From: Phenylobacterium sp.
GTDB lineage: Bacteria > Pseudomonadota > Alphaproteobacteria > Caulobacterales > Caulobacteraceae
DNA: 61,063 nt
Direction: 5' to 3'
Assembly (NCBI GenBank): GCA_017991675.1
Contig: JAGOQB010000015.1
Span: 1 to 61,063 of the forward strand
Both the position numbers and the translations under genes were made by a program. Below, in pieces: positions 1 through 61,063 of the stretch. The notes under the pieces were generated by a model, which did no database searches, was not told the DNA's origin, and saw only the letters and a program-made list of their open reading frames with translations. How positions within the stretch are numbered: the first letter of the stretch is position 1; each line of letters starts with the position of its first letter.

Positions 1-60
1 GGGGAAGTGCGGCTGCAGCCGCGCCATCTGCTCGTCCGTAAGCCAATAGAGGTCGCTCAT
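1..60 (-). CDS. IS5-family transposase, N-terminal fragment (runs off window)
   Basis: Only the first 20 codons are inside the window. The peptide starts MSDLYWLTDEQMARLQP, the usual opening of IS5-family (IS427-like) transposases just ahead of their N-terminal DUF4096-type domain. The gene continues leftward beyond base 1. The DDE catalytic residues are therefore not visible, and whether the element is intact cannot be judged. Confidence 0.75.
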   Translation of the reverse strand, partial: MSDLYWLTDEQMARLQPHFP

Positions 61-120
61 ATCCAGTCTCCTTGCAGAGCCTGAATCAGATCGAGCACAT
101 CACATCAATGGGTCCTGAGC
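1..120 (-). mobile_element. Partial insertion sequence, IS5-like, 5' end
   Basis: The window opens inside an insertion sequence. Its transposase start codon is at 60 on the minus strand, preceded by GGAGAC as ribosome-binding site. Non-coding sequence then runs to a terminal motif reading GGCTCAGGACC on the minus strand at about 110-120. The adjacent CTAG (121-124) resembles the short CTAG/TAG targets duplicated by IS5-family elements. The exact outer end and inverted repeat cannot be confirmed because the other end is outside the window. Confidence 0.7.
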
Positions 121-390
121 CTAGATCAGCAGCACGCTGGCGCCATGGGTCAGGGCCACGGCGATCAGGCTGCCGAGGATCAGCGCGATGGCGTCGCCGC
201 CCTGGAAGAAACGGGTAAGCAGCCGGCCCGACATCCGCAGCCGGGTCGAGGTCAGCCGGTCGGGGCGCAGCGGGCCGCGGCGGTCGCGGCCGGGATCGGC
301 CCAGGCCGCGGCGGTCGCATCGGCTTCGGCTTGGCGCCGTGCGCGGCGGTCAGCCAACGAACTGGGCTTGAACGGAGCAGCGAGAGACAT
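121..390 (-). pseudogene. Truncated membrane protein gene cut by the IS (possible polyprenyl glycosylphosphotransferase N-terminus)
   Basis: The frame codes for 89 residues from ATG at 390 (an in-frame GTG at 432 is also possible). It has a charged, Arg-rich first half followed by one hydrophobic segment (ALILGSLIAVALTHG) and stops at once. The stop codon TAG is formed exactly at the IS junction (121-123), so the natural C-terminus has been replaced. A basic cytoplasmic leader running into a first membrane helix resembles the start of exopolysaccharide polyprenyl glycosylphosphotransferases (HfsE/PssY-like), but that family call is inference. The rest of the gene should lie on the far side of the IS. 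Confidence 0.55.
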
Positions 391-489
391 CTGGGACCGG
401 TTTGTCGCGATAACGGAGAAACACACTGCCACACGGCCTCTGTGTGAGCAGTTAACGTACGCGCGTTCTGTAGCGATATCTGTAAACTA

Positions 490-519
490 TTCGCACCCGT
501 AAAACACCCTAGGTGCGAA
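490..519. repeat. Inverted repeat in intergenic region
   Basis: TTCGCACC (490-497) and GGTGCGAA (512-519) form a perfect 8-bp inverted repeat with a 14-base spacer, in an AT-rich stretch between the truncated gene and the hydrolase. It lies upstream of the truncated gene and downstream of the hydrolase stop, so it could be an operator or a transcript-end hairpin. No T-run follows it. Confidence 0.4.
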
Positions 520-623
520 CAGACAGATGACTGAAGCAATCTCGGGCGCGCGGTTGCGTCTCGATAACTGTCATTCACACTTCAGGATGCTCATAAAGGG
601 CGAACAACCTGCGGGTGAATTGT

Positions 624-1616
624 TCATTTTAGCTTAATCATATTCGCCTGAGAGGCGACTTCGTGAACCGCGGCGACGATGGCGTCGGGCCGGTCGGTCA
701 TCATCATGTGCGAGCTGCCCTCGACCTGGCGGCTGATCCCGCGGGTCGAGCGGCGGGCCAGTTCGCGGTGCAGGCCCCACCAGAGGCTGGCCAGCGGCTC
801 GCGCGCGGCGGGCGGCGCAGCGGCGTAGGTTCCGTCGGCGGTCAGCACCACCAGCGGCAGATCGCCGTAGCTCTGGCGGCCGTGGTCGAGCGCCTCGGAA
901 GTGGCGCCCCAGAGGGTGTCGAGTTCGGAGAGCCGGGCGCTCCAGGTGGACGGGCGCAGCGCCTCGGCCCGGCGGGCGGCGGCCGCGGCCGGGCTCTGGC
1001 CGGGACGGGCGGGCGGCACGCACTTGTCGAGCGGCGGCTGCGCCGAGGGCAGGGCCTGCGCCTGCGCCGCGGCCAGGCACTGGGCGGCGCGCGCCTGCAA
1101 CGGGCCGAGCCCGGCCGCGCCCTCGCCGAACAGGGCGGCGAAGCGGCGGTCCTGGTGCTCGACCGAAGGATCGACCAGCACCATGCCGACCACATCCTGC
1201 GGCCGGCGGTTGGAGAACAGCCGCACATAGAGGCCGCCGGCGGAGTGGCCGACGACGATGTAGGGGCCGGGAATGCGCGCGGCGGCCAGGCCGCGGTCGA
1301 GGTCGCGGGCGATGGCCGCGCCGTCGCGGGGCAGGGGGCCGGGATCCGAAAAGCCGGCCCCGGCGCGGTCATAGCTGCAGACCCGGTAGGACTTGGCGAG
1401 CGCGGCCTTGACCTTGCCCCAGCCGAGCGAGTCCGCGCCGTAGCCGCCTTCCAGCAGCACGGTCGGCGCGCCGGCGCCGGCGCAGCGGAAGTTCAGTTTG
1501 CGCCCGTCGGGCAGGCGCGCCAGCAGGCCCGGGCTGGCGCTGGGATCGGCCGCGGCGGGCGCCGGCGTCAGGCCGGCGAGGGCTAGGGCGAGCAGGGCGG
1601 GCAGGAAGGTGCGCAT
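624..1616 (-). CDS. Exported alpha/beta hydrolase
   Basis: This is a 330-residue protein with a signal peptide (MRTFLPALLALALAGLTPAPAAA). The alpha/beta-hydrolase core shows an oxyanion-loop LLEGGYG segment, SYDRAGAGFSD, the nucleophile elbow GHSAGG (Ser nucleophile) and a late catalytic His candidate in GSSHMMM. The frame stays open upstream to 1805, but that part overlaps the divergent gene at 1768; the ATG at 1616 gives a proper signal peptide and was chosen. The substrate cannot be read from sequence; related proteins act on esters or on small-molecule C-C bonds. The protein is predicted to be periplasmic. Confidence 0.85.
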   Translation of the reverse strand: MRTFLPALLALALAGLTPAPAAADPSASPGLLARLPDGRKLNFRCAGAGAPTVLLEGGYGADSLGWGKVKAALAKSYRVCSYDRAGAGFSDPGPLPRDGAAIARDLDRGLAAARIPGPYIVVGHSAGGLYVRLFSNRRPQDVVGMVLVDPSVEHQDRRFAALFGEGAAGLGPLQARAAQCLAAAQAQALPSAQPPLDKCVPPARPGQSPAAAAARRAEALRPSTWSARLSELDTLWGATSEALDHGRQSYGDLPLVVLTADGTYAAAPPAAREPLASLWWGLHRELARRSTRGISRQVEGSSHMMMTDRPDAIVAAVHEVASQANMIKLK

Positions 1617-1767
1617 GGGCGTCTGGCCCCGTCGCGGGGCGTCTCCGAAGGCGTCTCTGCGGGTGACGAAACGGTAATGCAACCGTACCGCGACCAGTGC
1701 GTTGAGGCGCGGGGTAAGCTTGGCCGAGGGCGCGCGTACAATGTCTGTCAGGAAGTCCGAAAACGCC

Positions 1768-1977
1768 ATGGCCGATCTGCCGGTTTCGCGGGCGGTGGAG
1801 AACACGCCCGAGTATATCGCCCTTCAGTTGCTGGAACGGGTCGCCGACCTGGAGGGCGTGGCCCTGTCGCGCGAGGGCAAGGACAAGCTGGCCAGCCGCA
1901 AGTGGCTGCTGGACACCTACGCCGAGTGCCTGGACGCGGCCCGCGGCGCCCGCCGCTACGCCAAGAGCATCTCCTGA
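1768..1977 (+). CDS. Small conserved-looking protein of unknown function
   Basis: A 69-residue, mostly helical acidic/basic protein (MADLPVSRAVENTPEYIALQ...) with no transmembrane segment. ATG at 1768 has AGGAAG about 12 bases upstream; an in-frame ATG at 1741 would add nine residues, so the start is uncertain. The family is not recognised. It is divergent from the alpha/beta hydrolase and followed by GC-rich hairpin-forming sequence (2010-2070). Confidence 0.6.
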   Translation: MADLPVSRAVENTPEYIALQLLERVADLEGVALSREGKDKLASRKWLLDTYAECLDAARGARRYAKSIS

Positions 1978-2151
1978 TCCGGGGCGGGCTGGGGGAGGAG
2001 GCTAGGGGAGCGCGCCGGCGATGACGCGCTCCCCCGCCTTGCCGGCGCGTGGGGCGCCGGCGCGCGCACTGGGACGATGGGCTCGTTTTGGTGCGCGAGT
2101 GTTCCACTTGGGGACCGCGCAGCAAGCATCGTGCCGTCAGATCTCGATGGT

Positions 2152-2412
2152 CTAGATCTCGATGTTTTGCGGACCGTCGGCGCCGACCACCAAAAGCCGC
2201 GCGCCCGGCGCGGCGCAGGCCTGCAGCTCGACGTCGCCGTACCAGGCGGTGTCGCGGGCCGGATCGGCGTCGAACAGGATGGCGGCCTCGCCCTTGCCGA
2301 CGAACAGCTGGGCGATCGCCTCGGGGCTGGCGTCGATTCGCGTGATCGCCACGCCGGCGGCCCGCAGCTCGCCGATCTTGGCGTCCAGTCGTTCGTGCAG
2401 TTGACCGCTCAC
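2152..2412 (-). CDS. Small protein of unknown function
   Basis: An 86-residue soluble protein starting at GTG 2412, chosen because GGGAGG sits five bases upstream; ATG at 2436 has no comparable site. The sequence has an N-terminal amphipathic helix (QLHERLDAKIGEL), a middle IAQLFVGKGEAAILFD segment and a C-terminal beta-like LLVVGADGPQNIEI. No catalytic motif or known family is recognised. It stands alone between the small plus-strand gene and the tRNA. Confidence 0.55.
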   Translation of the reverse strand: MSGQLHERLDAKIGELRAAGVAITRIDASPEAIAQLFVGKGEAAILFDADPARDTAWYGDVELQACAAPGARLLVVGADGPQNIEI

Positions 2413-2596
2413 GCGCCCCTCCCGTCGCTTAACCATATGCGATGAACCCGCCGGCGCGCCGCACAATTCGGCGAGCGGGGCGCGATCGTGGAGTGGGGCG
2501 TTTTTCTTTTCGACGCCCCCGTTGCTCCCGGCGCCCGGTTTCGGCTATGGAGTGCGACCCGATTTGGAGCGCGCCCCGTGCGCGCCCCGTCGGGCT

Positions 2597-2686
2597 GGTG
2601 ACGTGGCCGAGTGGCTGAAGGCAACGGTTTGCTAAATCGTCATACGTGAAAGCGTATCCAGGGTTCGAATCCCTGCGTCACCGCCA
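2597..2686 (+). tRNA. tRNA-Ser(GCU)
   Basis: A complete class II tRNA. The acceptor stem GGTGACG (2597-2603) pairs with CGTCACC (2676-2682), followed by discriminator G and a genome-encoded CCA (2684-2686). The D-arm is GTGGCCGAGTGGCTGAAGGC. The anticodon stem ACGGT/ATCGT encloses TTGCTAA, giving anticodon GCT. A long variable arm pairs ATACG with CGTAT, and the T-arm contains GGTTCGAATCC. The anticodon reads AGC/AGU serine codons. Confidence 0.97.
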
Positions 2687-2702
2687 ATTTTCTTCAGCTA
2701 AA

Positions 2703-2876
2703 TCAGTCGGGCGCCGCGATGGCTTCGATCTCGGCGCGGACGGCCGCTTCATCGGCGTCCGGGTGCATGGCCATGTAGTCTTCGACGGCGCCGTCGACGG
2801 TGTAGTCGTTCGTCATGCGCAGGCCAGCCACATAGAGCGTGGTCGGCGAGTAGTTTTGGCGATGATCCTGCTTCAT
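2703..2876 (-). CDS. Small paralogue A of a divergent gene pair, unknown function
   Basis: A 57-residue acidic protein beginning MKQDHRQNYSPTTLYV and ending IEAIAAPD. GGGGAA lies about nine bases upstream of ATG 2876. Its core aligns without gaps to the protein encoded at 2962-3153: YSPTTLYV/YTPSRLYY, YTVDGAVEDYM/YTVDEAVERYM and MHPDADEAAVRAEI/LHPEADEAVVRAEI. The two genes are transcribed away from each other from an 85-base gap, next to tRNA-Ser. No domain is recognised; the similarity between two independently oriented short frames is the main evidence that both are real. Confidence 0.8.
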   Translation of the reverse strand: MKQDHRQNYSPTTLYVAGLRMTNDYTVDGAVEDYMAMHPDADEAAVRAEIEAIAAPD

Positions 2877-2961
2877 GTCGCGAACTTCCCCGTTCCAATT
2901 GCCGCGCGGTGCGCAACCGGATCAATTGCGTTGGCCTTGCTTGATTTTCCAGGGGGAGAAC

Positions 2962-3153
2962 ATGAGCCGCGAACTTGAAGAACTACGCATCAACAGCGGG
3001 GCGGACTACACCCCGTCGCGTCTGTACTACGCGTCGTTCAAGTGGCACGACGTCGGCTATACCGTCGACGAGGCGGTCGAGCGGTACATGGAGCTCCATC
3101 CCGAGGCCGATGAGGCGGTGGTGCGAGCTGAGATCGCGGCGGCGGCAGCCTAG
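2962..3153 (+). CDS. Small paralogue B of a divergent gene pair, unknown function
   Basis: A 63-residue protein (MSRELEELRINSGADYTPSR...). GGGGGAG ends a few bases upstream of ATG 2962, which fixes the start; the frame is open further upstream but without a better site. It shares the core YTPSRLYY - YTVDEAVERYM - LHPEADEAVVRAEI with the minus-strand neighbour at 2703-2876. The C-terminus is an Ala-rich helix. It probably arose by an inverted duplication of one gene with divergence of the first 15 residues. Function unknown. Confidence 0.85.
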   Translation: MSRELEELRINSGADYTPSRLYYASFKWHDVGYTVDEAVERYMELHPEADEAVVRAEIAAAAA

Positions 3154-3167
3154 CCGAACGCCGGAAC

Positions 3168-3497
3168 CTATTTGGCTCGCCCGGCGCCGTTGGTCTCCAG
3201 CAACCGGATCAGCACGGCCGCGGCCCTTTGGACCTCTCGATCCCGGTCGCCGCGGTCGCCCCTGGCCGCCAGCAGTTCGCCCAATCGTTCCACGTGCGCG
3301 ACCTCGTCGGCGAACAGCCAGTCGCCTTGGCCCTGACGCGGATCGTCAAAGATCTCCAGGTCGTGCAGCAGGGCGTGTCTGGCTACTGCGGCGCGGGCCG
3401 GCGACAGTCGCGTCGAGGTCAGGATCACGAGCGCGCGATAGAGCCGGCGGCGATCCGGATGAGCCCACGAAAGCCGCGCCACGGACAATTTCGTCAT
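3168..3497 (-). CDS. Uncharacterised helical protein
   Basis: From ATG 3497 this codes for 109 residues, Arg/Ala/Leu rich and probably all helical (MTKLSVARLSWAHPDRRRLY...). An upstream in-frame ATG at 3590 would overlap the methyltransferase gene by 20 bases; neither start has a good ribosome-binding site. No domain is recognised. It lies directly downstream of the methyltransferase on the same strand and may be co-transcribed with it. Confidence 0.5.
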   Translation of the reverse strand: MTKLSVARLSWAHPDRRRLYRALVILTSTRLSPARAAVARHALLHDLEIFDDPRQGQGDWLFADEVAHVERLGELLAARGDRGDRDREVQRAAAVLIRLLETNGAGRAK

Positions 3498-3570
3498 GGG
3501 CGAACCGTCGGGTGCGCTGGCGGCGATGTCCAGAGTATGCGCGGCGCCATGGGGGTGGTACGGCAGGCCG

Positions 3571-4308
3571 CTACTTCGTGGCTGTGACAAGGGCGAAGGA
3601 GAGCAGTTCGCCGCGGTCGGCCTCGAGCATAGCGATCGTGCTGTCGTCGCCCGCCGGATTCAGGGCGCGCGCCCAACGCAGCCAATCGGCCCAGCCGTGC
3701 TCCTGCATGCGCGCTGAGGTGACGCTCACCAGTTCGGTGATGTTCCATTGGAAGCGCCACCATTCGGGAGTGTGCCAGGCGATGGCCTCCCAACCGACGC
3801 AGGCCTTGATGTGGGCCGGGATCTCGCCCATCGCACGGACTTCTCGGCGCATGGCGGGCGTGGCGATGGCGAGTTGGCCGCCCGGCTTCAGGAAGCGGGT
3901 GACGTAGGCCAGATAGCTGTCGGCGGTCCCGAAGTACTCGTAGGCGTCGATGCTGACGATCGCGTCGAACGACTCGGCCGCGAACGGAAGCGCATGCGCC
4001 TCAGCCCGCACCGCCTCGATCTGGTCGCTCAGACCCGCCTCGGCGAAGGTCGCTGCGGCCAGCGCCGGGTTCACCCACAGGTCGGCGGCCACGACCTCGA
4101 CGCCGAACTCCCGCGCCAGGAACACCGATGTCGCGCCGCGACCGGAGCCGAGGTCGAGCACCCGCATCCCCGGCCGCAGGGTCAGGTCCGTCGCGAGGTC
4201 TTCCAGCAGCCATAGCGGGTTGGGCCCCATGTCCAGGGACAGGAGCCAGGCTGCGTCGTACTTGGAAGTCAGGGGGTAGCGGTCCGGCTGGTGCAGATCA
4301 GCTTTCAT
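3571..4308 (-). CDS. Class I SAM-dependent methyltransferase
   Basis: A 245-residue Rossmann-fold methyltransferase. SAM-binding motif I is VLDLGSGRGATSVFLA. An acidic end of beta-2 (VVAADLW), a motif with ALPFAAESFDAIVSIDAYEYF and the post-motif RFLKPGGQLAIATP follow in the standard order. ATG 4308 was chosen over an upstream GTG at 4338. The acceptor cannot be predicted; a Trp-rich stretch (HTPEWWRFQWN) near the C-terminus may shape a hydrophobic pocket. Confidence 0.85.
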   Translation of the reverse strand: MKADLHQPDRYPLTSKYDAAWLLSLDMGPNPLWLLEDLATDLTLRPGMRVLDLGSGRGATSVFLAREFGVEVVAADLWVNPALAAATFAEAGLSDQIEAVRAEAHALPFAAESFDAIVSIDAYEYFGTADSYLAYVTRFLKPGGQLAIATPAMRREVRAMGEIPAHIKACVGWEAIAWHTPEWWRFQWNITELVSVTSARMQEHGWADWLRWARALNPAGDDSTIAMLEADRGELLSFALVTATK

Positions 4309-4462
4309 TAGACTCGGTCCAGGAGCGTGATCGATCACGCGATGTCGCTTGTCGGTCTCTAACCGACTTAGGGATGATCCTCGGCGAGGGCTGCTTCTCC
4401 GATGAGGCTAGGCTAGGGCTATCGCCCGCCCTCTTTCCACGCCGTGCCAACCGCGAAGCCGC

Positions 4463-4876
4463 TTAGCGTGACTTGAGCGCCTCGGCGGCTTCCAGAGCGG
4501 ACTGGGCGAGCGGGCTGGGCAGGGCGTCGAGTGGAAACCAGTCCAGGTCGGTGTGCTTCTCAGGTTCGAGCAAGGTCGGCTCGCCCTCGAACTCCGTCGC
4601 CAGAAACGCCGGCGAGACCCAGTGAACGCGCTCGTCAGGCGCCACGTAGTCGACGACGCAGAGCAGTACGAGCGCGCCGAGACTGACGCCGATCTCCTCG
4701 GCGACCTCCCTTCGGGCGGCCTCTTCCGTCCGTTCCCAAAGTTCGACTTTTCCGCCGGGCAGGCTCCAGCAGCCGGCTTCGGGGGCGCGCGCACGCCGGA
4801 TCAGCAACAAGCGTCGGTCGCGCAGGATGGCGACGCCGCATCCCACCCTCGGACTGTTCGATGGTTGGATCGACAA
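4463..4876 (-). CDS. Nudix hydrolase
   Basis: A 137-residue Nudix protein. The Nudix box GGKVELWERTEEAARREVAE continues EIGV and fits GX5EX7REUXEEXGU, the metal-binding signature for hydrolysis of nucleoside diphosphates linked to another moiety. The TTG at 4876 was taken as start because GGGGGAG lies eight bases before it and the domain begins soon after (PRVGCGVAILRD). A longer frame reaches ATG 4963 but its extra segment looks non-coding. MutT-like or NUDT-like NTP cleaning is possible; the substrate is unknown. Confidence 0.88.
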   Translation of the reverse strand: MSIQPSNSPRVGCGVAILRDRRLLLIRRARAPEAGCWSLPGGKVELWERTEEAARREVAEEIGVSLGALVLLCVVDYVAPDERVHWVSPAFLATEFEGEPTLLEPEKHTDLDWFPLDALPSPLAQSALEAAEALKSR

Positions 4877-5031
4877 GGCGTGAGCTCCCCCGAATCCGTT
4901 TCCACCTATCTCGGACCGCGGGTGCTGCGAAGTCACGCCCCGTGTCGCGCCGGCGCATGCCAATAGGTCCCGCCCCCTCGGGAAGGGGGCCGGGCTCGGG
5001 CGATGCTGTCAGCCGGTCCCGGTCGGTCCGC

Positions 5032-5406
5032 TCATGCCTGGACGACGCAGAACGGGTTTCCCTCGGGATCGCGCAGCACGGTGTAGCCTTCGCCGCGCCG
5101 AGAGAGGCTGGCGCCGAGTGCGACGAGCCGGACGATCTCCACTTCCGGATCTGCGGCGGCGATGTCGAGGTGAATGCGGTTCCGCTCGGGGCGTGGCCCG
5201 CCCATCAGATGAAAGCACAACCGGGGGCCGGGGCCTTCGACCATGACCGAGGTGTCGGTTTCCGGCGTCAGGCCGAGGGCGGCCAGGCGCGCGATCTCCG
5301 CATCGTCGTATGGCGCGACCGCGTAGCCATCCAGCGCCGCCGCCCAAAAGCGGGCGAGGGCGGCCGGGTGGTCCGCATCGATGACGATGTCCTTCAGCCG
5401 GGCCAT
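5032..5406 (-). CDS. VOC (glyoxalase/dioxygenase-fold) family protein
   Basis: A 124-residue protein (MARLKDIVIDADHPAALARFWAA...) with the paired beta-alpha-beta-beta-beta layout of the vicinal oxygen chelate fold. It has the N-terminal D-HP-ALARFWAAALD signature of glyoxalase-like proteins and a C-terminal TVLRDPEGNPFCVV strand that is typical of the family. Its enzymatic or antibiotic-binding role cannot be deduced. A frame extension to 5442 is possible, but ATG 5406 matches the family start. Confidence 0.85.
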   Translation of the reverse strand: MARLKDIVIDADHPAALARFWAAALDGYAVAPYDDAEIARLAALGLTPETDTSVMVEGPGPRLCFHLMGGPRPERNRIHLDIAAADPEVEIVRLVALGASLSRRGEGYTVLRDPEGNPFCVVQA

Positions 5407-5528
5407 TGACGCAGGATGCTCGGCGCTCGGCGGTCGGCGCAAGTGGAGGCTGCCGGCTTGGCGGAGCTTGAGAAATGCCGGCCGGAAGCTGATGCTCGCC
5501 GAGCCCCCAATGGCGGTGGAGCGAGAGC

Positions 5529-5954
5529 ATGGCTGCAGGTCAAACGATCACCTTGAGACTGACCATCGAGGATCCGGTCGCCGGAGTCGCCTACAGCTTG
5601 CAGGACGCCAAGAGCGCGCCGGTCGGGGCGCTGGTCGCCACCGAGGCCCCGATCTCGTTCGACGTGCCGGTCAGGCTTGCGCCGGGGGCGAGGCTGCGCG
5701 GTGACTTTGTCCGTCGCGAGGGGCCCGAGCGCCGGTTCGTCTACATCGCCGTCGGGGTCCAGGCGGGCGATCCTGCCTCGCCATGGAGCCGTCGCGTGAA
5801 GGTGGATGTCCATGACCTGCCGGCCGGGCTGTTGGAGAGAGCGCTCGCCGGCGACGTTCTGGAGGCCCGGCTTCCGGGGCGTGACAAGGACGGCGGGCCG
5901 TCCTGCGCCACCTTGAAGCCGCTCGCTGGGTGGCGCGCCAAGAGCGCGACATGA
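5529..5954 (+). CDS. DUF5990-like protein
   Basis: A 141-residue soluble beta-rich protein (MAAGQTITLRLTIEDPVAGVAYSLQ...). GGAGCGAGAG lies just before ATG 5529. The opening ITLRLTIEDPVAGVAYSLQ and the central RRFVYIAVGVQAGDPASPWSRR resemble the DUF5990 family of uncharacterised bacterial proteins (recalled, moderate certainty). The last coding bases run straight into the HAD remnant that follows, so the natural C-terminus may have been altered by the same rearrangement. Confidence 0.65.
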   Translation: MAAGQTITLRLTIEDPVAGVAYSLQDAKSAPVGALVATEAPISFDVPVRLAPGARLRGDFVRREGPERRFVYIAVGVQAGDPASPWSRRVKVDVHDLPAGLLERALAGDVLEARLPGRDKDGGPSCATLKPLAGWRAKSAT

Positions 5955-6174
5955 TGTTGCCCAAGCGGCCGAGCGGCTGGGCGTGGAGCCCCGGCTGTGC
6001 CTGGCGCTCGAAGACTCGCACATCGGGGTCCGGTCTGCGGCGGCGGCCGGGATGATGACCGTCATGGCGCCCGATCTGATGGAGCCGACGGAGGACATTC
6101 GCGCGCTCGGCGTTCTCGTCGTCCGCGATCTTCACGAGGTTCGCGAGCTGGTTGAGGCGAGCCTGCGGGCGTGA
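5941..6174 (+). pseudogene. C-terminal remnant of a HAD-superfamily phosphatase
   Basis: The frame reads AAERLGVEPRLCLALEDSHI, then GVRSAAAAGMMTVMAPDL, and ends at 6174. This is the hallmark C-terminal third of beta-phosphoglucomutase-type HAD hydrolases (motif III/IV LALEDS-x-GV-xx-AA-AGM). The N-terminal DxDGT nucleophile motif is missing, and an in-frame stop at 5914-5916 closes the frame upstream. The remnant starts within or just beyond the end of the DUF5990-like gene, so a deletion or recombination probably joined the two. No start codon with a ribosome site is seen. Confidence 0.75.
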
Positions 6175-6214
6175 GCAGCCGCTGGTCCCCGGGGGGAGGA
6201 CCAGCGGCCGCTCC

Positions 6215-7432
6215 TCAGCGGGCGGACGCCTCGGGGCAGGCGCCGCTCACCGGGTTGCAGCGGAAGCCGCCGTCGAAGGGGCTGACCGCGTAGGCGTTGC
6301 CGAAGATGTTCGGGGCCCAGGGGTAGTCGGTGGAGACGACCTGGGCGCCGCTGGCCAGGGCCGCGTCGCGGCGCGTGGCGTCGTTCTGGCGCGCCTCGTA
6401 GGTGTCGATGTCGCTGCGCGAGCGGACAAGGCGGCCGGCCTTCACCAGGTCCTTGATCTCGTCGCCGCGGGTCAGGGCGTTGTCGACCATGACGAAGGCG
6501 GCGTGGGCCATGCCGGGCTCGCCCTGGACGAAGGCCAGCCGGCCTTCGAGGTTGGGATGGCCGTCGAGATAGGGCTTGAAGGCCGTCAGGTTCATGCCCG
6601 GCACGATCATCAGGAACACGAACTTGCCGCGGGACTGGCCGACGGTCGGCCAGGCTCCGGCCAGGGCGGCCTTTTCCAGGGTCTCGTGCTGGCCGCGCAG
6701 GTCGTCGGGGGCGACCACCTTGTCGCGGCCGAGGATCTCGCCGATCGAGGCGTCCATCTCGGCGAAGGCCTTGGCGTCGAAGGGGATCAGCTTGGTGGCG
6801 CCGGGCGCGAACCCGGCCAGGCTGTTGAACTTCGGCTCCAGCAGCACGAACACCGGCGAGTGGCCGGGATTGGCGTCCGACCAGGACCGCAGCTGCTGCA
6901 GGCACAGGCGGAAGGTCGGGCAGCTGCTGCGGAAGTCGATGTCGGCGGCGTGCAGGGTCTTCAGGCCCGGCTCCTTCAGCGCGTCGGAATAGAGCGGGGC
7001 CAGGTCCTTGGCGCCCTTTTCGCGCAGCAGGCGGTAGGCGAGGGGATCGGAGAAGCGGCCGCCCTCGTGGTCGACATTGAGGTCGAACTCCAGGCTGCGC
7101 AGGCCCGCGCGCAACTGCATCTCGATCGGCGGGTGGACGTATTCGAGCCCCGCCTGCAGGTCGGCGCCCAGCGGATTGGGATGCTCGTCGGCCATGCGCG
7201 CGGCCATGGCCGGCGGCATCATCTTCATCATGCCGTCCAGGGTCGGCTGGATCAGCGGCTTCATCACCGCGAACACCCGCGGGTCGGCCGGCTGGCTGTA
7301 GCTGTTGTGGGTGCCGACCACCTGGATCTGGTTCAGCTTCAGTTCGTCACCCTGTTGGAGGTTCGGGGCGGGCGCCGCCGCCGCGGCCGAGGCGAAGGCC
7401 AGGGCCGCGAGGCTGGTCATCAGAGTCTTCAT
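6215..7432 (-). CDS. Exported Ca2+-dependent PI-specific phospholipase C-like phosphodiesterase
   Basis: A 405-residue protein with a signal peptide (MKTLMTSLAALAFASAAAAA). It matches the bacterial Ca2+-dependent phosphatidylinositol phospholipase C family: VVGTHNSYSQ carries the first catalytic His, and SLEFDLNVDHEGG carries the acidic metal ligands and second His. A C-terminal VVSTDYPWAP strand follows. It should cleave a phosphodiester such as an inositol phospholipid in the periplasm or outside. It lies 14 bases downstream of a TonB receptor gene on the same strand, suggesting that the released product is imported by that receptor. Substrate is inference. Confidence 0.85.
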   Translation of the reverse strand: MKTLMTSLAALAFASAAAAAPAPNLQQGDELKLNQIQVVGTHNSYSQPADPRVFAVMKPLIQPTLDGMMKMMPPAMAARMADEHPNPLGADLQAGLEYVHPPIEMQLRAGLRSLEFDLNVDHEGGRFSDPLAYRLLREKGAKDLAPLYSDALKEPGLKTLHAADIDFRSSCPTFRLCLQQLRSWSDANPGHSPVFVLLEPKFNSLAGFAPGATKLIPFDAKAFAEMDASIGEILGRDKVVAPDDLRGQHETLEKAALAGAWPTVGQSRGKFVFLMIVPGMNLTAFKPYLDGHPNLEGRLAFVQGEPGMAHAAFVMVDNALTRGDEIKDLVKAGRLVRSRSDIDTYEARQNDATRRDAALASGAQVVSTDYPWAPNIFGNAYAVSPFDGGFRCNPVSGACPEASAR

Positions 7433-7446
7433 CGGATCTCTCGAAG

Positions 7447-9726
7447 CTAGCGGACGATGCGGACGCGGACGCCGACCATGCGCGGATTGGCGCGGACCGA
7501 GGTGGGCACCCCGAAGAACTTGCCGCCGTTGCCGACGTCGCGGACCCAGTCCTGGTCAAGCAGGTTCTCGGCATAGGCCTCGACCAGCAGGCCGTCGGCG
7601 CTTTCGGCGCCGATCCGCAGGTCGACGAGGCCGAAGGCCTTCTGCATCTCGGTGTCGAGGTTGTCGTTGTTCAGGAAGTACTTCGAGCGCCAGGCGTAGT
7701 TGGCGTTGACGAAGCCGTCCCAGCCCTCGGCCATCGGCCGGCGGTAGTCGGCGCTGAGCGAGGCGGTGTGTTCCGGGGCCATCCGGAACACGTTGCCCGA
7801 CCGATCGACCAGCTGGCCGCCGACCACCTCGCGGAACTCGTCGTACTGGGTGTGCAGATAGGCGTAGGCGGCCGACAGGGTCAGTTCGGGGGTGACCTTG
7901 AGCCCGCCGTTCAGCTCCACGCCCCAGGCCGAGGCCTTGCCGGCGTTGACGACGCCGACGGTGATGTCGACGGCGCGGGTCTGGAAGTCGTTGTAGTCAT
8001 AGGTGAAGGCGGCGGCGTCGAAGTAGAGCCGGTCCATGAGCGTGCCCTTGGCGCCGACCTCGAAGTTGACGACCTCCTCGGTCTTCACCTCGCCGTAGAT
8101 CGGCCGGGCCTGACCGTTCACCGGCGCGGCGAAGGTGGTCTGCGGATAGCCCGCCTTCAGGCCGCGCGAGGCGCCGGCATAGATGTTGACCTGGTCGGTC
8201 AGCCGGTAGGTGAGGGCGATCCGCGGCTGGACCATGTCGTAGTCGGCGCTGTTGGAGAATTCCTGGCCGAGCGAGTTGGAGAGGCCGTTGGGCAGGGCGA
8301 TCGGGCGCACGCCGTCGACGGTGGTGACCAGGGACGAGTTGCGGACCGTGGCCTCGTCGTGGGTGAAGCGGACGCCGGCGTCCAGCACCAGGCGATCGGT
8401 GATGTCGTAGCCGCCGTTGATGTAGGCCGACCAGCTCTGGCGGTTGTTGCGGGTGTTGGAGAGGGTCGAGTTGCCGGTGGTGACCGGCAGCACCAGGCTC
8501 GTGCCCGGGACGGGGAACATGGTGACCGGGGTGGTGCGCTTGGGGAAGCCGGCCAGCAGCAGCTGTTCGTTGATCACGAACTCCGACTGATTGAAGGTCT
8601 TGTCCTTGTAGTAGCTGATCCCGCCGACGGCGCGGAACGGGCCGCCCTGGTCGTAGGCCAGGCGGAATTCCTGGCTGAGGATGGTCTGGTCGTCGGCGTT
8701 GTTGCGGCCGATCAGGAACTCGTAGGTGGTGCCGTCGACGTCCCAGGATTCGGCGAAGTCCACCTCGCGCCAGGCGCTGATCGACTTGAGGTTCCAGCCG
8801 TCGGCGAGATCCCAGTCGGCCAGCAGGGTCGCGCCGGTCTGGCGGCGCTTCTGCGGCGGCTGGTAGCGGTTCTGGCCGGCGTCGCTGAACCAGCCGGTGT
8901 CGCCGCCGGGGGAGGCGATGTTGATGGCCTTGGTGGCGGCGGCCGCGTCGTTGTCGGCCTGGTGGTCGAGGATCAGATCGAAGGTCAGGTCCTGGCTCGG
9001 CGCCCAGCGCAGCGAGGCGCGGGCCGCCCACAGGTCGTCGTCGTTCAGCTTCTTGGCGCCGCCGAGATTGGTGACGTAGCCCTCGCGCTCGCGGCGGCGG
9101 ACCGAGACGCGCAGGCCCAGCTCATCCTCGATGATCGGCACGTTGGCCATGCCGGTGAGGCTGTAGAGGTTGTAGGAGCCGTACTGCCCTTCCAGCGACC
9201 AGCCGGTCTGCGACAGGTCCGGGCGGCGGGTGACGACGGCGACGGCGCCGATCTGCGAGCCGCGGCCGTAGAGGGTGCCCTGCGGGCCCTTGGCGACTTC
9301 GACCCGCTCGATGTCGAACAGCTCCTTGAGCATGCCGCGCGAGCGGCTGGTGTCGACGTCGTTGAGGAAGAACGAGATGCTCGGCTCGGAGACCGCGCCG
9401 GCGTTGCCGGCCTCGATGCCGCGCATGACGAAGCTGGCCGAGGAATCGGTCTGCTGCTGCACGAAGAAGCCCGGGGTGCGGGTCGACAGGCGCTCGAAGT
9501 CGGTGAAGTTCTGCTGCTCGATATTGGCCGCGCCGAAGGCGGCGATCGAGATCGGCACGTCCTTCAGCTTCTGCTCGCGCTTCTGGGCGGTGACCACCAC
9601 TTCCTCGATCGCCAGAGGGTCGGCGGCGGCGGCCTGGGCGAACGCTTGTTCAGTTGCGATGGCGCTGGCGCCGATGGCCAGAAGCGCCCGCAGCGTACGG
9701 CGGCGGGCATGGGCGGTCTTGAGCAT
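7447..9726 (-). CDS. TonB-dependent outer-membrane receptor
   Basis: A 759-residue receptor. After the signal peptide comes the TonB box (EEVVVTAQKREQKLKDVP), then the plug domain with VAKGPQGTLYGRGSQIGAV, and a 22-strand barrel with aromatic-ending strands, terminating in VGVRVRIVR rather than a clean aromatic residue. The VTAQKRE..VPISI pattern is common in Caulobacter and sphingomonad receptors for plant- or lipid-derived nutrients or siderophores. It forms an operon with the downstream PI-PLC-like gene. A double TetR gene lies 121 bases upstream on the same strand and may control it. Confidence 0.92.
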   Translation of the reverse strand: MLKTAHARRRTLRALLAIGASAIATEQAFAQAAAADPLAIEEVVVTAQKREQKLKDVPISIAAFGAANIEQQNFTDFERLSTRTPGFFVQQQTDSSASFVMRGIEAGNAGAVSEPSISFFLNDVDTSRSRGMLKELFDIERVEVAKGPQGTLYGRGSQIGAVAVVTRRPDLSQTGWSLEGQYGSYNLYSLTGMANVPIIEDELGLRVSVRRREREGYVTNLGGAKKLNDDDLWAARASLRWAPSQDLTFDLILDHQADNDAAAATKAINIASPGGDTGWFSDAGQNRYQPPQKRRQTGATLLADWDLADGWNLKSISAWREVDFAESWDVDGTTYEFLIGRNNADDQTILSQEFRLAYDQGGPFRAVGGISYYKDKTFNQSEFVINEQLLLAGFPKRTTPVTMFPVPGTSLVLPVTTGNSTLSNTRNNRQSWSAYINGGYDITDRLVLDAGVRFTHDEATVRNSSLVTTVDGVRPIALPNGLSNSLGQEFSNSADYDMVQPRIALTYRLTDQVNIYAGASRGLKAGYPQTTFAAPVNGQARPIYGEVKTEEVVNFEVGAKGTLMDRLYFDAAAFTYDYNDFQTRAVDITVGVVNAGKASAWGVELNGGLKVTPELTLSAAYAYLHTQYDEFREVVGGQLVDRSGNVFRMAPEHTASLSADYRRPMAEGWDGFVNANYAWRSKYFLNNDNLDTEMQKAFGLVDLRIGAESADGLLVEAYAENLLDQDWVRDVGNGGKFFGVPTSVRANPRMVGVRVRIVR

Positions 9727-9847
9727 TTATGATCCCCTGTGGCTCGGACGCGGGCCTTCTAGGGGGTCTGCACGGCGTTCAGGAAAACAGTTGTGCGAAA
9801 TATTTGCGACGATTTCGACTGAAGGTCGCGTTCAGCAGAACAGATGT

Positions 9848-11017
9848 TCAGGTCGCGTGGGCGAGCATCCAGTCGACCAGGTCGGCGCTTTGCGGCGGCG
9901 AGCCCTCGGCGCGGGCCAGCAGGGTGGCGCCGAGCCGGGCGACCGAGGCGCTCTGGGCGGCGCAGAGGTCGAGCTCGCGGCCCAGGCGCTCGGCCGCGCG
10001 CCGGCGCAGGTTCTCGCCGCGCAGGCGGCGCAGGTCGACGGCGTAGGGGCGCAGCTCGCTCTCGCGGGCCGCGGCCAGCGCCACCGACACCGTGCCGCGG
10101 GCGACGAAGGCCTCGATCTCGGCCTGGTCCTGGCGCGGGGCCAGCCGGCCCTGGGCGACGAGATAGATCACCGTCAGGCCGGCGCGCAGCAGGTCGAGGC
10201 GGGTGCGGAAATGGTAGGCGACGGAGGAGGCCGGCGCCTTGGCCCGCTCGCCGACCGCGCGGTGGGTGACCCCTTCGGCGCCGCGCGCGACGATCACCTC
10301 GCCGGCGGCCATGGCGATGTCCAGGGCGCGCCCGGCGTGGGGGGCCTGCGAAGCTGGGCCCGGCAGTTCGAGCGCCGGGTCGAGCCGGCGAACGACCGTC
10401 TCGAAGAAGGCCGGTTCGGAGAGGCCCAGCCTCGCCCCGCGGCAGGCCAGCCGTTCCAGGGTCATGGAGCGCATCAGCCGGTAGTCGGGGCTGTCCTGCT
10501 GGGCCAGGCCGTGGGCGGTCTCGTCGGTGACGTAGCCCAGGCAGGCGTGGGCCCAGGCCTGGGGATCGTCGATGCGGCCCTCGAACACGGCGTCCCAGAA
10601 GGCGCGGCGCTCGGCGATCCAGGGAGCGACCAGCTCGCGGGCCTCCGGATCGCCCACCGCCGCCAGCAGCAGTTCGCACCAGATCAGGCTGGTCACGCGT
10701 TCGCGGCCGGCGGCCTCGTCCAGATAGTGTTCGAGCAGGGCGACGAGCGCGGCGGGGGCCAGGACGCGCAGGCCGGCGAAGCGCGCCAGGAAGGCCGCAT
10801 GGCGGGCGGCGTCGGCCTGGCGCTCGGCCCGCACCAGCCGCTCGATCAGCGCGCCCTTGGAGCCGAAGTGATAGGTGAGGGCCGCGACGGTCGAACCGCT
10901 GGCCTCGGCCAGCGGCCGCAAGGTGAGGTCGCGGAAACCGCCGGCGGCGAGGCGGACGCGGGCCGCCTCGAGGATGCGCTCGGCCGTGGCGGCGCTGCTC
11001 GTCTCGGCCGATTCCAT
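9848..11017 (-). CDS. Tandem TetR-type regulator (two TetR domains in one protein)
   Basis: At 389 residues this is twice the usual TetR length. The N-terminal helix-turn-helix is at residues 10-58 (ERILEAARVRLAAGGFRDLT..., ending TYHFGSKGALIERL). A second one lies at about 228-280 (ALDIAMAAGEVIVARGAEGV..., ending VAYHFRTRLDLLRAG). Each is followed by its own ligand-binding-like helical region. The frame is continuous with no internal stop. A covalently linked dimer-like repressor is the simplest reading. It sits upstream of, and in line with, the TonB receptor/phosphodiesterase operon, which it may regulate. Confidence 0.85.
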   Translation of the reverse strand: MESAETSSAATAERILEAARVRLAAGGFRDLTLRPLAEASGSTVAALTYHFGSKGALIERLVRAERQADAARHAAFLARFAGLRVLAPAALVALLEHYLDEAAGRERVTSLIWCELLLAAVGDPEARELVAPWIAERRAFWDAVFEGRIDDPQAWAHACLGYVTDETAHGLAQQDSPDYRLMRSMTLERLACRGARLGLSEPAFFETVVRRLDPALELPGPASQAPHAGRALDIAMAAGEVIVARGAEGVTHRAVGERAKAPASSVAYHFRTRLDLLRAGLTVIYLVAQGRLAPRQDQAEIEAFVARGTVSVALAAARESELRPYAVDLRRLRGENLRRRAAERLGRELDLCAAQSASVARLGATLLARAEGSPPQSADLVDWMLAHAT

Positions 11018-11102
11018 GCGGGCTCCTGCTGCGCGGGGGCCAAGTCTTGCGCACAGGTCGCCGCCGCTATCAACGGTGAGGCGCCAGCAGCGGGAAGCTT
11101 GC

Positions 11103-13029
<1,927 letters not shown>

Positions 13030-13037
<8 letters not shown>

Positions 13038-14571
13038 GGGCGAGCCGGCCGCCGGAGACCGCCGAGGCCAGCGCTCGGGTCATGGTCCCGACCGGCCCGG
13101 GGTCGCCGTGCCGCGGCTGGCCCGACAGCCGGAAGCGGGCGACCAGGCCGGTCAACTCGGCGGCTTCGCCGCGCAGGGCGCGGGTGGCGGCGGCGGCCTG
13201 CTCGACCATGGCGGCGTTCTGCTGCAGTCCCTGGTCCATCTGGTTCACCGCCGAGTTGATCTGGGCCAGGCCCGAGGCCTGTTCCTGGGTGGAGGCGGCG
13301 ATGCCGGTGACCACCTCGTCGATCTCGCCGACCTTGGCGGCGATGGCCTGCAGGGCGGCGCCGGTTTCGCGAACCAGCCCGACGCCCTCGTCGACGTGAC
13401 CGGCCGAGGCGCCGATCAGATCCTTGATCTCGCGCGCGGCGTCGGCCGAGCGCTGGGCCAGGGCGCGGACCTCGGAGGCGACGACGGCGAAGCCGCGCCC
13501 GGCCTCGCCGGCGCGGGCGGCCTCGACCCCGGCGTTGAGCGCCAGCAGGTTGGTCTGGAAGGCGATTTCGTCGATCACCCCGATGATGCGGCCGATCTGG
13601 CCGGACGACTGCTCGATCTGGCCCATGGCGCCGACGGCGCGCTCGACCACGCTGGTGGAAAGCTCGGCCTGGGCCTTGGCGACGGCGACCACCTCGCCGG
13701 CCTGGCGCGCGCCGTCGGCGGTCGCCCTCACCGTGGCGGTGATCTGGTCGAGCGCCGCGGCGGTCTCTTCCAGGGCGGCGGCCTGGCGCTCGGTGCGCAG
13801 GGAAAGGTCGTCGGAGGCGCGGGCGAGCTCGACCGCGCCGGCCTCGACGCCGGCCGCGTTCCCGGCCACCGAGGCGATGGTCTCCTCCAGGCGGACCAGG
13901 GCGGCGTTGAAGTCCTCGCGGATCTGGGCGTATTCGGCCACCAGCCCGGCCTCGATCCGGTAGCCGAGATCGCCGCCGGCCAGGGCGCTCATCCCCGAGC
14001 CGATGGTCTGGACGATGGCGGCCCGCTCGGCCGCCAGGACCTCGGCCTCGGCCTTCTGGCGCGCGGCCTCGGCGGCGGCGAGATAGACCGAGATCGCATA
14101 GTCCATGTCGAGCAGAGTCGCCTTGGTGAGCGCGCCCAGCTCGGCGGCGAACTGGTCCGGCGTCGGGCCGCGGCGCATGAGGCCGCCGCGCGGCCAGCGG
14201 GCGGCGGTGACCGCGGCGATCAGCCCCTCCAGCACCAGGGCGTAACCGCCGATGTACCAGCGCGGCTCCAGGCCGATGCGGGCGTGGATTTCGCCGACGT
14301 TGGTGACGGCGGCGACGTAGTTCTCGTCGAACCGGCCGCTGGAGATCGTCTCCCAGTGATTGATCTGGCGGCTCTTGGCGCTGGCCACGTGGGTGGAGCT
14401 GGAGAAGAAGGCCCGGGTCTCCTCGCGTTGGGAGACCTGGCCGTAGAAGGCGTCGAGCGCGCCGGGGAGGGCGCTCATGACGATGGGTTTGATGTCCCGG
14501 AGACTCTCGCACGCGAGGTCGTCCATACGCATGAAGCTTAGTCGTTCACTGAGTTGCGCAGTAATAGACAT
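13030..14571 (-). CDS. Globin-coupled methyl-accepting chemotaxis protein (aerotaxis-type transducer)
   Basis: A 513-residue cytoplasmic chemoreceptor without membrane helices. Residues 1-150 match the protoglobin/HemAT sensor: [20 protein letters not shown] supplies the proximal haem ligand candidate His96, followed by [15 protein letters not shown]-like linker (about 190-235) leads to the MCP signalling hairpin with [20 protein letters not shown] and flanking adaptation regions. It should sense O2 or another haem ligand and control CheA. It is the first gene of a two-gene operon with the hybrid kinase. Upstream (14572-14716) is an AT-rich promoter region. Confidence 0.92.
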
Positions 14572-14716
14572 GTCGAGCCCCTGTTATATTGAGCGCGACG
14601 CTGGACGAGTCTTTGTTAACGGCGTCCTAAAATGACAAATATCAAAAGTAATAGAAGAGTATAGCGCCGTAATTATTCTGAATAGTGCGATTGGCTATAT
14701 TTCGGTAGCCGTTCGG

Positions 14717-15334
14717 CTAGGCCTGGGGCCGCGATTGGCCGGAGGCCATGCGGCTCACCACCTCGGTGCGGTTGCGGGCGCCGGTGGCGCTGAGGATCGC
14801 CTGGACGTGCAGTTTGACGGTGGCGATGGCGATGCCGAGGTGCTCGGCGATCTCCTTGTTGGTCCGGCCGCGTTCGAGTTCGCGCAGGACTTCTATCTGG
14901 CGCGGCGACAGCCGCGGGCCGTGGCCGGGAACGGGATCGGGGATGGCGCCCAGTTCCTCGAAACAGGGGAAATACTCGCCGCCGACGACGACCAGCCGCA
15001 GCACGGCGACCAGGATGTCCGAGGCGGTGTCCTTGGGGACCAGGGCGCGAAACCCGCGGGCGTAAGCGATCTTGGCCCAGCGGACGTTCTTGTGCGGCGG
15101 CAGCAGGACCAGGCGGCCGACGCCCAGCTGTTCGGCGTGACGCTCGATCCAATCGCCCGGGTCGCTCTGGGCCGGCGGATCCAGCAGAATCAGGTCGTCG
15201 GCCTGCGGAACGAGGGTTGCGAGCTGGGCGACGTCGTCGAGCGACAGCACGGGATCGGCGGGGAGCTGGGCCGCCACGAGGACGCTCAGCGCGTCCCGCC
15301 AAAGCGGCTGTCTGCTCACCACGACCACACGCAT
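14717..15334 (-). CDS. NarL/LuxR-family regulator with degenerate receiver
   Basis: A 205-residue protein. ATG 15334 has AAGGGG six bases upstream. The C-terminal LuxR helix-turn-helix is clear: LSPRQIEVLRELERGRTNKE, then IAEHLGIAIATVKLHV. The N-terminal domain has receiver topology (LILLDPPAQSD at the phospho-acceptor strand), but the first strand reads VVVSRQPLWRD, so the usual pair of acidic residues is absent, and the switch Lys lies in LVPKDTASDI. It may work without phosphorylation. It lies upstream of, and in the same direction as, the chemoreceptor operon, with a 145-base gap. Confidence 0.88.
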   Translation of the reverse strand: MRVVVVSRQPLWRDALSVLVAAQLPADPVLSLDDVAQLATLVPQADDLILLDPPAQSDPGDWIERHAEQLGVGRLVLLPPHKNVRWAKIAYARGFRALVPKDTASDILVAVLRLVVVGGEYFPCFEELGAIPDPVPGHGPRLSPRQIEVLRELERGRTNKEIAEHLGIAIATVKLHVQAILSATGARNRTEVVSRMASGQSRPQA

Positions 15335-15513
15335 TACGCACCCCTTGGCGGCCGCTACGCGTCGCCCGATCAATTTTATATAACGCTAGTATGGGGTTCA
15401 GGCAGGCGAGTCATCTGGCCGATAGGACTATTCCGGCCGTTTTCGGGGTTCGTCGGACATGTTCATCGAACAGCGTTTCACCCCATGCGCGAACTGATCG
15501 CGCATAGCGCGAA

Positions 15514-16236
15514 TCACATCCGATCGTCCGGGGACGGATCTTCGTCGGCGGGGCGCGCGCCGTCGTGCCGGCTGCGCCACTCGGCGAAGCCGCGGTCGAA
15601 GCGCTCCTGCCACTCGCCGCGGAAGGCCCGGTATTCGGCGTCGTACTTGCGCTGCTGTTCGGCGCGCCAGACGGCGTAATCGCGGTCGTGGGCGGAAAGC
15701 TTGGCTTCGCGCCAGTCGAGGTACTCCAGTTCGAACTCGGCCTGGGCGCCGGGGTGATAGGCGTAGTCGGCGGGCGGGCCGAACTCGCGCACCCCGAGGT
15801 CGCGGGGATCCAACGGCTGGTCGCCGTAGGGCGCGCGCTCGGCCTCGGTGGGGGCCGCGCCGGGCGGGCGGGCGCGGCGGCGGACGATGGACTGGCGATA
15901 GCCGTGCGGCTCGATGCCGTATTCCTGGCCGCCGTGCGGGGCGTCGAGGCTGTAGTAGCCGCGGGCCAGGGCGTCGGCCTCGTCGAAGGGCGCGTCGGGG
16001 GCGCTGTCGCGGCCCGACTCGTAGCGGCCGCGCCGCCAGTCGGGGCGGGCCTCGCTGGGCCGGTGGGCGCCGAAGGCGTCGAACGAGCGGGTGTCGGCGC
16101 CGTAGTAGCGGGCCTGGTCGGAGGAGTAGCGGCCCTCTTCGCCGAAGCTGTGAGGTTCCGCCGCGGGGCGTTTGGCCTCGTCACGGCGGCGGCTGCGCCG
16201 GCGCGGTTCGTCGGGCGGGGGCGGGCGATGGGGCAT
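15514..16236 (-). CDS. Charged stress-type protein of unknown function
   Basis: A 240-residue, very hydrophilic protein starting at ATG 16236 (MPHRPPPPDEPRRRSRRRDE...). The first 150 residues are low-complexity, rich in Arg, Asp, Tyr, Gly and Pro. The C-terminal 80 residues form an amphipathic repeat with regularly spaced Tyr/Phe-xx-Trp-Arg (EYLDWREAKLS, YAVWRAEQQRKYDAEY, AFRGEWQERF, FAEWRSRH). This tail recalls those of SWFGD-type stress proteins, by memory only. An exact EcfG-type promoter lies 33-57 bases upstream of the start, supporting general-stress induction. Confidence 0.7.
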   Translation of the reverse strand: MPHRPPPPDEPRRRSRRRDEAKRPAAEPHSFGEEGRYSSDQARYYGADTRSFDAFGAHRPSEARPDWRRGRYESGRDSAPDAPFDEADALARGYYSLDAPHGGQEYGIEPHGYRQSIVRRRARPPGAAPTEAERAPYGDQPLDPRDLGVREFGPPADYAYHPGAQAEFELEYLDWREAKLSAHDRDYAVWRAEQQRKYDAEYRAFRGEWQERFDRGFAEWRSRHDGARPADEDPSPDDRM

Positions 16237-16268
16237 GAACCTGATCCTCGGAAGCTCCTTCCTTCGGA

Positions 16269-16293
16269 AACGACGGGGCCGAGGGGGTGTTCC
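16269..16293 (-). promoter_or_regulatory. EcfG-type general stress promoter for the 15514-16236 gene
   Basis: Reading the minus strand, GGAAC (16293-16289) and CGTT (16272-16269) are separated by exactly 16 bases. This is the known alphaproteobacterial EcfG consensus GGAAC-N16/17-CGTT. The -10 element lies 33 bases from the start codon at 16236, a normal leader length. Confidence 0.75.
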
Positions 16294-16398
16294 GTCGCCG
16301 CGCGCGGCGACTCGGGCGATGGCTGGCGTCCCCTGCGCGAAGCGCCGGCGCGCGAAACGCCGCAGCGCCAACGCGCCGCCAAAGGCTAGGGTGAAGCG

Positions 16399-17022
16399 AT
16401 GGTGACGAGACAGATGTGGCTGGCGGCCGCGGCGTGGCTGGCGGCAGGTTCGGCGACCGCGGCCGACCGGGGGACGACCCAGGTCGACGAGGGTTTCCGC
16501 GGGGCCGTGACCGCGCCGCTGGAGGACCTGAACCTCAAGCAGGCGCAGATCCCGGACGTGCTGGTCCGAGCGGTCGCCGATCCGTACGAGGCCGGCGAAC
16601 TGACCCGTTGCGAGGCGATCGCCGCCGAGATCGGTCGGCTGGACGCGGTGCTGGGCCCCGACCTGGACGAGGCGCCGGCCCCCGACGAGCGCACGCGGAT
16701 GCAGAAGCTGGGGGCGCAGGCCAAGGCCGCGGCGGTGGCCGAGGTGCGCGGCGAAACCCAGGACCTGCTGCCGTTCCGCGGCTGGGTGCGCAAGCTGAGC
16801 GGCGCCGACCGCCACCGCAAGGCGGTGGAGGCGGCGATCAAGGCCGGCGGCGTGCGGCGCGGCTACCTGAAGGGCGTGGGCATGAACATGAACTGCGCCC
16901 CGCCGGCCGCGCCGAGCTGGTTCGTGCCGGAGAAGCCGGCCACGCCGACGTCGTGGCTGGCCGGCCTGTGGGAGGGCCTGGTGAACTGGCTGCGCGGGCT
17001 GTTCTTAGGCTTCAGCCGCTAG
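16399..17022 (+). CDS. Exported protein of unknown function
   Basis: A 207-residue protein with a signal peptide (MVTRQMWLAAAAWLAAGSATAA). The mature part is helical and charged, with Cys residues in LTRCEAIAAE and NMNCAPPAAP and a Trp-rich C-terminus (SWLAGLWEGLVNWLRGLFLGF) that could associate with membrane. The domain is unknown to me. Its stop codon overlaps that of the convergent peptidase gene (CTAG at 17019-17022). Confidence 0.75.
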   Translation: MVTRQMWLAAAAWLAAGSATAADRGTTQVDEGFRGAVTAPLEDLNLKQAQIPDVLVRAVADPYEAGELTRCEAIAAEIGRLDAVLGPDLDEAPAPDERTRMQKLGAQAKAAAVAEVRGETQDLLPFRGWVRKLSGADRHRKAVEAAIKAGGVRRGYLKGVGMNMNCAPPAAPSWFVPEKPATPTSWLAGLWEGLVNWLRGLFLGFSR

Positions 17023-18305
17023 TTCATGCCGGCCGCGACGAGGACGGCGGCGAGGCCGACGCTCATGCCGCGCACGCTGCTGGCCTTTTCGACGTCGATC
17101 CATTCGTCCAGCGAGTGGGCGCGGCCGCCGGAGCCGCCGCCGCCGATGGTGATGGCCGGAATGCCGAGCGCCATCGGCGCGTTGGCGTCGGTGGAGGAGG
17201 CGTCGTACTGCGGCGTGTAGCCGAGCGCTTCGATGGCGGCGGCGGTCCCAGCGACCAGGGCTGTGTCCTTGGCGGTCTGGCCGGCCGGGCGGTCGCCGAT
17301 CGGCTTGATCTCGACGCTGACCTGCCCGACGCGGGTGGAGCGGGCCTTGTTCTCGTGGTCGACGGCGGCCTGCATGATCTCCTTGAAGCGGCCATCGAGC
17401 TTGGCCAGTTCGCCGGCGTCGGCCGAGCGCATGTCGAACTCGGTGTAGACCTTGTTGGGGATGGCGTTGACCGAGGTGCCGCCGCCGGTGACCGAGGCCG
17501 AATAGGTGACCTTGGGGCTGGTCGGGACCTGGACCTCGTAGAAGTCGGCGATCGCCTTGCCCATGGCGGCCATCGGATTGACGATGCCGAACGAGCCATA
17601 GCTGTGGCCGCCCGGTCCGCTGAAGGTGGCGCGATAGCGCTTGGAGCCGACGCCGACGTGGGTGATGCCGCTGGGGTCGAGGCCGTCGACCGAGAAGAAC
17701 GCCTTGGTGCGGTCCTTGTACTTGCCCTGGTGGAAGAAGTAGCGGACGCCGCGCAGGTCGCCGGGGCCTTCTTCCCCGACCGTGCCGACGAACAGGATGT
17801 CGCTGGAGGTCTTGATCTTGGCCGTGTCGAGGGCGCGGATCCAGGCGAGCAGGACCGCGAGGTTGTGAGTGTCGTCGGCGACGCCCGGGGCGAACAGCTT
17901 GGTCCCCTCGCGGCGGACCCTCACGTCGGTGCCTTCCGGGAACACCGTGTCGAGGTGGGCGGAGACCACCACCAGCGGGCCGGGCCGGGTTCCCTTGCGC
18001 AGGCCCATGACGTTGCCCTCGGCGTCGATCTCGACGTCGGTCAGGCCGTGGGCCTCCAGCATCGCCTTGTAGGCCTTGCCGCGGGCCTCTTCCTTGAAGG
18101 GCGGGGCCGGGATTTCGGTCAGGGTGATGATGTCCTGCACGGTGCGCTCATGCTCGCGGTCGAGCACGGCGGTCGCCGCCTTGAAGGCCGGGCTGGCGAC
18201 GATCCTGGCCGCGTCGTTCTTTGGCGTGGCGCCCTGGGGCGCGGCCAAAGCCGGCGCGGCGATCAGGACGGACAGCGCGAACGCGGCGGGCAGGGAACGT
18301 GACAT
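17019..18305 (-). CDS. Exported M20-family metallopeptidase
   Basis: A 428-residue exported peptidase (signal peptide MSRSLPAAFALSVLIAAPALA). The M20 dizinc signature includes SAHLDTVF (His and Asp ligands) and GVADDTHNLAVLL (bridging Asp). VGTVGEEGPGDLRG supplies the general-base and zinc Glu, GPGGHSYGSFG lies in the lid domain, and AHSLDEWID holds the final His. It probably trims peptides or acyl-amino acids in the periplasm. ATG 18305 was chosen for the signal peptide. It is convergent with the exported protein gene and overlaps it by 4 bases. Confidence 0.9.
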   Translation of the reverse strand: MSRSLPAAFALSVLIAAPALAAPQGATPKNDAARIVASPAFKAATAVLDREHERTVQDIITLTEIPAPPFKEEARGKAYKAMLEAHGLTDVEIDAEGNVMGLRKGTRPGPLVVVSAHLDTVFPEGTDVRVRREGTKLFAPGVADDTHNLAVLLAWIRALDTAKIKTSSDILFVGTVGEEGPGDLRGVRYFFHQGKYKDRTKAFFSVDGLDPSGITHVGVGSKRYRATFSGPGGHSYGSFGIVNPMAAMGKAIADFYEVQVPTSPKVTYSASVTGGGTSVNAIPNKVYTEFDMRSADAGELAKLDGRFKEIMQAAVDHENKARSTRVGQVSVEIKPIGDRPAGQTAKDTALVAGTAAAIEALGYTPQYDASSTDANAPMALGIPAITIGGGGSGGRAHSLDEWIDVEKASSVRGMSVGLAAVLVAAGMN

Positions 18306-18401
18306 GGATACTCCAGGCGAAACGAGTCGGCGGCATAGTAGCGGTCGGGCTTGGCTCCGCCAGCCGCTGGGATTTTGAGCGCGACGAAACAAAACTCCGC
18401 T

Positions 18402-18535
18402 GTCATCCCGGTTTGCGAAGCAAGACCGGGACCCATTCGCAACCTCGTTGGCTGAATGGGGCGCCGCCCGGCCAAGACCTGCAAAATCTGGTGTTCATGG
18501 GTCCCGGTCTTCGGCTTCGCCGAAACCGGGATGAC
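18402..18535. repeat. Paired REP-like palindromic repeat
   Basis: The outer arms GTCATCCCGGTTT (18402-18414) and AAACCGGGATGAC (18523-18535) are perfect inverted copies. The inner arms GACCGGGACCCAT (18424-18436) and ATGGGTCCCGGTC (18497-18509) are too. Each half therefore folds into its own CCCGG...CCGGG hairpin, like a pair of REP units in opposite orientation. A related single unit is at 33894-33917. It lies between the start of the peptidase gene and the end of the sigma gene. Confidence 0.8.
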
Positions 18536-18548
18536 GCATTGAGTGGGG

Positions 18549-19085
18549 CTAGGCCCGGCTGGCCTCGGCGTAGTCGAGGACCATGACGTCGGCGGCCTCC
18601 TCGGCGTCCATGATCTTGAGCAGCCGGGCGCGGGCGCGGTTGACGCGGCTCTTGATGGTGCCGAGCGCGCAGCCGCAGATCTCGGCGGCCTCCTCGTAGG
18701 AGAGGCCGGCGGCGCCGACCAGGATCAGCGCCTCGCGGTGTTCGTCGGGCAGTTGGGCCAGGCCCGCCTGCAGCGCGCGCATGGCGATGCTCCAGTCCTG
18801 GGTCGGCGGGGTGCGCATGTTGTTGGCGTACTCGCCGGTCTCGTCGCGGACCTCGCGCCGGCGGCGGATCACCTGGGTGTAGTAGGTGTTGCGCAGGATG
18901 GTGAACAGCCAGGCGCGCAGGTTGGTGCCGGGCTCGAACTTGTCGCGGTTGGACCAGGCCTTGATCAGCGTGTCCTGCACCAGGTCGTCGGCGTCGGAGC
19001 CGTTATGGCTGAGGGACCAGGCGAAGGCGCGCAGAGCGGGGATCATCGCCACCACCTCGTTGCGCCACTCGGTGTCTCCGCCCAT
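18549..19085 (-). CDS. ECF sigma factor of the EcfG (general stress) type
   Basis: A 178-residue sigma factor. Region 2 contains DADDLVQDTLIKAWSNRDKF and the characteristic EPGTNLRAWLFTILRNTYYT plus RRREVRDETGEYA. Region 4 contains QLPDEHREALILVGAAGLSY and the recognition helix AEICGCALGTIKSRVNRARA. These features match ECF15/EcfG-like sigmas, which recognise GGAAC-N16/17-CGTT. No phyR or nepR gene is in the window, so this may be an EcfG paralogue rather than the main one. An exact EcfG-type promoter lies upstream, suggesting autoregulation, and another drives the divergent ergothioneine gene. Confidence 0.88.
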   Translation of the reverse strand: MGGDTEWRNEVVAMIPALRAFAWSLSHNGSDADDLVQDTLIKAWSNRDKFEPGTNLRAWLFTILRNTYYTQVIRRRREVRDETGEYANNMRTPPTQDWSIAMRALQAGLAQLPDEHREALILVGAAGLSYEEAAEICGCALGTIKSRVNRARARLLKIMDAEEAADVMVLDYAEASRA

Positions 19086-19141
19086 GCTGTCCTCGAAACG
19101 CCCGATCCCCTCGACGGGCCGTACGCTTTTCGTGGGACCTC

Positions 19142-19166
19142 AACGCGCCCTTGGGGCAACCGTTCC
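19142..19166 (-). promoter_or_regulatory. EcfG-type promoter of the sigma factor gene
   Basis: On the minus strand, GGAAC (19166-19162), a 16-base spacer and CGTT (19145-19142) match the EcfG consensus exactly. The -10 is 57 bases upstream of the sigma start at 19085. This implies positive autoregulation or control by another EcfG. Confidence 0.75.
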
Positions 19167-19200
19167 GGCTTGCGGGAGCGCCCCGAGCCCCCAAATGCAA

Positions 19201-19225
19201 GGAACTGCGTTCGCGTTACGACGTT
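19201..19225 (+). promoter_or_regulatory. EcfG-type promoter of the ergothioneine fusion gene
   Basis: GGAAC (19201-19205), 16 bases, then CGTT (19222-19225). It lies 72 bases upstream of ATG 19297 and back-to-back with the sigma gene promoter. An exact match to the known consensus. Confidence 0.75.
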
Positions 19226-19296
19226 TGGCGGGGCGAGCGCGGCTTCGCCGGGCATCGGCGAAATCCGGCACAATCGAAACAGAGTGGAGCGGGACG

Positions 19297-21522
19297 ATGG
19301 CGTCATTCGACAAGGCCAGGCTCGCGCCCGCGCCGGCCCGGGCCGCGCGGGCGCGCAGCGCCCCCGATCCCTACCGCAAGGTCCGTGACGCCAGCCTGGC
19401 GCTGACCGCGCACCTGTCGGCCGAGGACCAGGCCGCCCAGTCGATGCCGGACGCGAGCCCGGTGAAATGGCACCTGGCGCACACGACCTGGTTCTTCGAG
19501 ACCTTCCTGCTGGTCCCGCATCTGCCGGGCTACCGGGTGTTCGACCCGGCCTTCGGCTATCTGTTCAATTCGTACTACGAGGCGCTGGGGCCGCGGCAGC
19601 CGCGCCCGCAGCGCGGCCTGCTGACCCGGCCGTCGCTGGCCCAGGTGCTGGCCTATCGGGCCCATGTCGACGAGGCGATGGGGCGGCTGCTGGCCGCGCC
19701 GGTCGAGGGCGTGGCCGAGCTGGTCGAGCTGGGGCTGGCGCACGAGGAGCAGCACCAGGAGCTGATCCTGATGGACGTGCTGCACCTGTTCGCGCAGTCG
19801 CCGCTGAAGCCGGCCTATGTGCCGGCGCCGGCCCTGCCGGTCGGGCGCGATCCCGGCCTAGCGGGCGAGGTCGCCTTCGACGGCGGCTTGGTCGAGGTCG
19901 GCCATGACGGCGAGGGCTTCGCCTTCGACAACGAGGGGCCGCGGCACAGGGTCTATCTGGAGCCGTACCGGCTGGCCGACCGGCTGGTGACCAACGCCGA
20001 ATGGCTGGCCTTCATGGCCGACGGCGGCTATCGGCGGCCCGAGCTCTGGCTGTCGGAAGGCTGGGCGCGGGTCCAGGCCGAGGGCTGGGAGGCGCCGCTC
20101 TACTGGGAGCCGGGCGAGCGCGGCTGGCTGGCCATGACCCTGCAGGGCCGCCGGGCGATCGCGCCGCACGCGCCGGTGACCCATGTCAGCTTCTACGAGG
20201 CCGACGCCTACGCCACCTGGGCCGGGGCGCGGCTGCCGACCGAGGCCGAATGGGAGCACGCCGCGCAAGGGCTGGCGGCGGTCGGCAACATGCGCGAGCA
20301 GCTGCAGTTCGGACCGGCGGCGGCGAAGTCGGCGCCAGGCCTGCGCCAGATGTTCGGCGACGTGTGGGAATGGACCCGCAGCGCCTATGGCCCCTATCCG
20401 GGATTTCATCCGGCGGGCGGGGCGGTCGGCGAGTACAACGGCAAGTTCATGATCGGGCAGATGGTGCTGCGCGGCGGTTGCTGCGCGACGCCGGCCGGGC
20501 ATGTGCGCGCCAGCTACCGCAATTTCTTCTATCCGCAGCAGCGGTGGATGTTCTCGGGCGTGCGGCTGGCCTGGGACGGGCCCGCGCAGCCGGACGGCGC
20601 GGCGGCGGACAGCGAATTCGCGCGCGACGTGGTCGCCGGGCTGTCGCGGCCGCAGAAGGCGCTGGCGGCGAAGTACTTCTACGACGCGGCGGGCTCGGAG
20701 CTGTTCGAGGCGATCACCGAGTTGCCCGAGTACTATCCGACCCGCACCGAGCTGGCGCTGATGGCCCGGACGGCCGGCGAGATGGCCGCGGCGATCCCGG
20801 CCGGGGCCAGTCTGGTCGAGTTCGGCAGCGGGGCGAGCACCAAGACCCGGCTGCTGCTGGACGCCGCGCCGCAGCTGGCGGTCTATGCGCCGATCGACAT
20901 CAGCGCTTCGGCGCTGGATGCGGCGGCCGCGGCGATCGGGCGAGACTATCCGAGGCTGACGGTGGCGCCGCTGGTCGAGGACTTCACCAAGGCGCTGGCG
21001 TTGCCGCCGGCCGCTGGCCATCCGCGGGTCGGCTATTTCCCCGGCTCGACCATCGGCAATTTCACCCCTGAGGAGGTCGTCGACTTCCTGTCAGGGGCGC
21101 GGCGGCTGCTGGGCGAGGATGCGCGGTTCCTGGTCGGCATCGACCTGGCCAAGGACGAGGCGACGCTTACGGCGGCCTATGACGACGCCCAGGGCGTGAC
21201 GGCGGCCTTCAACCTGAACCTGCTGACGCGCATCAACCGCGAACTGGCAGGGGATTTCGACCCGGCTGCGTTCCGGCACCAGGCGGTTTTGAACGCCGAG
21301 CAGGGCCGGATCGAGATGCATCTGGTCAGCCTGCGCGATCAGTTCGTCAGCCTGGCCGGGCGCAGGTTCCGCTTCGCCGCGGGCGAGACCATCCACACGG
21401 AGAACTCCTACAAGTTCACGCTGGAGGGGTTTGCGGAGCTGGCCGCGGAGGCCGGCTGGAAGCTGGAGCGGAGCTGGGAAAGCCCCGCCCCGAGCTTCGC
21501 AGTGGTGCTGCTGAGGGCCTGA
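19297..21522 (+). CDS. Bifunctional EgtB-EgtD ergothioneine biosynthesis fusion
   Basis: A single 741-residue frame. Residues 1-428 are EgtB (iron-dependent sulfoxide synthase): a DinB-like N-terminus with HLAHTTWFF and the HX3HXE ligand motif HEEQHQE (His149, His153), then a formylglycine-generating-enzyme fold with TNAEWLAFMADGGY and RLPTEAEWEHAAQG. Residues from about 437 are EgtD (histidine N-alpha trimethyltransferase): AKYFYDAAGSELFEAIT, SAM motif EFGSGASTKT, GYFPGSTIGNFTPEE and HTENSYKF. The junction (about 20580) has no stop or frameshift. ATG 19297 is preceded by GGAGCGGG. Ergothioneine is a thiol antioxidant. The two enzymes are often separate neighbouring genes, and fungal Egt1 has the opposite domain order. 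No egtE-like gene is nearby. Confidence 0.93.
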   Translation: MASFDKARLAPAPARAARARSAPDPYRKVRDASLALTAHLSAEDQAAQSMPDASPVKWHLAHTTWFFETFLLVPHLPGYRVFDPAFGYLFNSYYEALGPRQPRPQRGLLTRPSLAQVLAYRAHVDEAMGRLLAAPVEGVAELVELGLAHEEQHQELILMDVLHLFAQSPLKPAYVPAPALPVGRDPGLAGEVAFDGGLVEVGHDGEGFAFDNEGPRHRVYLEPYRLADRLVTNAEWLAFMADGGYRRPELWLSEGWARVQAEGWEAPLYWEPGERGWLAMTLQGRRAIAPHAPVTHVSFYEADAYATWAGARLPTEAEWEHAAQGLAAVGNMREQLQFGPAAAKSAPGLRQMFGDVWEWTRSAYGPYPGFHPAGGAVGEYNGKFMIGQMVLRGGCCATPAGHVRASYRNFFYPQQRWMFSGVRLAWDGPAQPDGAAADSEFARDVVAGLSRPQKALAAKYFYDAAGSELFEAITELPEYYPTRTELALMARTAGEMAAAIPAGASLVEFGSGASTKTRLLLDAAPQLAVYAPIDISASALDAAAAAIGRDYPRLTVAPLVEDFTKALALPPAAGHPRVGYFPGSTIGNFTPEEVVDFLSGARRLLGEDARFLVGIDLAKDEATLTAAYDDAQGVTAAFNLNLLTRINRELAGDFDPAAFRHQAVLNAEQGRIEMHLVSLRDQFVSLAGRRFRFAAGETIHTENSYKFTLEGFAELAAEAGWKLERSWESPAPSFAVVLLRA

Positions 21523-21554
21523 CCGACCTTGGAGCCGGCAGGCGCCTCGGCGTC

Positions 21555-21773
21555 TCAGCTTTCGAGACGATCGCCGCGGCTGCGGCCGCCGCCACGCGAG
21601 GACTCACCGCCCTTGCGTCCAGCGGAGGCGGCCAGATCGCGGTCCTTGGCGAAACTGCGTTTCTCGCCCGGCACGCTGGCGCCGCCCTTGCGCGCGATCT
21701 CGCGGCGGCGTTCCGGATTCATTGCTGCAAATCCGCGGCGGGATTTCGGTTTGGCGGTGGGTTCAAGATCCAT
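21555..21773 (-). CDS. KGG-repeat stress-induced protein
   Basis: A 72-residue, very basic, disordered protein. Two KGG repeats are visible (MNPERRREIARKGGASV and LAASAGRKGGESS), the signature of KGG/Con-10-like general stress proteins. AGAGGAG seven bases before ATG 21773 fixes the start. It is convergent with the ergothioneine gene. Homologues are typically induced by general stress sigma factors, but I could not find an exact EcfG promoter upstream here. Confidence 0.88.
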   Translation of the reverse strand: MDLEPTAKPKSRRGFAAMNPERRREIARKGGASVPGEKRSFAKDRDLAASAGRKGGESSRGGGRSRGDRLES

Positions 21774-22001
21774 GAGCGGCTCCTCTATGCATCGACCGTC
21801 GGGGGGACGGGCGGCCGACGCCTCGCTGTCCTTACGGTCAAGCAAACTCGCCAAGGGCGAAGGAGGTTGCGCGCAAAATGCGATTGAGCCCTGCGACGTT
21901 TCGTACCGCAAAGCTTTGTCCGGACACGGTGTTCGTGGTCCGACAGGGGATAGCGACGCAGGCGCGCGCGCCAGCGGCGGCGGTAAATTTTTCCCGAGCG
22001 G

Positions 22002-23351
22002 TCAGATCGGAAGCTGGACCCGGGCGGTGAGGCCGCCGTTCGGGCGATTTTCCAGCACCACGTCGCCGCCGTGCCCGCGGGCCACGGAGCGGACCACGGC
22101 CAGGCCAAGGCCGATGCCGCCGGTCTGGCGGCTGCGCGAGGGCTCGCGCCGATAGAAGGGTTCGAACACCCGCTCGCTCTCCTCGGGCGGGATGCCGGGG
22201 CCGTCGTCCTCGATCTCGACGATGGCGCTGGCTCCGTCGCGATAGACGCGGGCGCGGGCGCGGCCGCCGAACTTGACCGCATTTTCCAGCAGGTTGGCGA
22301 ACAACCGCCGCAGGGCCAGCGGGTCGCCCTCGAGCACCACCTTCTCGCCGAGCTCGACCTGGGTGTCGGCGCCGGTGTCGGCCATCTCGTCGCAGACGCT
22401 TTCGAGCAGCGAGGACAGCTCCAGCAGCGTCCGTTCGCCCGGCCGGCTGGTGTCGCGTACGAAGGTCAGGGCGGCGGAGATCATCTCCTCCATCTGGTCG
22501 ATGTCGGCGGCCATCTTCACGCGCACGTCCTCGGGCACGTTCTCGATGCGGAAGCGCAGGCGGGTGAGGGGGGTGCGCAGGTCGTGGGCGATGGCGCCGA
22601 CCATGGCGGTGCGGTCTTCGACGTAACGGCGCAGCCGCTCCTGCATGTCATTGAACGCCTTCACCGCGACGCTGATCTCGGCCGAGCCCTTGAGCGACAG
22701 CGGCGGGGCGCGCGGATCGCGGCCGAGCCGCTCGGCCGCATCGGTGAAGAGGCGAATGGGCGCGGAGAGCCGGCGCGCGAACACGAAGGCCGCCGGGGTC
22801 ATGGCCAGGGTCGAGAGCAGGAACAGCAGCACGATCCGCTGCTGCCAGGCGTCCAGGCCGATGCCGCGTTCCGGCGAGAGCACCATCCAGCGGCCGTCCG
22901 GCTGCTGCACGGCGACCTTGAACGGGGCGATCAGGAAGTGCTCCTCGACCTCGCCGCCCTCGCGGGCGATGCGGTCGCGGATGACGCGGAACACCCGGCG
23001 GTCGGAGAACGGGAAGCGCGAGGTCGAGGCCACCATCACCCGCTCGACCGGGACGCCGAGGCCGGCGGCGATCTGGGCGCGGATCTTTGGCGCCATGCGT
23101 CCCTCCATCACCAGCGGCGGCGGGGTCTTGGCGATGGTGACGGCCAGCGGGTGGCGTTCGGTGAAGGTCGGCGGGGACCCGCGAAGGGTCTGAATGATCT
23201 CGCCGATCCGGTAGAAGTCCGGGGCCGGCGGGGGCAGGTTGAACAGCAGAAACAGGCTGATGGCCTGGGCGGCGACCAGGCTGAGCCCGATCAGGGCGAG
23301 CAGTTGACCGAACAGGGATGCGGTCGGCCGCCCGGCCCAGGGGGCGGTCAC
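22002..23351 (-). CDS. EnvZ-like membrane sensor histidine kinase
   Basis: A 449-residue kinase with two transmembrane helices (LIGLSLVAAQAISLFLLF near residue 17; IVLLFLLSTLAMTPAAFVFA near 170) flanking a periplasmic sensor. A HAMP domain starts at RRLSAPIRLF. The phosphoacceptor box is AIAHDLRTPLTRLRFRIE, and the HATPase has VEIEDDGPGIPPEE and GGIGLGLAVVRS. The gene overlaps the upstream response regulator by 4 bases (ATGA), so the pair is translationally coupled. The osmolarity-like signal is a family guess only. Confidence 0.93.
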   Translation of the reverse strand: MTAPWAGRPTASLFGQLLALIGLSLVAAQAISLFLLFNLPPPAPDFYRIGEIIQTLRGSPPTFTERHPLAVTIAKTPPPLVMEGRMAPKIRAQIAAGLGVPVERVMVASTSRFPFSDRRVFRVIRDRIAREGGEVEEHFLIAPFKVAVQQPDGRWMVLSPERGIGLDAWQQRIVLLFLLSTLAMTPAAFVFARRLSAPIRLFTDAAERLGRDPRAPPLSLKGSAEISVAVKAFNDMQERLRRYVEDRTAMVGAIAHDLRTPLTRLRFRIENVPEDVRVKMAADIDQMEEMISAALTFVRDTSRPGERTLLELSSLLESVCDEMADTGADTQVELGEKVVLEGDPLALRRLFANLLENAVKFGGRARARVYRDGASAIVEIEDDGPGIPPEESERVFEPFYRREPSRSRQTGGIGLGLAVVRSVARGHGGDVVLENRPNGGLTARVQLPI

Positions 23352-24094
23352 AGGCGCTTCACCTTGGCGGTGAACATGTAGCCTTCGTTGCGGATCGTGC
23401 GGATCAGGTCCTGGCCGCCGCCGCCGTCGTCCAGCTTGCGGCGGAGGCGGCTGATCTGGACGTCGATGGCGCGGTCGAAGGCGTCGGAATCGGGCCCGCG
23501 GGCGAACTCCAGCAGCTGGTCGCGGGTCAGCACCCGCTGCGGCCGCTCGACGAAGGTGCGCAGCAGCGAGAACTCGCCGGACGACAGGTTGACGACGACG
23601 CCCTGCGGCGAGCGCAGCTCGCGGCGGACGAGGTCGAAGCGCCAGCCGGCGAACTCGCAGCCGGCGCTGGCGCTGGCGGCCTGGCCGCGCTGTTCGGCGC
23701 GGCGCAGCACGGCGCGGACGCGGGCCAGCAGTTCACGCGGGTTGCAGGGCTTGGAGAGGTAGTCGTCGGCGCCGAGCTCCAGCCCGACGATGCGGTCGGT
23801 GTCCTCGCCCATGGCCGAGAGCATGATGATCGGCGGGCCTTCGCCGACCGCGAGGCGGCGGCAGATCGCCAGGCCGTCCTCGCCCGGCAGCATGACGTCG
23901 AGCACGATGAGGTCGACCGAGCCGCGGTCCAGAGCCTGCTCCATCTCGCGCGCGTCGCCGGCGGTTTCGACCTGATAGCCGTGCTTGCCCAGGAAGTCGG
24001 ACACGACGTCGCGGATGCCCGGATCGTCGTCGACCATCAGAATGCGGGCGCCGGCGGGCGCGGACTGTTCGGTACGTGTCTCCATCCGGGCCAT
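23348..24094 (-). CDS. OmpR-family response regulator
   Basis: A 248-residue regulator. The receiver has the acidic pair in ILMVDDDPGIRD, phospho-Asp in LIVLDVMLPGEDG, and Thr/Ser and Lys switch residues (MLSAMGED, YLSKPCNPRE). The C-terminal winged helix includes LSSGEFSLLRTFVERPQRVL and IDVQISRLRRKLDD. It is the partner of the kinase encoded immediately downstream. The start is uncertain: GTG 24100, ATG 24094 and ATG 24085 are in frame and none has a strong ribosome site. Confidence 0.93.
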   Translation of the reverse strand: MARMETRTEQSAPAGARILMVDDDPGIRDVVSDFLGKHGYQVETAGDAREMEQALDRGSVDLIVLDVMLPGEDGLAICRRLAVGEGPPIIMLSAMGEDTDRIVGLELGADDYLSKPCNPRELLARVRAVLRRAEQRGQAASASAGCEFAGWRFDLVRRELRSPQGVVVNLSSGEFSLLRTFVERPQRVLTRDQLLEFARGPDSDAFDRAIDVQISRLRRKLDDGGGGQDLIRTIRNEGYMFTAKVKRL

Positions 24095-24137
24095 ATTCAC
24101 GCGCCCGCGTAACGCGCAGATTTCACGACTGAAAGCA

Positions 24138-24806
24138 TTAGGCGCCGGCCAGGACCTCGTCGGCGACGAAGGGGTTGGTGCGGCGTTCCTGGCCGAAGGT
24201 CGACATCGGGCCGTGGCCGGGTACGAAGGCGACGTCGTCGCCCAGCGGCCAGAGCTTGCCGGTGATCGAGTCGATCAGCTGCTGATGGTTGCCGCGCGGG
24301 AAGTCGGTGCGGCCGACCGAGCCCTGGAACAGTACGTCGCCGACCTGGGCGAAGCGGGCCTGGCGGTGGAAGAACACCACATGGCCGGGGGTGTGCCCCG
24401 GGCAGTGGAAGACCTCGAACTGCGTCTCGCCCAGCGACACCGTGTCGCCGTCCGCCAGCCAGCGGTCGGGGGTGAAGGAGCGGGCGTCGGGCATCCCCCA
24501 CTTGGCGCCCGAGGCGGTGATCTCGTCGATCCAGAAGGCGTCGTCGGGGTGCGGACCCTCGACCACGGCGCCGGTGGCGGCCTGCAGGGCGGCGGTCCCG
24601 CCGGCATGGTCCAGGTGGCCGTGGGTGATCCAGATCTTCTCGAGCGTCAGGCCGTTGGCCTTCAGGGCTTCGAGCAGGCGCGGAACTTCGCCGCCCGGAT
24701 CGATGATGGCGGCCTTCAGCGTCTTGGCGCACCAGACGATGGTGCAGTTCTGCTGCAGCGGGGTGACCGGCGCGATCAGGGCGCGGATGGCGGGTTCGGC
24801 GTTCAT
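24138..24806 (-). CDS. MBL-fold hydrolase (glyoxalase II-like)
   Basis: A 222-residue metallo-beta-lactamase-fold protein. The HxHxDH motif is in THGHLDHAGG. Further metal ligands are in FHCPGHTPGH and GDVLFQGSVGRTDFPRGN, which is typical of GloB2/YcbL-type type II glyoxalases, and the last His is in FVPGHGPMSTFG. It probably hydrolyses thioesters such as S-lactoylglutathione; YcbL-like members can have other roles. It lies just upstream of the regulator pair on the same strand. Confidence 0.88.
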   Translation of the reverse strand: MNAEPAIRALIAPVTPLQQNCTIVWCAKTLKAAIIDPGGEVPRLLEALKANGLTLEKIWITHGHLDHAGGTAALQAATGAVVEGPHPDDAFWIDEITASGAKWGMPDARSFTPDRWLADGDTVSLGETQFEVFHCPGHTPGHVVFFHRQARFAQVGDVLFQGSVGRTDFPRGNHQQLIDSITGKLWPLGDDVAFVPGHGPMSTFGQERRTNPFVADEVLAGA

Positions 24807-24832
24807 GGCCCTAACATCGGGCCTGTCGCGCC

Positions 24833-24863
24833 ATAAGAAAAGGCCCGGGACGAACCCGGGCCT
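24833..24863 (-). terminator. Intrinsic terminator after the permease gene
   Basis: AGGCCCGGG (24841-24849) and CCCGGGCCT (24855-24863) form a perfect 9-bp stem with a 5-base loop. On the minus strand the stem is followed by a T-rich run, TTTCTTAT (24840-24833). It lies 8 bases beyond the stop of the permease gene, so it terminates that transcript. Confidence 0.85.
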
Positions 24864-24870
24864 CTCCGAT

Positions 24871-26418
24871 TTAGTGCTGGCGATCGCCGGGCGCCGGCGC
24901 GCCGGGCATCGGCGCGACGGGACCAGGAGGCGCGTCGGGCGACAGTTCGGGCACCTCGACGATGCCTCGGCCGACGTGGCTCTTGCGGTAGCCGTAGAGG
25001 TAGTAGACCACCAGGCCGATCAGCGCCCAGCCGAGGAACAGCAGCTTGGTCTCGGTCGACAGGCTGAAGAACAGGTAGACGCAGCCGACCGCGGCCAGCG
25101 GCGCGACGATCATGATCGCCGGCGCACGGAACGGGCGCTTGCGGTCCGGATCGGTGCGGCGCAGCACCAGCACTGCGATAGCCACCATCGCGAAGGCGAA
25201 CAGCGTGCCGGAGTTCGAGATGTCGGCCAGCACGCCGACCGGGAAGAAGGCGGCGAACAGCGACACGAACACGCCGGTGATCACGGTGATTACGTGCGGG
25301 GTGTGGTACTTCGGGTGGACCTTGGACAGCACCGCCGGAAGCAGGCCGTCGCGGCTCATCACGAAGAAGATCCGGGTCTGGCCGAACATCATCATCAGGA
25401 TGACCGAGGGCAGGGCCAGGCCGGCGGCGAGGCCGATCAGGTTGCCGACCTGCGGCCAGCCGATGGAGCGCAGCGTCCAGGCCAGGGCTTCCTTCGAGCA
25501 GACCACCGCAGCGTCGCCGGCGGCCTTGCAGGCGGCGGTGAGCTCGGGGCTGCCGGGGCGCAGGCCGGCGCCGTCCGGACCGGTCATCGGCTGGGCGCCG
25601 ACGGTGCCGATCACGCCGGAGGCGACCAGGATGTAGAAGATGGTGCAGATGCCCAGCGAGCCGATCAGGCCGATCGGCATGTTGCGCTGCGGGTTCTTGG
25701 TCTCCTCGGCGGCGGTCGAAACCGCGTCGAAGCCGACATAGGCGAAGAAGATCGAGGCCGCGGCCGCCGAGATCCCGGCCATGCCGAGCGGGGCGAACGG
25801 GTGGAAGTTCTCCATGTTCATCACCGGCACGGCCAGGAAGATGAACAGGGTCAGGGCCGAGACCTTCACCGCCACCAGGACGGCGTTGACGGTGGCCGAT
25901 TCCTTGGTGCCGATGACCAGCAGGCCGGTGACCGCCAGGGCGATCAGGGCGGCCGGCAGGTTGACGATGCCGCCGTCCATCGGCCCGAGCACCAGGGCGT
26001 TCGGGATGTCGATGTGCAGGGCGTGCTCGATCAGGCCGACCACGTAGCCGGACCAGCCGACCGAGACCGCGCCCGCGGCGACGGCGTATTCGAGGATCAG
26101 CGCCCAGCCGACCATCCAGGCCAGCAGTTCGCCCATCACGGCGTAGCTGTAGGTGTAGGCGGACCCGGAAACCGGGACCATGGACGACATTTCGGCGTAA
26201 CAGAGCGCGGCGACCGCGCAGACGAAGCCAGCGATCATGAAGCTGGCGATCATGCCGGGCCCGGCCTTCTGCGCCGCCTCGGCGGTCAGAACGAAGATCC
26301 CCGTGCCGATGATGGCCCCGATGCCAAGCATGGTAAGCTGAAACGCGCCCAGCGACCGGTGCAGAGACTTTTTCTCTGCGGTCGCGAGAATCGCGTCGAG
26401 CGATTTAACTCGCCACAT
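24871..26418 (-). CDS. APC-family amino acid permease
   Basis: A 515-residue inner-membrane protein with about 12 or more hydrophobic segments. The first helix carries the APC signature GIGAIIGTGIFVLTAEAAQKAGPG, shortened here to its core GIGAIIGTGIF, for substrate and cation binding. SFMIAGFVCAVAALCYAEMS and a helix-6 region FFAYVGFDAVSTAAEETKNP follow. These match the cationic amino acid transporter group (YfnA/CAT-like). The specific amino acid is unknown. It is monocistronic, with a clear intrinsic terminator. Confidence 0.92.
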   Translation of the reverse strand: MWRVKSLDAILATAEKKSLHRSLGAFQLTMLGIGAIIGTGIFVLTAEAAQKAGPGMIASFMIAGFVCAVAALCYAEMSSMVPVSGSAYTYSYAVMGELLAWMVGWALILEYAVAAGAVSVGWSGYVVGLIEHALHIDIPNALVLGPMDGGIVNLPAALIALAVTGLLVIGTKESATVNAVLVAVKVSALTLFIFLAVPVMNMENFHPFAPLGMAGISAAAASIFFAYVGFDAVSTAAEETKNPQRNMPIGLIGSLGICTIFYILVASGVIGTVGAQPMTGPDGAGLRPGSPELTAACKAAGDAAVVCSKEALAWTLRSIGWPQVGNLIGLAAGLALPSVILMMMFGQTRIFFVMSRDGLLPAVLSKVHPKYHTPHVITVITGVFVSLFAAFFPVGVLADISNSGTLFAFAMVAIAVLVLRRTDPDRKRPFRAPAIMIVAPLAAVGCVYLFFSLSTETKLLFLGWALIGLVVYYLYGYRKSHVGRGIVEVPELSPDAPPGPVAPMPGAPAPGDRQH

Positions 26419-26593
26419 ATTTCCTCCAGGAAAACCCGTGCGGCCCCCGCCGCGCGGTCTGATTGGGCGTTACGTGGCCTCTTCGTAACCTTGCGGTCAA
26501 GCGCCAAGCCGTCGCTGGCGTTTGCGCGAAAGCGGGCGCCTGAAGGATGAGCGTCCGTCTTGGCCTGGAGGGCAGGCGCGGCTAGACCACCGC

Positions 26594-29029
26594 ATGCTTC
26601 CGGTAGAGGAAATTTTGCCCGCCCTGCTGGCGGCGCTGGACGAGCGGACGTCGGCGGTGCTGGTGGCGCCGCCCGGCGCGGGCAAGACGACGCTGGTCCC
26701 CCTGCGCCTGCTGGACGCTGCGTGGCTGGCGCGCGGCAAGATCGTGATGCTGGAGCCGCGGCGGTTGGCGGCGCGCGCGGCGGCCGAGCGCATGGCCAAG
26801 ACGCTGGGCGAAAAGGTCGGCGAAACAGTCGGTTACCGCGTGCGGATGCAGTCGAAGGTGTCGGCACGCACCCGCATCGAAGTGGTCACCGAGGGCGTGT
26901 TCAGCCGCATGATCCTGGCCGATCCGAGCCTGGACGGGGTCGGCGCGGTGATCTTCGACGAGTTTCACGAGCGCAGCCTGGACGCCGATCTCGGCCTGGC
27001 CCTGGCGCGGGATGCGCAAGGGCTGCTCCGCGATGACCTGCGCATTCTGGTGATGTCGGCGACCCTGGACGGGGCGGCGGTGGGGCGGCTGCTCGACCAG
27101 GCGCCGGTGATCGAGAGCCAGGGGCGCAGCTTTCCTGTGGATACTCGCTACCTTGGCCGCGACGAGCGGCTGCGGCTGGAGGACCGCGTGGTCCGGGCCG
27201 TGGAGCGGGCGCTGGCCGAGGAAAGCGGCAGCGTCCTGGTGTTCCTGCCCGGACAGGGCGAGATCCTGCGGACCGCCGAGCGGCTGGCCGAGCGCGTGCG
27301 GCGGCCCGACGTGCGGATCGCCCCGCTGTACGGCGCATTGGATCCGGCCCAGCAGGACGCGGCGATCAGCCCGGCGCCGGCGGGCGTGCGCAAGGTGGTG
27401 CTGGCGACCTCGATCGCCGAGACCAGCCTGACCATCGAGGGCGTGCGGGTGGTGATCGACTGCGGGCTGGCGCGGGTTCCGCGCTTCGATCCGGCCAGCG
27501 GGCTGACCCGGCTGGCGACCGTGCGGGTCAGCCGCGCGGCGGCCGACCAGCGGCGCGGCCGGGCCGGGCGCACCGAGCCGGGCGTCGCCTACCGGCTGTG
27601 GGACGAGGCCGAGACCCGGGCGCTGCCGGCGTTCGCCGATCCGGAGATCCTTGACGCCGAGCTGTCGGGGCTGGCGCTGGACCTGGCGCGCTGGGGCGCG
27701 CGTGAGCCGGGCGAGCTGGCGTTCCTCGATCCGCCCCCGGCCGCGGCCTTCAACGAGGCGCGGGCTCTGCTGCGGCGGCTGGAGGCGCTGGGCGAGGACG
27801 GGGTGCTGACCGCGCACGGCGAGGCGCTGAGCGAGTTTCCGCTGGCCCCGCGGCTGGCGCACATGGTGCTGAAGGCCGGCGAAAGCGGGCAGGCCGAGCG
27901 AGCCGCGCAGATCGCCGCCCTGGTCACCGAGCGCGGCCTGGGCGGGCGCGACGCCGACCTGCGCCACCGGCTGGAGGGCCTGGCGCGGGACCGCTCGCCG
28001 CGGGCGCGCGACGCTCGCGCCCTGGCCGAGCGCTGGGCCAGGCTCGCCGGCAAGCCGGGCCAGGGCGAGCCGCTGGAGGACGGGCTGCTGCTGGCCTTCG
28101 CCTATCCTGAGCGGGTGGCCAAGGCGCGCGGCGGCGGCGGCGAGTTCCAGCTGGTCAGCGGCCGCGGCGCCTTCGTCGAGCCGACCGACGCCCTGGCGCG
28201 CGAGAAGTGGCTGGCCATCGCCGAGATGGGCGGCGGCGATCGGCGCGACCGCATCCTGCTGGCCGCGCCGGTGGACGAGGGCGAACTGGTCGCCGCGTTC
28301 CGGGGGCAGATGGAGACCGAATATCGGCTCGACGAAAGCGGCGGCGGGCGGCTGCGGGCCAAGCGGCTGACGCGGCTGGGCAAGCTGACCGTGCGCGAGG
28401 AGATCGACGAGAGCCCCGATCCGGCGCTGATCGCCGGGGCGCTGGCCGGGCGGGTGCGGGCCGAGGGCCTTGGCAAGCTGCCCTGGGGCGAGGCGGCGCG
28501 CTCGTTCCGCGAGCGGGCGGGGTTCCTGCGCGCCCAGGGTCAGGAGTGGCCCGATCTCAGCGACGAGGCGTTGCTGGCGCAGGTCGACGAGTGGCTGACG
28601 CCGCTGCTGGCCGGGGTGCGTTCGCTGGGGGCGCTGCGGCCCGACGTGCTGGACGGGGCGCTGCGGGCGCTGGTCCCCTGGGAGCTGCAGCGCAGGCTGG
28701 AGGCCTCGGCGCCCGCGCGCTGGACGGCTCCGACGGGCAACAGCTTTGCCATCGATTACGCCGCCGACAGCGGGCCGCGGGTCGACGTGCGGGTGCAGGA
28801 GGTGTTCGGTCTGACCGAGCATCCGCGCGTGGCCGGCGTGCCGCTGACCCTGTCGCTGCTGTCGCCGGGCCACCGGCCGATCCAGACCACCAAGGACCTG
28901 CCGGGGTTCTGGGGCGGGTCCTGGAAGGACGTCCGCTCGGACATGCGCGGACGCTATCCCAAGCACGTCTGGCCCGAGGACCCGGCCAACACCGCCCCGA
29001 CCGCGCGGGCCAAGCCGCGCGGGACGTAG
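26594..29029 (+). CDS. hrpB: ATP-dependent helicase HrpB
   Basis: An 811-residue DExH-box helicase. Motif I is APPGAGKTTLVPL, motif II DEFHERSLDADL, motif III VMSATLDG, and motifs V/VI are TSIAETSLTIEGVRVV and QRRGRAGRTEPG. A helicase-associated region and the HrpB-specific C-terminal domain (from about residue 500; WGGSWKDVRSDMRGRYPKH at the end) follow. ATG 26594 begins directly at the family N-terminus (MLPVEEILPALLAAL). HrpB proteins are RNA helicase-like enzymes of poorly defined role. The gene is divergent from the permease and runs into a MITE-like repeat. Confidence 0.93.
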   Translation: MLPVEEILPALLAALDERTSAVLVAPPGAGKTTLVPLRLLDAAWLARGKIVMLEPRRLAARAAAERMAKTLGEKVGETVGYRVRMQSKVSARTRIEVVTEGVFSRMILADPSLDGVGAVIFDEFHERSLDADLGLALARDAQGLLRDDLRILVMSATLDGAAVGRLLDQAPVIESQGRSFPVDTRYLGRDERLRLEDRVVRAVERALAEESGSVLVFLPGQGEILRTAERLAERVRRPDVRIAPLYGALDPAQQDAAISPAPAGVRKVVLATSIAETSLTIEGVRVVIDCGLARVPRFDPASGLTRLATVRVSRAAADQRRGRAGRTEPGVAYRLWDEAETRALPAFADPEILDAELSGLALDLARWGAREPGELAFLDPPPAAAFNEARALLRRLEALGEDGVLTAHGEALSEFPLAPRLAHMVLKAGESGQAERAAQIAALVTERGLGGRDADLRHRLEGLARDRSPRARDARALAERWARLAGKPGQGEPLEDGLLLAFAYPERVAKARGGGGEFQLVSGRGAFVEPTDALAREKWLAIAEMGGGDRRDRILLAAPVDEGELVAAFRGQMETEYRLDESGGGRLRAKRLTRLGKLTVREEIDESPDPALIAGALAGRVRAEGLGKLPWGEAARSFRERAGFLRAQGQEWPDLSDEALLAQVDEWLTPLLAGVRSLGALRPDVLDGALRALVPWELQRRLEASAPARWTAPTGNSFAIDYAADSGPRVDVRVQEVFGLTEHPRVAGVPLTLSLLSPGHRPIQTTKDLPGFWGGSWKDVRSDMRGRYPKHVWPEDPANTAPTARAKPRGT

Positions 29030-29213
29030 CTAGATGCTCCCCCGCTGGGGGAGCTCCCGGCCGGAAGGCCGGGTGAGGGGGACTTGGAGCCAGCGCAGAG
29101 GCTGGAACTCCCCTGGTTTCAAAAATCTGGTGGGCCCTGAAAGACGCGTAGGAGTCATAGTCCCCCTCAGTCCGCCATTCGGCGGACAGCTCCCCCAGAG
29201 GGGGAGCATCTAG
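29030..29213. repeat. MITE-like 184-bp palindromic element
   Basis: Perfect 14-bp terminal inverted repeats, CTAGATGCTCCCCC (29030-29043) and GGGGGAGCATCTAG (29200-29213), bound the element. Internal sub-hairpins (GCTCCCCC-GCT-GGGGGAGC; TCCGCC...GGCGGA) flank a unique middle. It starts one base after the hrpB stop. It has no coding capacity and could act as a bidirectional transcript end. No clear target-site duplication is seen outside the arms. Confidence 0.8.
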
Positions 29214-29241
29214 GTGGAGACGGCCATGACGATCTGAGAGT

Positions 29242-30027
29242 TCAGGTCGCCGCGTAGATCATGATGCCGGTGGCGACCGAGAGATTGAGGCTGTCGGCGC
29301 GGCCGCGCATCGGGATCTTGACGTTGACGTCGCAGAGGGCGGCCATCTCGGGCGTCAGGCCCTGCTGTTCGTTGCCCATCAGGATCATGGCCGGCTTGGC
29401 GTAGGTCGCCTGGCGGTGGTCGACGGTGGCGCTGAGCAGGGTGCCGACCACCGAGCCCGGCCAGCCCGCGCGCCAGCTCGCGAACTCGGCCTCGCTCGCC
29501 TTGACGATCGGGACGGCGAAGATCGAGCCCATGGTGGCGCGCACCGCCTCGACCGAGAACGGGTCGCAGCAGTCGCCGACCAGGATCACCGCGCCGCAGC
29601 CGGCGGCGTCGGCGGTGCGCACGATGGTCCCGAGGTTGCCGGGGTCGCGGACCCGGTGCAGGGCGACGAAGCAGGTCGCGGCCGAGGGATCGAGGGCGGT
29701 CAGCGGCGTGAAGACCTGGGCGAAGACGGCGACCACGGCCTGCGGATTGTCGCGGCGCGAGACCTTGGCGAGGATGTCCTGGGTGACCTCGATCACCTCG
29801 CCGCGCGCCGCCAGCGTCGCCTGGATGGCGCGCTTGAGCAGGGGGTGGCCCTCAGCGTCCTTGCCGTACATCAGGATGCGCGGCGCGTGGCCGAGCTCGA
29901 CGGCCTCGGTGACGATCTTCAGGCCCTCGGCCACGAACAGGCCCGACTGCTCGCGCTCCTTGCGCAGGTGCAGGCCGCGGACCGACTTGACCGTCGGGTT
30001 GGTCAGCGAGGTGACGAGGCGGCTCAT
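29242..30027 (-). CDS. TrmH/SpoU-family RNA 2'-O-methyltransferase
   Basis: A 261-residue SPOUT methyltransferase. An N-terminal substrate-binding domain (NPTVKSVRGLHLRKEREQSG, VAEGLKIVTEA) precedes the knotted catalytic domain. SpoU motifs are HRVRDPGNLGTIVRTADAAG, ILMGNEQQGL and PMRGRADSLNLSVATGIMIY. It probably methylates ribose in 23S rRNA or tRNA. ATG 30027 overlaps the stop of the upstream methyltransferase by 4 bases, so the two RNA-modification genes form an operon. Confidence 0.93.
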   Translation of the reverse strand: MSRLVTSLTNPTVKSVRGLHLRKEREQSGLFVAEGLKIVTEAVELGHAPRILMYGKDAEGHPLLKRAIQATLAARGEVIEVTQDILAKVSRRDNPQAVVAVFAQVFTPLTALDPSAATCFVALHRVRDPGNLGTIVRTADAAGCGAVILVGDCCDPFSVEAVRATMGSIFAVPIVKASEAEFASWRAGWPGSVVGTLLSATVDHRQATYAKPAMILMGNEQQGLTPEMAALCDVNVKIPMRGRADSLNLSVATGIMIYAAT

Positions 30028-30926
30028 GCCGACCACCGGCCGTAGAACGACATGCCGATCTGGCGGTCGGCCGCATCCTCGACCAGGGTCAGCTCGCCCC
30101 AGTCGATGGCTCCCGCGCGGCCGGACAGCTTGGCGGCGCACAGCGACGACAGGGCCGCGCCCGAGATCCGCTCGGCATAGGCGTTGAGCAGCAGGAAAGA
30201 GGCGTTTTCCCCGAGAAGTTCAGCGCATAGAGCCGAAAGTTCAGGCAAGTTTTCGAACAGCCGCCAGACCTCGCCGTCCGGGCCGCGGCCGTATTTCGGC
30301 GGGTCGAGGATGATGCCGTCATAGCGCGAGCCGCGGCGCACCTCGCGCTGGACGTAGCGGCGGGCGTCCTCGCAGATCCAGCGGATCGGGCGGTCGTCCA
30401 GGCCCGAGAGGGCGGCGTTCTCGCGGGCCCAGGCGATGGCCTTCTTGGAGGCGTCGACGTGGGTGACGTGGGCGCCGGCCGCAGCGCAGACCAGGCTGGC
30501 GACGCCGGTGTAGCCGAACAGGTTGAGGATCCGCGGCTGGTCGGGCAGGGCGCGCACGCGCTGGTCCAGCCAGGCCCAGTTGGCGGCCTGCTCCGGGAAG
30601 AAGGCCAGGTGCCGGAAGGCGGTGAAGCGGGCGTGGAAGCGCACGTCGCCCCAGGCCATCGGCCAGCTCTCCTTGGGCTTGCCGCGGAAGCGCCACTTGC
30701 CGGCGTCTTCTTCGTCCGACGGATCGAACACGGCGTCGGCCTTGTCCCAGGCGTCCTGCGGCAGGCGCGGGTCCCACATGGCCTGCGGTTCGGGGCGCAC
30801 GACGGTATAGGGGCCGTAGCGTTCGAGCTTGCGGCCCCCGCCCGAGTCCAGCAGGGCGTAGTCGGCCCAGCCGGTGGTGCGCATGGCGCCGGGCAGCTCG
30901 GCGACGACGGGGGCGGTCTTGGTCAT
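30024..30926 (-). CDS. Class I SAM-dependent rRNA-type methyltransferase
   Basis: A 300-residue protein with an N-terminal beta-rich part (YALLDSGGGRKLERYGPYTV) and a Rossmann methyltransferase. Motif I is ILNLFGYTGVASLVCAAAGA, the acidic strand HVDASKKAIAWARENA, and the catalytic-loop motif IILDPPKYGRGPDGE. The layout resembles RlmI/RlmK-type rRNA cytosine or guanine methyltransferases. It is co-transcribed with the overlapping SpoU gene. The exact base modified is not predictable. Confidence 0.88.
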   Translation of the reverse strand: MTKTAPVVAELPGAMRTTGWADYALLDSGGGRKLERYGPYTVVRPEPQAMWDPRLPQDAWDKADAVFDPSDEEDAGKWRFRGKPKESWPMAWGDVRFHARFTAFRHLAFFPEQAANWAWLDQRVRALPDQPRILNLFGYTGVASLVCAAAGAHVTHVDASKKAIAWARENAALSGLDDRPIRWICEDARRYVQREVRRGSRYDGIILDPPKYGRGPDGEVWRLFENLPELSALCAELLGENASFLLLNAYAERISGAALSSLCAAKLSGRAGAIDWGELTLVEDAADRQIGMSFYGRWSA

Positions 30927-30996
30927 GGCCCAGCGATTAGAGCGCGGCGCTGGAAAGGGAAAGCCCCGCCGTGGCCGCCGCGCTCGCCCACCGGGC

Positions 30997-31659
30997 TTAG
31001 AAGACGCGCGGGGTCGCTTCCAACAGCGCTTCGGCGCGCTGCTCGAAGCTGCGGATGGCGTCCTGCAACTCGGGCCGCGTCTCGTCGACCGTCGCCGCGC
31101 CGAACGGAGGCGCGGGATAGTATTCGATGCCGAGCTGAATGATCTCGGCCAGCGGCTGGCCGACCAGGATCTCGGTGAGCAACAGTCCGGCGTCGGCGCT
31201 GGCCGATACCCCGGCGCCGGTCACGACCTTACCGTCGCGGTGGTAGCGGGTCTTCATAACCTTGGCCCCTAGGGCGGCGACTTGGTCGCGCGCGAAAAAG
31301 TTGGTGGTGACTTCGACGCCGTCGAGGACGCCGGCGGTGGCCATCACTTCCACGCCGTTGCAGACGCCGACTGTCCAGGTGCTGGTCGCATGGGTCGCGC
31401 GGATGAAGTCGAGGATCGCCGGATCGCGCTGGGCGACATAGCCGCCCGGGCCGCCCGGCACGTAGAGGATGTCGGTCCCGGCCGCTTCCTCCAGGGTCTT
31501 GTACGCCAACAGCCCCAGGAAGCGGGTGTCGGAGGCGACGACGCCCTTCTCCTTGGCCACGAACTCGACCTGCATGCCGGGTATCCGGGAAAGGGACTCG
31601 TAGCCGCCGACGATGTCGAGGGCGGTGAAGCCGTCATAGAGCAGGATGGACATGCGCAT
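30997..31659 (-). CDS. DJ-1/PfpI-family protein
   Basis: A 220-residue member of the DJ-1/PfpI (class I amidotransferase-like) fold. The conserved cysteine sits in the nucleophile elbow VGVCNGVEVMA; an early acidic residue is in GYESLSRIP and the glycine-rich loop is VPGGPGGYV. Similarity is to isonitrile hydratase and other cytosolic DJ-1 enzymes. It is divergent from a GlxA-type AraC regulator; such pairs are common and the regulator usually controls the enzyme gene. Confidence 0.88.
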   Translation of the reverse strand: MRMSILLYDGFTALDIVGGYESLSRIPGMQVEFVAKEKGVVASDTRFLGLLAYKTLEEAAGTDILYVPGGPGGYVAQRDPAILDFIRATHATSTWTVGVCNGVEVMATAGVLDGVEVTTNFFARDQVAALGAKVMKTRYHRDGKVVTGAGVSASADAGLLLTEILVGQPLAEIIQLGIEYYPAPPFGAATVDETRPELQDAIRSFEQRAEALLEATPRVF

Positions 31660-31717
31660 CTGGGATCTCCGGTTGTTGAGGCTGCGACCCTAGGGCGGGC
31701 GACCGGGCCGAGACGTC

Positions 31718-31752
31718 TGGCGGTATCGACATTTTTGTGGGCGATACCGCCA
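31718..31752. promoter_or_regulatory. Operator-like 11-bp inverted repeat between DJ-1 and GlxA-type genes
   Basis: TGGCGGTATCG (31718-31728) and CGATACCGCCA (31742-31752) are perfect inverted copies with a 13-base AT-rich spacer (contains ATTTTTGTG). The site lies 66-94 bases from the DJ-1 start codon and 21-55 bases from that of the regulator. Its position and symmetry fit an operator for the divergent AraC-type regulator. Confidence 0.7.
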
Positions 31753-31772
31753 TCCCCGCCTATGCTTCACCC

Positions 31773-32762
31773 ATGCGGATCTCCGTCCTGGCATACGAGC
31801 GATGTCTGGCGGCCGAGGTGTTCGGCCTGGCCGATGTGCTGCTGATCGCCAATCGACTCGCGGGCCTGCGACGCCCGCGGGAGGCCGCGCCGTTCGAGGT
31901 GTCGGTGATCGGGGCGCGGGACGGGCCGGTGATGGCGGCTGGCTGCGTGAGCCTGGGCGTAGAGCCCGCGCCTGCGGCCTGCGACCTGCTCGTCGTGCCG
32001 GCCTTCGAGGTGGTGAGCGCCGCCGAGCTTGACGCGGCGCTTTCGAAGCTTGGGCCTGAGATTTCCCTGATCCGGCGGGCGGCCGTTCGTGGACCTGTGG
32101 CCGCGATCTGCGGCGGGGCGTTCCTGCTCGGCGAAGCGGGGTTGCTGGACGGGCGGCGAGCGACGACGGCCTGGGCCTTCGCAGGAGAGCTGGCGCGGCG
32201 CTATCCGTCCGCCGACGTCCTCTCGGACGCTCTGCTGGTCCGCGACGGGCCAGTGACGACCAGCGGGGCGTTCAGCGCCGCCCACGACCTGGCGCTGGCG
32301 ATCGTTCGCGAGCGATTGGGCGACGCCGCGGTTCGCGCGCTGGCCAAGGTCACGCTGCTGGACGCCGGGCGGGCCAGTCAGGCGCCCTATCTGGACCCGC
32401 GGCTGCACGTTCGTGCGCGGGACAGTTTCTCGCAGTCGGTGTCACGATGGCTGCGCCAGCGCTTGGCCGAGCCCTACAGCCTTGAGCGGTTGGCGCTGGC
32501 CCTCAACGTCTCGAGCCGAACCCTGCTGCGGCGGTTCAAGGCCCAGACCGGCCGCACGCCCCTGGATCATCTGCAGGACTTGCGTGTCGGGCGGGCCAAG
32601 CAACTCCTCGAGGCGAGCGATCTTGGCCTGGGCGAGGTCGCCCGAGAGGTCGGCTACCTGGACCTGGCCACCTTCACGCGGCTGTTTGCGCGCAAGGCGC
32701 AGATGACGCCGGCGGCCTATCGCCGGCGCTTCCGCGGCCGCGCCGAGAGAGAAGTGGGCTAG
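31773..32762 (+). CDS. GlxA-type AraC-family transcriptional regulator
   Basis: A 329-residue regulator. Residues 1-190 form a DJ-1/PfpI-like sensor domain (MRISVLAYERCLAAEVFGLA; CLRG-type elbow here GPVAAICGGAFLLGEAGL). The C-terminal 100 residues are an AraC helix-turn-helix pair (PYSLERLALALNVSSRTLLRR, then LGEVAREVGYLDLATFTRLF). ATG 31773 was chosen over an upstream ATG that would place coding sequence on the operator. It probably controls the divergent DJ-1 gene. Its stop codon overlaps that of the convergent small gene (CTAG at 32759-32762). Confidence 0.92.
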   Translation: MRISVLAYERCLAAEVFGLADVLLIANRLAGLRRPREAAPFEVSVIGARDGPVMAAGCVSLGVEPAPAACDLLVVPAFEVVSAAELDAALSKLGPEISLIRRAAVRGPVAAICGGAFLLGEAGLLDGRRATTAWAFAGELARRYPSADVLSDALLVRDGPVTTSGAFSAAHDLALAIVRERLGDAAVRALAKVTLLDAGRASQAPYLDPRLHVRARDSFSQSVSRWLRQRLAEPYSLERLALALNVSSRTLLRRFKAQTGRTPLDHLQDLRVGRAKQLLEASDLGLGEVAREVGYLDLATFTRLFARKAQMTPAAYRRRFRGRAEREVG

Positions 32763-32980
32763 CGCCCGTGCAGGGCCGCCTCGGTGCCCTCGATCTCTTC
32801 CCGGATCCAGTCGTGACCGGTGGCCGACAGCACGCCGTCGAGGGCGGTCATGTGGACCGACAGCCGCTCGCGGATCTCCGGATCGACGTCCGTGCGGGTC
32901 GCCATCCACTTGGCGACGAGGTGAAGTCCGAAGGCGCTGTGCAGCGCCAGGCGTTGCAGTTGGTCGTCGGGCAGTCTCAT
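32759..32980 (-). CDS. Small helical protein of unknown function
   Basis: A 73-residue protein (MRLPDDQLQRLALHSAFGLH...). GAGGGAG six bases before ATG 32980 decides the start; an ATG at 32998 is in frame but is part of that upstream region. Predicted all-alpha, Leu and His rich, no membrane segment. Convergent with the GlxA-type gene with overlapping stops. No family recognised. Confidence 0.65.
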   Translation of the reverse strand: MRLPDDQLQRLALHSAFGLHLVAKWMATRTDVDPEIRERLSVHMTALDGVLSATGHDWIREEIEGTEAALHGR

Positions 32981-33178
32981 GGCCGCTCCCTCATCCATTC
33001 GCCGGACTGAAACGCCTGAGCGGTCGAAACGCTGCTGTTCGGGTGCGATCGCTTGCGAAAAAGCTTACGCAAGGGCGCCCTTAGTCTCGGATTCAGCAGG
33101 CCTTTTCTTTTCTTCGAGGCTTGCAACCTGGGTGGTTTTGGTCTCCGCTTGTTACGGAACGGACTCGGAAGGATAGCT

Positions 33179-33814
33179 GTGACCATCGCAGTGACGACGC
33201 GGCGCTCAGCCCGGAAACCCAAGGGCGACGGACACCTCCGCAGGCAGGAAATCCTGGAGGCGGCCGAGCGCATCTTCGTGGCCGAGGGCTATGAAGGCGC
33301 GACGATCCGCAAGATCGCCGACGAGGTGGGGGTGTCGTCGACGGCGCTCTACATGCACTTCCCGGACAAGAGCTGCATCCTGCTGGAGATCTGCCAGGGC
33401 ACGATCCGCAACCTGCTGGAACGCAACGCCGAGATCTCCGCCAAGCCGATGGACGCGGTGAACCGCGTCAAGCTGATGCTGGACGCCTACATGCGCTGGG
33501 GCCTGGAGCACCCGAACGCCTACGAACTGGTGTTCTGCAATGTCGCGCGGCTGGCCGCGGTGATCGGCGAAGAAGAGACGACCTCCGACCTGGGCGACCA
33601 GTGCTACCAGGTGTTCTCCGGCGTGGTCCGCGAGATCGCCGCCGAAGGCCGGCTGCGCACCGGCACCGCCGACAGCGCCGCCCAGGCGCTGTGGACCGCC
33701 TGCCACGGCGTGGTCAGCATGATGATCGCGCGGCCGAACTTCGCATGGGCCCCCACCGACGAGCTGATCAGCGTGACGCTGGACGGCCTGATGCACGGCC
33801 TGGTCGCCGACTAA
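33179..33814 (+). CDS. TetR-family transcriptional regulator
   Basis: A 211-residue TetR regulator beginning at GTG 33179, preceded by GGAAGGA five bases upstream. The helix-turn-helix is ILEAAERIFVAEGYEGATIR to VGVSSTALYMHFPDKSCILL. The C-terminal ligand domain (TetR_C_33-like) contains YMRWGLEHPNAYELVFCNVA. The frame is open upstream to 33053 but that part lacks coding character. A strong intrinsic terminator follows. The target is unknown; the upstream 200 bases lack another gene in the same direction. Confidence 0.9.
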   Translation: MTIAVTTRRSARKPKGDGHLRRQEILEAAERIFVAEGYEGATIRKIADEVGVSSTALYMHFPDKSCILLEICQGTIRNLLERNAEISAKPMDAVNRVKLMLDAYMRWGLEHPNAYELVFCNVARLAAVIGEEETTSDLGDQCYQVFSGVVREIAAEGRLRTGTADSAAQALWTACHGVVSMMIARPNFAWAPTDELISVTLDGLMHGLVAD

Positions 33815-33838
33815 CGGCGCGACGCCGAGAGCTGAATC

Positions 33839-33881
33839 AAAGCGGCGTTCCGGCCAGGGGCGGAGCGCCGCTTTTTCGTTT
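33839..33881 (+). terminator. Intrinsic terminator after the TetR gene at 33179-33814
   Basis: AAAGCGGCG (33839-33847) pairs perfectly with CGCCGCTTT (33866-33874) and is followed by TTCGTTT. It lies 25 bases beyond the stop codon. Confidence 0.85.
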
Positions 33882-33893
33882 GCGAGTCAGCTT

Positions 33894-33917
33894 GGGTCCC
33901 GGCTTTCGCCGGGATGA
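33894..33917. repeat. Single REP-like unit
   Basis: The sequence GGGTCCCGGCTTTCGCCGGG followed by ATGA folds as a short CCCGGC-GCCGGG hairpin. It repeats the half-unit GGGTCCCGG...CCGGGATGA of the paired element at 18402-18535, with a shorter loop. Confidence 0.65.
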
Positions 33918-33941
33918 GCGGGGTGGAGGGGCCGCTCGCGC

Positions 33942-34577
33942 CTAGTCCGGCCGGTAGGCGCGCAGGAAGGTGTCGACGGCGTTGTTGACCTGGTTTTCGA
34001 TCTCGGCGTCGGTCATGTCGCCCTCGATGACGCCCCAGGTGCGCGGCTGCAGCACGCCGGAGATCGTCAGGTCCTTGAACTGCTGGGCGGCGACGAAGGG
34101 GTCGGCGCGGCGCAGGACGCCCTGGTCCATGAGGTCGGACAGGTAGCCGGCGATCTTGGTCAGGATCACCTTGGGCCCCATCTCGTAGAACATGCGGCCG
34201 AGCTCGGGGAAGCGGCCGGTCTCGCCGACCACGACGCGGTGGATGCCGAGCGATTCAGGGGTCAGCAGGAGGGTCAGGAACTTGCCGGCGAAGTGCTGCA
34301 GGCGCTCGCGCACGTCGTCGCCGTCGTGGTCGACGTCGAACAGGGTCTCGGCCAGGGCGCCGCACTGGCGCTGCATCACCGCCTCGAACAGTTCTTCCTT
34401 GGACTTGAAGTAGTTGTAGAGCGTGCCCTTCGACCCGCCCAGGCGCGCGGCGATGCTGGACATCGAGGTCCCAGCGTAGCCGTCGGCCAGGAAGCAGTCG
34501 CGCGCCACGTCGAGAATGCCGTCCCGGCGTTCGTCGCGGCGTTCGTCCCGCTTGCTCATGGGTGCGGCTGTCACCAT
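33942..34577 (-). CDS. TetR-family repressor divergent from the NodT-EmrAB efflux operon
   Basis: A 211-residue regulator (ATG 34577 with AGGA about eight bases upstream; ATG 34559 also possible). The N-terminus is unusually charged (SKRDERRDERRDGILDVARD). The DNA-binding helices run ARDCFLADGYAGTSMSSIAA to LGGSKGTLYNYFKSKEELFE. The C-terminal domain resembles TetR_C of the AcrR-like group. It is divergent from the efflux operon with 111 bases between start codons, packed with GTACGGT half-sites, so it most likely represses both directions. Confidence 0.9.
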   Translation of the reverse strand: MVTAAPMSKRDERRDERRDGILDVARDCFLADGYAGTSMSSIAARLGGSKGTLYNYFKSKEELFEAVMQRQCGALAETLFDVDHDGDDVRERLQHFAGKFLTLLLTPESLGIHRVVVGETGRFPELGRMFYEMGPKVILTKIAGYLSDLMDQGVLRRADPFVAAQQFKDLTISGVLQPRTWGVIEGDMTDAEIENQVNNAVDTFLRAYRPD

Positions 34578-34586
34578 CTGACCATC

Positions 34587-34659
34587 CTGTACGGTTTGTC
34601 CTTGACGAGGTCCAGTCCGAGGAACATATGACCGTACCGTACGGTTTTCCAGACCGTAC
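34587..34659. promoter_or_regulatory. Cluster of GTACGGT/ACCGTAC operator half-sites
   Basis: In the divergent promoter of the TetR repressor and efflux operon, GTACGGT occurs at 34589-34595 and 34639-34645. Its complement ACCGTAC occurs at 34631-34637, 34636-34642 and 34653-34659. ACCGTACGGT (34636-34645) is a perfect palindrome in the centre. Five copies in about 70 bases fit a multi-site TetR operator. Confidence 0.7.
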
Positions 34660-34688
34660 TTCTCCTCAGTCGATTCTCGAGACGCGGC

Positions 34689-36101
34689 ATGGCACGCCTG
34701 ATTCTCCCCCCCGTGACGGCGGCCCTCCTGTTGGCGGGCTGCGCGGCCGTACCAAACCTGGGTCCAGCCCCCCAGGTCAGGCCCGCGCAGGCCTATGCCG
34801 CAACCTCGAGCTTCGACGCCCCGGCCGCTCAGTGGCCGGCCGACCAGTGGTGGACGGGCTATGGCGACGCCCAGCTCGACACCCTGGTCGATGAGGCGCT
34901 GGCCGGATCGCCGAGCCTGGTCCAGGCGCAGGCCCGGGTGCGGGCGGCTCAGGCGCGGGCTCAGCAGAGCCGCGCGGCGCTGCTGCCCAGCGCGGCCCTG
35001 AACGCCCAGGCCGCGCAGACCAAGCAGAGCTACAACAACGGCATTCCGCCGGCCTTCGTGCCGGAGGGCTACAACGACACCGGCCGCGCGACGCTGGACC
35101 TTACCTTCGACCTCGACCTCTGGGGCAAGAACCGCGCGGCGCTGGCCGCGGCGACCTCCGAGGCCACCGCCGCGGAGATGGACGCGGCCCAGGCGCGGCT
35201 GGTGCTGACCACCTCGGTGGTCGGCGCCTATGCCGAGCTGTCGCGGGCGTTCGCCGCCGAGGAGGCCTCCGCCCAGGCGCAGGCCAACCGCGAAGCCACC
35301 CGCAAGCTGGTCGCCCAGCAGGTCGCCAACGGCGCGGCCAACCAGGGCGAGCTGAAGCAGGCCGAGGCCGCCCTGGCCAGCGCCGACCAGGACCTGGCCG
35401 CCAGCCGCGAGCAGGTGGGCCTGGCCCGCGACGCGATCGCCGCCCTGCTGGGCGCCGGACCCGACCGCGGCCTGGCGATCGCCCGGCCGGCCGCGCCGGC
35501 GGTGCGCGACTTCGGGCTGCCTACGAACCTGGCCGCCGACCTGCTGGGCCGGCGTCCGGACATCGTCGCGGCGCGGCTGCGGGCCGAGGCGGCCGGCAAA
35601 CGCATCGATGTGGCGCGCAAGTCCTTCTATCCGAACGTGAACCTGGCCGGCTTCATCGGCGCCCAGTCGCTGGGCCTGGACCTGCTGACCGAGAGCGGCT
35701 CGGACATCGGCCAGGCCGGGCTGGCGCTCAGCCTGCCGATCTTCCAGGGCGGGCGGCTGTCGGGCGCCTATCGCGGCGCACGGGCCGAGTACGACGACGC
35801 TGTCGGCGCCTATGACGCCGCCCTGATCCAGGCGCTGAAGGAAGTGGCCGACGCCGCGGTCAGCGAGCGCGCGCTCGCCGTCCGGCTGGGCGCGGCGCGG
35901 CAGGCGCTGGCCAAGGGCGAGGAAGCCTATCGCATCGCCCGGGTCCGCTACGAAGGCGGCCTGGACTCCTACACCTCGGTGCTGACCGCCGAGAACGCCG
36001 TGATCCTGCAGCGGCGCGCCGCCGCCGACCTGGAATCGCGGGCGCTCACCCTTGACGCAGCCCTGGTCCGCGCCCTGGGCGGCGGCTTCCGGGCCGCCTG
36101 A
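34689..36101 (+). CDS. NodT-family outer-membrane efflux lipoprotein
   Basis: A 470-residue TolC-like channel lipoprotein. The signal peptide ends in the lipobox LLLAGC, so the mature Cys is lipidated. Two OEP repeats follow: WWTGYGDAQLDTLVDEALAG opens the first, and helical coiled-coil stretches rich in Ala/Gln alternate with beta strands (LDLTFDLDLWGKNRAAL; GLALSLPIFQGGRLSGAYRG). It is the outer component for the EmrA- and EmrB-like proteins encoded directly downstream. Confidence 0.93.
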   Translation: MARLILPPVTAALLLAGCAAVPNLGPAPQVRPAQAYAATSSFDAPAAQWPADQWWTGYGDAQLDTLVDEALAGSPSLVQAQARVRAAQARAQQSRAALLPSAALNAQAAQTKQSYNNGIPPAFVPEGYNDTGRATLDLTFDLDLWGKNRAALAAATSEATAAEMDAAQARLVLTTSVVGAYAELSRAFAAEEASAQAQANREATRKLVAQQVANGAANQGELKQAEAALASADQDLAASREQVGLARDAIAALLGAGPDRGLAIARPAAPAVRDFGLPTNLAADLLGRRPDIVAARLRAEAAGKRIDVARKSFYPNVNLAGFIGAQSLGLDLLTESGSDIGQAGLALSLPIFQGGRLSGAYRGARAEYDDAVGAYDAALIQALKEVADAAVSERALAVRLGAARQALAKGEEAYRIARVRYEGGLDSYTSVLTAENAVILQRRAAADLESRALTLDAALVRALGGGFRAA

Positions 36102-36139
36102 CCCCAACCATTTTCCGTCCTCCCCCGGAAAGGCCTTCC

Positions 36140-37291
36140 ATGCCCGACGATATCGGATCGCATCCCCAACCCGCGGCCGCCGTCGCGACGCCGCCCGCCG
36201 CCAATGGCGCGCGGCGCAAGCGCCTGTTCATGATCCTGGGGGGCGTGGTGCTCGCCGGGGCGCTGATCTGGGGCCTCTACTATGTCCTGGTCGGCTCACG
36301 CCACGTGACCACCGACAACGCCTATGTGAACGCCGACACCGCCCAGGTGACGGCGCTGGTCGCCGGCCCGATCGTGCAGGCGCCGGTCGGCGAGACGACG
36401 GTGGTCAAGACCGGGCAGGTGATCGCGGTGATCGACCCGGCCGACTTCAAGCTGGCGGTCGACCGCGCCCGCGCCGAGCTCGGCCAGGCCGAGCGCCGGG
36501 TGGGGCAGTACTTCGCCAATGACGAGGCGCTGGCCGCGCAGACCGCCGCGCGCGGCGCCGACATCGCCCGCGCCGAGGCGATGCTGGCCAGCGCGCGGTC
36601 GGACTATTCGCGGGCCGAGGTCGAGTACGGCCGCCGCCGCAACCTGGCCGAATCCGGCGCGGTGTCGGGCGACGAGCTGACCCAGGCCGAGAACCGCTAT
36701 CAGGCCGCCAAGGCCGCGCTGGCCGCCGGCCAGGCGGGCCTGGCCCAGGCCAAGGCCGCCGCCGCGCAGTCGGCCGGCCAGCAGAAGGCCGCCAACGCCC
36801 TGGTCGCCGGGACCAGCGCCGCCGACAATCCGGAGGTCGCCGCCGCCCGCGCCAAGCTGGCCCAGGCCGAGCTGGACCTGGCCCGCACCACCATCCGCTC
36901 GCCGGTCGACGGGGTGGTGGCGCGCAAGAGCGTGGTGGTCGGCCAGAAGGTCGCCAACGGCGCGCCGGTGATGAGCATCGTGCCGATCCAGACCGCCTAT
37001 GTGGACGCCAACTTCAAGGAAGTGCAGCTGCGCAAGGTGCGGCCGGGGCAACCGGTCGAGCTGACCAGCGACCTCTACGGCAAGGGCGTGACGTTCCACG
37101 GCAAGGTCGCCGGCGTCGGCGGCGGCACCGGTTCGGCCTTCGCGTTGATCCCGGCCCAGAACGCCACCGGCAACTGGATCAAGGTGGTCCAGCGCGTGCC
37201 GGTCCGCATCGCCCTCGACCCCAAGGAGCTGGCCGAGCATCCGCTGCGGGTCGGGCTGTCCATGGAAGCCGTGATCGACATCTCGAAGTAA
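36140..37291 (+). CDS. EmrA/HlyD-type membrane fusion protein
   Basis: A 383-residue periplasmic adaptor. One transmembrane helix near the N-terminus (LFMILGGVVLAGALIWGLYY) is followed by the barrel-sandwich hybrid (SRHVTTDNAYVNADTAQVTA; TTIRSPVDGVVARKSVVVGQ). A long Ala-rich coiled-coil hairpin lies at about 105-220. The C-terminal beta-barrel has YVDANFKEVQLRKVRPGQPV. It links the MFS pump to the NodT channel. Confidence 0.93.
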   Translation: MPDDIGSHPQPAAAVATPPAANGARRKRLFMILGGVVLAGALIWGLYYVLVGSRHVTTDNAYVNADTAQVTALVAGPIVQAPVGETTVVKTGQVIAVIDPADFKLAVDRARAELGQAERRVGQYFANDEALAAQTAARGADIARAEAMLASARSDYSRAEVEYGRRRNLAESGAVSGDELTQAENRYQAAKAALAAGQAGLAQAKAAAAQSAGQQKAANALVAGTSAADNPEVAAARAKLAQAELDLARTTIRSPVDGVVARKSVVVGQKVANGAPVMSIVPIQTAYVDANFKEVQLRKVRPGQPVELTSDLYGKGVTFHGKVAGVGGGTGSAFALIPAQNATGNWIKVVQRVPVRIALDPKELAEHPLRVGLSMEAVIDISK

Positions 37292-37303
37292 GGGGCCAGG
37301 CCC

Positions 37304-38842
37304 GTGAGCCAGAGCCAATCGACGCCGGCGCCGGCGCCCCTCACGGGGATGGCGCTGCTGGTCACCGGGCTGTTGCTCGGCCTAGCCAACTTCATGGTGG
37401 TGCTGGACATCACCATCGCCAACGTGGCGGTGCCGCATATCGCCGGCGGCCTGGCCGTGTCGCCGAGCCAGGGCACCTGGGTCATCACCTCCTATTCGGT
37501 GGCCGAGGCCATCACCGTGCCGCTGTCCGGCTGGCTGGCCCAGCGGTTCGGGGCGGTGAAGGTGTTCGTGTTCGGCCTGGTCGGGTTCGGGGTCTGCTCG
37601 ATCCTCTGCGGCCTGGCGCCGACCTTCGGCTTCCTGGTGTTCGCCCGGGTGCTGCAGGGCCTCTGCGGCGGCCCGATCATGCCGATGTCGCAGACCCTGC
37701 TGCTGCAGATCTTCCCCAAGGAGAAGGCGCCCCAGGCGCTGGGCCTGTGGAGCATGACCACCGTGGTCGGCCCGATCGCCGGGCCGATCCTGGGCGGCAC
37801 GATCTCCGACACCATCGGCTGGCACTGGATCTTCTTCATCAACATCCCGGTGGCGTTCGGGGTGGCGTTCCTGGCCTACCGCGCGCTGATCGGACGCCAG
37901 GGCGCCACGCGCCGGGTGCCGGTCGACTATATGGGCCTGACGCTGCTGATCGTCTGGGTCGGGGCGCTGCAGATCATGCTCGACACCGGCAAGGAGCACG
38001 ATTGGTTCGCCTCGTCGTTCATCGTCGGCCTGGCGGTCGTCGCGGCGGTGGGCTTCGTCGCCTTCCTGATCTGGGAGCTGACCGCCGAGAATCCGATCGT
38101 GAACCTGCGGGTGTTCCGACACCGAGGGTTCTCGATAGGCGTCACGACGCTCAGTCTCACCTTCGGGGCGTTCTTCGCCAGCGTGGTGATCCTGCCGCTC
38201 TGGCTGCAGACCAACATGGGCTACACCGCCACCTGGGCCGGCTATGCGGCGGCGTTCCAGGGCGTGCTGGCGGTGGTGATGTCGCCGATCGTCGCCAGCC
38301 AGGTCGCAAGGCGCGATCCACGGGCGCTGGTCTCCTTCGGGGTGTTCTGGATGGCCGGCGTCGCCATCTGGCGCAGCCACTTCGCCACCAACGCCGACTT
38401 CCTGAGCATCGCCTTGCCGCAGCTGGCGCTGGGCTTCGCCATGCCGTTCTTCTTCATTCCGACCCAGAGCATCGCGTTGGGCGCGGTCGACGAGGAGGAG
38501 ACCGCCGCGGCGGCCGGCATCGCCAACTTCCTGCGGGTGGTGGCCGGGGCGTTCGCGACCTCGCTGATGACCACCTCGTGGGAGAACCAGGCCAACGCCA
38601 AGCGGGCCGACCTGGTCGGGGCGCTGAACCAGCCGCAGTCAGCGCTGGACGGCATGGTCGCGCAGGGCTTTTCGCCCGACCAGGCGCTGCGCCAGCTGGA
38701 AGGGCTGGTGCAGAGCCAGGCGGTGATGCTGTCGACCAACCTGATGTTCCTGACCACCGCCGTGGTGTTCGCGATCGCGGCGACGACGATCTGGCTGGCG
38801 CCACGTCCGAAGCGGGCGGCCGGCCCCGGCGGCGGGCACTAG
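37304..38842 (+). CDS. EmrB-type DHA2-family MFS multidrug transporter
   Basis: A 512-residue pump with about 14 transmembrane helices, beginning at GTG 37304, 12 bases after the adaptor gene. The MFS motifs are LDITIANVAVPHIAGGLAVS with SQGTWVITSYSVAEAITVPL (motif D region), GWLAQRFGAVKVF (motif A) and LGLWSMTTVVGPIAGPILGG (motif C, drug antiporter type). Together with the two preceding proteins it forms a tripartite drug efflux system. Confidence 0.94.
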   Translation: MSQSQSTPAPAPLTGMALLVTGLLLGLANFMVVLDITIANVAVPHIAGGLAVSPSQGTWVITSYSVAEAITVPLSGWLAQRFGAVKVFVFGLVGFGVCSILCGLAPTFGFLVFARVLQGLCGGPIMPMSQTLLLQIFPKEKAPQALGLWSMTTVVGPIAGPILGGTISDTIGWHWIFFINIPVAFGVAFLAYRALIGRQGATRRVPVDYMGLTLLIVWVGALQIMLDTGKEHDWFASSFIVGLAVVAAVGFVAFLIWELTAENPIVNLRVFRHRGFSIGVTTLSLTFGAFFASVVILPLWLQTNMGYTATWAGYAAAFQGVLAVVMSPIVASQVARRDPRALVSFGVFWMAGVAIWRSHFATNADFLSIALPQLALGFAMPFFFIPTQSIALGAVDEEETAAAAGIANFLRVVAGAFATSLMTTSWENQANAKRADLVGALNQPQSALDGMVAQGFSPDQALRQLEGLVQSQAVMLSTNLMFLTTAVVFAIAATTIWLAPRPKRAAGPGGGH

Positions 38843-38861
38843 CTCCCCGCCATCTGGGCCC

Positions 38862-39494
38862 TCAGCGCCGGGCCTTGCGCGTCAGGGCCCGGCCGGCGAC
38901 CAGGGCCTGATCGACGATCTGCTCGGCATGGGCCAGCTTCAGCGTCTGGCCCTGGAGGCCGGCGCGGAAGAGGACTGCGCCGATCATGTTGTCCACCAGC
39001 GCCGAGACGTCGTCGGCGGGCAGGGCGCCCTTGAGGGCGCTGTCCAGCGCCAGGAGGTAGGGGCGGCGCTCGCGCTCATAGAGCGCGTCGAGGGCGGCCG
39101 AGAGCTCGGCGTCGCGCCGCCGCGCCTGGGCGAGCTCGGGCGTGGCCACGCCGGCCGGACCGCCCAGGTGGCGGACGAAGGCCCAGAGGTTCTCGATCAG
39201 TACGGTGCGCGGCGGGACATGCTCGGGCAACGCCGGATCGATGTCGCGCGCAGCGTTGTCGAGCATCCAGATGATCAGCTCGCGCTTGTTGGCGAAGCGG
39301 CGATAGAGGGCCGGGCGGCTGCATCCGGCGCGCTCGGCCAACTCCTCGAAGGCCAGGCTGGCGTAGCCGCGCTCGGCCAGCAGCTCCCAGCCGGCCTGCA
39401 TGATCGCCGGCTCCATGGACTCATCGCGCGGCCGGCCGCGACCGCGGCGGGGCGGGTTGGCCGGGTCGGGGCGGCTGTCGTCATTGCGTAGCAT
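38862..39494 (-). CDS. TetR-family transcriptional regulator
   Basis: A 210-residue regulator. A disordered Pro/Arg-rich leader ([17 protein letters not shown]) contains an AT-hook-like GRGRPR. The TetR domain follows (IMQAGWELLAERGYASLAFE; AGCSRPALYRRFANKRELII) and a TetR_C_11-like ligand region. It is divergent from the TonB receptor gene with 73 bases between starts, so it probably controls that operon. Convergent with emrB-like gene. No clear ribosome site precedes ATG 39494, so a leaderless or alternative start is possible. Confidence 0.88.
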   Translation of the reverse strand: MLRNDDSRPDPANPPRRGRGRPRDESMEPAIMQAGWELLAERGYASLAFEELAERAGCSRPALYRRFANKRELIIWMLDNAARDIDPALPEHVPPRTVLIENLWAFVRHLGGPAGVATPELAQARRRDAELSAALDALYERERRPYLLALDSALKGALPADDVSALVDNMIGAVLFRAGLQGQTLKLAHAEQIVDQALVAGRALTRKARR

Positions 39495-39567
39495 CGGCGT
39501 CGCAAAACCATCATTCAATATCGTTACACGCCCGGAACGTAAATCGCGACGGCAAGGGGCGTCAATC

Positions 39568-42015
39568 ATGTCGAGTAAGTTCTCTGGGTGCGCGCAATCG
39601 ATGCGCCGCCGGAGTGTGGCCCGCCGCGCGGCGGGCCTGATGTCGCTGGCTTCGGTGCTGGTCGTCGCCGCGCCGGCGCTGGCCGAGGAAGCCGATCTGC
39701 CGGGCACGCTGGAGGAGGTGATCGTCACCGCCCAGAAGCGCGCCGAGGCGCTGGAAGACGTGCCGATCGCGATTTCGGCCTATGGCGGCCAGACGATCGA
39801 GAAGATGCGGCTGCGCTCGGTCGAGGAGGTCGCGAGCCTGGCGCCCAGCACCAACTATAAGAACCAGAGCCCGGCCGCGCCCAGCATCAGCATTCGCGGC
39901 ATCACGTCCGATGAGTCGGGCGCGGGGTCGGAATCGGCCGTCTCGACCTATCTGGACGGGGTCGACATCAGCCGCCGCGAGGGCGCGCAGATGGCGATCT
40001 ACGACATGGACCGCATCGAGATCGTGCGTGGCCCGCAGGGCACGCTGTTCGGCACCGCCTCGCAGATCGGCGGCCTGTCGCTGATCACTCGCAAGCCGCA
40101 GGACGAGTTCGGCGGCTATGTGAACGGCGCCGTCGGCAACCTGGACTATCGGCGTATCGAGGGGGCGGTGAACCTGCCGGTCTCCGACGTCGCAGCCTTC
40201 CGCCTGGCCGGCTTCCATGAGGAACGCACGGGCTACATCGAGAACAAGGCGGCCGCCGGCGGCGACGCGCAGGACTATATGGGCCTGGACACCACCGGGG
40301 CGCGGGCGTCGTTCAAGTTCGAGCCGAACGACCGCTTCAGCCTGACGGCGGTCGCCTATCTCCAGCACGACAATCCGACCGGGACGCAGTTCACAAGCTT
40401 CACGATCCCGACGCCGAGCCTGGGCTATGCCGACTACTACAAGGAAACCTACCAGGCGCCGCGCAAGCCCTCGAACTTCGAGCGCAACGTCTATGGCGGC
40501 ACGCTGCTGATCGAGGCCGAGCTGAACGACAACATCAGCTTCTCGTCGATCACCGGCTATCGCGAGTACGACTACCAGCAGTACTTCGACATGGACGGCG
40601 GCTTCGTGCCGCTGGTCGACAGCGACATCGCCAATGAGACCTCGAGCTTCTACCAGGAGGCGCGGGTCAACTTCTCGTCCGGCGAGCGGCTGCAGGGCTT
40701 TGCGGGGGTCAGCTACATCCGCGAGGCGGTCGACGAAACCATCGGCCTGACCTTCAGCGAGCCGATCTTCGGGATCCTGCAAAGCGGCGTCTGGGTGCTG
40801 CCCAACGGCCAGCCGAACCAGCTGACGCTGCCTGCCTCGCTGGGGATCACGCTGGATCCGAACCGCCGGGAATATCGCGAGCAGAAGGGCCGCAAGGCTG
40901 ACACCTCGGCCTTTGTCGATGTGAGCTACGAGCTGACCGACCAGCTGACGGTGAACGGCGGGGTCCGCTATGTGCGCAACGAGCGGCGGTTCGTCTCCAA
41001 CCAGCCGGCGGTGGGCCAGTCGGGCCTGATCAAGCTGGGCGTCTACAGCGCGGTGTCGAGCGCGGTGGCCGCAAAGTTCGTGGCCCTGGACCCGACTTTC
41101 AGCGCGACGAACCCGCGCCACCCGCTGTTTGCGACCTACTATTCGGCGGTGCAGGCGGCGCTGCCCGGCGCCTATACGGCGGCCCCCAAGAACCTGCTGT
41201 TTGCGGCGACCAACGGGGCGCTGGACGGGGACGCCGACTTCGACGCGGTGCTGCCGCGCCTGTCGGTGCAGTACGACTTCGGCAATGGGCTGCACGGCTA
41301 TGCGGGCCTGGCCAAGGGCCAGCGCTCGGGTTTCCTGCAGGCCGACAGCAAGGGCGTGGTCGCCGCGGTCGATCCCGAGCAGCTGTGGAACTACGAGGTC
41401 GGGCTGAAGGGGGCGTTCGACCGTATCCGGTTCGACGCGGCCCTGTTCCACTACGCCTGGACCGATTTCCAGACCATGGAGCTGATCGACCCCGCCAACC
41501 CGACCCTGGGCCAGCAGGCGGTGAACGCCGGCTCGGCCAGCGCCACCGGGTTCGAGTTCGCCGGCAGCTTCCTGCTGGCGACCGGCATCGACGCCTTTGC
41601 GAACTTCTCCTACCTCGACGCCAAGTTCGACGACTTCAAGTCGTCGGAGGGCGACTTCACCGGCCACCGCTTCCGGATCTCGCCGGAGTACCAGGCCGCG
41701 GTCGGGCTGAACGCCGAGCGGCCGCTGAGCGGGGATCTGACGGGCTTCTTCTCGGGCCGCGTCCGCTACCAGTCGAAGATCTATTTCGACAACGAGAACG
41801 TCGCCCCGAAGATGGACAAGGGCCACGTCTTCGTCAGCGGCAACCTGGGCGTCCGCAACGAGGCCCAGGGGTGGAGCGTGCGGCTGTTCGCCGACAACCT
41901 GCTGGACGAGGAATACCTGCTGGACGCCGGCAATTCCGGCGAGAATTTCGGCACCCCGACGGCGATCGCCGGCGCGCCGCGGACCTTCGGCCTCGAGCTC
42001 GGCCTGCAGTTCTAA
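39568..42015 (+). CDS. TonB-dependent outer-membrane receptor
   Basis: An 815-residue receptor. AAGGGG precedes ATG 39568. The signal peptide ends at about AAPALAEEA, followed by the TonB box EEVIVTAQKRAEALEDVPIA, the plug (SIRGITSDESGAGSESAVST; IVRGPQGTLFGTASQIGGLS) and a 22-strand barrel ending in the aromatic-terminated strand FGLELGLQF. It is followed after 22 bases by an exported metallophosphoesterase gene, and diverges from a TetR gene. The arrangement parallels the receptor/PI-PLC module at 6.2-11 kb. Ligand unknown, possibly a phosphoester-derived nutrient. Confidence 0.93.
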   Translation: MSSKFSGCAQSMRRRSVARRAAGLMSLASVLVVAAPALAEEADLPGTLEEVIVTAQKRAEALEDVPIAISAYGGQTIEKMRLRSVEEVASLAPSTNYKNQSPAAPSISIRGITSDESGAGSESAVSTYLDGVDISRREGAQMAIYDMDRIEIVRGPQGTLFGTASQIGGLSLITRKPQDEFGGYVNGAVGNLDYRRIEGAVNLPVSDVAAFRLAGFHEERTGYIENKAAAGGDAQDYMGLDTTGARASFKFEPNDRFSLTAVAYLQHDNPTGTQFTSFTIPTPSLGYADYYKETYQAPRKPSNFERNVYGGTLLIEAELNDNISFSSITGYREYDYQQYFDMDGGFVPLVDSDIANETSSFYQEARVNFSSGERLQGFAGVSYIREAVDETIGLTFSEPIFGILQSGVWVLPNGQPNQLTLPASLGITLDPNRREYREQKGRKADTSAFVDVSYELTDQLTVNGGVRYVRNERRFVSNQPAVGQSGLIKLGVYSAVSSAVAAKFVALDPTFSATNPRHPLFATYYSAVQAALPGAYTAAPKNLLFAATNGALDGDADFDAVLPRLSVQYDFGNGLHGYAGLAKGQRSGFLQADSKGVVAAVDPEQLWNYEVGLKGAFDRIRFDAALFHYAWTDFQTMELIDPANPTLGQQAVNAGSASATGFEFAGSFLLATGIDAFANFSYLDAKFDDFKSSEGDFTGHRFRISPEYQAAVGLNAERPLSGDLTGFFSGRVRYQSKIYFDNENVAPKMDKGHVFVSGNLGVRNEAQGWSVRLFADNLLDEEYLLDAGNSGENFGTPTAIAGAPRTFGLELGLQF

Positions 42016-42037
42016 GCCCCCATTCCGGAGAGATTTC

Positions 42038-43330
42038 ATGATCGGCACGACACGCCGTCTGGCGCTGGCCCTGGCCGCCAGCGCCGCCATGTTCGCCCCT
42101 GCCGCGGCTTGGGCGAAGGACGACAGCTTCACCCTGGCGGTGATCCCCGACACCCAGAACTATGTCGACTACACCCACCAGAAGGCCGAGGGCTTTCCGT
42201 TCGATGCGCGCGAGCTGTTCTTCGAGCAGATGAACTACATCGCCGGCCGGCTGCAGGCGAACGGCGGGGACATCGCCTTCGTCACCTCGCTGGGCGACAC
42301 CTGGCAGCATCAGACCAAGCCGTTCGACGAGGCCCATGCGGCCTTCGGCGTCAGCAAGGGCGCCAATCCGCTGCTGGATTCCCACTTCGCGCCGACCGAC
42401 AAGACCCGCAGCGTCGAGATGCCGACCGCCAAGCAGGGCTTCGAGATCATCGCCGGCAAGACGCCGTTCTCGGTGGTGCCGGGCAACCACGACTATGACG
42501 CGATGTGGACGGACTCCCGCTACCTGCCGATCAAGGACTTCATGAACCCGGGCGACCATCCGCGGCCGTATGGGATGCTGCATCCCGGCGGGCTGGACAA
42601 CTGGCGTGAGGTGTTCGGCGAGCAGACCGCGTTCTTCAAGGACAAGCCCTGGTACGTCGCCTCGTTCAACGGCGGGGCCGACAGCGCGCAGATCTTCACC
42701 GCGGGCGGCTACCGCTTCCTGCACATCGGCCTGGAGATGGCGCCGAGCGACGCGGTGCTGGAATGGGCGGCGAAGGTGATCGCCGCGCATCCGGGGCTGC
42801 CGACCATCGTCAGCACCCACGACCACCTGAACACCGCCGGCGAGCGGGCCCCGAACCCGATGGTCGACATGGCCATGGTCCATCCCGAGCACAACAATCC
42901 CGAGGCGGTGTGGACCAAGTTCCTGAGCCGCCACCCGCAGATCTTCCTGGCGCTCAACGGCCACCAGCACGGCCAGGCCTATCGCGCCGACGCCGGGGCC
43001 GGCGGGGCGATGGTGCATCAGGTGCTGGCCGACTATCAGGATCGCGGACAGACGGCGATCGCGGCCGGGGTGAAGGCCGCCTGGCCGGTCGGCATCGGCG
43101 ACGGCTGGATGCGGTTCATGACCTTCGACATGAGCGGCGAGACGCCGGTCATCAAGGTCCGCACCTATTCGACCTACTACAAGAAGTTCTCCGGCGAGAC
43201 GCCGCAGTACGCGGCCTGGTACCGCAAGGTCGAGCAGCCGAAGATGAGCGACCAGGAGTTCCTGGCCGCCGATGACTTTACGATCCGCCTTGAGGACTTC
43301 CGCAAGCGGTTCGGAAACGGCGCGAAGTAG
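42038..43330 (+). CDS. Exported calcineurin-like metallophosphoesterase
   Basis: A 430-residue protein with a signal peptide (MIGTTRRLALALAASAAMFAPAAAWA, core hydrophobic). All five metallophosphoesterase motifs are present in order: VIPDTQNY, SLGDTWQH, GNHDYDAM, STHDHLN and NGHQHGQ, which bind a dinuclear metal centre. It should hydrolyse phosphomono- or diesters in the periplasm. It is co-transcribed with the upstream TonB receptor. Confidence 0.92.
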   Translation: MIGTTRRLALALAASAAMFAPAAAWAKDDSFTLAVIPDTQNYVDYTHQKAEGFPFDARELFFEQMNYIAGRLQANGGDIAFVTSLGDTWQHQTKPFDEAHAAFGVSKGANPLLDSHFAPTDKTRSVEMPTAKQGFEIIAGKTPFSVVPGNHDYDAMWTDSRYLPIKDFMNPGDHPRPYGMLHPGGLDNWREVFGEQTAFFKDKPWYVASFNGGADSAQIFTAGGYRFLHIGLEMAPSDAVLEWAAKVIAAHPGLPTIVSTHDHLNTAGERAPNPMVDMAMVHPEHNNPEAVWTKFLSRHPQIFLALNGHQHGQAYRADAGAGGAMVHQVLADYQDRGQTAIAAGVKAAWPVGIGDGWMRFMTFDMSGETPVIKVRTYSTYYKKFSGETPQYAAWYRKVEQPKMSDQEFLAADDFTIRLEDFRKRFGNGAK

Positions 43331-43362
43331 AGCGCGCGCCGCGAGCGCCGGTCCCTAGACCT

Positions 43363-45534
43363 CTACGGGTTAGGGATCGGCGCGTTCGCTCCGCCCACCG
43401 GCAGCGGCGGTTGCGGGCCGGCCGTCCCGGCGTAGCCGCCATACGAACCGCGCTTGAGGTCGGCGCTGAGCGTGATCGGCGCCGAGCCGCCGGCCAGGCG
43501 GGCACGATAGACCTGCATGCCCTCCATGACCCGCATCACGTAGTTGCGGGTTTCCGAGAACGGGATGCACTCGACGAAATCGATCGGATCGGTGGCCGCG
43601 CCGCGCGGGTCGCCGCAGAACTGGATCCATTGCGGCGGGCGGCCCGGCCCGGCGTTGTAGGCGGCGATCGCCATCGGGTACGAGCCCGAGAAGTTGTTGA
43701 TCTGCCGGCCGAGGAAGGCCTGGCCCAGCTGCATGTTGTAGTCCGGCTGCCAGAGCATCGACGTCTCAAAGCTCATGCCCAGGCCGCGCGCGGTGCTGGC
43801 GGCGGTGGCGGGCAGCAGCTGCATCATCCCGCGCGCGTCGGCGCCCGAGCGGGCCATCGGGTCGAAGCCGCTTTCCTGGCGGGTGATGCCGAGCGTGAGG
43901 GCCGGTTCCGGCGCGCCGGCGACCGGCGGCGGGTTGCGCAGCGGATAGCCGCGTTCGGGCAGGATGAAGCCGCGCTGGGCGGCGGTGCGGACCACCTTCA
44001 TCGAGGTGTCCTGGTCGCCGTAGCCGCGCGCCAGGTCGACCAGCAGGGCCTGTTCCTCGACCGTCGGCAGGATGTCGTCCAGCGCCAGCACGAAGGTCTT
44101 GAAGAGATCGCGATTGCCGATTTCGTAGAGCAGGCGGGCGGCGCGCACGGTGTCGCGGCTTTCGAACCGCGCGCGGTCGGCCTGGGTGACCTGGGGGTCG
44201 GCGCCGAGCACCAGCGGCTGCCCGAGCTTTTCGGTGGCGAGCTGGCCGTAGAAGGTCGTGTTGTACCTGGCGCCGGCGGCGTAGAAGCCCCTGGCGGCGG
44301 CCTGGTCGCCGCGCGCCTCGGCGGTGCGGCCCTGCCAGTAGAAGGCGCGGCCGCGGGTGATCGGCGACTGGCCGATCTTCTCCAGGTTGGCGAAGTGGAC
44401 GGCGGCCTGGTCGGGCTTGTTGAGGCGGGTGAGGGCGACCCAGCCGGCGTAGAATTCGGCGTCGGCGGCCGGCCCGCCGGAGGTCAGGCCGCTGTTCGCG
44501 GCCGCCGCATAGGCGCCGGCGGAGTCGCCGTTGCGCAGGGCGTAGAGGATCAGGCGATAGCGCTCGGCCCAGATGCGGTCGGCCATGTCGCCGTGCGCCA
44601 GGTCGGTGGGGAAGTAGCGGAGGTTGGCGAGCGCCAGGGTCTCAAGGTTGCGCTGGCGGTAGAAGCTGGCGCGTTCAAAGGCCACGCCTGGATCGTTGGA
44701 AAGGGCGCCGGGCAGGGCGTTGGCCTGGTCGTTGGCGGCCGAGGAGCCGGCGCGATAGGCCATCCGCACCTGGGCGACCTGCAGTTGGTCGGGCGGCAGC
44801 AGCGGCAGGATGTCGCGCGCGGCCGGGCCCTGCGGACCATAGAGCAGGATGTCGGCGCGACGGACGTGGTCCTCGGGCGTCAGCATCGAGCCGAAGCGGG
44901 CCAGCATGGTGCGCTGGGGCGTCACCTCGAACAGTTTGTCGCGCCAGAAACGGCGGATCAGGTCCTCAGCGTCCTTCTGGCGGCCGCTGGCCTGATAGGC
45001 GCTGGCCAGGGCCATTGCGCCCTCGGCGGTCTGCGGATCGGAGCCGCCGAACCAGGCGATGACCTGCTGGGGCGTCTGGCCCGAGGTCTCCAGCAGCTTT
45101 TCGGCGCCGAGCTGGCGGCGGCTCGCGCGGGGCCAGCCGGCGAGGTCGCGACGGGCCTGGTCGAGCTCGAAGAACGACATCGATTCCGCCGCCGAGTCGG
45201 CCAGGGCCCAGGTGGCCAGCTTCTTGGCGATCGGGTCGGAGAGGGCGGCGATGGCCGACCGGGCGGTGGTGACGTCGCCGCGCCTGGCCGCGGCCAGGGC
45301 GGAGTCGAGGGTCGCCGAATCCGTCATCGACAGCGATTGGCGATAGGCCGTCGGCGGGGTCTGGGTCAGCTCGATCGGGCGCGGGCCTTCGGAGGGCGGG
45401 CGGTCGGCGCCGGAGAACGGCCGGTAGGGTCCCTGGGCCGGAGCCCCCCCGGTCGGCGCCTGGGCGTTGGCCATGGTGGCCAGCAGGGCGAGCGAGGCGG
45501 TGGTCAGAAACGCTTTACGGGCCTTGGACGGCAA
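43363..45534 (-). CDS. Soluble lytic murein transglycosylase (Slt70-like)
   Basis: A 723-residue exported protein (MPSKARKAFLTTASLALLATMANA). Residues 60-550 are an alpha-helical superhelical U/L-domain with TPR/SEL1-like repeats. The catalytic lysozyme-like SLT domain (about 565-690) has the general-acid Glu in GITRQESGFDP, then GADARGMMQLLPATA and IAAYNAGPGRPPQW. It cleaves peptidoglycan with formation of 1,6-anhydromuropeptides. The C-terminus is Gly/Pro-rich and disordered. Divergent from dapA. Confidence 0.93.
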   Translation of the reverse strand: MPSKARKAFLTTASLALLATMANAQAPTGGAPAQGPYRPFSGADRPPSEGPRPIELTQTPPTAYRQSLSMTDSATLDSALAAARRGDVTTARSAIAALSDPIAKKLATWALADSAAESMSFFELDQARRDLAGWPRASRRQLGAEKLLETSGQTPQQVIAWFGGSDPQTAEGAMALASAYQASGRQKDAEDLIRRFWRDKLFEVTPQRTMLARFGSMLTPEDHVRRADILLYGPQGPAARDILPLLPPDQLQVAQVRMAYRAGSSAANDQANALPGALSNDPGVAFERASFYRQRNLETLALANLRYFPTDLAHGDMADRIWAERYRLILYALRNGDSAGAYAAAANSGLTSGGPAADAEFYAGWVALTRLNKPDQAAVHFANLEKIGQSPITRGRAFYWQGRTAEARGDQAAARGFYAAGARYNTTFYGQLATEKLGQPLVLGADPQVTQADRARFESRDTVRAARLLYEIGNRDLFKTFVLALDDILPTVEEQALLVDLARGYGDQDTSMKVVRTAAQRGFILPERGYPLRNPPPVAGAPEPALTLGITRQESGFDPMARSGADARGMMQLLPATAASTARGLGMSFETSMLWQPDYNMQLGQAFLGRQINNFSGSYPMAIAAYNAGPGRPPQWIQFCGDPRGAATDPIDFVECIPFSETRNYVMRVMEGMQVYRARLAGGSAPITLSADLKRGSYGGYAGTAGPQPPLPVGGANAPIPNP

Positions 45535-45659
45535 GGTGACGAACTCCGGTCTCGCGGAAGGATGAAACTATGTTGCGGCGCGGGGGCGCCCCGCCATATT
45601 GTCCGGCCAAATCATGAGGCCGCAACAACTGGCCTCGCTTTCACGGCTTTTTGCAGACC

Positions 45660-46544
45660 ATGTCAGATACCTTGTTCAAGGGCGTGATGCCGGCCCTGGT
45701 GACTCCTTTCCGCGACGGCGCGGTGGACGAGAAGGCGTTCGTGGCCCTCGTCGAGCGTCAGATCGCGGGCGGCGTCCACGGAATCGTGCCCGTGGGCACG
45801 ACCGGCGAGACCGCGACCCTCTCCCACGACGAGCACCGCCGGGTGGTCGAGCTGGCCGTGAAGACCGCCGCCGGCCGCGTGCCGGTGGTCGCCGGCGCCG
45901 GCTCCAATTCGACCGAAGAGGCGATCGAGCTGGTGGCGCACGCCAAGACCATCGGCGCGGACGCCGCCCTGGTGGTGACGCCGTACTATAATCGCCCGAA
46001 CCAGGAGGGCCTCTACGCCCACTATGCGGCGATCAACGAGGCGGTGCAGCTGCCGGTGCTGGTCTACAACGTGCCCGGCCGCACCGCGGTGGACATCAGC
46101 AACGAGACCCTGGGCCGGCTGGCCAAGCTGCCGAACATCATCGGCATCAAGGACGCCACCGCCGACATGACCCGCGCCACCGTGCAGCGCCAGCTGTGCG
46201 GCGAGGACTGGGTGCTGCTGTCGGGCGACGACCTGACCGCGCTGGGCTACATGGCCCACGGCGGGCACGGCTGCATTTCGGTGACCGCCAATATCGCGCC
46301 GGACCTGTGCGCCACCTTCTACAACGCCGCCATGGGCGACGATTGGAAGACCGCCCTCTATTGGCAGGACCGCCTGTTCCGCCTGCATCGCTCGCTGTTC
46401 TCTGACGCCTCGCCGGCGCCGACCAAGTTCGCGCTCTCGCATCTCGGCCTCTGCGCCGAGGACGCGCGCCTGCCGATCGTGCCGGCGTCGGAAGCCTCGC
46501 GCGCCGAGGTGCTGGCGGGGATGAGGGAAGCCGGCGTCATCTGA
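45660..46544 (+). CDS. dapA: 4-hydroxy-tetrahydrodipicolinate synthase
   Basis: A 294-residue TIM-barrel enzyme of the lysine/diaminopimelate pathway, condensing pyruvate with aspartate semialdehyde. Key segments: [44 protein letters not shown] (catalytic Tyr), [10 protein letters not shown] and the Schiff-base Lys in [10 protein letters not shown]. The start is ATG 45660, not the upstream TTG. The stop overlaps the smpB start (TGATG). Confidence 0.97.
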
Positions 46545-46999
46545 TGGCCGGTAAGCTGATCGCAGAGAACCGCCGCGCGCGGTACGACTACTTCCTCGAA
46601 GAGACCTTCGAGGCGGGCCTGATGCTGACCGGGTCCGAGGTCAAGTCGCTGCGCAACGGGCGGGCCAATATCGCCGAGTCCTACGCCTCGGTGGAGGGCG
46701 ACGAGGTGGTGCTGATCAACTCGGACATCCCGCCGTTCGCCCAGGCCAACCGCTTCAATCACGAGCCGCGGCGGCACCGGAAGCTGCTGTTGCACCGCAA
46801 GCAGCTGGACAAGCTGATCGGCGCCGTGACCCGCGAGGGCCGCACGATCATCCCGACCAAGCTCTATTGGAACGACAAGGGCCTGGCCAAGCTGGAGATC
46901 GCGCTGGCCAAGGGCAAGAAGACGCATGACAAGCGCGAGGCGACCGCCGAGCGCGACTGGCAGCGCGACAAGGCCCGGCTGCTGCGTGACCGTGGCTGA
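46544..46999 (+). CDS. smpB: SsrA-binding protein SmpB
   Basis: A 151-residue trans-translation factor. Diagnostic segments are [40 protein letters not shown] and the basic C-terminal tail [12 protein letters not shown]-like (here [17 protein letters not shown]). It binds tmRNA and rescues stalled ribosomes. Translationally coupled to dapA by one shared base and overlapped at its 3' end by the GNAT gene. Confidence 0.97.
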
Positions 47000-47732
47000 C
47001 GTCGAGGCCATCGAGCGGGCCACCGTCGCGGCGGTGGCGCCGCGCGAGGTGCTGGAGATCGGCGGCTGGCTGGTCGCGCTGAACGACGGAACCATTCGCC
47101 GGGCGGCGAGCGCCGTGCCGCTGAGCCACGACCTGGCGGCCGACCTGGGCGTGATCGACCAGATCGAGGCGGCCTATGCCGAGCGCGGCCTGGCGCCGGC
47201 GTTCCGAATCGCCGATGCGCCGGGGCTGGAGGGCGTGCGCGCCGAACTGGCGCAGCGCGGCTACGGCTTCGAGCAACCGACGCTGGTCAAGGTGGGTGAG
47301 GCCGGCCCGATGATCGCAGCCGCGCGAGGGCCGGCGGCCAGCGTCGCCGAGGCGCCCGACGCCGGCTGGGCCCGGGTGTTCACCAGCAAGGGCTTCGATG
47401 TCGCTGACGGCGAGAGCCGGGTGGCGGCGCTGACCCGCTCGCCCGATGCGGTCTATGGCCAGATCGCGGAAGGGGACATGAGCCTGGCGGTCGGCGTGGC
47501 CGCGTTCGGCCACGGCTGGGCCAGCGTGCACGGCATGCGCACCGACGCCTCGCGGCGCGGCGAGGGGCTGGCCGGCCGGGTGCTGGCGGGACTGGCGGCC
47601 GCGGCCCAGGCGCGCGGCGTCGAGCGCGTGTTCCTGCAGGTCGAGGAAGGAAACACCGGCGCGCGCAGTCTCTATCGGCGCGCGGGGTTCAAGCAGGCCT
47701 GGCGATATTTCTACTGGAGCCGCCGGGCCTGA
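46992..47732 (+). CDS. GNAT-family N-acetyltransferase
   Basis: A 246-residue acetyltransferase. An N-terminal half without recognised motifs precedes the GNAT fold, which holds [20 protein letters not shown] (acetyl-CoA loop, R/Q-x-x-G-x-G/A type) and [20 protein letters not shown] (motif B). GTG 46992 was chosen; GTG 46986 is equally possible. Both overlap smpB. The last 70 bases are duplicated in degenerate form just downstream (47748-47814). Confidence 0.85.
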
Positions 47733-47814
47733 GCCGTCTTGCGGCGAGCGCCGGCGTGCGCAATCGGCGCGCCGGGAGGCCTGGCGGTACTTCTACTGGA
47801 GCCGCCAGGCCTGA
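47661..47814. repeat. Degenerate tandem duplication of the GNAT gene 3' end
   Basis: Bases 47694-47732, coding for [12 protein letters not shown]-stop, recur at 47776-47814 as [12 protein letters not shown]-stop. Similarity extends upstream (ATCGGCGCGC-GGGG versus ATCGGCGCGCCGGGA), to about 47661 in copy 1 and 47748 in copy 2, with two short deletions in copy 2. Copy 2 has no start or full gene. Confidence 0.8.
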
Positions 47815-48549
47815 CGACGTCAGGCCGCGAGGACCAGCGACCAGCGACCGGCGGCGGCGCAGGGCCGAGCCGGCCAGGCCGAAGCCGGTGATCATCATCG
47901 CCCAGGTGGCCGGTTCCGGAACCGCCGAGCCGACGCCGTAGGTGACGTTGTCGATCCCCCAGGCGTCGACGCCCGGCCGGCTGATGGTGATGCTGCTGAA
48001 GCCCTGCGCGTCGGTGAAGCCGAAGTAACTGGCGCCGCCGTCGTTCCCGTTTAGGGCCAGGTCGAAGGTCTGGGACGCGCCGTTGTCGTAGGTGACCTGG
48101 AAGGTCCCGCCGTTGATGGCCTGCACGCCGGTGGCGTAGAAGCCGAAGGCGTGGCTGGTCTTGTCGAAGTTGAAGGTCAGCGAGCCGTCGGGAAAGCCGA
48201 GCCAATGCGATCCGCCGCTGGTGACGTTGAAGCCATAGCGCGGGTCGAGGGCCTGGTTCTGAACGCCGCTGAAGGGGTCGCCGTAGTTCGGAGCATTCGC
48301 CACCAGCGTCGCGCCGGGCGCCGAGTAGACGGTCGTATAGTCCAGCGAGTAGTTTTCGAAATCGAGCATGGCGACAGCGCCGTAGTTGGCGGCGTCGGCG
48401 AGGAAGCCGGCTTCGGCGGCGGCCGAGCCGGGGAACGGACCGGAGGTCGGGGCGCTGTCGTCGCTCCCGACATAGGTGGCGGCCTGGACCGCGATGGGCA
48501 GGCTGGAGACGGCCAGCGCCGCGGCGCCGGCGAGAAGGATCTTACGCAT
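47689..48549 (-). CDS. PEP-CTERM-like exported protein with frameshifted, extended C-terminus
   Basis: A 286-residue exported protein (signal peptide MRKILLAGAAALAVSSLPIAVQA). The body is a beta-rich Gly/Asn/Ser domain. Near the end is a PEP-CTERM sorting signal: VPEPATWAMMITGFGLAGSA followed by LRRRR. Normally such proteins stop within about ten residues, but this frame continues 50 residues, antisense to the duplicated GNAT 3' end. A 7-bp tandem duplication (47834-47847) explains this: with one copy removed the frame reads RRRRSLVLAA-stop, ending at 47820. The ancestral gene was probably 47820-48549. The extra tail may disturb sorting. Confidence 0.8.
   Translation of the reverse strand: MRKILLAGAAALAVSSLPIAVQAATYVGSDDSAPTSGPFPGSAAAEAGFLADAANYGAVAMLDFENYSLDYTTVYSAPGATLVANAPNYGDPFSGVQNQALDPRYGFNVTSGGSHWLGFPDGSLTFNFDKTSHAFGFYATGVQAINGGTFQVTYDNGASQTFDLALNGNDGGASYFGFTDAQGFSSITISRPGVDAWGIDNVTYGVGSAVPEPATWAMMITGFGLAGSALRRRRSLVAGPRGLTSSGLAAPVEVPPGLPARRLRTPALAARRLRPGGSSRNIARPA
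47834..47847. repeat. 7-bp tandem duplication at the end of the PEP-CTERM gene
   Basis: CCAGCGA is repeated twice with no spacer at 47834-47847. It lies directly after the codons for the terminal arginine cluster of the PEP-CTERM signal. Removing one copy restores an in-frame TGA at 47822-47820. Confidence 0.9.
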
Positions 48550-48669
48550 TTGAGAACAGCCCCGTTCTGAAGTTTGCGTCCCTAATGACAGGAAGGCGGC
48601 TGTTCTCGCGGGATTCCCAGGGCGTTGGAACCGGATTCACCTAACGGGGGTATTTGAATTGGCGGCCTC

Positions 48670-49332
48670 TCAGGCGCGGTCGATCAGCTCGCGGGCGCGG
48701 CGGAAGACCGCCTCGAACATCGGCGCGGTCAGGCGGCCGGTGTTCGTGTTGAGGCGCGAGCAGTGGTAGCTGTTCAGCACCACATAGGGGCCGGCCTGGA
48801 ACTCGGTTCCGTGGCCCGGAATGCCGGCCGAGGCCTTGAGGCCCAGGGCCTTGAGCACGTTGCGTCGCGAGACGTCGCCCAGGGTGACGATGACGTTGAG
48901 GTTCGGCAGGTCCTTGAACCGTTGGGTCAGGAACGGGCGGCAGGTGTTCTCTTCGCTGGTCTCGGGCTTGTTGCCAGGCGGGGCGCAGCGGACCGCGTTG
49001 GTGATCATGCAGTCGTACAGTTCGAGGCCGTCGTCGGTGCGCGCGTCGAATTTGTCGTTGGCGAAGCCGGTCTTGAAGAGGGTGTCGTAGAGCATCCAGC
49101 CGGCATGGTCGCCGGTGAACGGGCGGCCGGTGCGGTTGGCGCCGGTGCGTCCGGGCGCAAGACCCGCCACCAGCAGGCGCACGCTTTGCGGTCCGCCGAC
49201 CGGCACGAAGGACGGGGCAGGGCCGTTCCACCAGTCGGGGTTCTGGGCGGCGTTGGCCTGGCGATAGGCCACCAGGCGCGGGCACAGCGGGCAGTCGCGG
49301 GGCGGCTCGGCGCCCCAAAGTTCAACGGACAT
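48670..49332 (-). CDS. Uracil-DNA glycosylase, family 5 (UDGb-like)
   Basis: A 220-residue base-excision repair enzyme. Motif 1 is GLAPGRTGANRTGRPFTGDH and motif 2 HCSRLNTNTGRLT. Cysteines in CPLCPR and NTCRPF, plus others, fit the 4Fe-4S cluster of this family. It removes uracil and related deaminated bases from DNA. One-base overlap (TGATG) with the upstream NYN gene couples them. Confidence 0.9.
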   Translation of the reverse strand: MSVELWGAEPPRDCPLCPRLVAYRQANAAQNPDWWNGPAPSFVPVGGPQSVRLLVAGLAPGRTGANRTGRPFTGDHAGWMLYDTLFKTGFANDKFDARTDDGLELYDCMITNAVRCAPPGNKPETSEENTCRPFLTQRFKDLPNLNVIVTLGDVSRRNVLKALGLKASAGIPGHGTEFQAGPYVVLNSYHCSRLNTNTGRLTAPMFEAVFRRARELIDRA

Positions 49333-49934
49333 CAGAGCTCGGCGTCGACGTCGTGACCGTGCTCGTCGCGGGCGGCGCGGCTTTCCTGGATGAAGCGGGG
49401 CAGGCGCGAGGGCCGGCCGATGATGTCGGCGAGGTCGGCGAGGTCGACGAAGTTGTCCGCCTGGCGGCGCAGGTCGTCGGAGGCCATCGGCGGCTGCGAC
49501 TTGACGGTCGAGACCACGGTGACGCGCGAGCCGCGGCGCTGCACGGCCTCGACCAGGACCCGGAAGTCGCCGTCGCCCGAGAACAACACCAGATGGTCGG
49601 CGTGGCTGGCCATCTCCATCATGTCGACGGCGATCTCGACATCCATGTCGCCGCGCCAGCGCTTGCGGCCTTGCGCGTCGGTGTATTCGCGCGCCGGCTT
49701 GGTCACCAGGCGGAAGCCGTTGTAGTCGAGCCAGTCGACCAGCGGGCGGATCGGCGAATACTCCTGATCCTCGACCAGGGCGGTGTAGTAGTAGGCGCGC
49801 ACCAGGACGCCGCGTTTGCGGAACTCTTCCAGCAGCTTGCGATAGTCGATATCGAAGCCGAGCCCCTTGGCGGCGGAGTACAGGTTCGCCCCGTCAATGA
49901 AGAGCGCCAGCCTGTCCGTGGGGTAAAAAGTCAT
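49332..49934 (-). CDS. NYN-domain (LabA/DUF88-like) protein
   Basis: A 200-residue protein with the PIN-like NYN nuclease fold: LALFIDGANLYSAAKGLGFD (first acidic residue), KRWRGDMDVEIAVDMMEMA and VLFSGDGDFRVLVEAVQRRG carry the conserved Asp residues expected to bind metal. Family members are RNases or RNA-processing factors. Its ATG (49934-49932) overlaps the folK ATG on the other strand within a single CATG. Confidence 0.9.
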   Translation of the reverse strand: MTFYPTDRLALFIDGANLYSAAKGLGFDIDYRKLLEEFRKRGVLVRAYYYTALVEDQEYSPIRPLVDWLDYNGFRLVTKPAREYTDAQGRKRWRGDMDVEIAVDMMEMASHADHLVLFSGDGDFRVLVEAVQRRGSRVTVVSTVKSQPPMASDDLRRQADNFVDLADLADIIGRPSRLPRFIQESRAARDEHGHDVDAEL

Positions 49935-50469
49935 GAGTGCGAATAATCCTGCGAAAATGTCTCTGGGCGTAAGTCCGGACGAGGCTGCTGTTGTCGCCTT
50001 GGGCGGTAATGTCGCCGGCGACTATGGTTCGTCCGAAGCCCTTCTCGAGGCGGCGCTCGCTCGTTTCGCGGAGGCGGGATTGCCCATCCTGCGTCGGTCG
50101 TGCTGGTGGCGTTCGGCCGCCTGGCCCGACCCGAGCGATCAGGAGTATCGCAACGGCGTTGTGCTTGTCGAGGCTCGGCTTTCGCCCCAGGCGCTAATCC
50201 GAACATTGTTCATGCTGGAGAACGAATTCGGCCGCATGCGCAGTGTCCGGAACGCTCCGCGGACCCTCGATCTCGACCTTATCGCCCATGGACGAATCGT
50301 CTCCGACGACCCGGAACTGACCCTGCCGCACCCACGGGCGCACGAGCGGCTGTTCGTCATGGGACCGCTGGCGCAGATCGCGCCGGAGTGGCGTCATCCG
50401 GTGCTGAGGCGGACGGCGGCCGAGCTGGCGGCGAGCGCCACGGTGGGGCTGGACGCGACCCCGCTCTAA
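49933..50469 (+). CDS. folK: 2-amino-4-hydroxy-6-hydroxymethyldihydropteridine pyrophosphokinase
   Basis: A 178-residue HPPK of folate biosynthesis. The signature RNAPRTLDLDLIAHG is followed by LTLPHPRAHERLFVMGPL; the N-terminal VVALGGNVAGDYGSSEALLE is also typical. ATG 49933 shares bases with the divergent NYN start; ATG 49957 is an alternative closer to the domain and would remove the overlap. No strong ribosome site supports either. Confidence 0.95.
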   Translation: MSANNPAKMSLGVSPDEAAVVALGGNVAGDYGSSEALLEAALARFAEAGLPILRRSCWWRSAAWPDPSDQEYRNGVVLVEARLSPQALIRTLFMLENEFGRMRSVRNAPRTLDLDLIAHGRIVSDDPELTLPHPRAHERLFVMGPLAQIAPEWRHPVLRRTAAELAASATVGLDATPL

Positions 50470-50551
50470 CGTCGCAGGGCGATCGTTGAAGTTGACGCGC
50501 CCGTCACGCAGGTATACGGCGCGGCCCCTTTCGAGGCGGCAGGATCGGCCC

Positions 50552-51190
50552 GTGGGCTATCGGCTCATCATCTTCGATTTCGACGGCACGCTGGCCGACA
50601 GCGCGGCCTGGTTCGCCGGCGCGCTGAATGGCGTGGCCCGCCGCTATGGCTTTCGCGAGATCGACCTGGCCGAGATGGCGCAGCTGCGCGGGCGACCCAA
50701 TCGCGAGATCATGCAGGCGCTGAAGGTCAGCCCCTGGAAGCTGCCGTTCATCGCCGCGCACATGCGCAAGCTGGCGGTGCAGGCCGCGCCGACGATCGAC
50801 CTGTTCCCGGGCGTGGCCGACATGCTGCGCCGGCTGGCGGCGCGCGGCGTGAAGGTGGCCGTCGTCAGCTCGAACGGGGAGGCGGTGGTCCGCCAGGTGC
50901 TGGGGCCGGAGTTGGCCGGTCTGGTGGCGTACTACGGCTGCGGGGCGTCGATCTTCGGCAAGGCGGCCAAGTTCCGGCAGGTGATCCGCGCGGCCGGGGT
51001 GGCCGAGGCCGACGTGCTGAGCGTCGGCGACGAGGTGCGCGACATCGAGGCGGCGCGGCAGGCGCGCCTGGCCGCCGGGGCGGTGACCTGGGGCTATGCG
51101 ACGGCCGACATCCTGCGGGCCCAGCGGCCGAGCGCGGTGTTCGAAACCACCGACGACGTATTGCGCGAAGCTGGGCTCTGCGGCGCCTGA
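50552..51190 (+). CDS. HAD-family hydrolase (phosphoglycolate phosphatase-like)
   Basis: A 212-residue HAD phosphatase starting at GTG 50552 (AGGA eight bases upstream). Motif I is [13 protein letters not shown], motif [14 protein letters not shown], motif III Lys in [11 protein letters not shown] and motif [17 protein letters not shown]. The C1 cap is helical. The substrate is probably a small phosphate such as 2-phosphoglycolate. Confidence 0.9.
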
Positions 51191-51275
51191 GCTTCGTTTT
51201 CCGAGGGTATGCGGCGTTGCACAATCGGCGCGGACCCTCTATTTTGTGCGGTTCTACCGCCGCTCTGAGGATTCC

Positions 51276-51635
51276 ATGGCCCGCGTCACCGTCGAAGATT
51301 GCGTCGAGAAGGTCCCCAACCGCTTCAGCCTCGTGCTGCTGGCGGCCCATCGCGCCCGCGCCATTTCCGCCGGCGCCCCGCTGATGGTCGACCGCGACAA
51401 CGACAAGAACCCGGTCGTCTCGCTGCGCGAGATCGCCGACGACGTGGTGGACGCCGACGACCTGCGGGAAAACCTGATCGGCACGCTGCAGCGCGTCGAC
51501 GAGCGTTCGGAAGCCGAGGAAGAGGCCGAGACCCTGGCCCTGCTGGCGGATCCGACCCACATGCAGATGAGCGAGCTGGAACTGGTTCGCGCGCTTCAGA
51601 GCGACCGTGACGGCGGCCAGGAGGAGCGGTACTGA
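51276..51635 (+). CDS. rpoZ: RNA polymerase omega subunit
   Basis: A 119-residue omega subunit: [35 protein letters not shown] and [11 protein letters not shown] are the conserved core. The C-terminal acidic extension ([17 protein letters not shown]) is usual in alphaproteobacteria. It precedes the (p)ppGpp synthetase gene, the common rpoZ-spoT arrangement; omega is part of the ppGpp-binding site on RNA polymerase. Confidence 0.97.
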
Positions 51636-51730
51636 GCCCGGAAGGCGCAGAACCCCTCACCGTTACGGCGGCGCCAACACAACCGCCCGCCGATAGAACC
51701 GATGCGCCGGTCGCCAAGCAGCGGCCGAAG

Positions 51731-53899
51731 ATGCTTCGCCAGTACGAGCTGATCGACAAGGTCCGCTCGTACGACCCGACCGCCGACGAGGCGGTGCTGA
51801 ACCGCGCCTATGTCTACGCCATGCGCATGCATGGGTCGCAGAAGCGCGCGTCCGGCGACCCCTATTTCGCCCACCCGATCGAGGTGGCGGGCATCCTGAC
51901 CGACTACCGGCTGGACACCGCCACCATCGTCACCGCCCTGCTGCACGACGTGATCGAGGACACCCCGGTCACGCCCGACGACATCCGCGGCCTGTTCGGA
52001 CCCGAGATCACCGAGCTGGTCGAGGGGGTGACCAAGCTCACCAAGCTGGAACTGAACAGCGAACGCACCAAGCAGGCCGAGAACCTGCGCAAGTTCATCC
52101 TGGCCATTTCCAAGGACGTGCGCGTCCTGATGGTCAAGCTGGCCGACCGCCTGCACAACATGCGGACGCTGCACTACATCTCCAGCCCTGCCAAGCGCGA
52201 GCGGATCGCCCGCGAGACCCTGGACATCTATGCGCCGCTGGCCCGCTCGATCGGCTGTCACCGGATCTGCACCGAGCTGGAAGAGCTGTGCTTCGAGCAC
52301 CTGAACCCGGTGGCGCGCGACGCCATCGGCCGGCGGCTGGAGGCGCTGCGGATCGAGCAGGGCGAGGCGGTTTCGATCGTCTCGGGTGAAATCGCCGCCA
52401 AGCTGGAGACCGCCGGCATTCCGGCGCGGGTCTTCGGTCGGGAAAAGAACGCCTATTCGATCTGGCGCAAGCTGCAGCGCAAATCGATTGGATTCTCCCA
52501 GCTTTCCGACATCTACGCGTTCCGTGTGATCGTCGACACCGAGGCCGACTGTTATGCCGCCCTGGGGGTGATCCATCGCGCCTGGCCGAGCGTGCCTGAG
52601 CGGTTCAAGGATTTCATCTCGACGCCGAAGCGCAACAACTACCGTTCGCTGCACACGACGGTGGTCGGGCCCAAGGGCATGCGGATCGAGATGCAGATCC
52701 GCACCGAGACCATGGACCGGATCGCCGAGGACGGCGTGGCCGCCCACTGGCGCTACAAGAATTCATCCTACGGCTTCGACCCCGAGGACCAGGCCGCCGG
52801 CGGCGGGCGCGACCCGCTGGTCAACCTGCGCCATCTGGTCCAGGTGCTGGAGCATGGCGGCGACGTCGAGGAGCTGGTCGAGCACGCCAAGCTCGAAATG
52901 TACCTCGACCAGGTGTTCGTGTTCACGCCCAAGGGCAAGCTGGTCAGCCTGCCGCGCGGAGCGATGCCGCTGGACTTCGCCTATGCGGTCCATACCGACG
53001 TCGGCGACACCTGCATCGGGGTGAAGATCAACGGCGAGCTGAAGCCGCTGCGCACGACGCTGCAGAACGGCGACGTGGTCGAGGTGATCCGCGGCCCCAA
53101 GCCGGTGGTGCCGCCGGACTGGCGTTCGCTGACCGTCACCGGCCGCGCGCGCTCGGCGATCCGCCGGCATATCCGCCAGACCGAGCGCGACGAATTCGTG
53201 CGGCTGGGCCGGGCGAGCCTGGACCAGACCTTCGAGCGGGCCGGCAAGTCGCGCAAGGACGTGCTGCTGAAGCCGTCGCTGGAGCGGTTCGCGGTGGCTG
53301 GCGAGGACGACCTGTTCGAACTGGTCGGCCGCGGGCGGATCGCTCCGACCCAGGTGCTGGACGTGATCTTCCCCGGCCTGAAGGCCGCCGAACGCGAGGC
53401 TGCGGCGGCGACGCGCCGGATCGAGGGCGGCAAGGGCGCGCGGCTCTATGTGCGCGGCGGCGGGCTGACGCCGGGCGTCTCGCTGAACTTCGGCCAGTGC
53501 TGTACGCCGGTGCCGGGCGACCGCATCGTCGGCATCCTGGAGCCGGACGGCACCGGACTGACGGTGCACACCATCGACTGCGCGCGGCTGGCCGAGTTCG
53601 AGGACCGCGAGGAGCTGTGGCGCGACCTGCAATGGACGCCCGAGGCCGAGCGCAACACGGTGACGCTGTCCAAGCTGACCGCCACGATCCGCAATGCCCC
53701 CGGCGTGCTGGGTCAGGCCTGCACGGCGATCGGCGAGGCGGGCGGCAACATTGTCAACCTGCGCATGCACCGGCGGCAATCGGACTTCTTCGACGTGGAC
53801 TTCGACGTCGAGGTCAAGGACGCCCGGCACCTGACGAACATCGCCGCGGCGCTGCGCGCCTATCCCAGCATCGAGACGGTCGACCGCGCCAAGGGGTGA
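51731..53899 (+). CDS. spoT: Bifunctional (p)ppGpp synthetase/hydrolase (Rsh)
   Basis: A 722-residue RelA/SpoT homologue. The HD hydrolase domain is intact (HGSQKRASGDPYFAHPIEVA; ALLHDVIEDT; KLADRLHNMRTL). The synthetase domain follows (GREKNAYSIWRKLQRKS; DIYAFRVIVDT; KRNNYRSLHTTVVGPKGM), then TGS (VFVFTPKGKLVSLPRGAMPL), and a C-terminal zinc-finger/ACT region (NFGQCCTPVPGD; ATIRNAPGVLGQACTAIGEA). Alphaproteobacteria usually have this single enzyme for both activities. The hydrolase residues support bifunctionality. Confidence 0.96.
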   Translation: MLRQYELIDKVRSYDPTADEAVLNRAYVYAMRMHGSQKRASGDPYFAHPIEVAGILTDYRLDTATIVTALLHDVIEDTPVTPDDIRGLFGPEITELVEGVTKLTKLELNSERTKQAENLRKFILAISKDVRVLMVKLADRLHNMRTLHYISSPAKRERIARETLDIYAPLARSIGCHRICTELEELCFEHLNPVARDAIGRRLEALRIEQGEAVSIVSGEIAAKLETAGIPARVFGREKNAYSIWRKLQRKSIGFSQLSDIYAFRVIVDTEADCYAALGVIHRAWPSVPERFKDFISTPKRNNYRSLHTTVVGPKGMRIEMQIRTETMDRIAEDGVAAHWRYKNSSYGFDPEDQAAGGGRDPLVNLRHLVQVLEHGGDVEELVEHAKLEMYLDQVFVFTPKGKLVSLPRGAMPLDFAYAVHTDVGDTCIGVKINGELKPLRTTLQNGDVVEVIRGPKPVVPPDWRSLTVTGRARSAIRRHIRQTERDEFVRLGRASLDQTFERAGKSRKDVLLKPSLERFAVAGEDDLFELVGRGRIAPTQVLDVIFPGLKAAEREAAAATRRIEGGKGARLYVRGGGLTPGVSLNFGQCCTPVPGDRIVGILEPDGTGLTVHTIDCARLAEFEDREELWRDLQWTPEAERNTVTLSKLTATIRNAPGVLGQACTAIGEAGGNIVNLRMHRRQSDFFDVDFDVEVKDARHLTNIAAALRAYPSIETVDRAKG

Positions 53900-53938
53900 G
53901 GGACCGGCGCTCCCGCCTGGAGAGCGCCGCGCCCGCAA

Positions 53939-54376
53939 TCAGTGAATGGACTGGGAGTGCTCGCCGCCCGGCCGCACGATGCCGCCGAGCGCTTCGCCGG
54001 TGCGGGAGGTCTGACCGACCGAGGCGAGGTCGGCCAGCGAGACGATGCCGATCAGCCGCTTGTCGCGGTTGAGCACCGGCAGGCGACGCACCTGGATGTC
54101 GCCCATGTTGCGCAGGACGGCGTCGCTGTCGTCGTCCTCGAAGCAGTATTTGACCTCGCGGCTCATCACGTCGGCGACCTTGGCGTCCGGGCCCTTGCCC
54201 AGCGCGATGCCGCGCACGCAGATGTCGCGATCGGTGATCATGCCGACCAGCCGGTCGCCGTCGGCGACGGGCAGGATGCCGGCGTCGAGCTCGGCCATCA
54301 TCCGCGATGCGTCGCGCAGGGACTCCTGCGGACTGGCCATCTTGACGTTGCGGGTCATGCAATCGGCGACTTTCAT
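53939..54376 (-). CDS. Tandem CBS-domain protein
   Basis: A 145-residue protein made of two CBS domains (MKVADCMTRNVKMASPQESL / GILPVADGDRLVGMITDRDI and VADVMSREVKYCFEDDDSDA / RRLPVLNRDKRLIGIVSLAD). Such pairs form a Bateman module that binds adenine nucleotides. GGAG precedes ATG 54376. An exact EcfG-type promoter lies 55-79 bases upstream, so it is probably a general-stress protein. Confidence 0.92.
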   Translation of the reverse strand: MKVADCMTRNVKMASPQESLRDASRMMAELDAGILPVADGDRLVGMITDRDICVRGIALGKGPDAKVADVMSREVKYCFEDDDSDAVLRNMGDIQVRRLPVLNRDKRLIGIVSLADLASVGQTSRTGEALGGIVRPGGEHSQSIH

Positions 54377-54430
54377 GTCGGGACTCCGTACCTTTGGGGG
54401 AGCCGGCGACGCGGGCCGGCCTCTGCGGCA

Positions 54431-54455
54431 AACGGCCGGGGACGGCGGGCGTTCC
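54431..54455 (-). promoter_or_regulatory. EcfG-type promoter of the CBS protein gene
   Basis: On the minus strand GGAAC (54455-54451), a 16-base spacer and CGTT (54434-54431) match the EcfG consensus exactly. The -10 is 55 bases before ATG 54376. Confidence 0.75.
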
Positions 54456-54495
54456 GAGGGGGCGGCGGCGAGGCGGCCATGCGCCCAAAACAGCG

Positions 54496-54525
54496 AAGCC
54501 CGGGGGTCGAGGACCCACCGGGCTT
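54496..54525. repeat. Hairpin
   Basis: AAGCCCGG (54496-54503) pairs with CCGGGCTT (54518-54525), with GGGTC/GACCC extending the stem inside. A short AAAA tract precedes it on the plus strand (TTTT after it on the minus strand). Confidence 0.6.
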
Positions 54526-54637
54526 CAAGTCCGACTATCGTTTTCCATCGCTGGCTGATTTGTCGGGCTGGTTTTCGACTTTCATCTCCAACCGTCTGAT
54601 CAACGGGCGACCGGGACGATGGGTTCCGGCCGACCGC

Positions 54638-54656
54638 AAAAAATCCGAAGGCGGAT
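54638..54656 (-). terminator. Terminator-like hairpin, minus strand
   Basis: On the minus strand ATCCG-CCTT-CGGAT (54656-54643) is followed by a run of Ts (54643-54638). The stem is only 5 bp but the T-run is clear. No minus-strand gene lies just upstream. Confidence 0.55.
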
Positions 54657-54693
54657 GAAAAAGCCCAGAAGGCCGCCTGGGCGCTTCTGGGCT
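54656..54693 (-). terminator. Terminator-like hairpin, minus strand
   Basis: AGCCCAGAAG (54662-54671) and CTTCTGGGCT (54684-54693) are perfect 10-bp inverted arms. Read on the minus strand they are followed by TTTTTCAT. This is a good intrinsic terminator without an obvious upstream gene. Confidence 0.65.
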
Positions 54694-54845
54694 CCGAGCC
54701 GATCTCGAGTTTGCGTTTCGGGGATCGGTCATGTCCGTAGACATGAGCTTGAACCGCACGGACGCGCATCGGTTCCCGGCCTGGTGGAACAAACTTCGCG
54801 GCGCCCGTTCTGCGGGGCCTGACATGGCGGGGATTCTCCCGTCAC

Positions 54846-56582
54846 ATGGGCGCCATGCACAAGCCGCTCGCGCTCGCCGCCGTCCTGCTCGCCTCCACCG
54901 CCGCCCAGGCGAGGTCGCCCCAGGCCTATGACGTCCTGATCCGCAACGCCCAGATCTATGACGGTTCGGGCGCGGCGCCGTTCAAGGGCGAGGTGGCGAT
55001 CGCCGAGGACCGCATCGCCTATGTCGGGCCCAAGGCGCCCGAGGGTGCGCGCACGGTGATCGACGCCGGCGGCAAGGCGGTCTCGCCCGGCTTCATCAAC
55101 ATGCTGTCGTGGGCCACCGACAGCCTGATCGCCGATCCGCGCGGACTGTCGGACCTGAAGCAGGGCGTCACCTTGGAGGTGATGGGCGAGGGCAGCTCCA
55201 TGGGCCCGCTGAGCCCGCAGATGAAGCGGCTGGAAACCCAGCGCATGGGCGACATCATGTACGACATCGCCTGGACCAGCCTGGACGAATACCTGACCTG
55301 GCTGACCAGGCGCGGATCGGCGCTGAACGTCGCCTCGTTCGTCGGCGCGGCCACGGTGCGCGAGCACGTGCTGGGCGAGGGCGACGTCGACCCGACGCCC
55401 GAGCAACTGGCGGCGATGCGCAAGCTGGTCGTCGAGGCGATGCAGGACGGGGCGCTGGGCGTCGGCTCGTCGCTGATCTATGCGCCGGCCAGCTATGCCG
55501 AGACGCCCGAGTTGGTCGCGCTGGCGAGCGAAGCGGGACGCTGCGGCGGCATCTATATCAGCCACATGCGCTCGGAGGCTGACCGCCTGCTGGAGGCGAT
55601 CGACGAGCTGATCGAGATATCCAGGCAGTCGGGCGCGCCGGCCGAGATCTATCACCTCAAGCAGGCCGGCAAGGGCAACTGGGACAAGCTGGACCCGGCG
55701 ATCGCCCGCATCGAGGCGGCGCGGGCGGCGGGCCATCGGATTACGGCCGACATGTACACCTATACCGCCGGTTCGACGGGCCTGGACGCAGCCATGCCGC
55801 CCTGGGTGCAGGCTGGCGGGGTGGAGAGCTGGACCCAGCGCCTGAAGGACCCGGCGACCCGCGCCAAGGTCATCGCCGAAATGCGGCAGGAGAAGCCGGC
55901 CTTCGAGAACCTCTATCGTCACGCCGGGGCCGAGGGCACGCTGCTGGTGGGGTTCAAGAACCCGGCCCTGAAGGGACTGACCGGCAAGACCCTAGCCCAG
56001 GTGGCCAAGGACCGCGGCGTCTCGCCCGAGGACGCGGCCATCGACCTGGTGATCGAGGACGGCAGCCGGGTGCAGGTGGTCTATTTCCTGATGTCCGAAC
56101 AGAACGTGGCGCGGCAGACGGCGCTGCCCTGGATGAGCTTCGGCTCGGACGCCTCGGCTCAAGCGCCGGAGGGCGTGTTCCTGAAGTCGAGCACCCATCC
56201 GCGGGCCTACGGCAATTTCGCGCGGCTGCTCGGCAAGTACGTGCGCGAGGAGAAGACGACGAGCCTGGCCGACGCCGTGCGCCGGTTGTCGGCGTTCCCC
56301 GCCCAGAACCTGGGGCTGAAGGACCGCGGGATGCTGAAGGCCGGCTACTATGCCGACGTGGTGGTGTTCGATCCGGCGACCATCGGCGACGTCGGCACCT
56401 ATGAGCAGCCCAAGCAGTTCGCGGTCGGGGTCAGCGACGTGTTCGTCAACGGCAAGCAGGCGCTGAAGGACGGCGAGCCGACCGGTCAGCTGGCCGGCCA
56501 GGTGGTGCGCGGGCGCGGCTGGAGCGGCTGGAGCGACGGCGGTTGCCGGGCGAGCGCCAAGGATTGGAGTTGGACATGGTGA
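54846..56582 (+). CDS. Exported D-aminoacylase-like amidohydrolase with atypical metal site
   Basis: A 578-residue exported protein (signal peptide ends near AAQARS). It has the amidohydrolase-superfamily layout of N-acyl-D-amino-acid deacylases: beta-sandwich YDVLIRNAQIYDGSGA, TIM barrel with LEVMGEGSS, ISHMRSEAD and EIYHLKQAGKG, late Asp in FGSDASAQAP, and the closing RGMLKAGYYADVVVFDP. The usual first-strand HxH (PGFIDxHTH) is replaced by PGFINMLSWATD, so two metal ligands are missing. It may use one metal or have altered activity. It overlaps the downstream amidase gene by 7 bases. Confidence 0.88.
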   Translation: MGAMHKPLALAAVLLASTAAQARSPQAYDVLIRNAQIYDGSGAAPFKGEVAIAEDRIAYVGPKAPEGARTVIDAGGKAVSPGFINMLSWATDSLIADPRGLSDLKQGVTLEVMGEGSSMGPLSPQMKRLETQRMGDIMYDIAWTSLDEYLTWLTRRGSALNVASFVGAATVREHVLGEGDVDPTPEQLAAMRKLVVEAMQDGALGVGSSLIYAPASYAETPELVALASEAGRCGGIYISHMRSEADRLLEAIDELIEISRQSGAPAEIYHLKQAGKGNWDKLDPAIARIEAARAAGHRITADMYTYTAGSTGLDAAMPPWVQAGGVESWTQRLKDPATRAKVIAEMRQEKPAFENLYRHAGAEGTLLVGFKNPALKGLTGKTLAQVAKDRGVSPEDAAIDLVIEDGSRVQVVYFLMSEQNVARQTALPWMSFGSDASAQAPEGVFLKSSTHPRAYGNFARLLGKYVREEKTTSLADAVRRLSAFPAQNLGLKDRGMLKAGYYADVVVFDPATIGDVGTYEQPKQFAVGVSDVFVNGKQALKDGEPTGQLAGQVVRGRGWSGWSDGGCRASAKDWSWTW

Positions 56583-57835
56583 GCATCGCCGAACGTCGCC
56601 GGCTGGGAGGGCGGCTGCACGCCTTCACCCAGGTGTTCGATCCGCCGCTGGGAACGGGCGGTGGGCCGACGTTTGCGATCAAGGACCTGATCGACGTGGC
56701 GGGCGCGCCGACCGGCGGCGGCGGCGTGGTTCCGCTGGATGCGGCGCCGAAGGACCACGCCCTGGCGGTGCAGCGGCTGCTGGACGCCGGTTACCTGGCG
56801 GTGGGCAAGACCCATACGGTCGAGCTGGCGTTCGGCGGCTGGGGCACTAATCGATCGGTCGGCGCGCCGTGGAACCCCTGGGACGGGGCCGTGCACCGCG
56901 CGCCGGGCGGCTCGTCCAGCGGTTCGGCGGTGGCGGTGGCGAGCGGCCTCTGCGACGTGGCGCTGGGCACCGACACCGGCGGCTCGATCCGCATTCCGGC
57001 CGCGGCCTGCGGCGTGGTGGGCCTAAAGCCCGGACGCGGGCTGGTCTCGACGCGGGGCGTGCATGACCTGGCGCCCAGCCTGGACACGCTGGGCCCGCTG
57101 GCGCGGACGGTGGCGGATGCGGCCCGCGTGCTGGAGGTGATCTCCGGACCGGACGGCGGGGGGGCGGCGCGCCCGCGCTTCGACTCCGGCGCGGCGCTGG
57201 CGAGCGACGTGCGCGGCTGGAAGGTGGCGGCGTTGCCGATGGAGACGATGCCAGCGATCCACCCGCAGGTCGCCGAGCTTTACCAAGCCGCCATTGCAAG
57301 GCTGGCGGACCTGGGCGTTCAGGTCGAGACCGCCCGCACGCCGCGGCCGTTCGCCGACTACTTCATCCCCAACGGCTGGCTGATGGCGGCCGAGGGCTGG
57401 CGTGTGCGGGCTGCGCACATCGAGGCCAATGGCGAGCTCATGGACCGTTGGGTGGTCAAGCGGTTCGAGGCCGGCCGCAGCGTCACCGACGCCGAGCTGG
57501 CCCGGGCGCTGGCCCGGCGCGCGGCCGACCAGCGCGAGTTCCAGGACTGGATGGCGCCCTATGGCGCGCTGCTCTCGCCGACGCTGCCGATCCCGGCGCC
57601 GCCGATCGAGGACGTCGATGAGACCGCCTCGCCGTTCTCGGCCATGACCCGGGCCGGCAACTATCTGGACCTGCCGGCCGCCAGCGTGCCGATGGGGCTG
57701 ACCGACGGCGGCCTGCCGGCCGGCCTGCAGATCATGGGGCGGATGGCCGACGAGGCCTCCGTTGTCGCCCTGGCGGCGGCGTACGAGGCGGTGTCGGGAT
57801 GGAACGGCCGGCGGCCCGACCTGTCGGGGTTTTAG
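56576..57835 (+). CDS. Amidase-signature enzyme
   Basis: A 419-residue amidase. The Ser-cisSer-Lys triad is visible: Lys in FAIKDLIDVAG, cis-Ser in GGSSSGSAVAVASG and nucleophile Ser in GTDTGGSIRIPAAACG. TTGGAG sits just upstream of ATG 56576, and the 7-base overlap with the amidohydrolase gene implies translational coupling. The pair suggests sequential hydrolysis of acylated or amidated amino acids. Its stop overlaps that of the convergent gene (TTAG at 57832-57835). Cytoplasmic; no signal peptide. Confidence 0.92.
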   Translation: MVSIAERRRLGGRLHAFTQVFDPPLGTGGGPTFAIKDLIDVAGAPTGGGGVVPLDAAPKDHALAVQRLLDAGYLAVGKTHTVELAFGGWGTNRSVGAPWNPWDGAVHRAPGGSSSGSAVAVASGLCDVALGTDTGGSIRIPAAACGVVGLKPGRGLVSTRGVHDLAPSLDTLGPLARTVADAARVLEVISGPDGGGAARPRFDSGAALASDVRGWKVAALPMETMPAIHPQVAELYQAAIARLADLGVQVETARTPRPFADYFIPNGWLMAAEGWRVRAAHIEANGELMDRWVVKRFEAGRSVTDAELARALARRAADQREFQDWMAPYGALLSPTLPIPAPPIEDVDETASPFSAMTRAGNYLDLPAASVPMGLTDGGLPAGLQIMGRMADEASVVALAAAYEAVSGWNGRRPDLSGF

Positions 57836-58203
57836 GGCGCGCCGTAGTGGACGCGGGCGGGCAGGCCCGGTGAGATGTGGCCGGCGCCCTTGGGCTTCGG
57901 CTGCGCGGCGGCGTCCGCGGTCTTGACCTCGTCGGCCGACTTGGCGGGGCAGAAGACCTTGATGGCGCAGAAATCGACCTTGCGGTGGCGCAGCGACAGG
58001 GTCCAGCGCGCCAGCCGGGTGACCTCGGTCAGCCGGCCGGGCTTGAGGCGCTGCAGGCCCCAGCGGCCCCAGACCTCGCCGCCATTGACCAGGCGGCCGA
58101 GGGTCATCGGCGCGCGCGTGGCGGCGGCGGCTTCTGCGGCGAGGGCGGCGGTGGAGACGACGATCACGCCGAGCGCCCCTGCGAGAAGGACCTTGCCACG
58201 CAT
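57832..58203 (-). CDS. Exported basic protein of unknown function
   Basis: A 123-residue protein with a signal peptide (MRGKVLLAGALGVIVVSTAALAAEA) and a basic mature part (LQRLKPGRLTEVTRLARWTL; CAIKVFCPAKSADEV with two Cys that may pair). The Pro/Lys-rich tail (QPKPKGAGHISPGLPARV) is likely disordered. ATG 58203 was chosen because it opens the signal peptide. Family unknown. Convergent with the amidase gene and overlapping by 4 bases. Confidence 0.7.
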   Translation of the reverse strand: MRGKVLLAGALGVIVVSTAALAAEAAAATRAPMTLGRLVNGGEVWGRWGLQRLKPGRLTEVTRLARWTLSLRHRKVDFCAIKVFCPAKSADEVKTADAAAQPKPKGAGHISPGLPARVHYGAP

Positions 58204-58351
58204 CACCACTACCCCAGACTGCTCGCCGCCGACGCGGCCACGTTGTCGACGCCCCTGGCGAACCGTCGTTATCGGCCATTCCTGCCGATGCATTAGGGCG
58301 CTCATGTGGCGAGGAGGGCGGCAGATTGCAACTCCAGGCAGCGTCGAAACT

Positions 58352-59044
58352 TCATCGAGCCTTGGCGGCCCGCTCGCGCGCCGTCCGCTGCTGGAGGGCG
58401 ATGCCCTGGCGGGTTTCGTCGAGGATGCGGGCGATGATCGGGTCGGTCTGAATCGCCCTCCAGTAGGCCGCCAACCGCGGCAGGGCGAGCAGCGGGTCGG
58501 GCGTGCCGAAGGCGCTGGGGATCCACTCGCTGGCCAGCACCAGCTGCGGGGCGATGGCGCCGTCGGCCTGGGTCAGGCCCTGGCCGACCGCATAGCCGTC
58601 GGTCCCGATGAAATCCTCCAGATAGGCCAGGGCCTCGGCCAGCTTGCCGGCGGCGGCCTCGACCACGGCCGGCTCCCAGTGGCGGCGCGAGCGGCCGGCG
58701 AGGGTGAACAGCGGGACCATGGCCATGACCACGTAGAAGTCGCAGATCCGCGACAGCAGCCGCATTTGCGCGCGGTCCCAGGGATCGGCCGGCCGCAGGG
58801 CGGGTTCGGGATAGGCGTCCTCGAGATACTCGCAGATCACCTCCGATTCCGGCAGGGCGCGGCCATCGTCGAGCACCAGGGTCGGCACCCGGCCGATCGG
58901 ATTGACCTTGAGGTATTCGGCCTTGGTTTCCTCCGACGCGCCGAAGCCGGGCGGATGGATGATCTCGACCTCGATCCCCTTGGCGTAGAGCAGCAGGCGC
59001 ACCCGACTGGGAAACGGCGAGTCATAGGTCTGAAACAGCTTCAC
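58352..59044 (-). CDS. Glutathione S-transferase family protein
   Basis: A 230-residue GST. The N-terminal thioredoxin fold (VKLFQTYDSPFPSRVRLLLY; NPIGRVPTLVLDDG with cis-Pro; LPESEVICEYLED with the glutathione-binding E-S) is followed by the helical C-terminal domain (GQGLTQADGAIAPQL). GTG 59044 with GGGGAGG upstream fixes the start; the much longer frame overlaps pyrE. It is divergent from pyrE. The substrate is unknown; a Ser in DSPFPSRVR may activate the thiol. Confidence 0.9.
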   Translation of the reverse strand: MKLFQTYDSPFPSRVRLLLYAKGIEVEIIHPPGFGASEETKAEYLKVNPIGRVPTLVLDDGRALPESEVICEYLEDAYPEPALRPADPWDRAQMRLLSRICDFYVVMAMVPLFTLAGRSRRHWEPAVVEAAAGKLAEALAYLEDFIGTDGYAVGQGLTQADGAIAPQLVLASEWIPSAFGTPDPLLALPRLAAYWRAIQTDPIIARILDETRQGIALQQRTARERAAKAR

Positions 59045-59122
59045 CGGTCCGTCCTCCCCAGGCGAATTGGTCGATGACAGCATGCCGGGGGTTCGGTAAT
59101 CCGCAAAGTCAGGAGACCCGAC

Positions 59123-59707
59123 ATGAACACTGAAGACGTCCTGGAAGAATTCCGCGCCTCGGGCGCGCTGCGCGAAGGCCATTTCGTGCTGTCGAGCGGC
59201 CTGCATTCCGGGACGTTCCTGCAGAAGAACCTGGTGTTCCAGTATCCGGAGCGCACCGCGCGGCTGTGCAAGGCGCTGGCCGAGAAGATCAAGGAAGCCG
59301 TGGGCGAGGTCGACCTCTGCATCTCGCCGGCCGTCGGCGGGATCATTCCGGGGTATGAGACCGCGCGGCAACTTGGCGTGCCGTCGATGTACGTCGAGCG
59401 CGAGGGCGGCGAGTTCAAGCTGCGCCGGGCGTTCGAGATCCCGCCGGGCGCGCGGATCGCCATGGTCGAAGACATCGTCTCCACCGGCCTGTCGTCGCGC
59501 GAATGCGTGGAAGCCATCAAGAAGGCCGGGGGCAATGTCGTTGTCGCCGCCTGCATCGTCGACCGTTCGGGCGGCCGGGCCGACCCGGGTGCGCCGTTCG
59601 TGGCCCTGGCCCGGCTGGACGTGCCGGCCTATCCGGCCGACCAGCTGCCGCCCGAGCTGGCGGCGATCCCGGTCGAGGACCCGGGCAGCCGGAGACTGAG
59701 CAAGTGA
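59123..59707 (+). CDS. pyrE: Orotate phosphoribosyltransferase
   Basis: A 194-residue enzyme of pyrimidine synthesis (orotate + PRPP to OMP). N-terminal [20 protein letters not shown] and the PRPP-binding motif [17 protein letters not shown] are diagnostic. [17 protein letters not shown] fits the catalytic loop of the shorter alphaproteobacterial type. The stop overlaps pdxJ (GTGA). Confidence 0.96.
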
Positions 59708-60462
59708 GCAAGCTGCGGCTGGGCGTGAACATCGACCACGTGGCGACCATCCGGAACGCCCGTGGGAGCACCTATCCCGACCCCGTGCGGGCGGCCGAAC
59801 TGGCCATCGCTGCGGGCGCGGACGGCATCACCGCCCACCTGCGCGAGGACCGGCGCCACATCTCGGACGCCGATATCGAGGCGCTGGCGGCGATCACCCG
59901 CAAGCGCGGGCGGCCGCTGAACTTCGAGATGGCGGTGACGCAGGAGATGGAAGCCATCGCCCTGGCCCACCTGCCGCATGCCGCCTGCCTGGTGCCCGAG
60001 CGGCGCGAGGAGCGCACGACCGAGGGCGGCCTCGACGTGGTCGGCGGCCATAACCACATCGCCCCGGTGGTGGCCAAGCTGGTCGCCGCCGGCGTGCGGG
60101 TCTCGTGCTTCATCGACGCCGACCCGGCCCAGGCCGCCGCCGCCAAGGCGATGGGCGCGCAGGTGGTGGAGTTTCACACCGGCGCCTATTGCGACGCAGT
60201 TCGCGAGCGGTCGCCGGAAGCGCCGGCGCTGCTGGAGGGCCTGCGGGCCGCGGCGGCGGAAGCCGGGCGGCTGGGCCTGGAGGTCCATGCCGGCCATGGC
60301 ATCGACTACGAGACCGTCAAGCCGATCGCGGCGATCCCGGAAGTGATGGAGCTGAACATCGGCCACTTCCTGATCGGCGAGGCGATCTTCGTGGGGCTGA
60401 CGCCGGCGATCCACCGCATGCGGGCGCTGATGGATGAAGCGCGAGTGGGGAAGGCGGCGTGA
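59704..60462 (+). CDS. pdxJ: Pyridoxine 5'-phosphate synthase
   Basis: A 252-residue TIM barrel that makes pyridoxine phosphate. [70 protein letters not shown] and [10 protein letters not shown] are the conserved blocks. It starts at GTG 59704 overlapping pyrE by 4 bases and overlaps acpS by 4 bases, so the three genes are one operon. Confidence 0.97.
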
Positions 60463-60857
60463 TCATCGGTATCGGGTCCGACCTGTCCGACATCCGCCGG
60501 GTGGCCGAGACGCTGGAGCGGTTCGGGGAGCGGTTCACCAACCGCGTTTTCACCGAGATCGAGCGGGCGCGGTCGGAGCGCAAGCCCGACCGGGCCTCGA
60601 GCTACGCCAAGCGGTTCGCGGCCAAGGAGGCCTGCGCCAAGGCGCTGGGCACCGGCATGCGGGCGGGCGTGTTCTGGCGTGACATGGGCGTGGTCAACAT
60701 GCGCTCGGGCCAGCCGACCATGGCGCTGACCGGCGGCGCGGCCGAGCGGCTGGCGAAAATGACCCCGCCCGGCCACCGGGCGGTGATCCACCTGTCGCTG
60801 ACCGACGACCATCCCTATGCGCAGGCCTTCGTGATCATCGAGGCGGTGCCGGAGTAG
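60459..60857 (+). CDS. acpS: Holo-[acyl-carrier-protein] synthase
   Basis: A 132-residue phosphopantetheinyl transferase. The metal-binding [14 protein letters not shown] and the second motif [16 protein letters not shown] are typical, and [16 protein letters not shown] closes the fold. It starts at GTG 60459 within GTGA overlapping pdxJ. In Caulobacter-type genomes lepB and rnc follow acpS; here an IS follows instead. Confidence 0.96.
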
Positions 60858-60889
60858 GGCCTAGTCGCGCCTTCCTTCTCCCCTTGCGG

Positions 60890-61063
60890 GCCTGTTGCGT
60901 AACAAGCCGATGAGGCCGCGAGGTACGTTGGTCACTGCCGTGAGGGTTGGATAGGGCCGGCTGGTGAGGGTTTTGGGGGCTGATCGCCAGGCGATGACCG
61001 GTTTTGGACGGAATCCTGGCCTGATCAGGCCGGGGCGAGCCTGGCCCAGCGCCGCAGGTTGAA
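60890..61063 (-). mobile_element. Partial insertion sequence, 3' end (family uncertain)
   Basis: After the acpS stop, a typical intergenic stretch (CTTCTCCCCTTGCGG) gives way abruptly at about 60890 to GCCTGTTGCGTAACAAGCC. Non-coding sequence then runs to a transposase-like frame stop at 61025 on the minus strand. The window ends inside. The inverted repeat and family cannot be confirmed. Confidence 0.5.
61025..61063 (-). CDS. Probable transposase, C-terminal fragment (runs off window)
   Basis: The last 12 residues visible are FNLRRWARLAPA, then a stop at 61027-61025. This resembles the end of DDE transposases (NLRR-type tail). Too short for certain assignment; the call rests on position next to a sharp sequence junction. 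Confidence 0.45.
   Translation of the reverse strand, partial: FNLRRWARLAPA

Follow-up and report, generated by a model that had tools for sequence, protein, structure and literature searches.

Genes and promoter-type sites in the window

The window analyzed here, a stretch of 61,063 nucleotides from Phenylobacterium sp., contains an ECF sigma factor gene and an ergothioneine gene, egtBD, transcribed in opposite directions, together with genes for a highly charged protein, a KGG-motif stress protein and a CBS-domain protein, a predicted small RNA, and short sites resembling EcfG-type promoters (Table 1).

Table 1. Positions of the genes, promoter-type sites and predicted RNA in the window
Feature	Position	Strand	Basis
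Highly charged protein, 240 aa	15514..16236	minus	7.9% Gly, mean hydrophilicity 1.48
EcfG-type site GGAAC-N16-CGTT, charged protein	16269-16293	minus	exact motif match
ECF sigma factor, 178 aa, EcfG-family paralogue	18549..19085	minus	Pfam domains and nearest solved structure
EcfG-type site GGAAC-N16-CGTT, sigma gene	19142-19166	minus	exact motif match
EcfG-type site GGAAC-N16-CGTT, egtBD; back to back with sigma site	19201-19225	plus	exact motif match
egtBD, one 741-aa EgtB-EgtD fusion	19297..21522	plus	TIGR03440 and TIGR03438 in one ORF
KGG-motif stress protein	21555..21773	minus	PF10685, 42.9 bits
CBS protein, 145 aa, two CBS domains	53939..54376	minus	PF00571, two stretches
EcfG-type site GGAAC-N16-CGTT, CBS-domain protein	54431-54455	minus	exact motif match
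Predicted structured small RNA	54479..54603	minus	fold z -3.3 and covariation
EcfG-type site GGAAC-N17-CGTT, before predicted small RNA	54602-54627	minus	exact motif match
N15 variant of the motif	54786-54809	plus	motif scan of window

The sigma factor has the domains Sigma70_r2, Sigma70_r4_2 and PhyR_sigma2, all above cut-off (PhyR_sigma2 at 49.8 bits, cut-off 27), that is, the regions 2 and 4 only of an ECF sigma factor, with kinship to the sigma-like domain of PhyR. Its closest solved relative is 5uxx_A (E 4.7e-59), from a structure that includes a NepR partner chain. We identified 17 orthologues with 77-99% identity (set A2), and identity to the NepR-linked EcfG found in the genus is about 45-46%. 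In a tree it occupies its own branch near the NepR-linked groups, with group support of 70/55 and many weak forks; none of the rows is an EcfG proven by experiment. In its domains and structural match the sigma is EcfG-like, in line with the EcfG-type regulon of the preliminary description. Neither NepR nor PhyR, the latter sought by its sigma2 domain, was found in this assembly, which is 70.7% complete; with no nepR or phyR found at the locus, the sigma is at most a non-canonical EcfG copy and, judged by sequence, is an EcfG-family paralogue (EcfG2-like) rather than the NepR-linked EcfG.

The profile scores of egtBD, 586.8 bits for TIGR03440 (cut-off 360) and 398.5 bits for TIGR03438 (cut-off 290.9), identify it as a fused ergothioneine gene predicted to encode EgtB and EgtD as one protein. 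The KGG protein gene is a conserved neighbor of egtBD or the sigma gene in many loci, and an EcfG promoter sought before it in the Phenylobacterium loci examined yielded imperfect matches only. Neither Pfam nor NCBIfam gives a match to the charged protein at E 0.001.

A scan recovered, at the same places and strands, all four GGAAC-N16-CGTT sites of the preliminary description, which had been found by eye in intergenic DNA; the N17 site before the predicted RNA had been missed. The gaps from CGTT to the start codon are 32, 56, 71 and 54 bases (charged protein, sigma, egtBD and CBS genes, respectively), differing from the earlier range of 33-72 by counting convention alone. With N16/17 spacing on both strands the window holds five matches, against a shuffle mean of 0.59, and none of 100 shuffles reaches five.

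The predicted RNA ends in an intrinsic-terminator-like hairpin (about 54495-54527), and 15 of its 32 pairs show changes on both sides, against a shuffled mean of 5.8. Its model, R1, matches in 8 of 60 genus genomes; of the 10 distinct loci searched, 6 have the RNA next to a CBS gene. The N17 promoter is exact in all six CBS-linked loci; all 11 model matches are preceded by GGAAC at this position, give or take two bases, and in seven the CGTT is exact. The RNA is absent from Rfam, a search of which gave only a tRNA at thresholds over the window and, at 54380-54840, three matches far below threshold. At five canonical loci of the general stress response (GSR), the best match to the model was only 12.6 bits (E 0.26). 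A 16-codon ORF inside the RNA was rejected, as one-base indels among relatives, seen by eye, break its frame.

Placement across the genome and conservation in relatives

The raw genome count shows no enrichment, with 25 motif matches against 31 for the reversed pattern. This comparison is uninformative, the reversed word probably being codon-friendly, and we therefore used placement relative to genes called with start choice, longest-ORF starts having put window promoters "inside" genes. The control comprised 30 distinct reversed-pattern matches from 31 places, with an overlapping pair counted once and one place without a locus. The motif could have been as frequent in genes as between them, which the preliminary description had considered grounds for abandoning a regulon; we find 9 matches inside genes and 16 of 25 between, against 5 of 30 intergenic control matches (Fisher p = 6e-4). 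A called start lies within 250 bp downstream of 15/25 motif matches and 4/30 control matches (p = 5e-4). With the window left out, 11/20 are intergenic and 11/20 have a start downstream (p = 0.006 and 0.004, respectively). The earlier chance estimate, one match per 262,000 positions, had ignored the two strands and two spacings.

Five of the 25 matches fall in the window (binomial p = 1.3e-4 by length). The sites support the regulon proposed in the preliminary description; the word "local" in it is wrong, as the other 20 matches lie outside the window. Some of these outside sites precede genes of kinds known from stress regulons, and the genes behind genome sites include those for a mechanosensitive channel, an SDR, a DUF883 protein and a glycine-zipper-like protein just below its Pfam cut-off.

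We further find the sites conserved in related genomes, whose counts are not independent of one another. Among 41 distinct sigma/egtBD intergenic regions, counted after 8 of the 19 loci of one set (L080, L083-L085, L089, L091, L092 and L094) were left out as repeats, an exact N16/17 site is kept on the sigma side in 40 and on the egtBD side in 30, being absent there in 11; shuffling gave a mean of 0.16 on one strand and a maximum of 2. In the window's clade (eight loci) the promoter boxes are among the best conserved blocks, with variable spacers. Phenylobacterium sp. Root1290 (L109) is one of the relatives that share the sigma-egtBD arrangement. The charged-protein site is exact in the window and in all seven further distinct loci whose homologue is 58-96% identical (8/8), and occurs in none of five loci with a distant partial homologue (41-47%). 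The CBS site, at -76 to -79 in the window, L262, L263, L264 and L237, is found in five of six orthologues of at least 79% identity, the sixth (L349) having no exact site there. As the four sites are kept in relatives while the DNA between their boxes changes, the comparison supports reading them as EcfG-type promoters of the sigma, egtBD, charged-protein and CBS genes.

Caulobacteraceae egtBD genes that have no adjacent sigma keep a site in 13 of 29 cases and lack it in 16, including all six such loci of genus g23; 0.12 sites are expected by chance over all 40 egtBD upstream regions, sigma-less and sigma-adjacent. Of the 11 sigma-adjacent loci, at least 4 also occur in the 41-region set, which contains none of the 29 sigma-less loci.

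A proposed satellite unit of the general stress response

We propose, with a probability of about 0.78, that the window holds a satellite unit of the alphaproteobacterial GSR, in which EcfG-type promoters drive the paralogue sigma, egtBD, the charged protein, the CBS protein and the small RNA. Because in this genus and its relatives the sigma and the fused egtBD stand back to back, both with a stress-type promoter, production of ergothioneine seems to be part of the bacterial general stress response. We infer that under stress an EcfG-type sigma would read the two back-to-back promoters, from which sigma and egtBD are transcribed in opposite directions. The first to do so would probably be the canonical EcfG, once PhyR has released it from NepR, and the paralogue sigma itself would follow. 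Once made, the paralogue might prolong or amplify the response while ergothioneine, a thiol antioxidant, accumulates, and the hydrophilic charged protein, the CBS protein and the small RNA would be induced from promoters of the same type. In loci that have a convergent NepR-like protein, this may restrain the sigma.

Autoregulation is not the sole reading of these promoters, since the canonical EcfG of the genus could read them too and could drive the paralogue gene, by analogy with SigT and sigU. In its pure form, in which the canonical, NepR-controlled EcfG alone reads the promoters and the paralogue itself controls few genes, we consider this alternative less likely than the main reading. 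The motif lies upstream of the canonical nepR-ecfG in 5/5 loci of the genus (two NepR-linked sigmas from outside the family, L202 and L203, have no exact motif within 450 bp), 13 of the egtBD genes without an adjacent paralogue keep a site, and in Caulobacter crescentus sigU expression is reported as SigT-dependent, with only one gene SigU-dependent in starvation microarrays. A paralogue with so little to do is harder to reconcile with the strong conservation of the sigma and with its divergent pairing with egtBD, which recurs in 29 of 33 Caulobacteraceae-group loci (one of the 29 matches EgtB alone); in addition, a gene list from an EcfG1/EcfG2 double mutant of Rhizobium etli is reported to have yielded the same motif, and sigU deletion is described as affecting CtrA stability.

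Alternatively, the sigma and its own convergent NepR-like anti-sigma could form an autonomous second partner switch, separate from PhyR/NepR/EcfG and dedicated to ergothioneine, the anti-sigma having been lost in the window's clade, where no NepR-like ORF was found in the window or in seven distinct loci. In favor of this, 19 of the 33 Caulobacteraceae-group loci (L111, for example) have a NepR-like ORF in convergent orientation beside the sigma, the profile of this ORF has NepR as its three top hits among solved structures (E 0.003-0.011), and homologues outside Caulobacteraceae, Xanthobacteraceae and Azospirillaceae have a NepR-like ORF directly upstream in 33/33 (E up to 0.05). We nevertheless consider this unlikely, as 14 of the 33 loci, 10 of them outside the window's clade, have no NepR-like ORF beside the sigma, Pfam NepR scores (PF18557, cut-off 25.7) straddle the cut-off on four NepR-like proteins (29.9, 25.5 and 22.4 bits, one without a match), and NepR2 of Sphingomonas melonis is reported to act on PhyR and may not bind EcfG (PMC6599016). 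Equally doubtful is a broader version, a second dedicated stress module of Caulobacteraceae in which an EcfG paralogue and its convergent NepR-like anti-sigma would act through back-to-back promoters on the fused ergothioneine enzyme, the window's clade, without the anti-sigma, would be left with a sigma under positive feedback whose only check is transcriptional, and structured small RNAs of a new, EcfG-driven family would act in the same response. Chance matches in GC-rich DNA, with which the raw genome count would agree, are very improbable given the intergenic placement and the conservation of the sigma, egtBD, charged-protein and CBS sites in diverged relatives.

Comparison with known systems

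EcfG-dependent egtB/egtD have been reported in Sphingopyxis granuli (PMC7083833), and a TIGR03440 (EgtB-family) protein appears in the EcfG-binding-motif table for S. melonis, with a log2 ratio of -4.0 and a motif that is a poor match (PMC6599016). These ergothioneine genes are likewise linked to EcfG, but they are separate genes with published locus numbers far from ecfG, whereas in the window they are fused and diverge from the gene of an EcfG-type sigma beside them. Since the literature already places egtB/egtD under EcfG in Sphingopyxis, what is new is the sigma-egtBD arrangement, its spread, the NepR-like neighbor and the RNA. EcfG control of ergothioneine is thereby carried beyond the sphingomonads, into the family of the main GSR model; in that model, Caulobacter vibrioides, we find no EgtB above cut-off, which may be why the link went unnoticed there. 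For physiology, a Methylobacterium egtBD mutant is described as heat- and UV-sensitive and as more, not less, H2O2-resistant (PMC4621440), the latter counting against our proposal.

The predicted RNA, which adds a candidate stress sRNA family, resembles GsrN, the SigT-dependent sRNA of Caulobacter, reported as about 100 nt with an EcfG promoter and an intrinsic terminator (PMC5869019). It differs in lying beside a CBS gene and, with predicted folds compared by eye and GsrN known by description, in folding without a C-rich 5' loop. The NepR-like gene resembles NepR2 of S. melonis, numbered next to ecfG, but is convergent with the paralogue sigma in relatives and missing from the window's clade. 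In its sigma domains, PhyR-like region 2, consensus and site before its own gene, the system matches EcfG (ECF15) and its EcfG2 paralogues (SigT/SigU of Caulobacter, EcfG1/EcfG2 of R. etli, and Sphingopyxis); unlike these, SigU being compared by description, the window-type sigma is paired with egtBD, and its NepR-like gene is convergent or absent, offering a natural test of the division of labor among additional EcfG copies with and without a NepR-like neighbor.

Consensus sites in the window and the assembly

A motif scan of the window for the EcfG-type promoter consensus GGAAC-N16/17-CGTT recovered all four N16 sites of the preliminary description where it had placed them, and a fifth, overlooked there, with a spacer of 17 bases, giving a total of five on both strands versus 0.59 in shuffles. 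Across the 3.03-Mb assembly the raw total is unremarkable (25 versus 31 for the reversed pattern). Equal frequency within and between genes had been named as an outcome that would count against a local regulon, and it was not observed: 16 of 25 sites lie between genes versus 5 of 30 distinct control matches (1 of the 31 control places has no locus), and 15 versus 4 are followed within 250 bp by a called start, genes being called by a simple, codon-position-based method that overlooked the charged protein and may err in individual assignments. With the window excluded, 11/20 sites are intergenic (p = 0.006) and 11/20 precede a start within 250 bp (p = 0.004).

Features of the window, with EcfG-type sites
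Feature	Position	Strand	Remark
Chemoreceptor	13030-14571	-	protoglobin domain at N-terminus; likely oxygen sensor
Charged-protein site	16269-16293	-	N16
Intergenic stretch	18390-18540		between M20 peptidase and sigma genes; inverted-repeat-like (by eye)
Sigma gene	18549-19085	-	EcfG-family paralogue
Sigma site	19142-19166	-	N16
egtBD site	19201-19225	+	N16
egtBD	19297-21522	+	fused EgtB-EgtD
KGG-motif stress protein	21555-21773	-	conserved neighbour of egtBD
CBS site	54431-54455	-	N16
Predicted small RNA	54479-54603	-	covarying, terminator-ended; EcfG-type promoter 54602-54627
Fifth site	54602-54627	-	N17
N15 motif variant	54786-54809	+	precedes amidohydrolase gene 54846-56582

The charged-protein site is present in the window and, among other distinct loci, in all 7 whose homologue is 58-96% identical, and at none of five loci with partial matches of 41-47%. 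The CBS site occurs in 5/6 orthologues of at least 79% identity, the window counted, and is not found in exact form in three more distant relatives (L245, L265, and L269); the N17 site is retained in all six CBS-linked loci.

The divergent sigma and egtBD genes

Our best reading is a satellite of the general stress response (GSR), in which EcfG-type sigma factors switch on ergothioneine synthesis together with a paralogue sigma; we infer autoregulation of the sigma, the direction of control, and the physiology. The egtBD gene is a single ORF of 741 aa with EgtB and EgtD family matches both over cut-off. At least 184 of 199 Caulobacteraceae genomes have some match to it, near-full-length ones being frequent among the matches listed; a profile search of C. 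vibrioides gave no EgtB over cut-off. Once 8 duplicates had been dropped, there were 41 distinct sigma/egtBD intergenic regions to compare, from the window, 29 named loci, and 11 further ones. An exact site lies upstream of sigma in 40 and upstream of egtBD in 30, versus 0.16 on one strand, and at most 2, in shuffled regions. Within the window's clade (8 loci), few blocks are as well conserved as the promoter boxes, and the spacers vary.

In other genera of the family we surveyed 40 egtBD loci, where shuffling predicts 0.12 egtBD sites: the 11 with an adjacent sigma carry the egtBD site in 5 and the sigma site in 9, and the 29 without one carry the egtBD site in 13. The spread by genus is uneven: 9/11 in g31, where four sites are near-identical and hence not independent, and 0/6 in g23. 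The KGG-motif protein also adjoins the sigma homologue in Xanthobacteraceae loci; upstream of its gene in Phenylobacterium there are only imperfect EcfG-like matches (GCAAC...).

The sigma factor, canonical EcfG, and NepR

The sigma has 178 aa with regions 2 and 4, matches the PhyR sigma-like domain with a score over cut-off, and has 5uxx_A, whose partner chain 5uxx_B is NepR, as its closest solved structure; the sigma of Phenylobacterium sp. PB1.003 is 99% identical to it, which places the window in that genus. The canonical nepR-ecfG of Phenylobacterium is a separate locus, with nepR immediately upstream of a sigma 45-46% identical to the window's and the motif upstream in 5/5 loci read; in another family of the order, two sigmas linked to NepR (L202 and L203) have no exact motif within 450 bp. 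In a tree with several weak forks the window-type sigmas form a separate branch, the Caulobacteraceae group being one side of a branch with only 70/55 support. The canonical GSR loci of Phenylobacterium (L190, L193, L195, L197, and L200) carry several further exact sites; the genes behind them, named by eye, are apparently phyR and those for a lipoprotein and a membrane protein, both small. A second EcfG-like sigma (G000 C3:403421-403882; L010, L107) is about 50% identical to the window's, with neither a NepR-like ORF nor an exact motif upstream.

A search for NepR in this assembly, which is 70.7% complete, found none, and a PhyR sigma2 domain search of it returned only two matches, both sigma factors; NepR is present in 46/60 Phenylobacterium genomes, two close relatives, G022 and G023, among them. 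Among the 33 Caulobacteraceae-group loci of 80 named (L108-L138, L145, and L151; five classed only to order or above), 19 have a NepR-like ORF convergent with sigma, with a weak Pfam match and NepR chains as its three best solved-structure matches. No such ORF was found in the window or in 7 distinct clade loci (8 rows, of which L080 and L110 represent a single contig); there, the region downstream of sigma is occupied by the charged protein and an M20 peptidase gene. It is likewise missing beside sigma in ten further loci of the 33. The inverted-repeat-like stretch lies approximately where relatives carry the NepR-like gene. After removal of 9 loci from Xanthobacteraceae and 5 from Azospirillaceae, 33 homologues remain, mostly from Rhodobacterales; every one has a NepR-like ORF directly upstream of sigma (E up to 0.05).

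A predicted small RNA and known stress systems

The N17 site is followed by conserved sequence that closes with a terminator-like hairpin; its predicted RNA fold is better than those of shuffles (z -3.3). A model built on five sequences finds 11 places in 8/60 Phenylobacterium genomes, five being its own sequences; G021 carries the RNA twice in tandem, with a weak second copy. GGAAC precedes all 11, constant in position to within two bases, and exact CGTT precedes 7 (the remainder, by eye, TGTT in 3 and GGTT in 1); the CBS gene follows the RNA in 6/10 loci searched. Among 13 distinct rows, two of them weak extra matches in L349, 15/32 pairs show both-side changes (shuffled mean 5.8, 0/500 as high; at most 3 with slid structures), counts biased towards the model to which the alignment was fitted. 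The number of further pair types does not stand out from shuffles (26 versus 23.7; 52 of 500). The predicted RNA is not in Rfam; it resembles GsrN, the SigT-dependent Caulobacter sRNA, in size, promoter, and terminator (PMC5869019), but no C-rich 5' loop is seen.

Searches of open-access papers, assessed by titles and abstract openings, listed no account of the sigma/egtBD arrangement in Caulobacteraceae. The principle is already known, because a 2020 study of Sphingopyxis granuli reported, as the first of its kind, that EcfG controls egtB/egtD (PMC7083833), a Sphingomonas melonis motif table includes a TIGR03440 protein (log2 ratio -4.0, motif poor; PMC6599016), and the main EcfG of C. crescentus and S. 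melonis drives paralogue sigmas in what is called a coherent feed-forward loop (PMC4814048).
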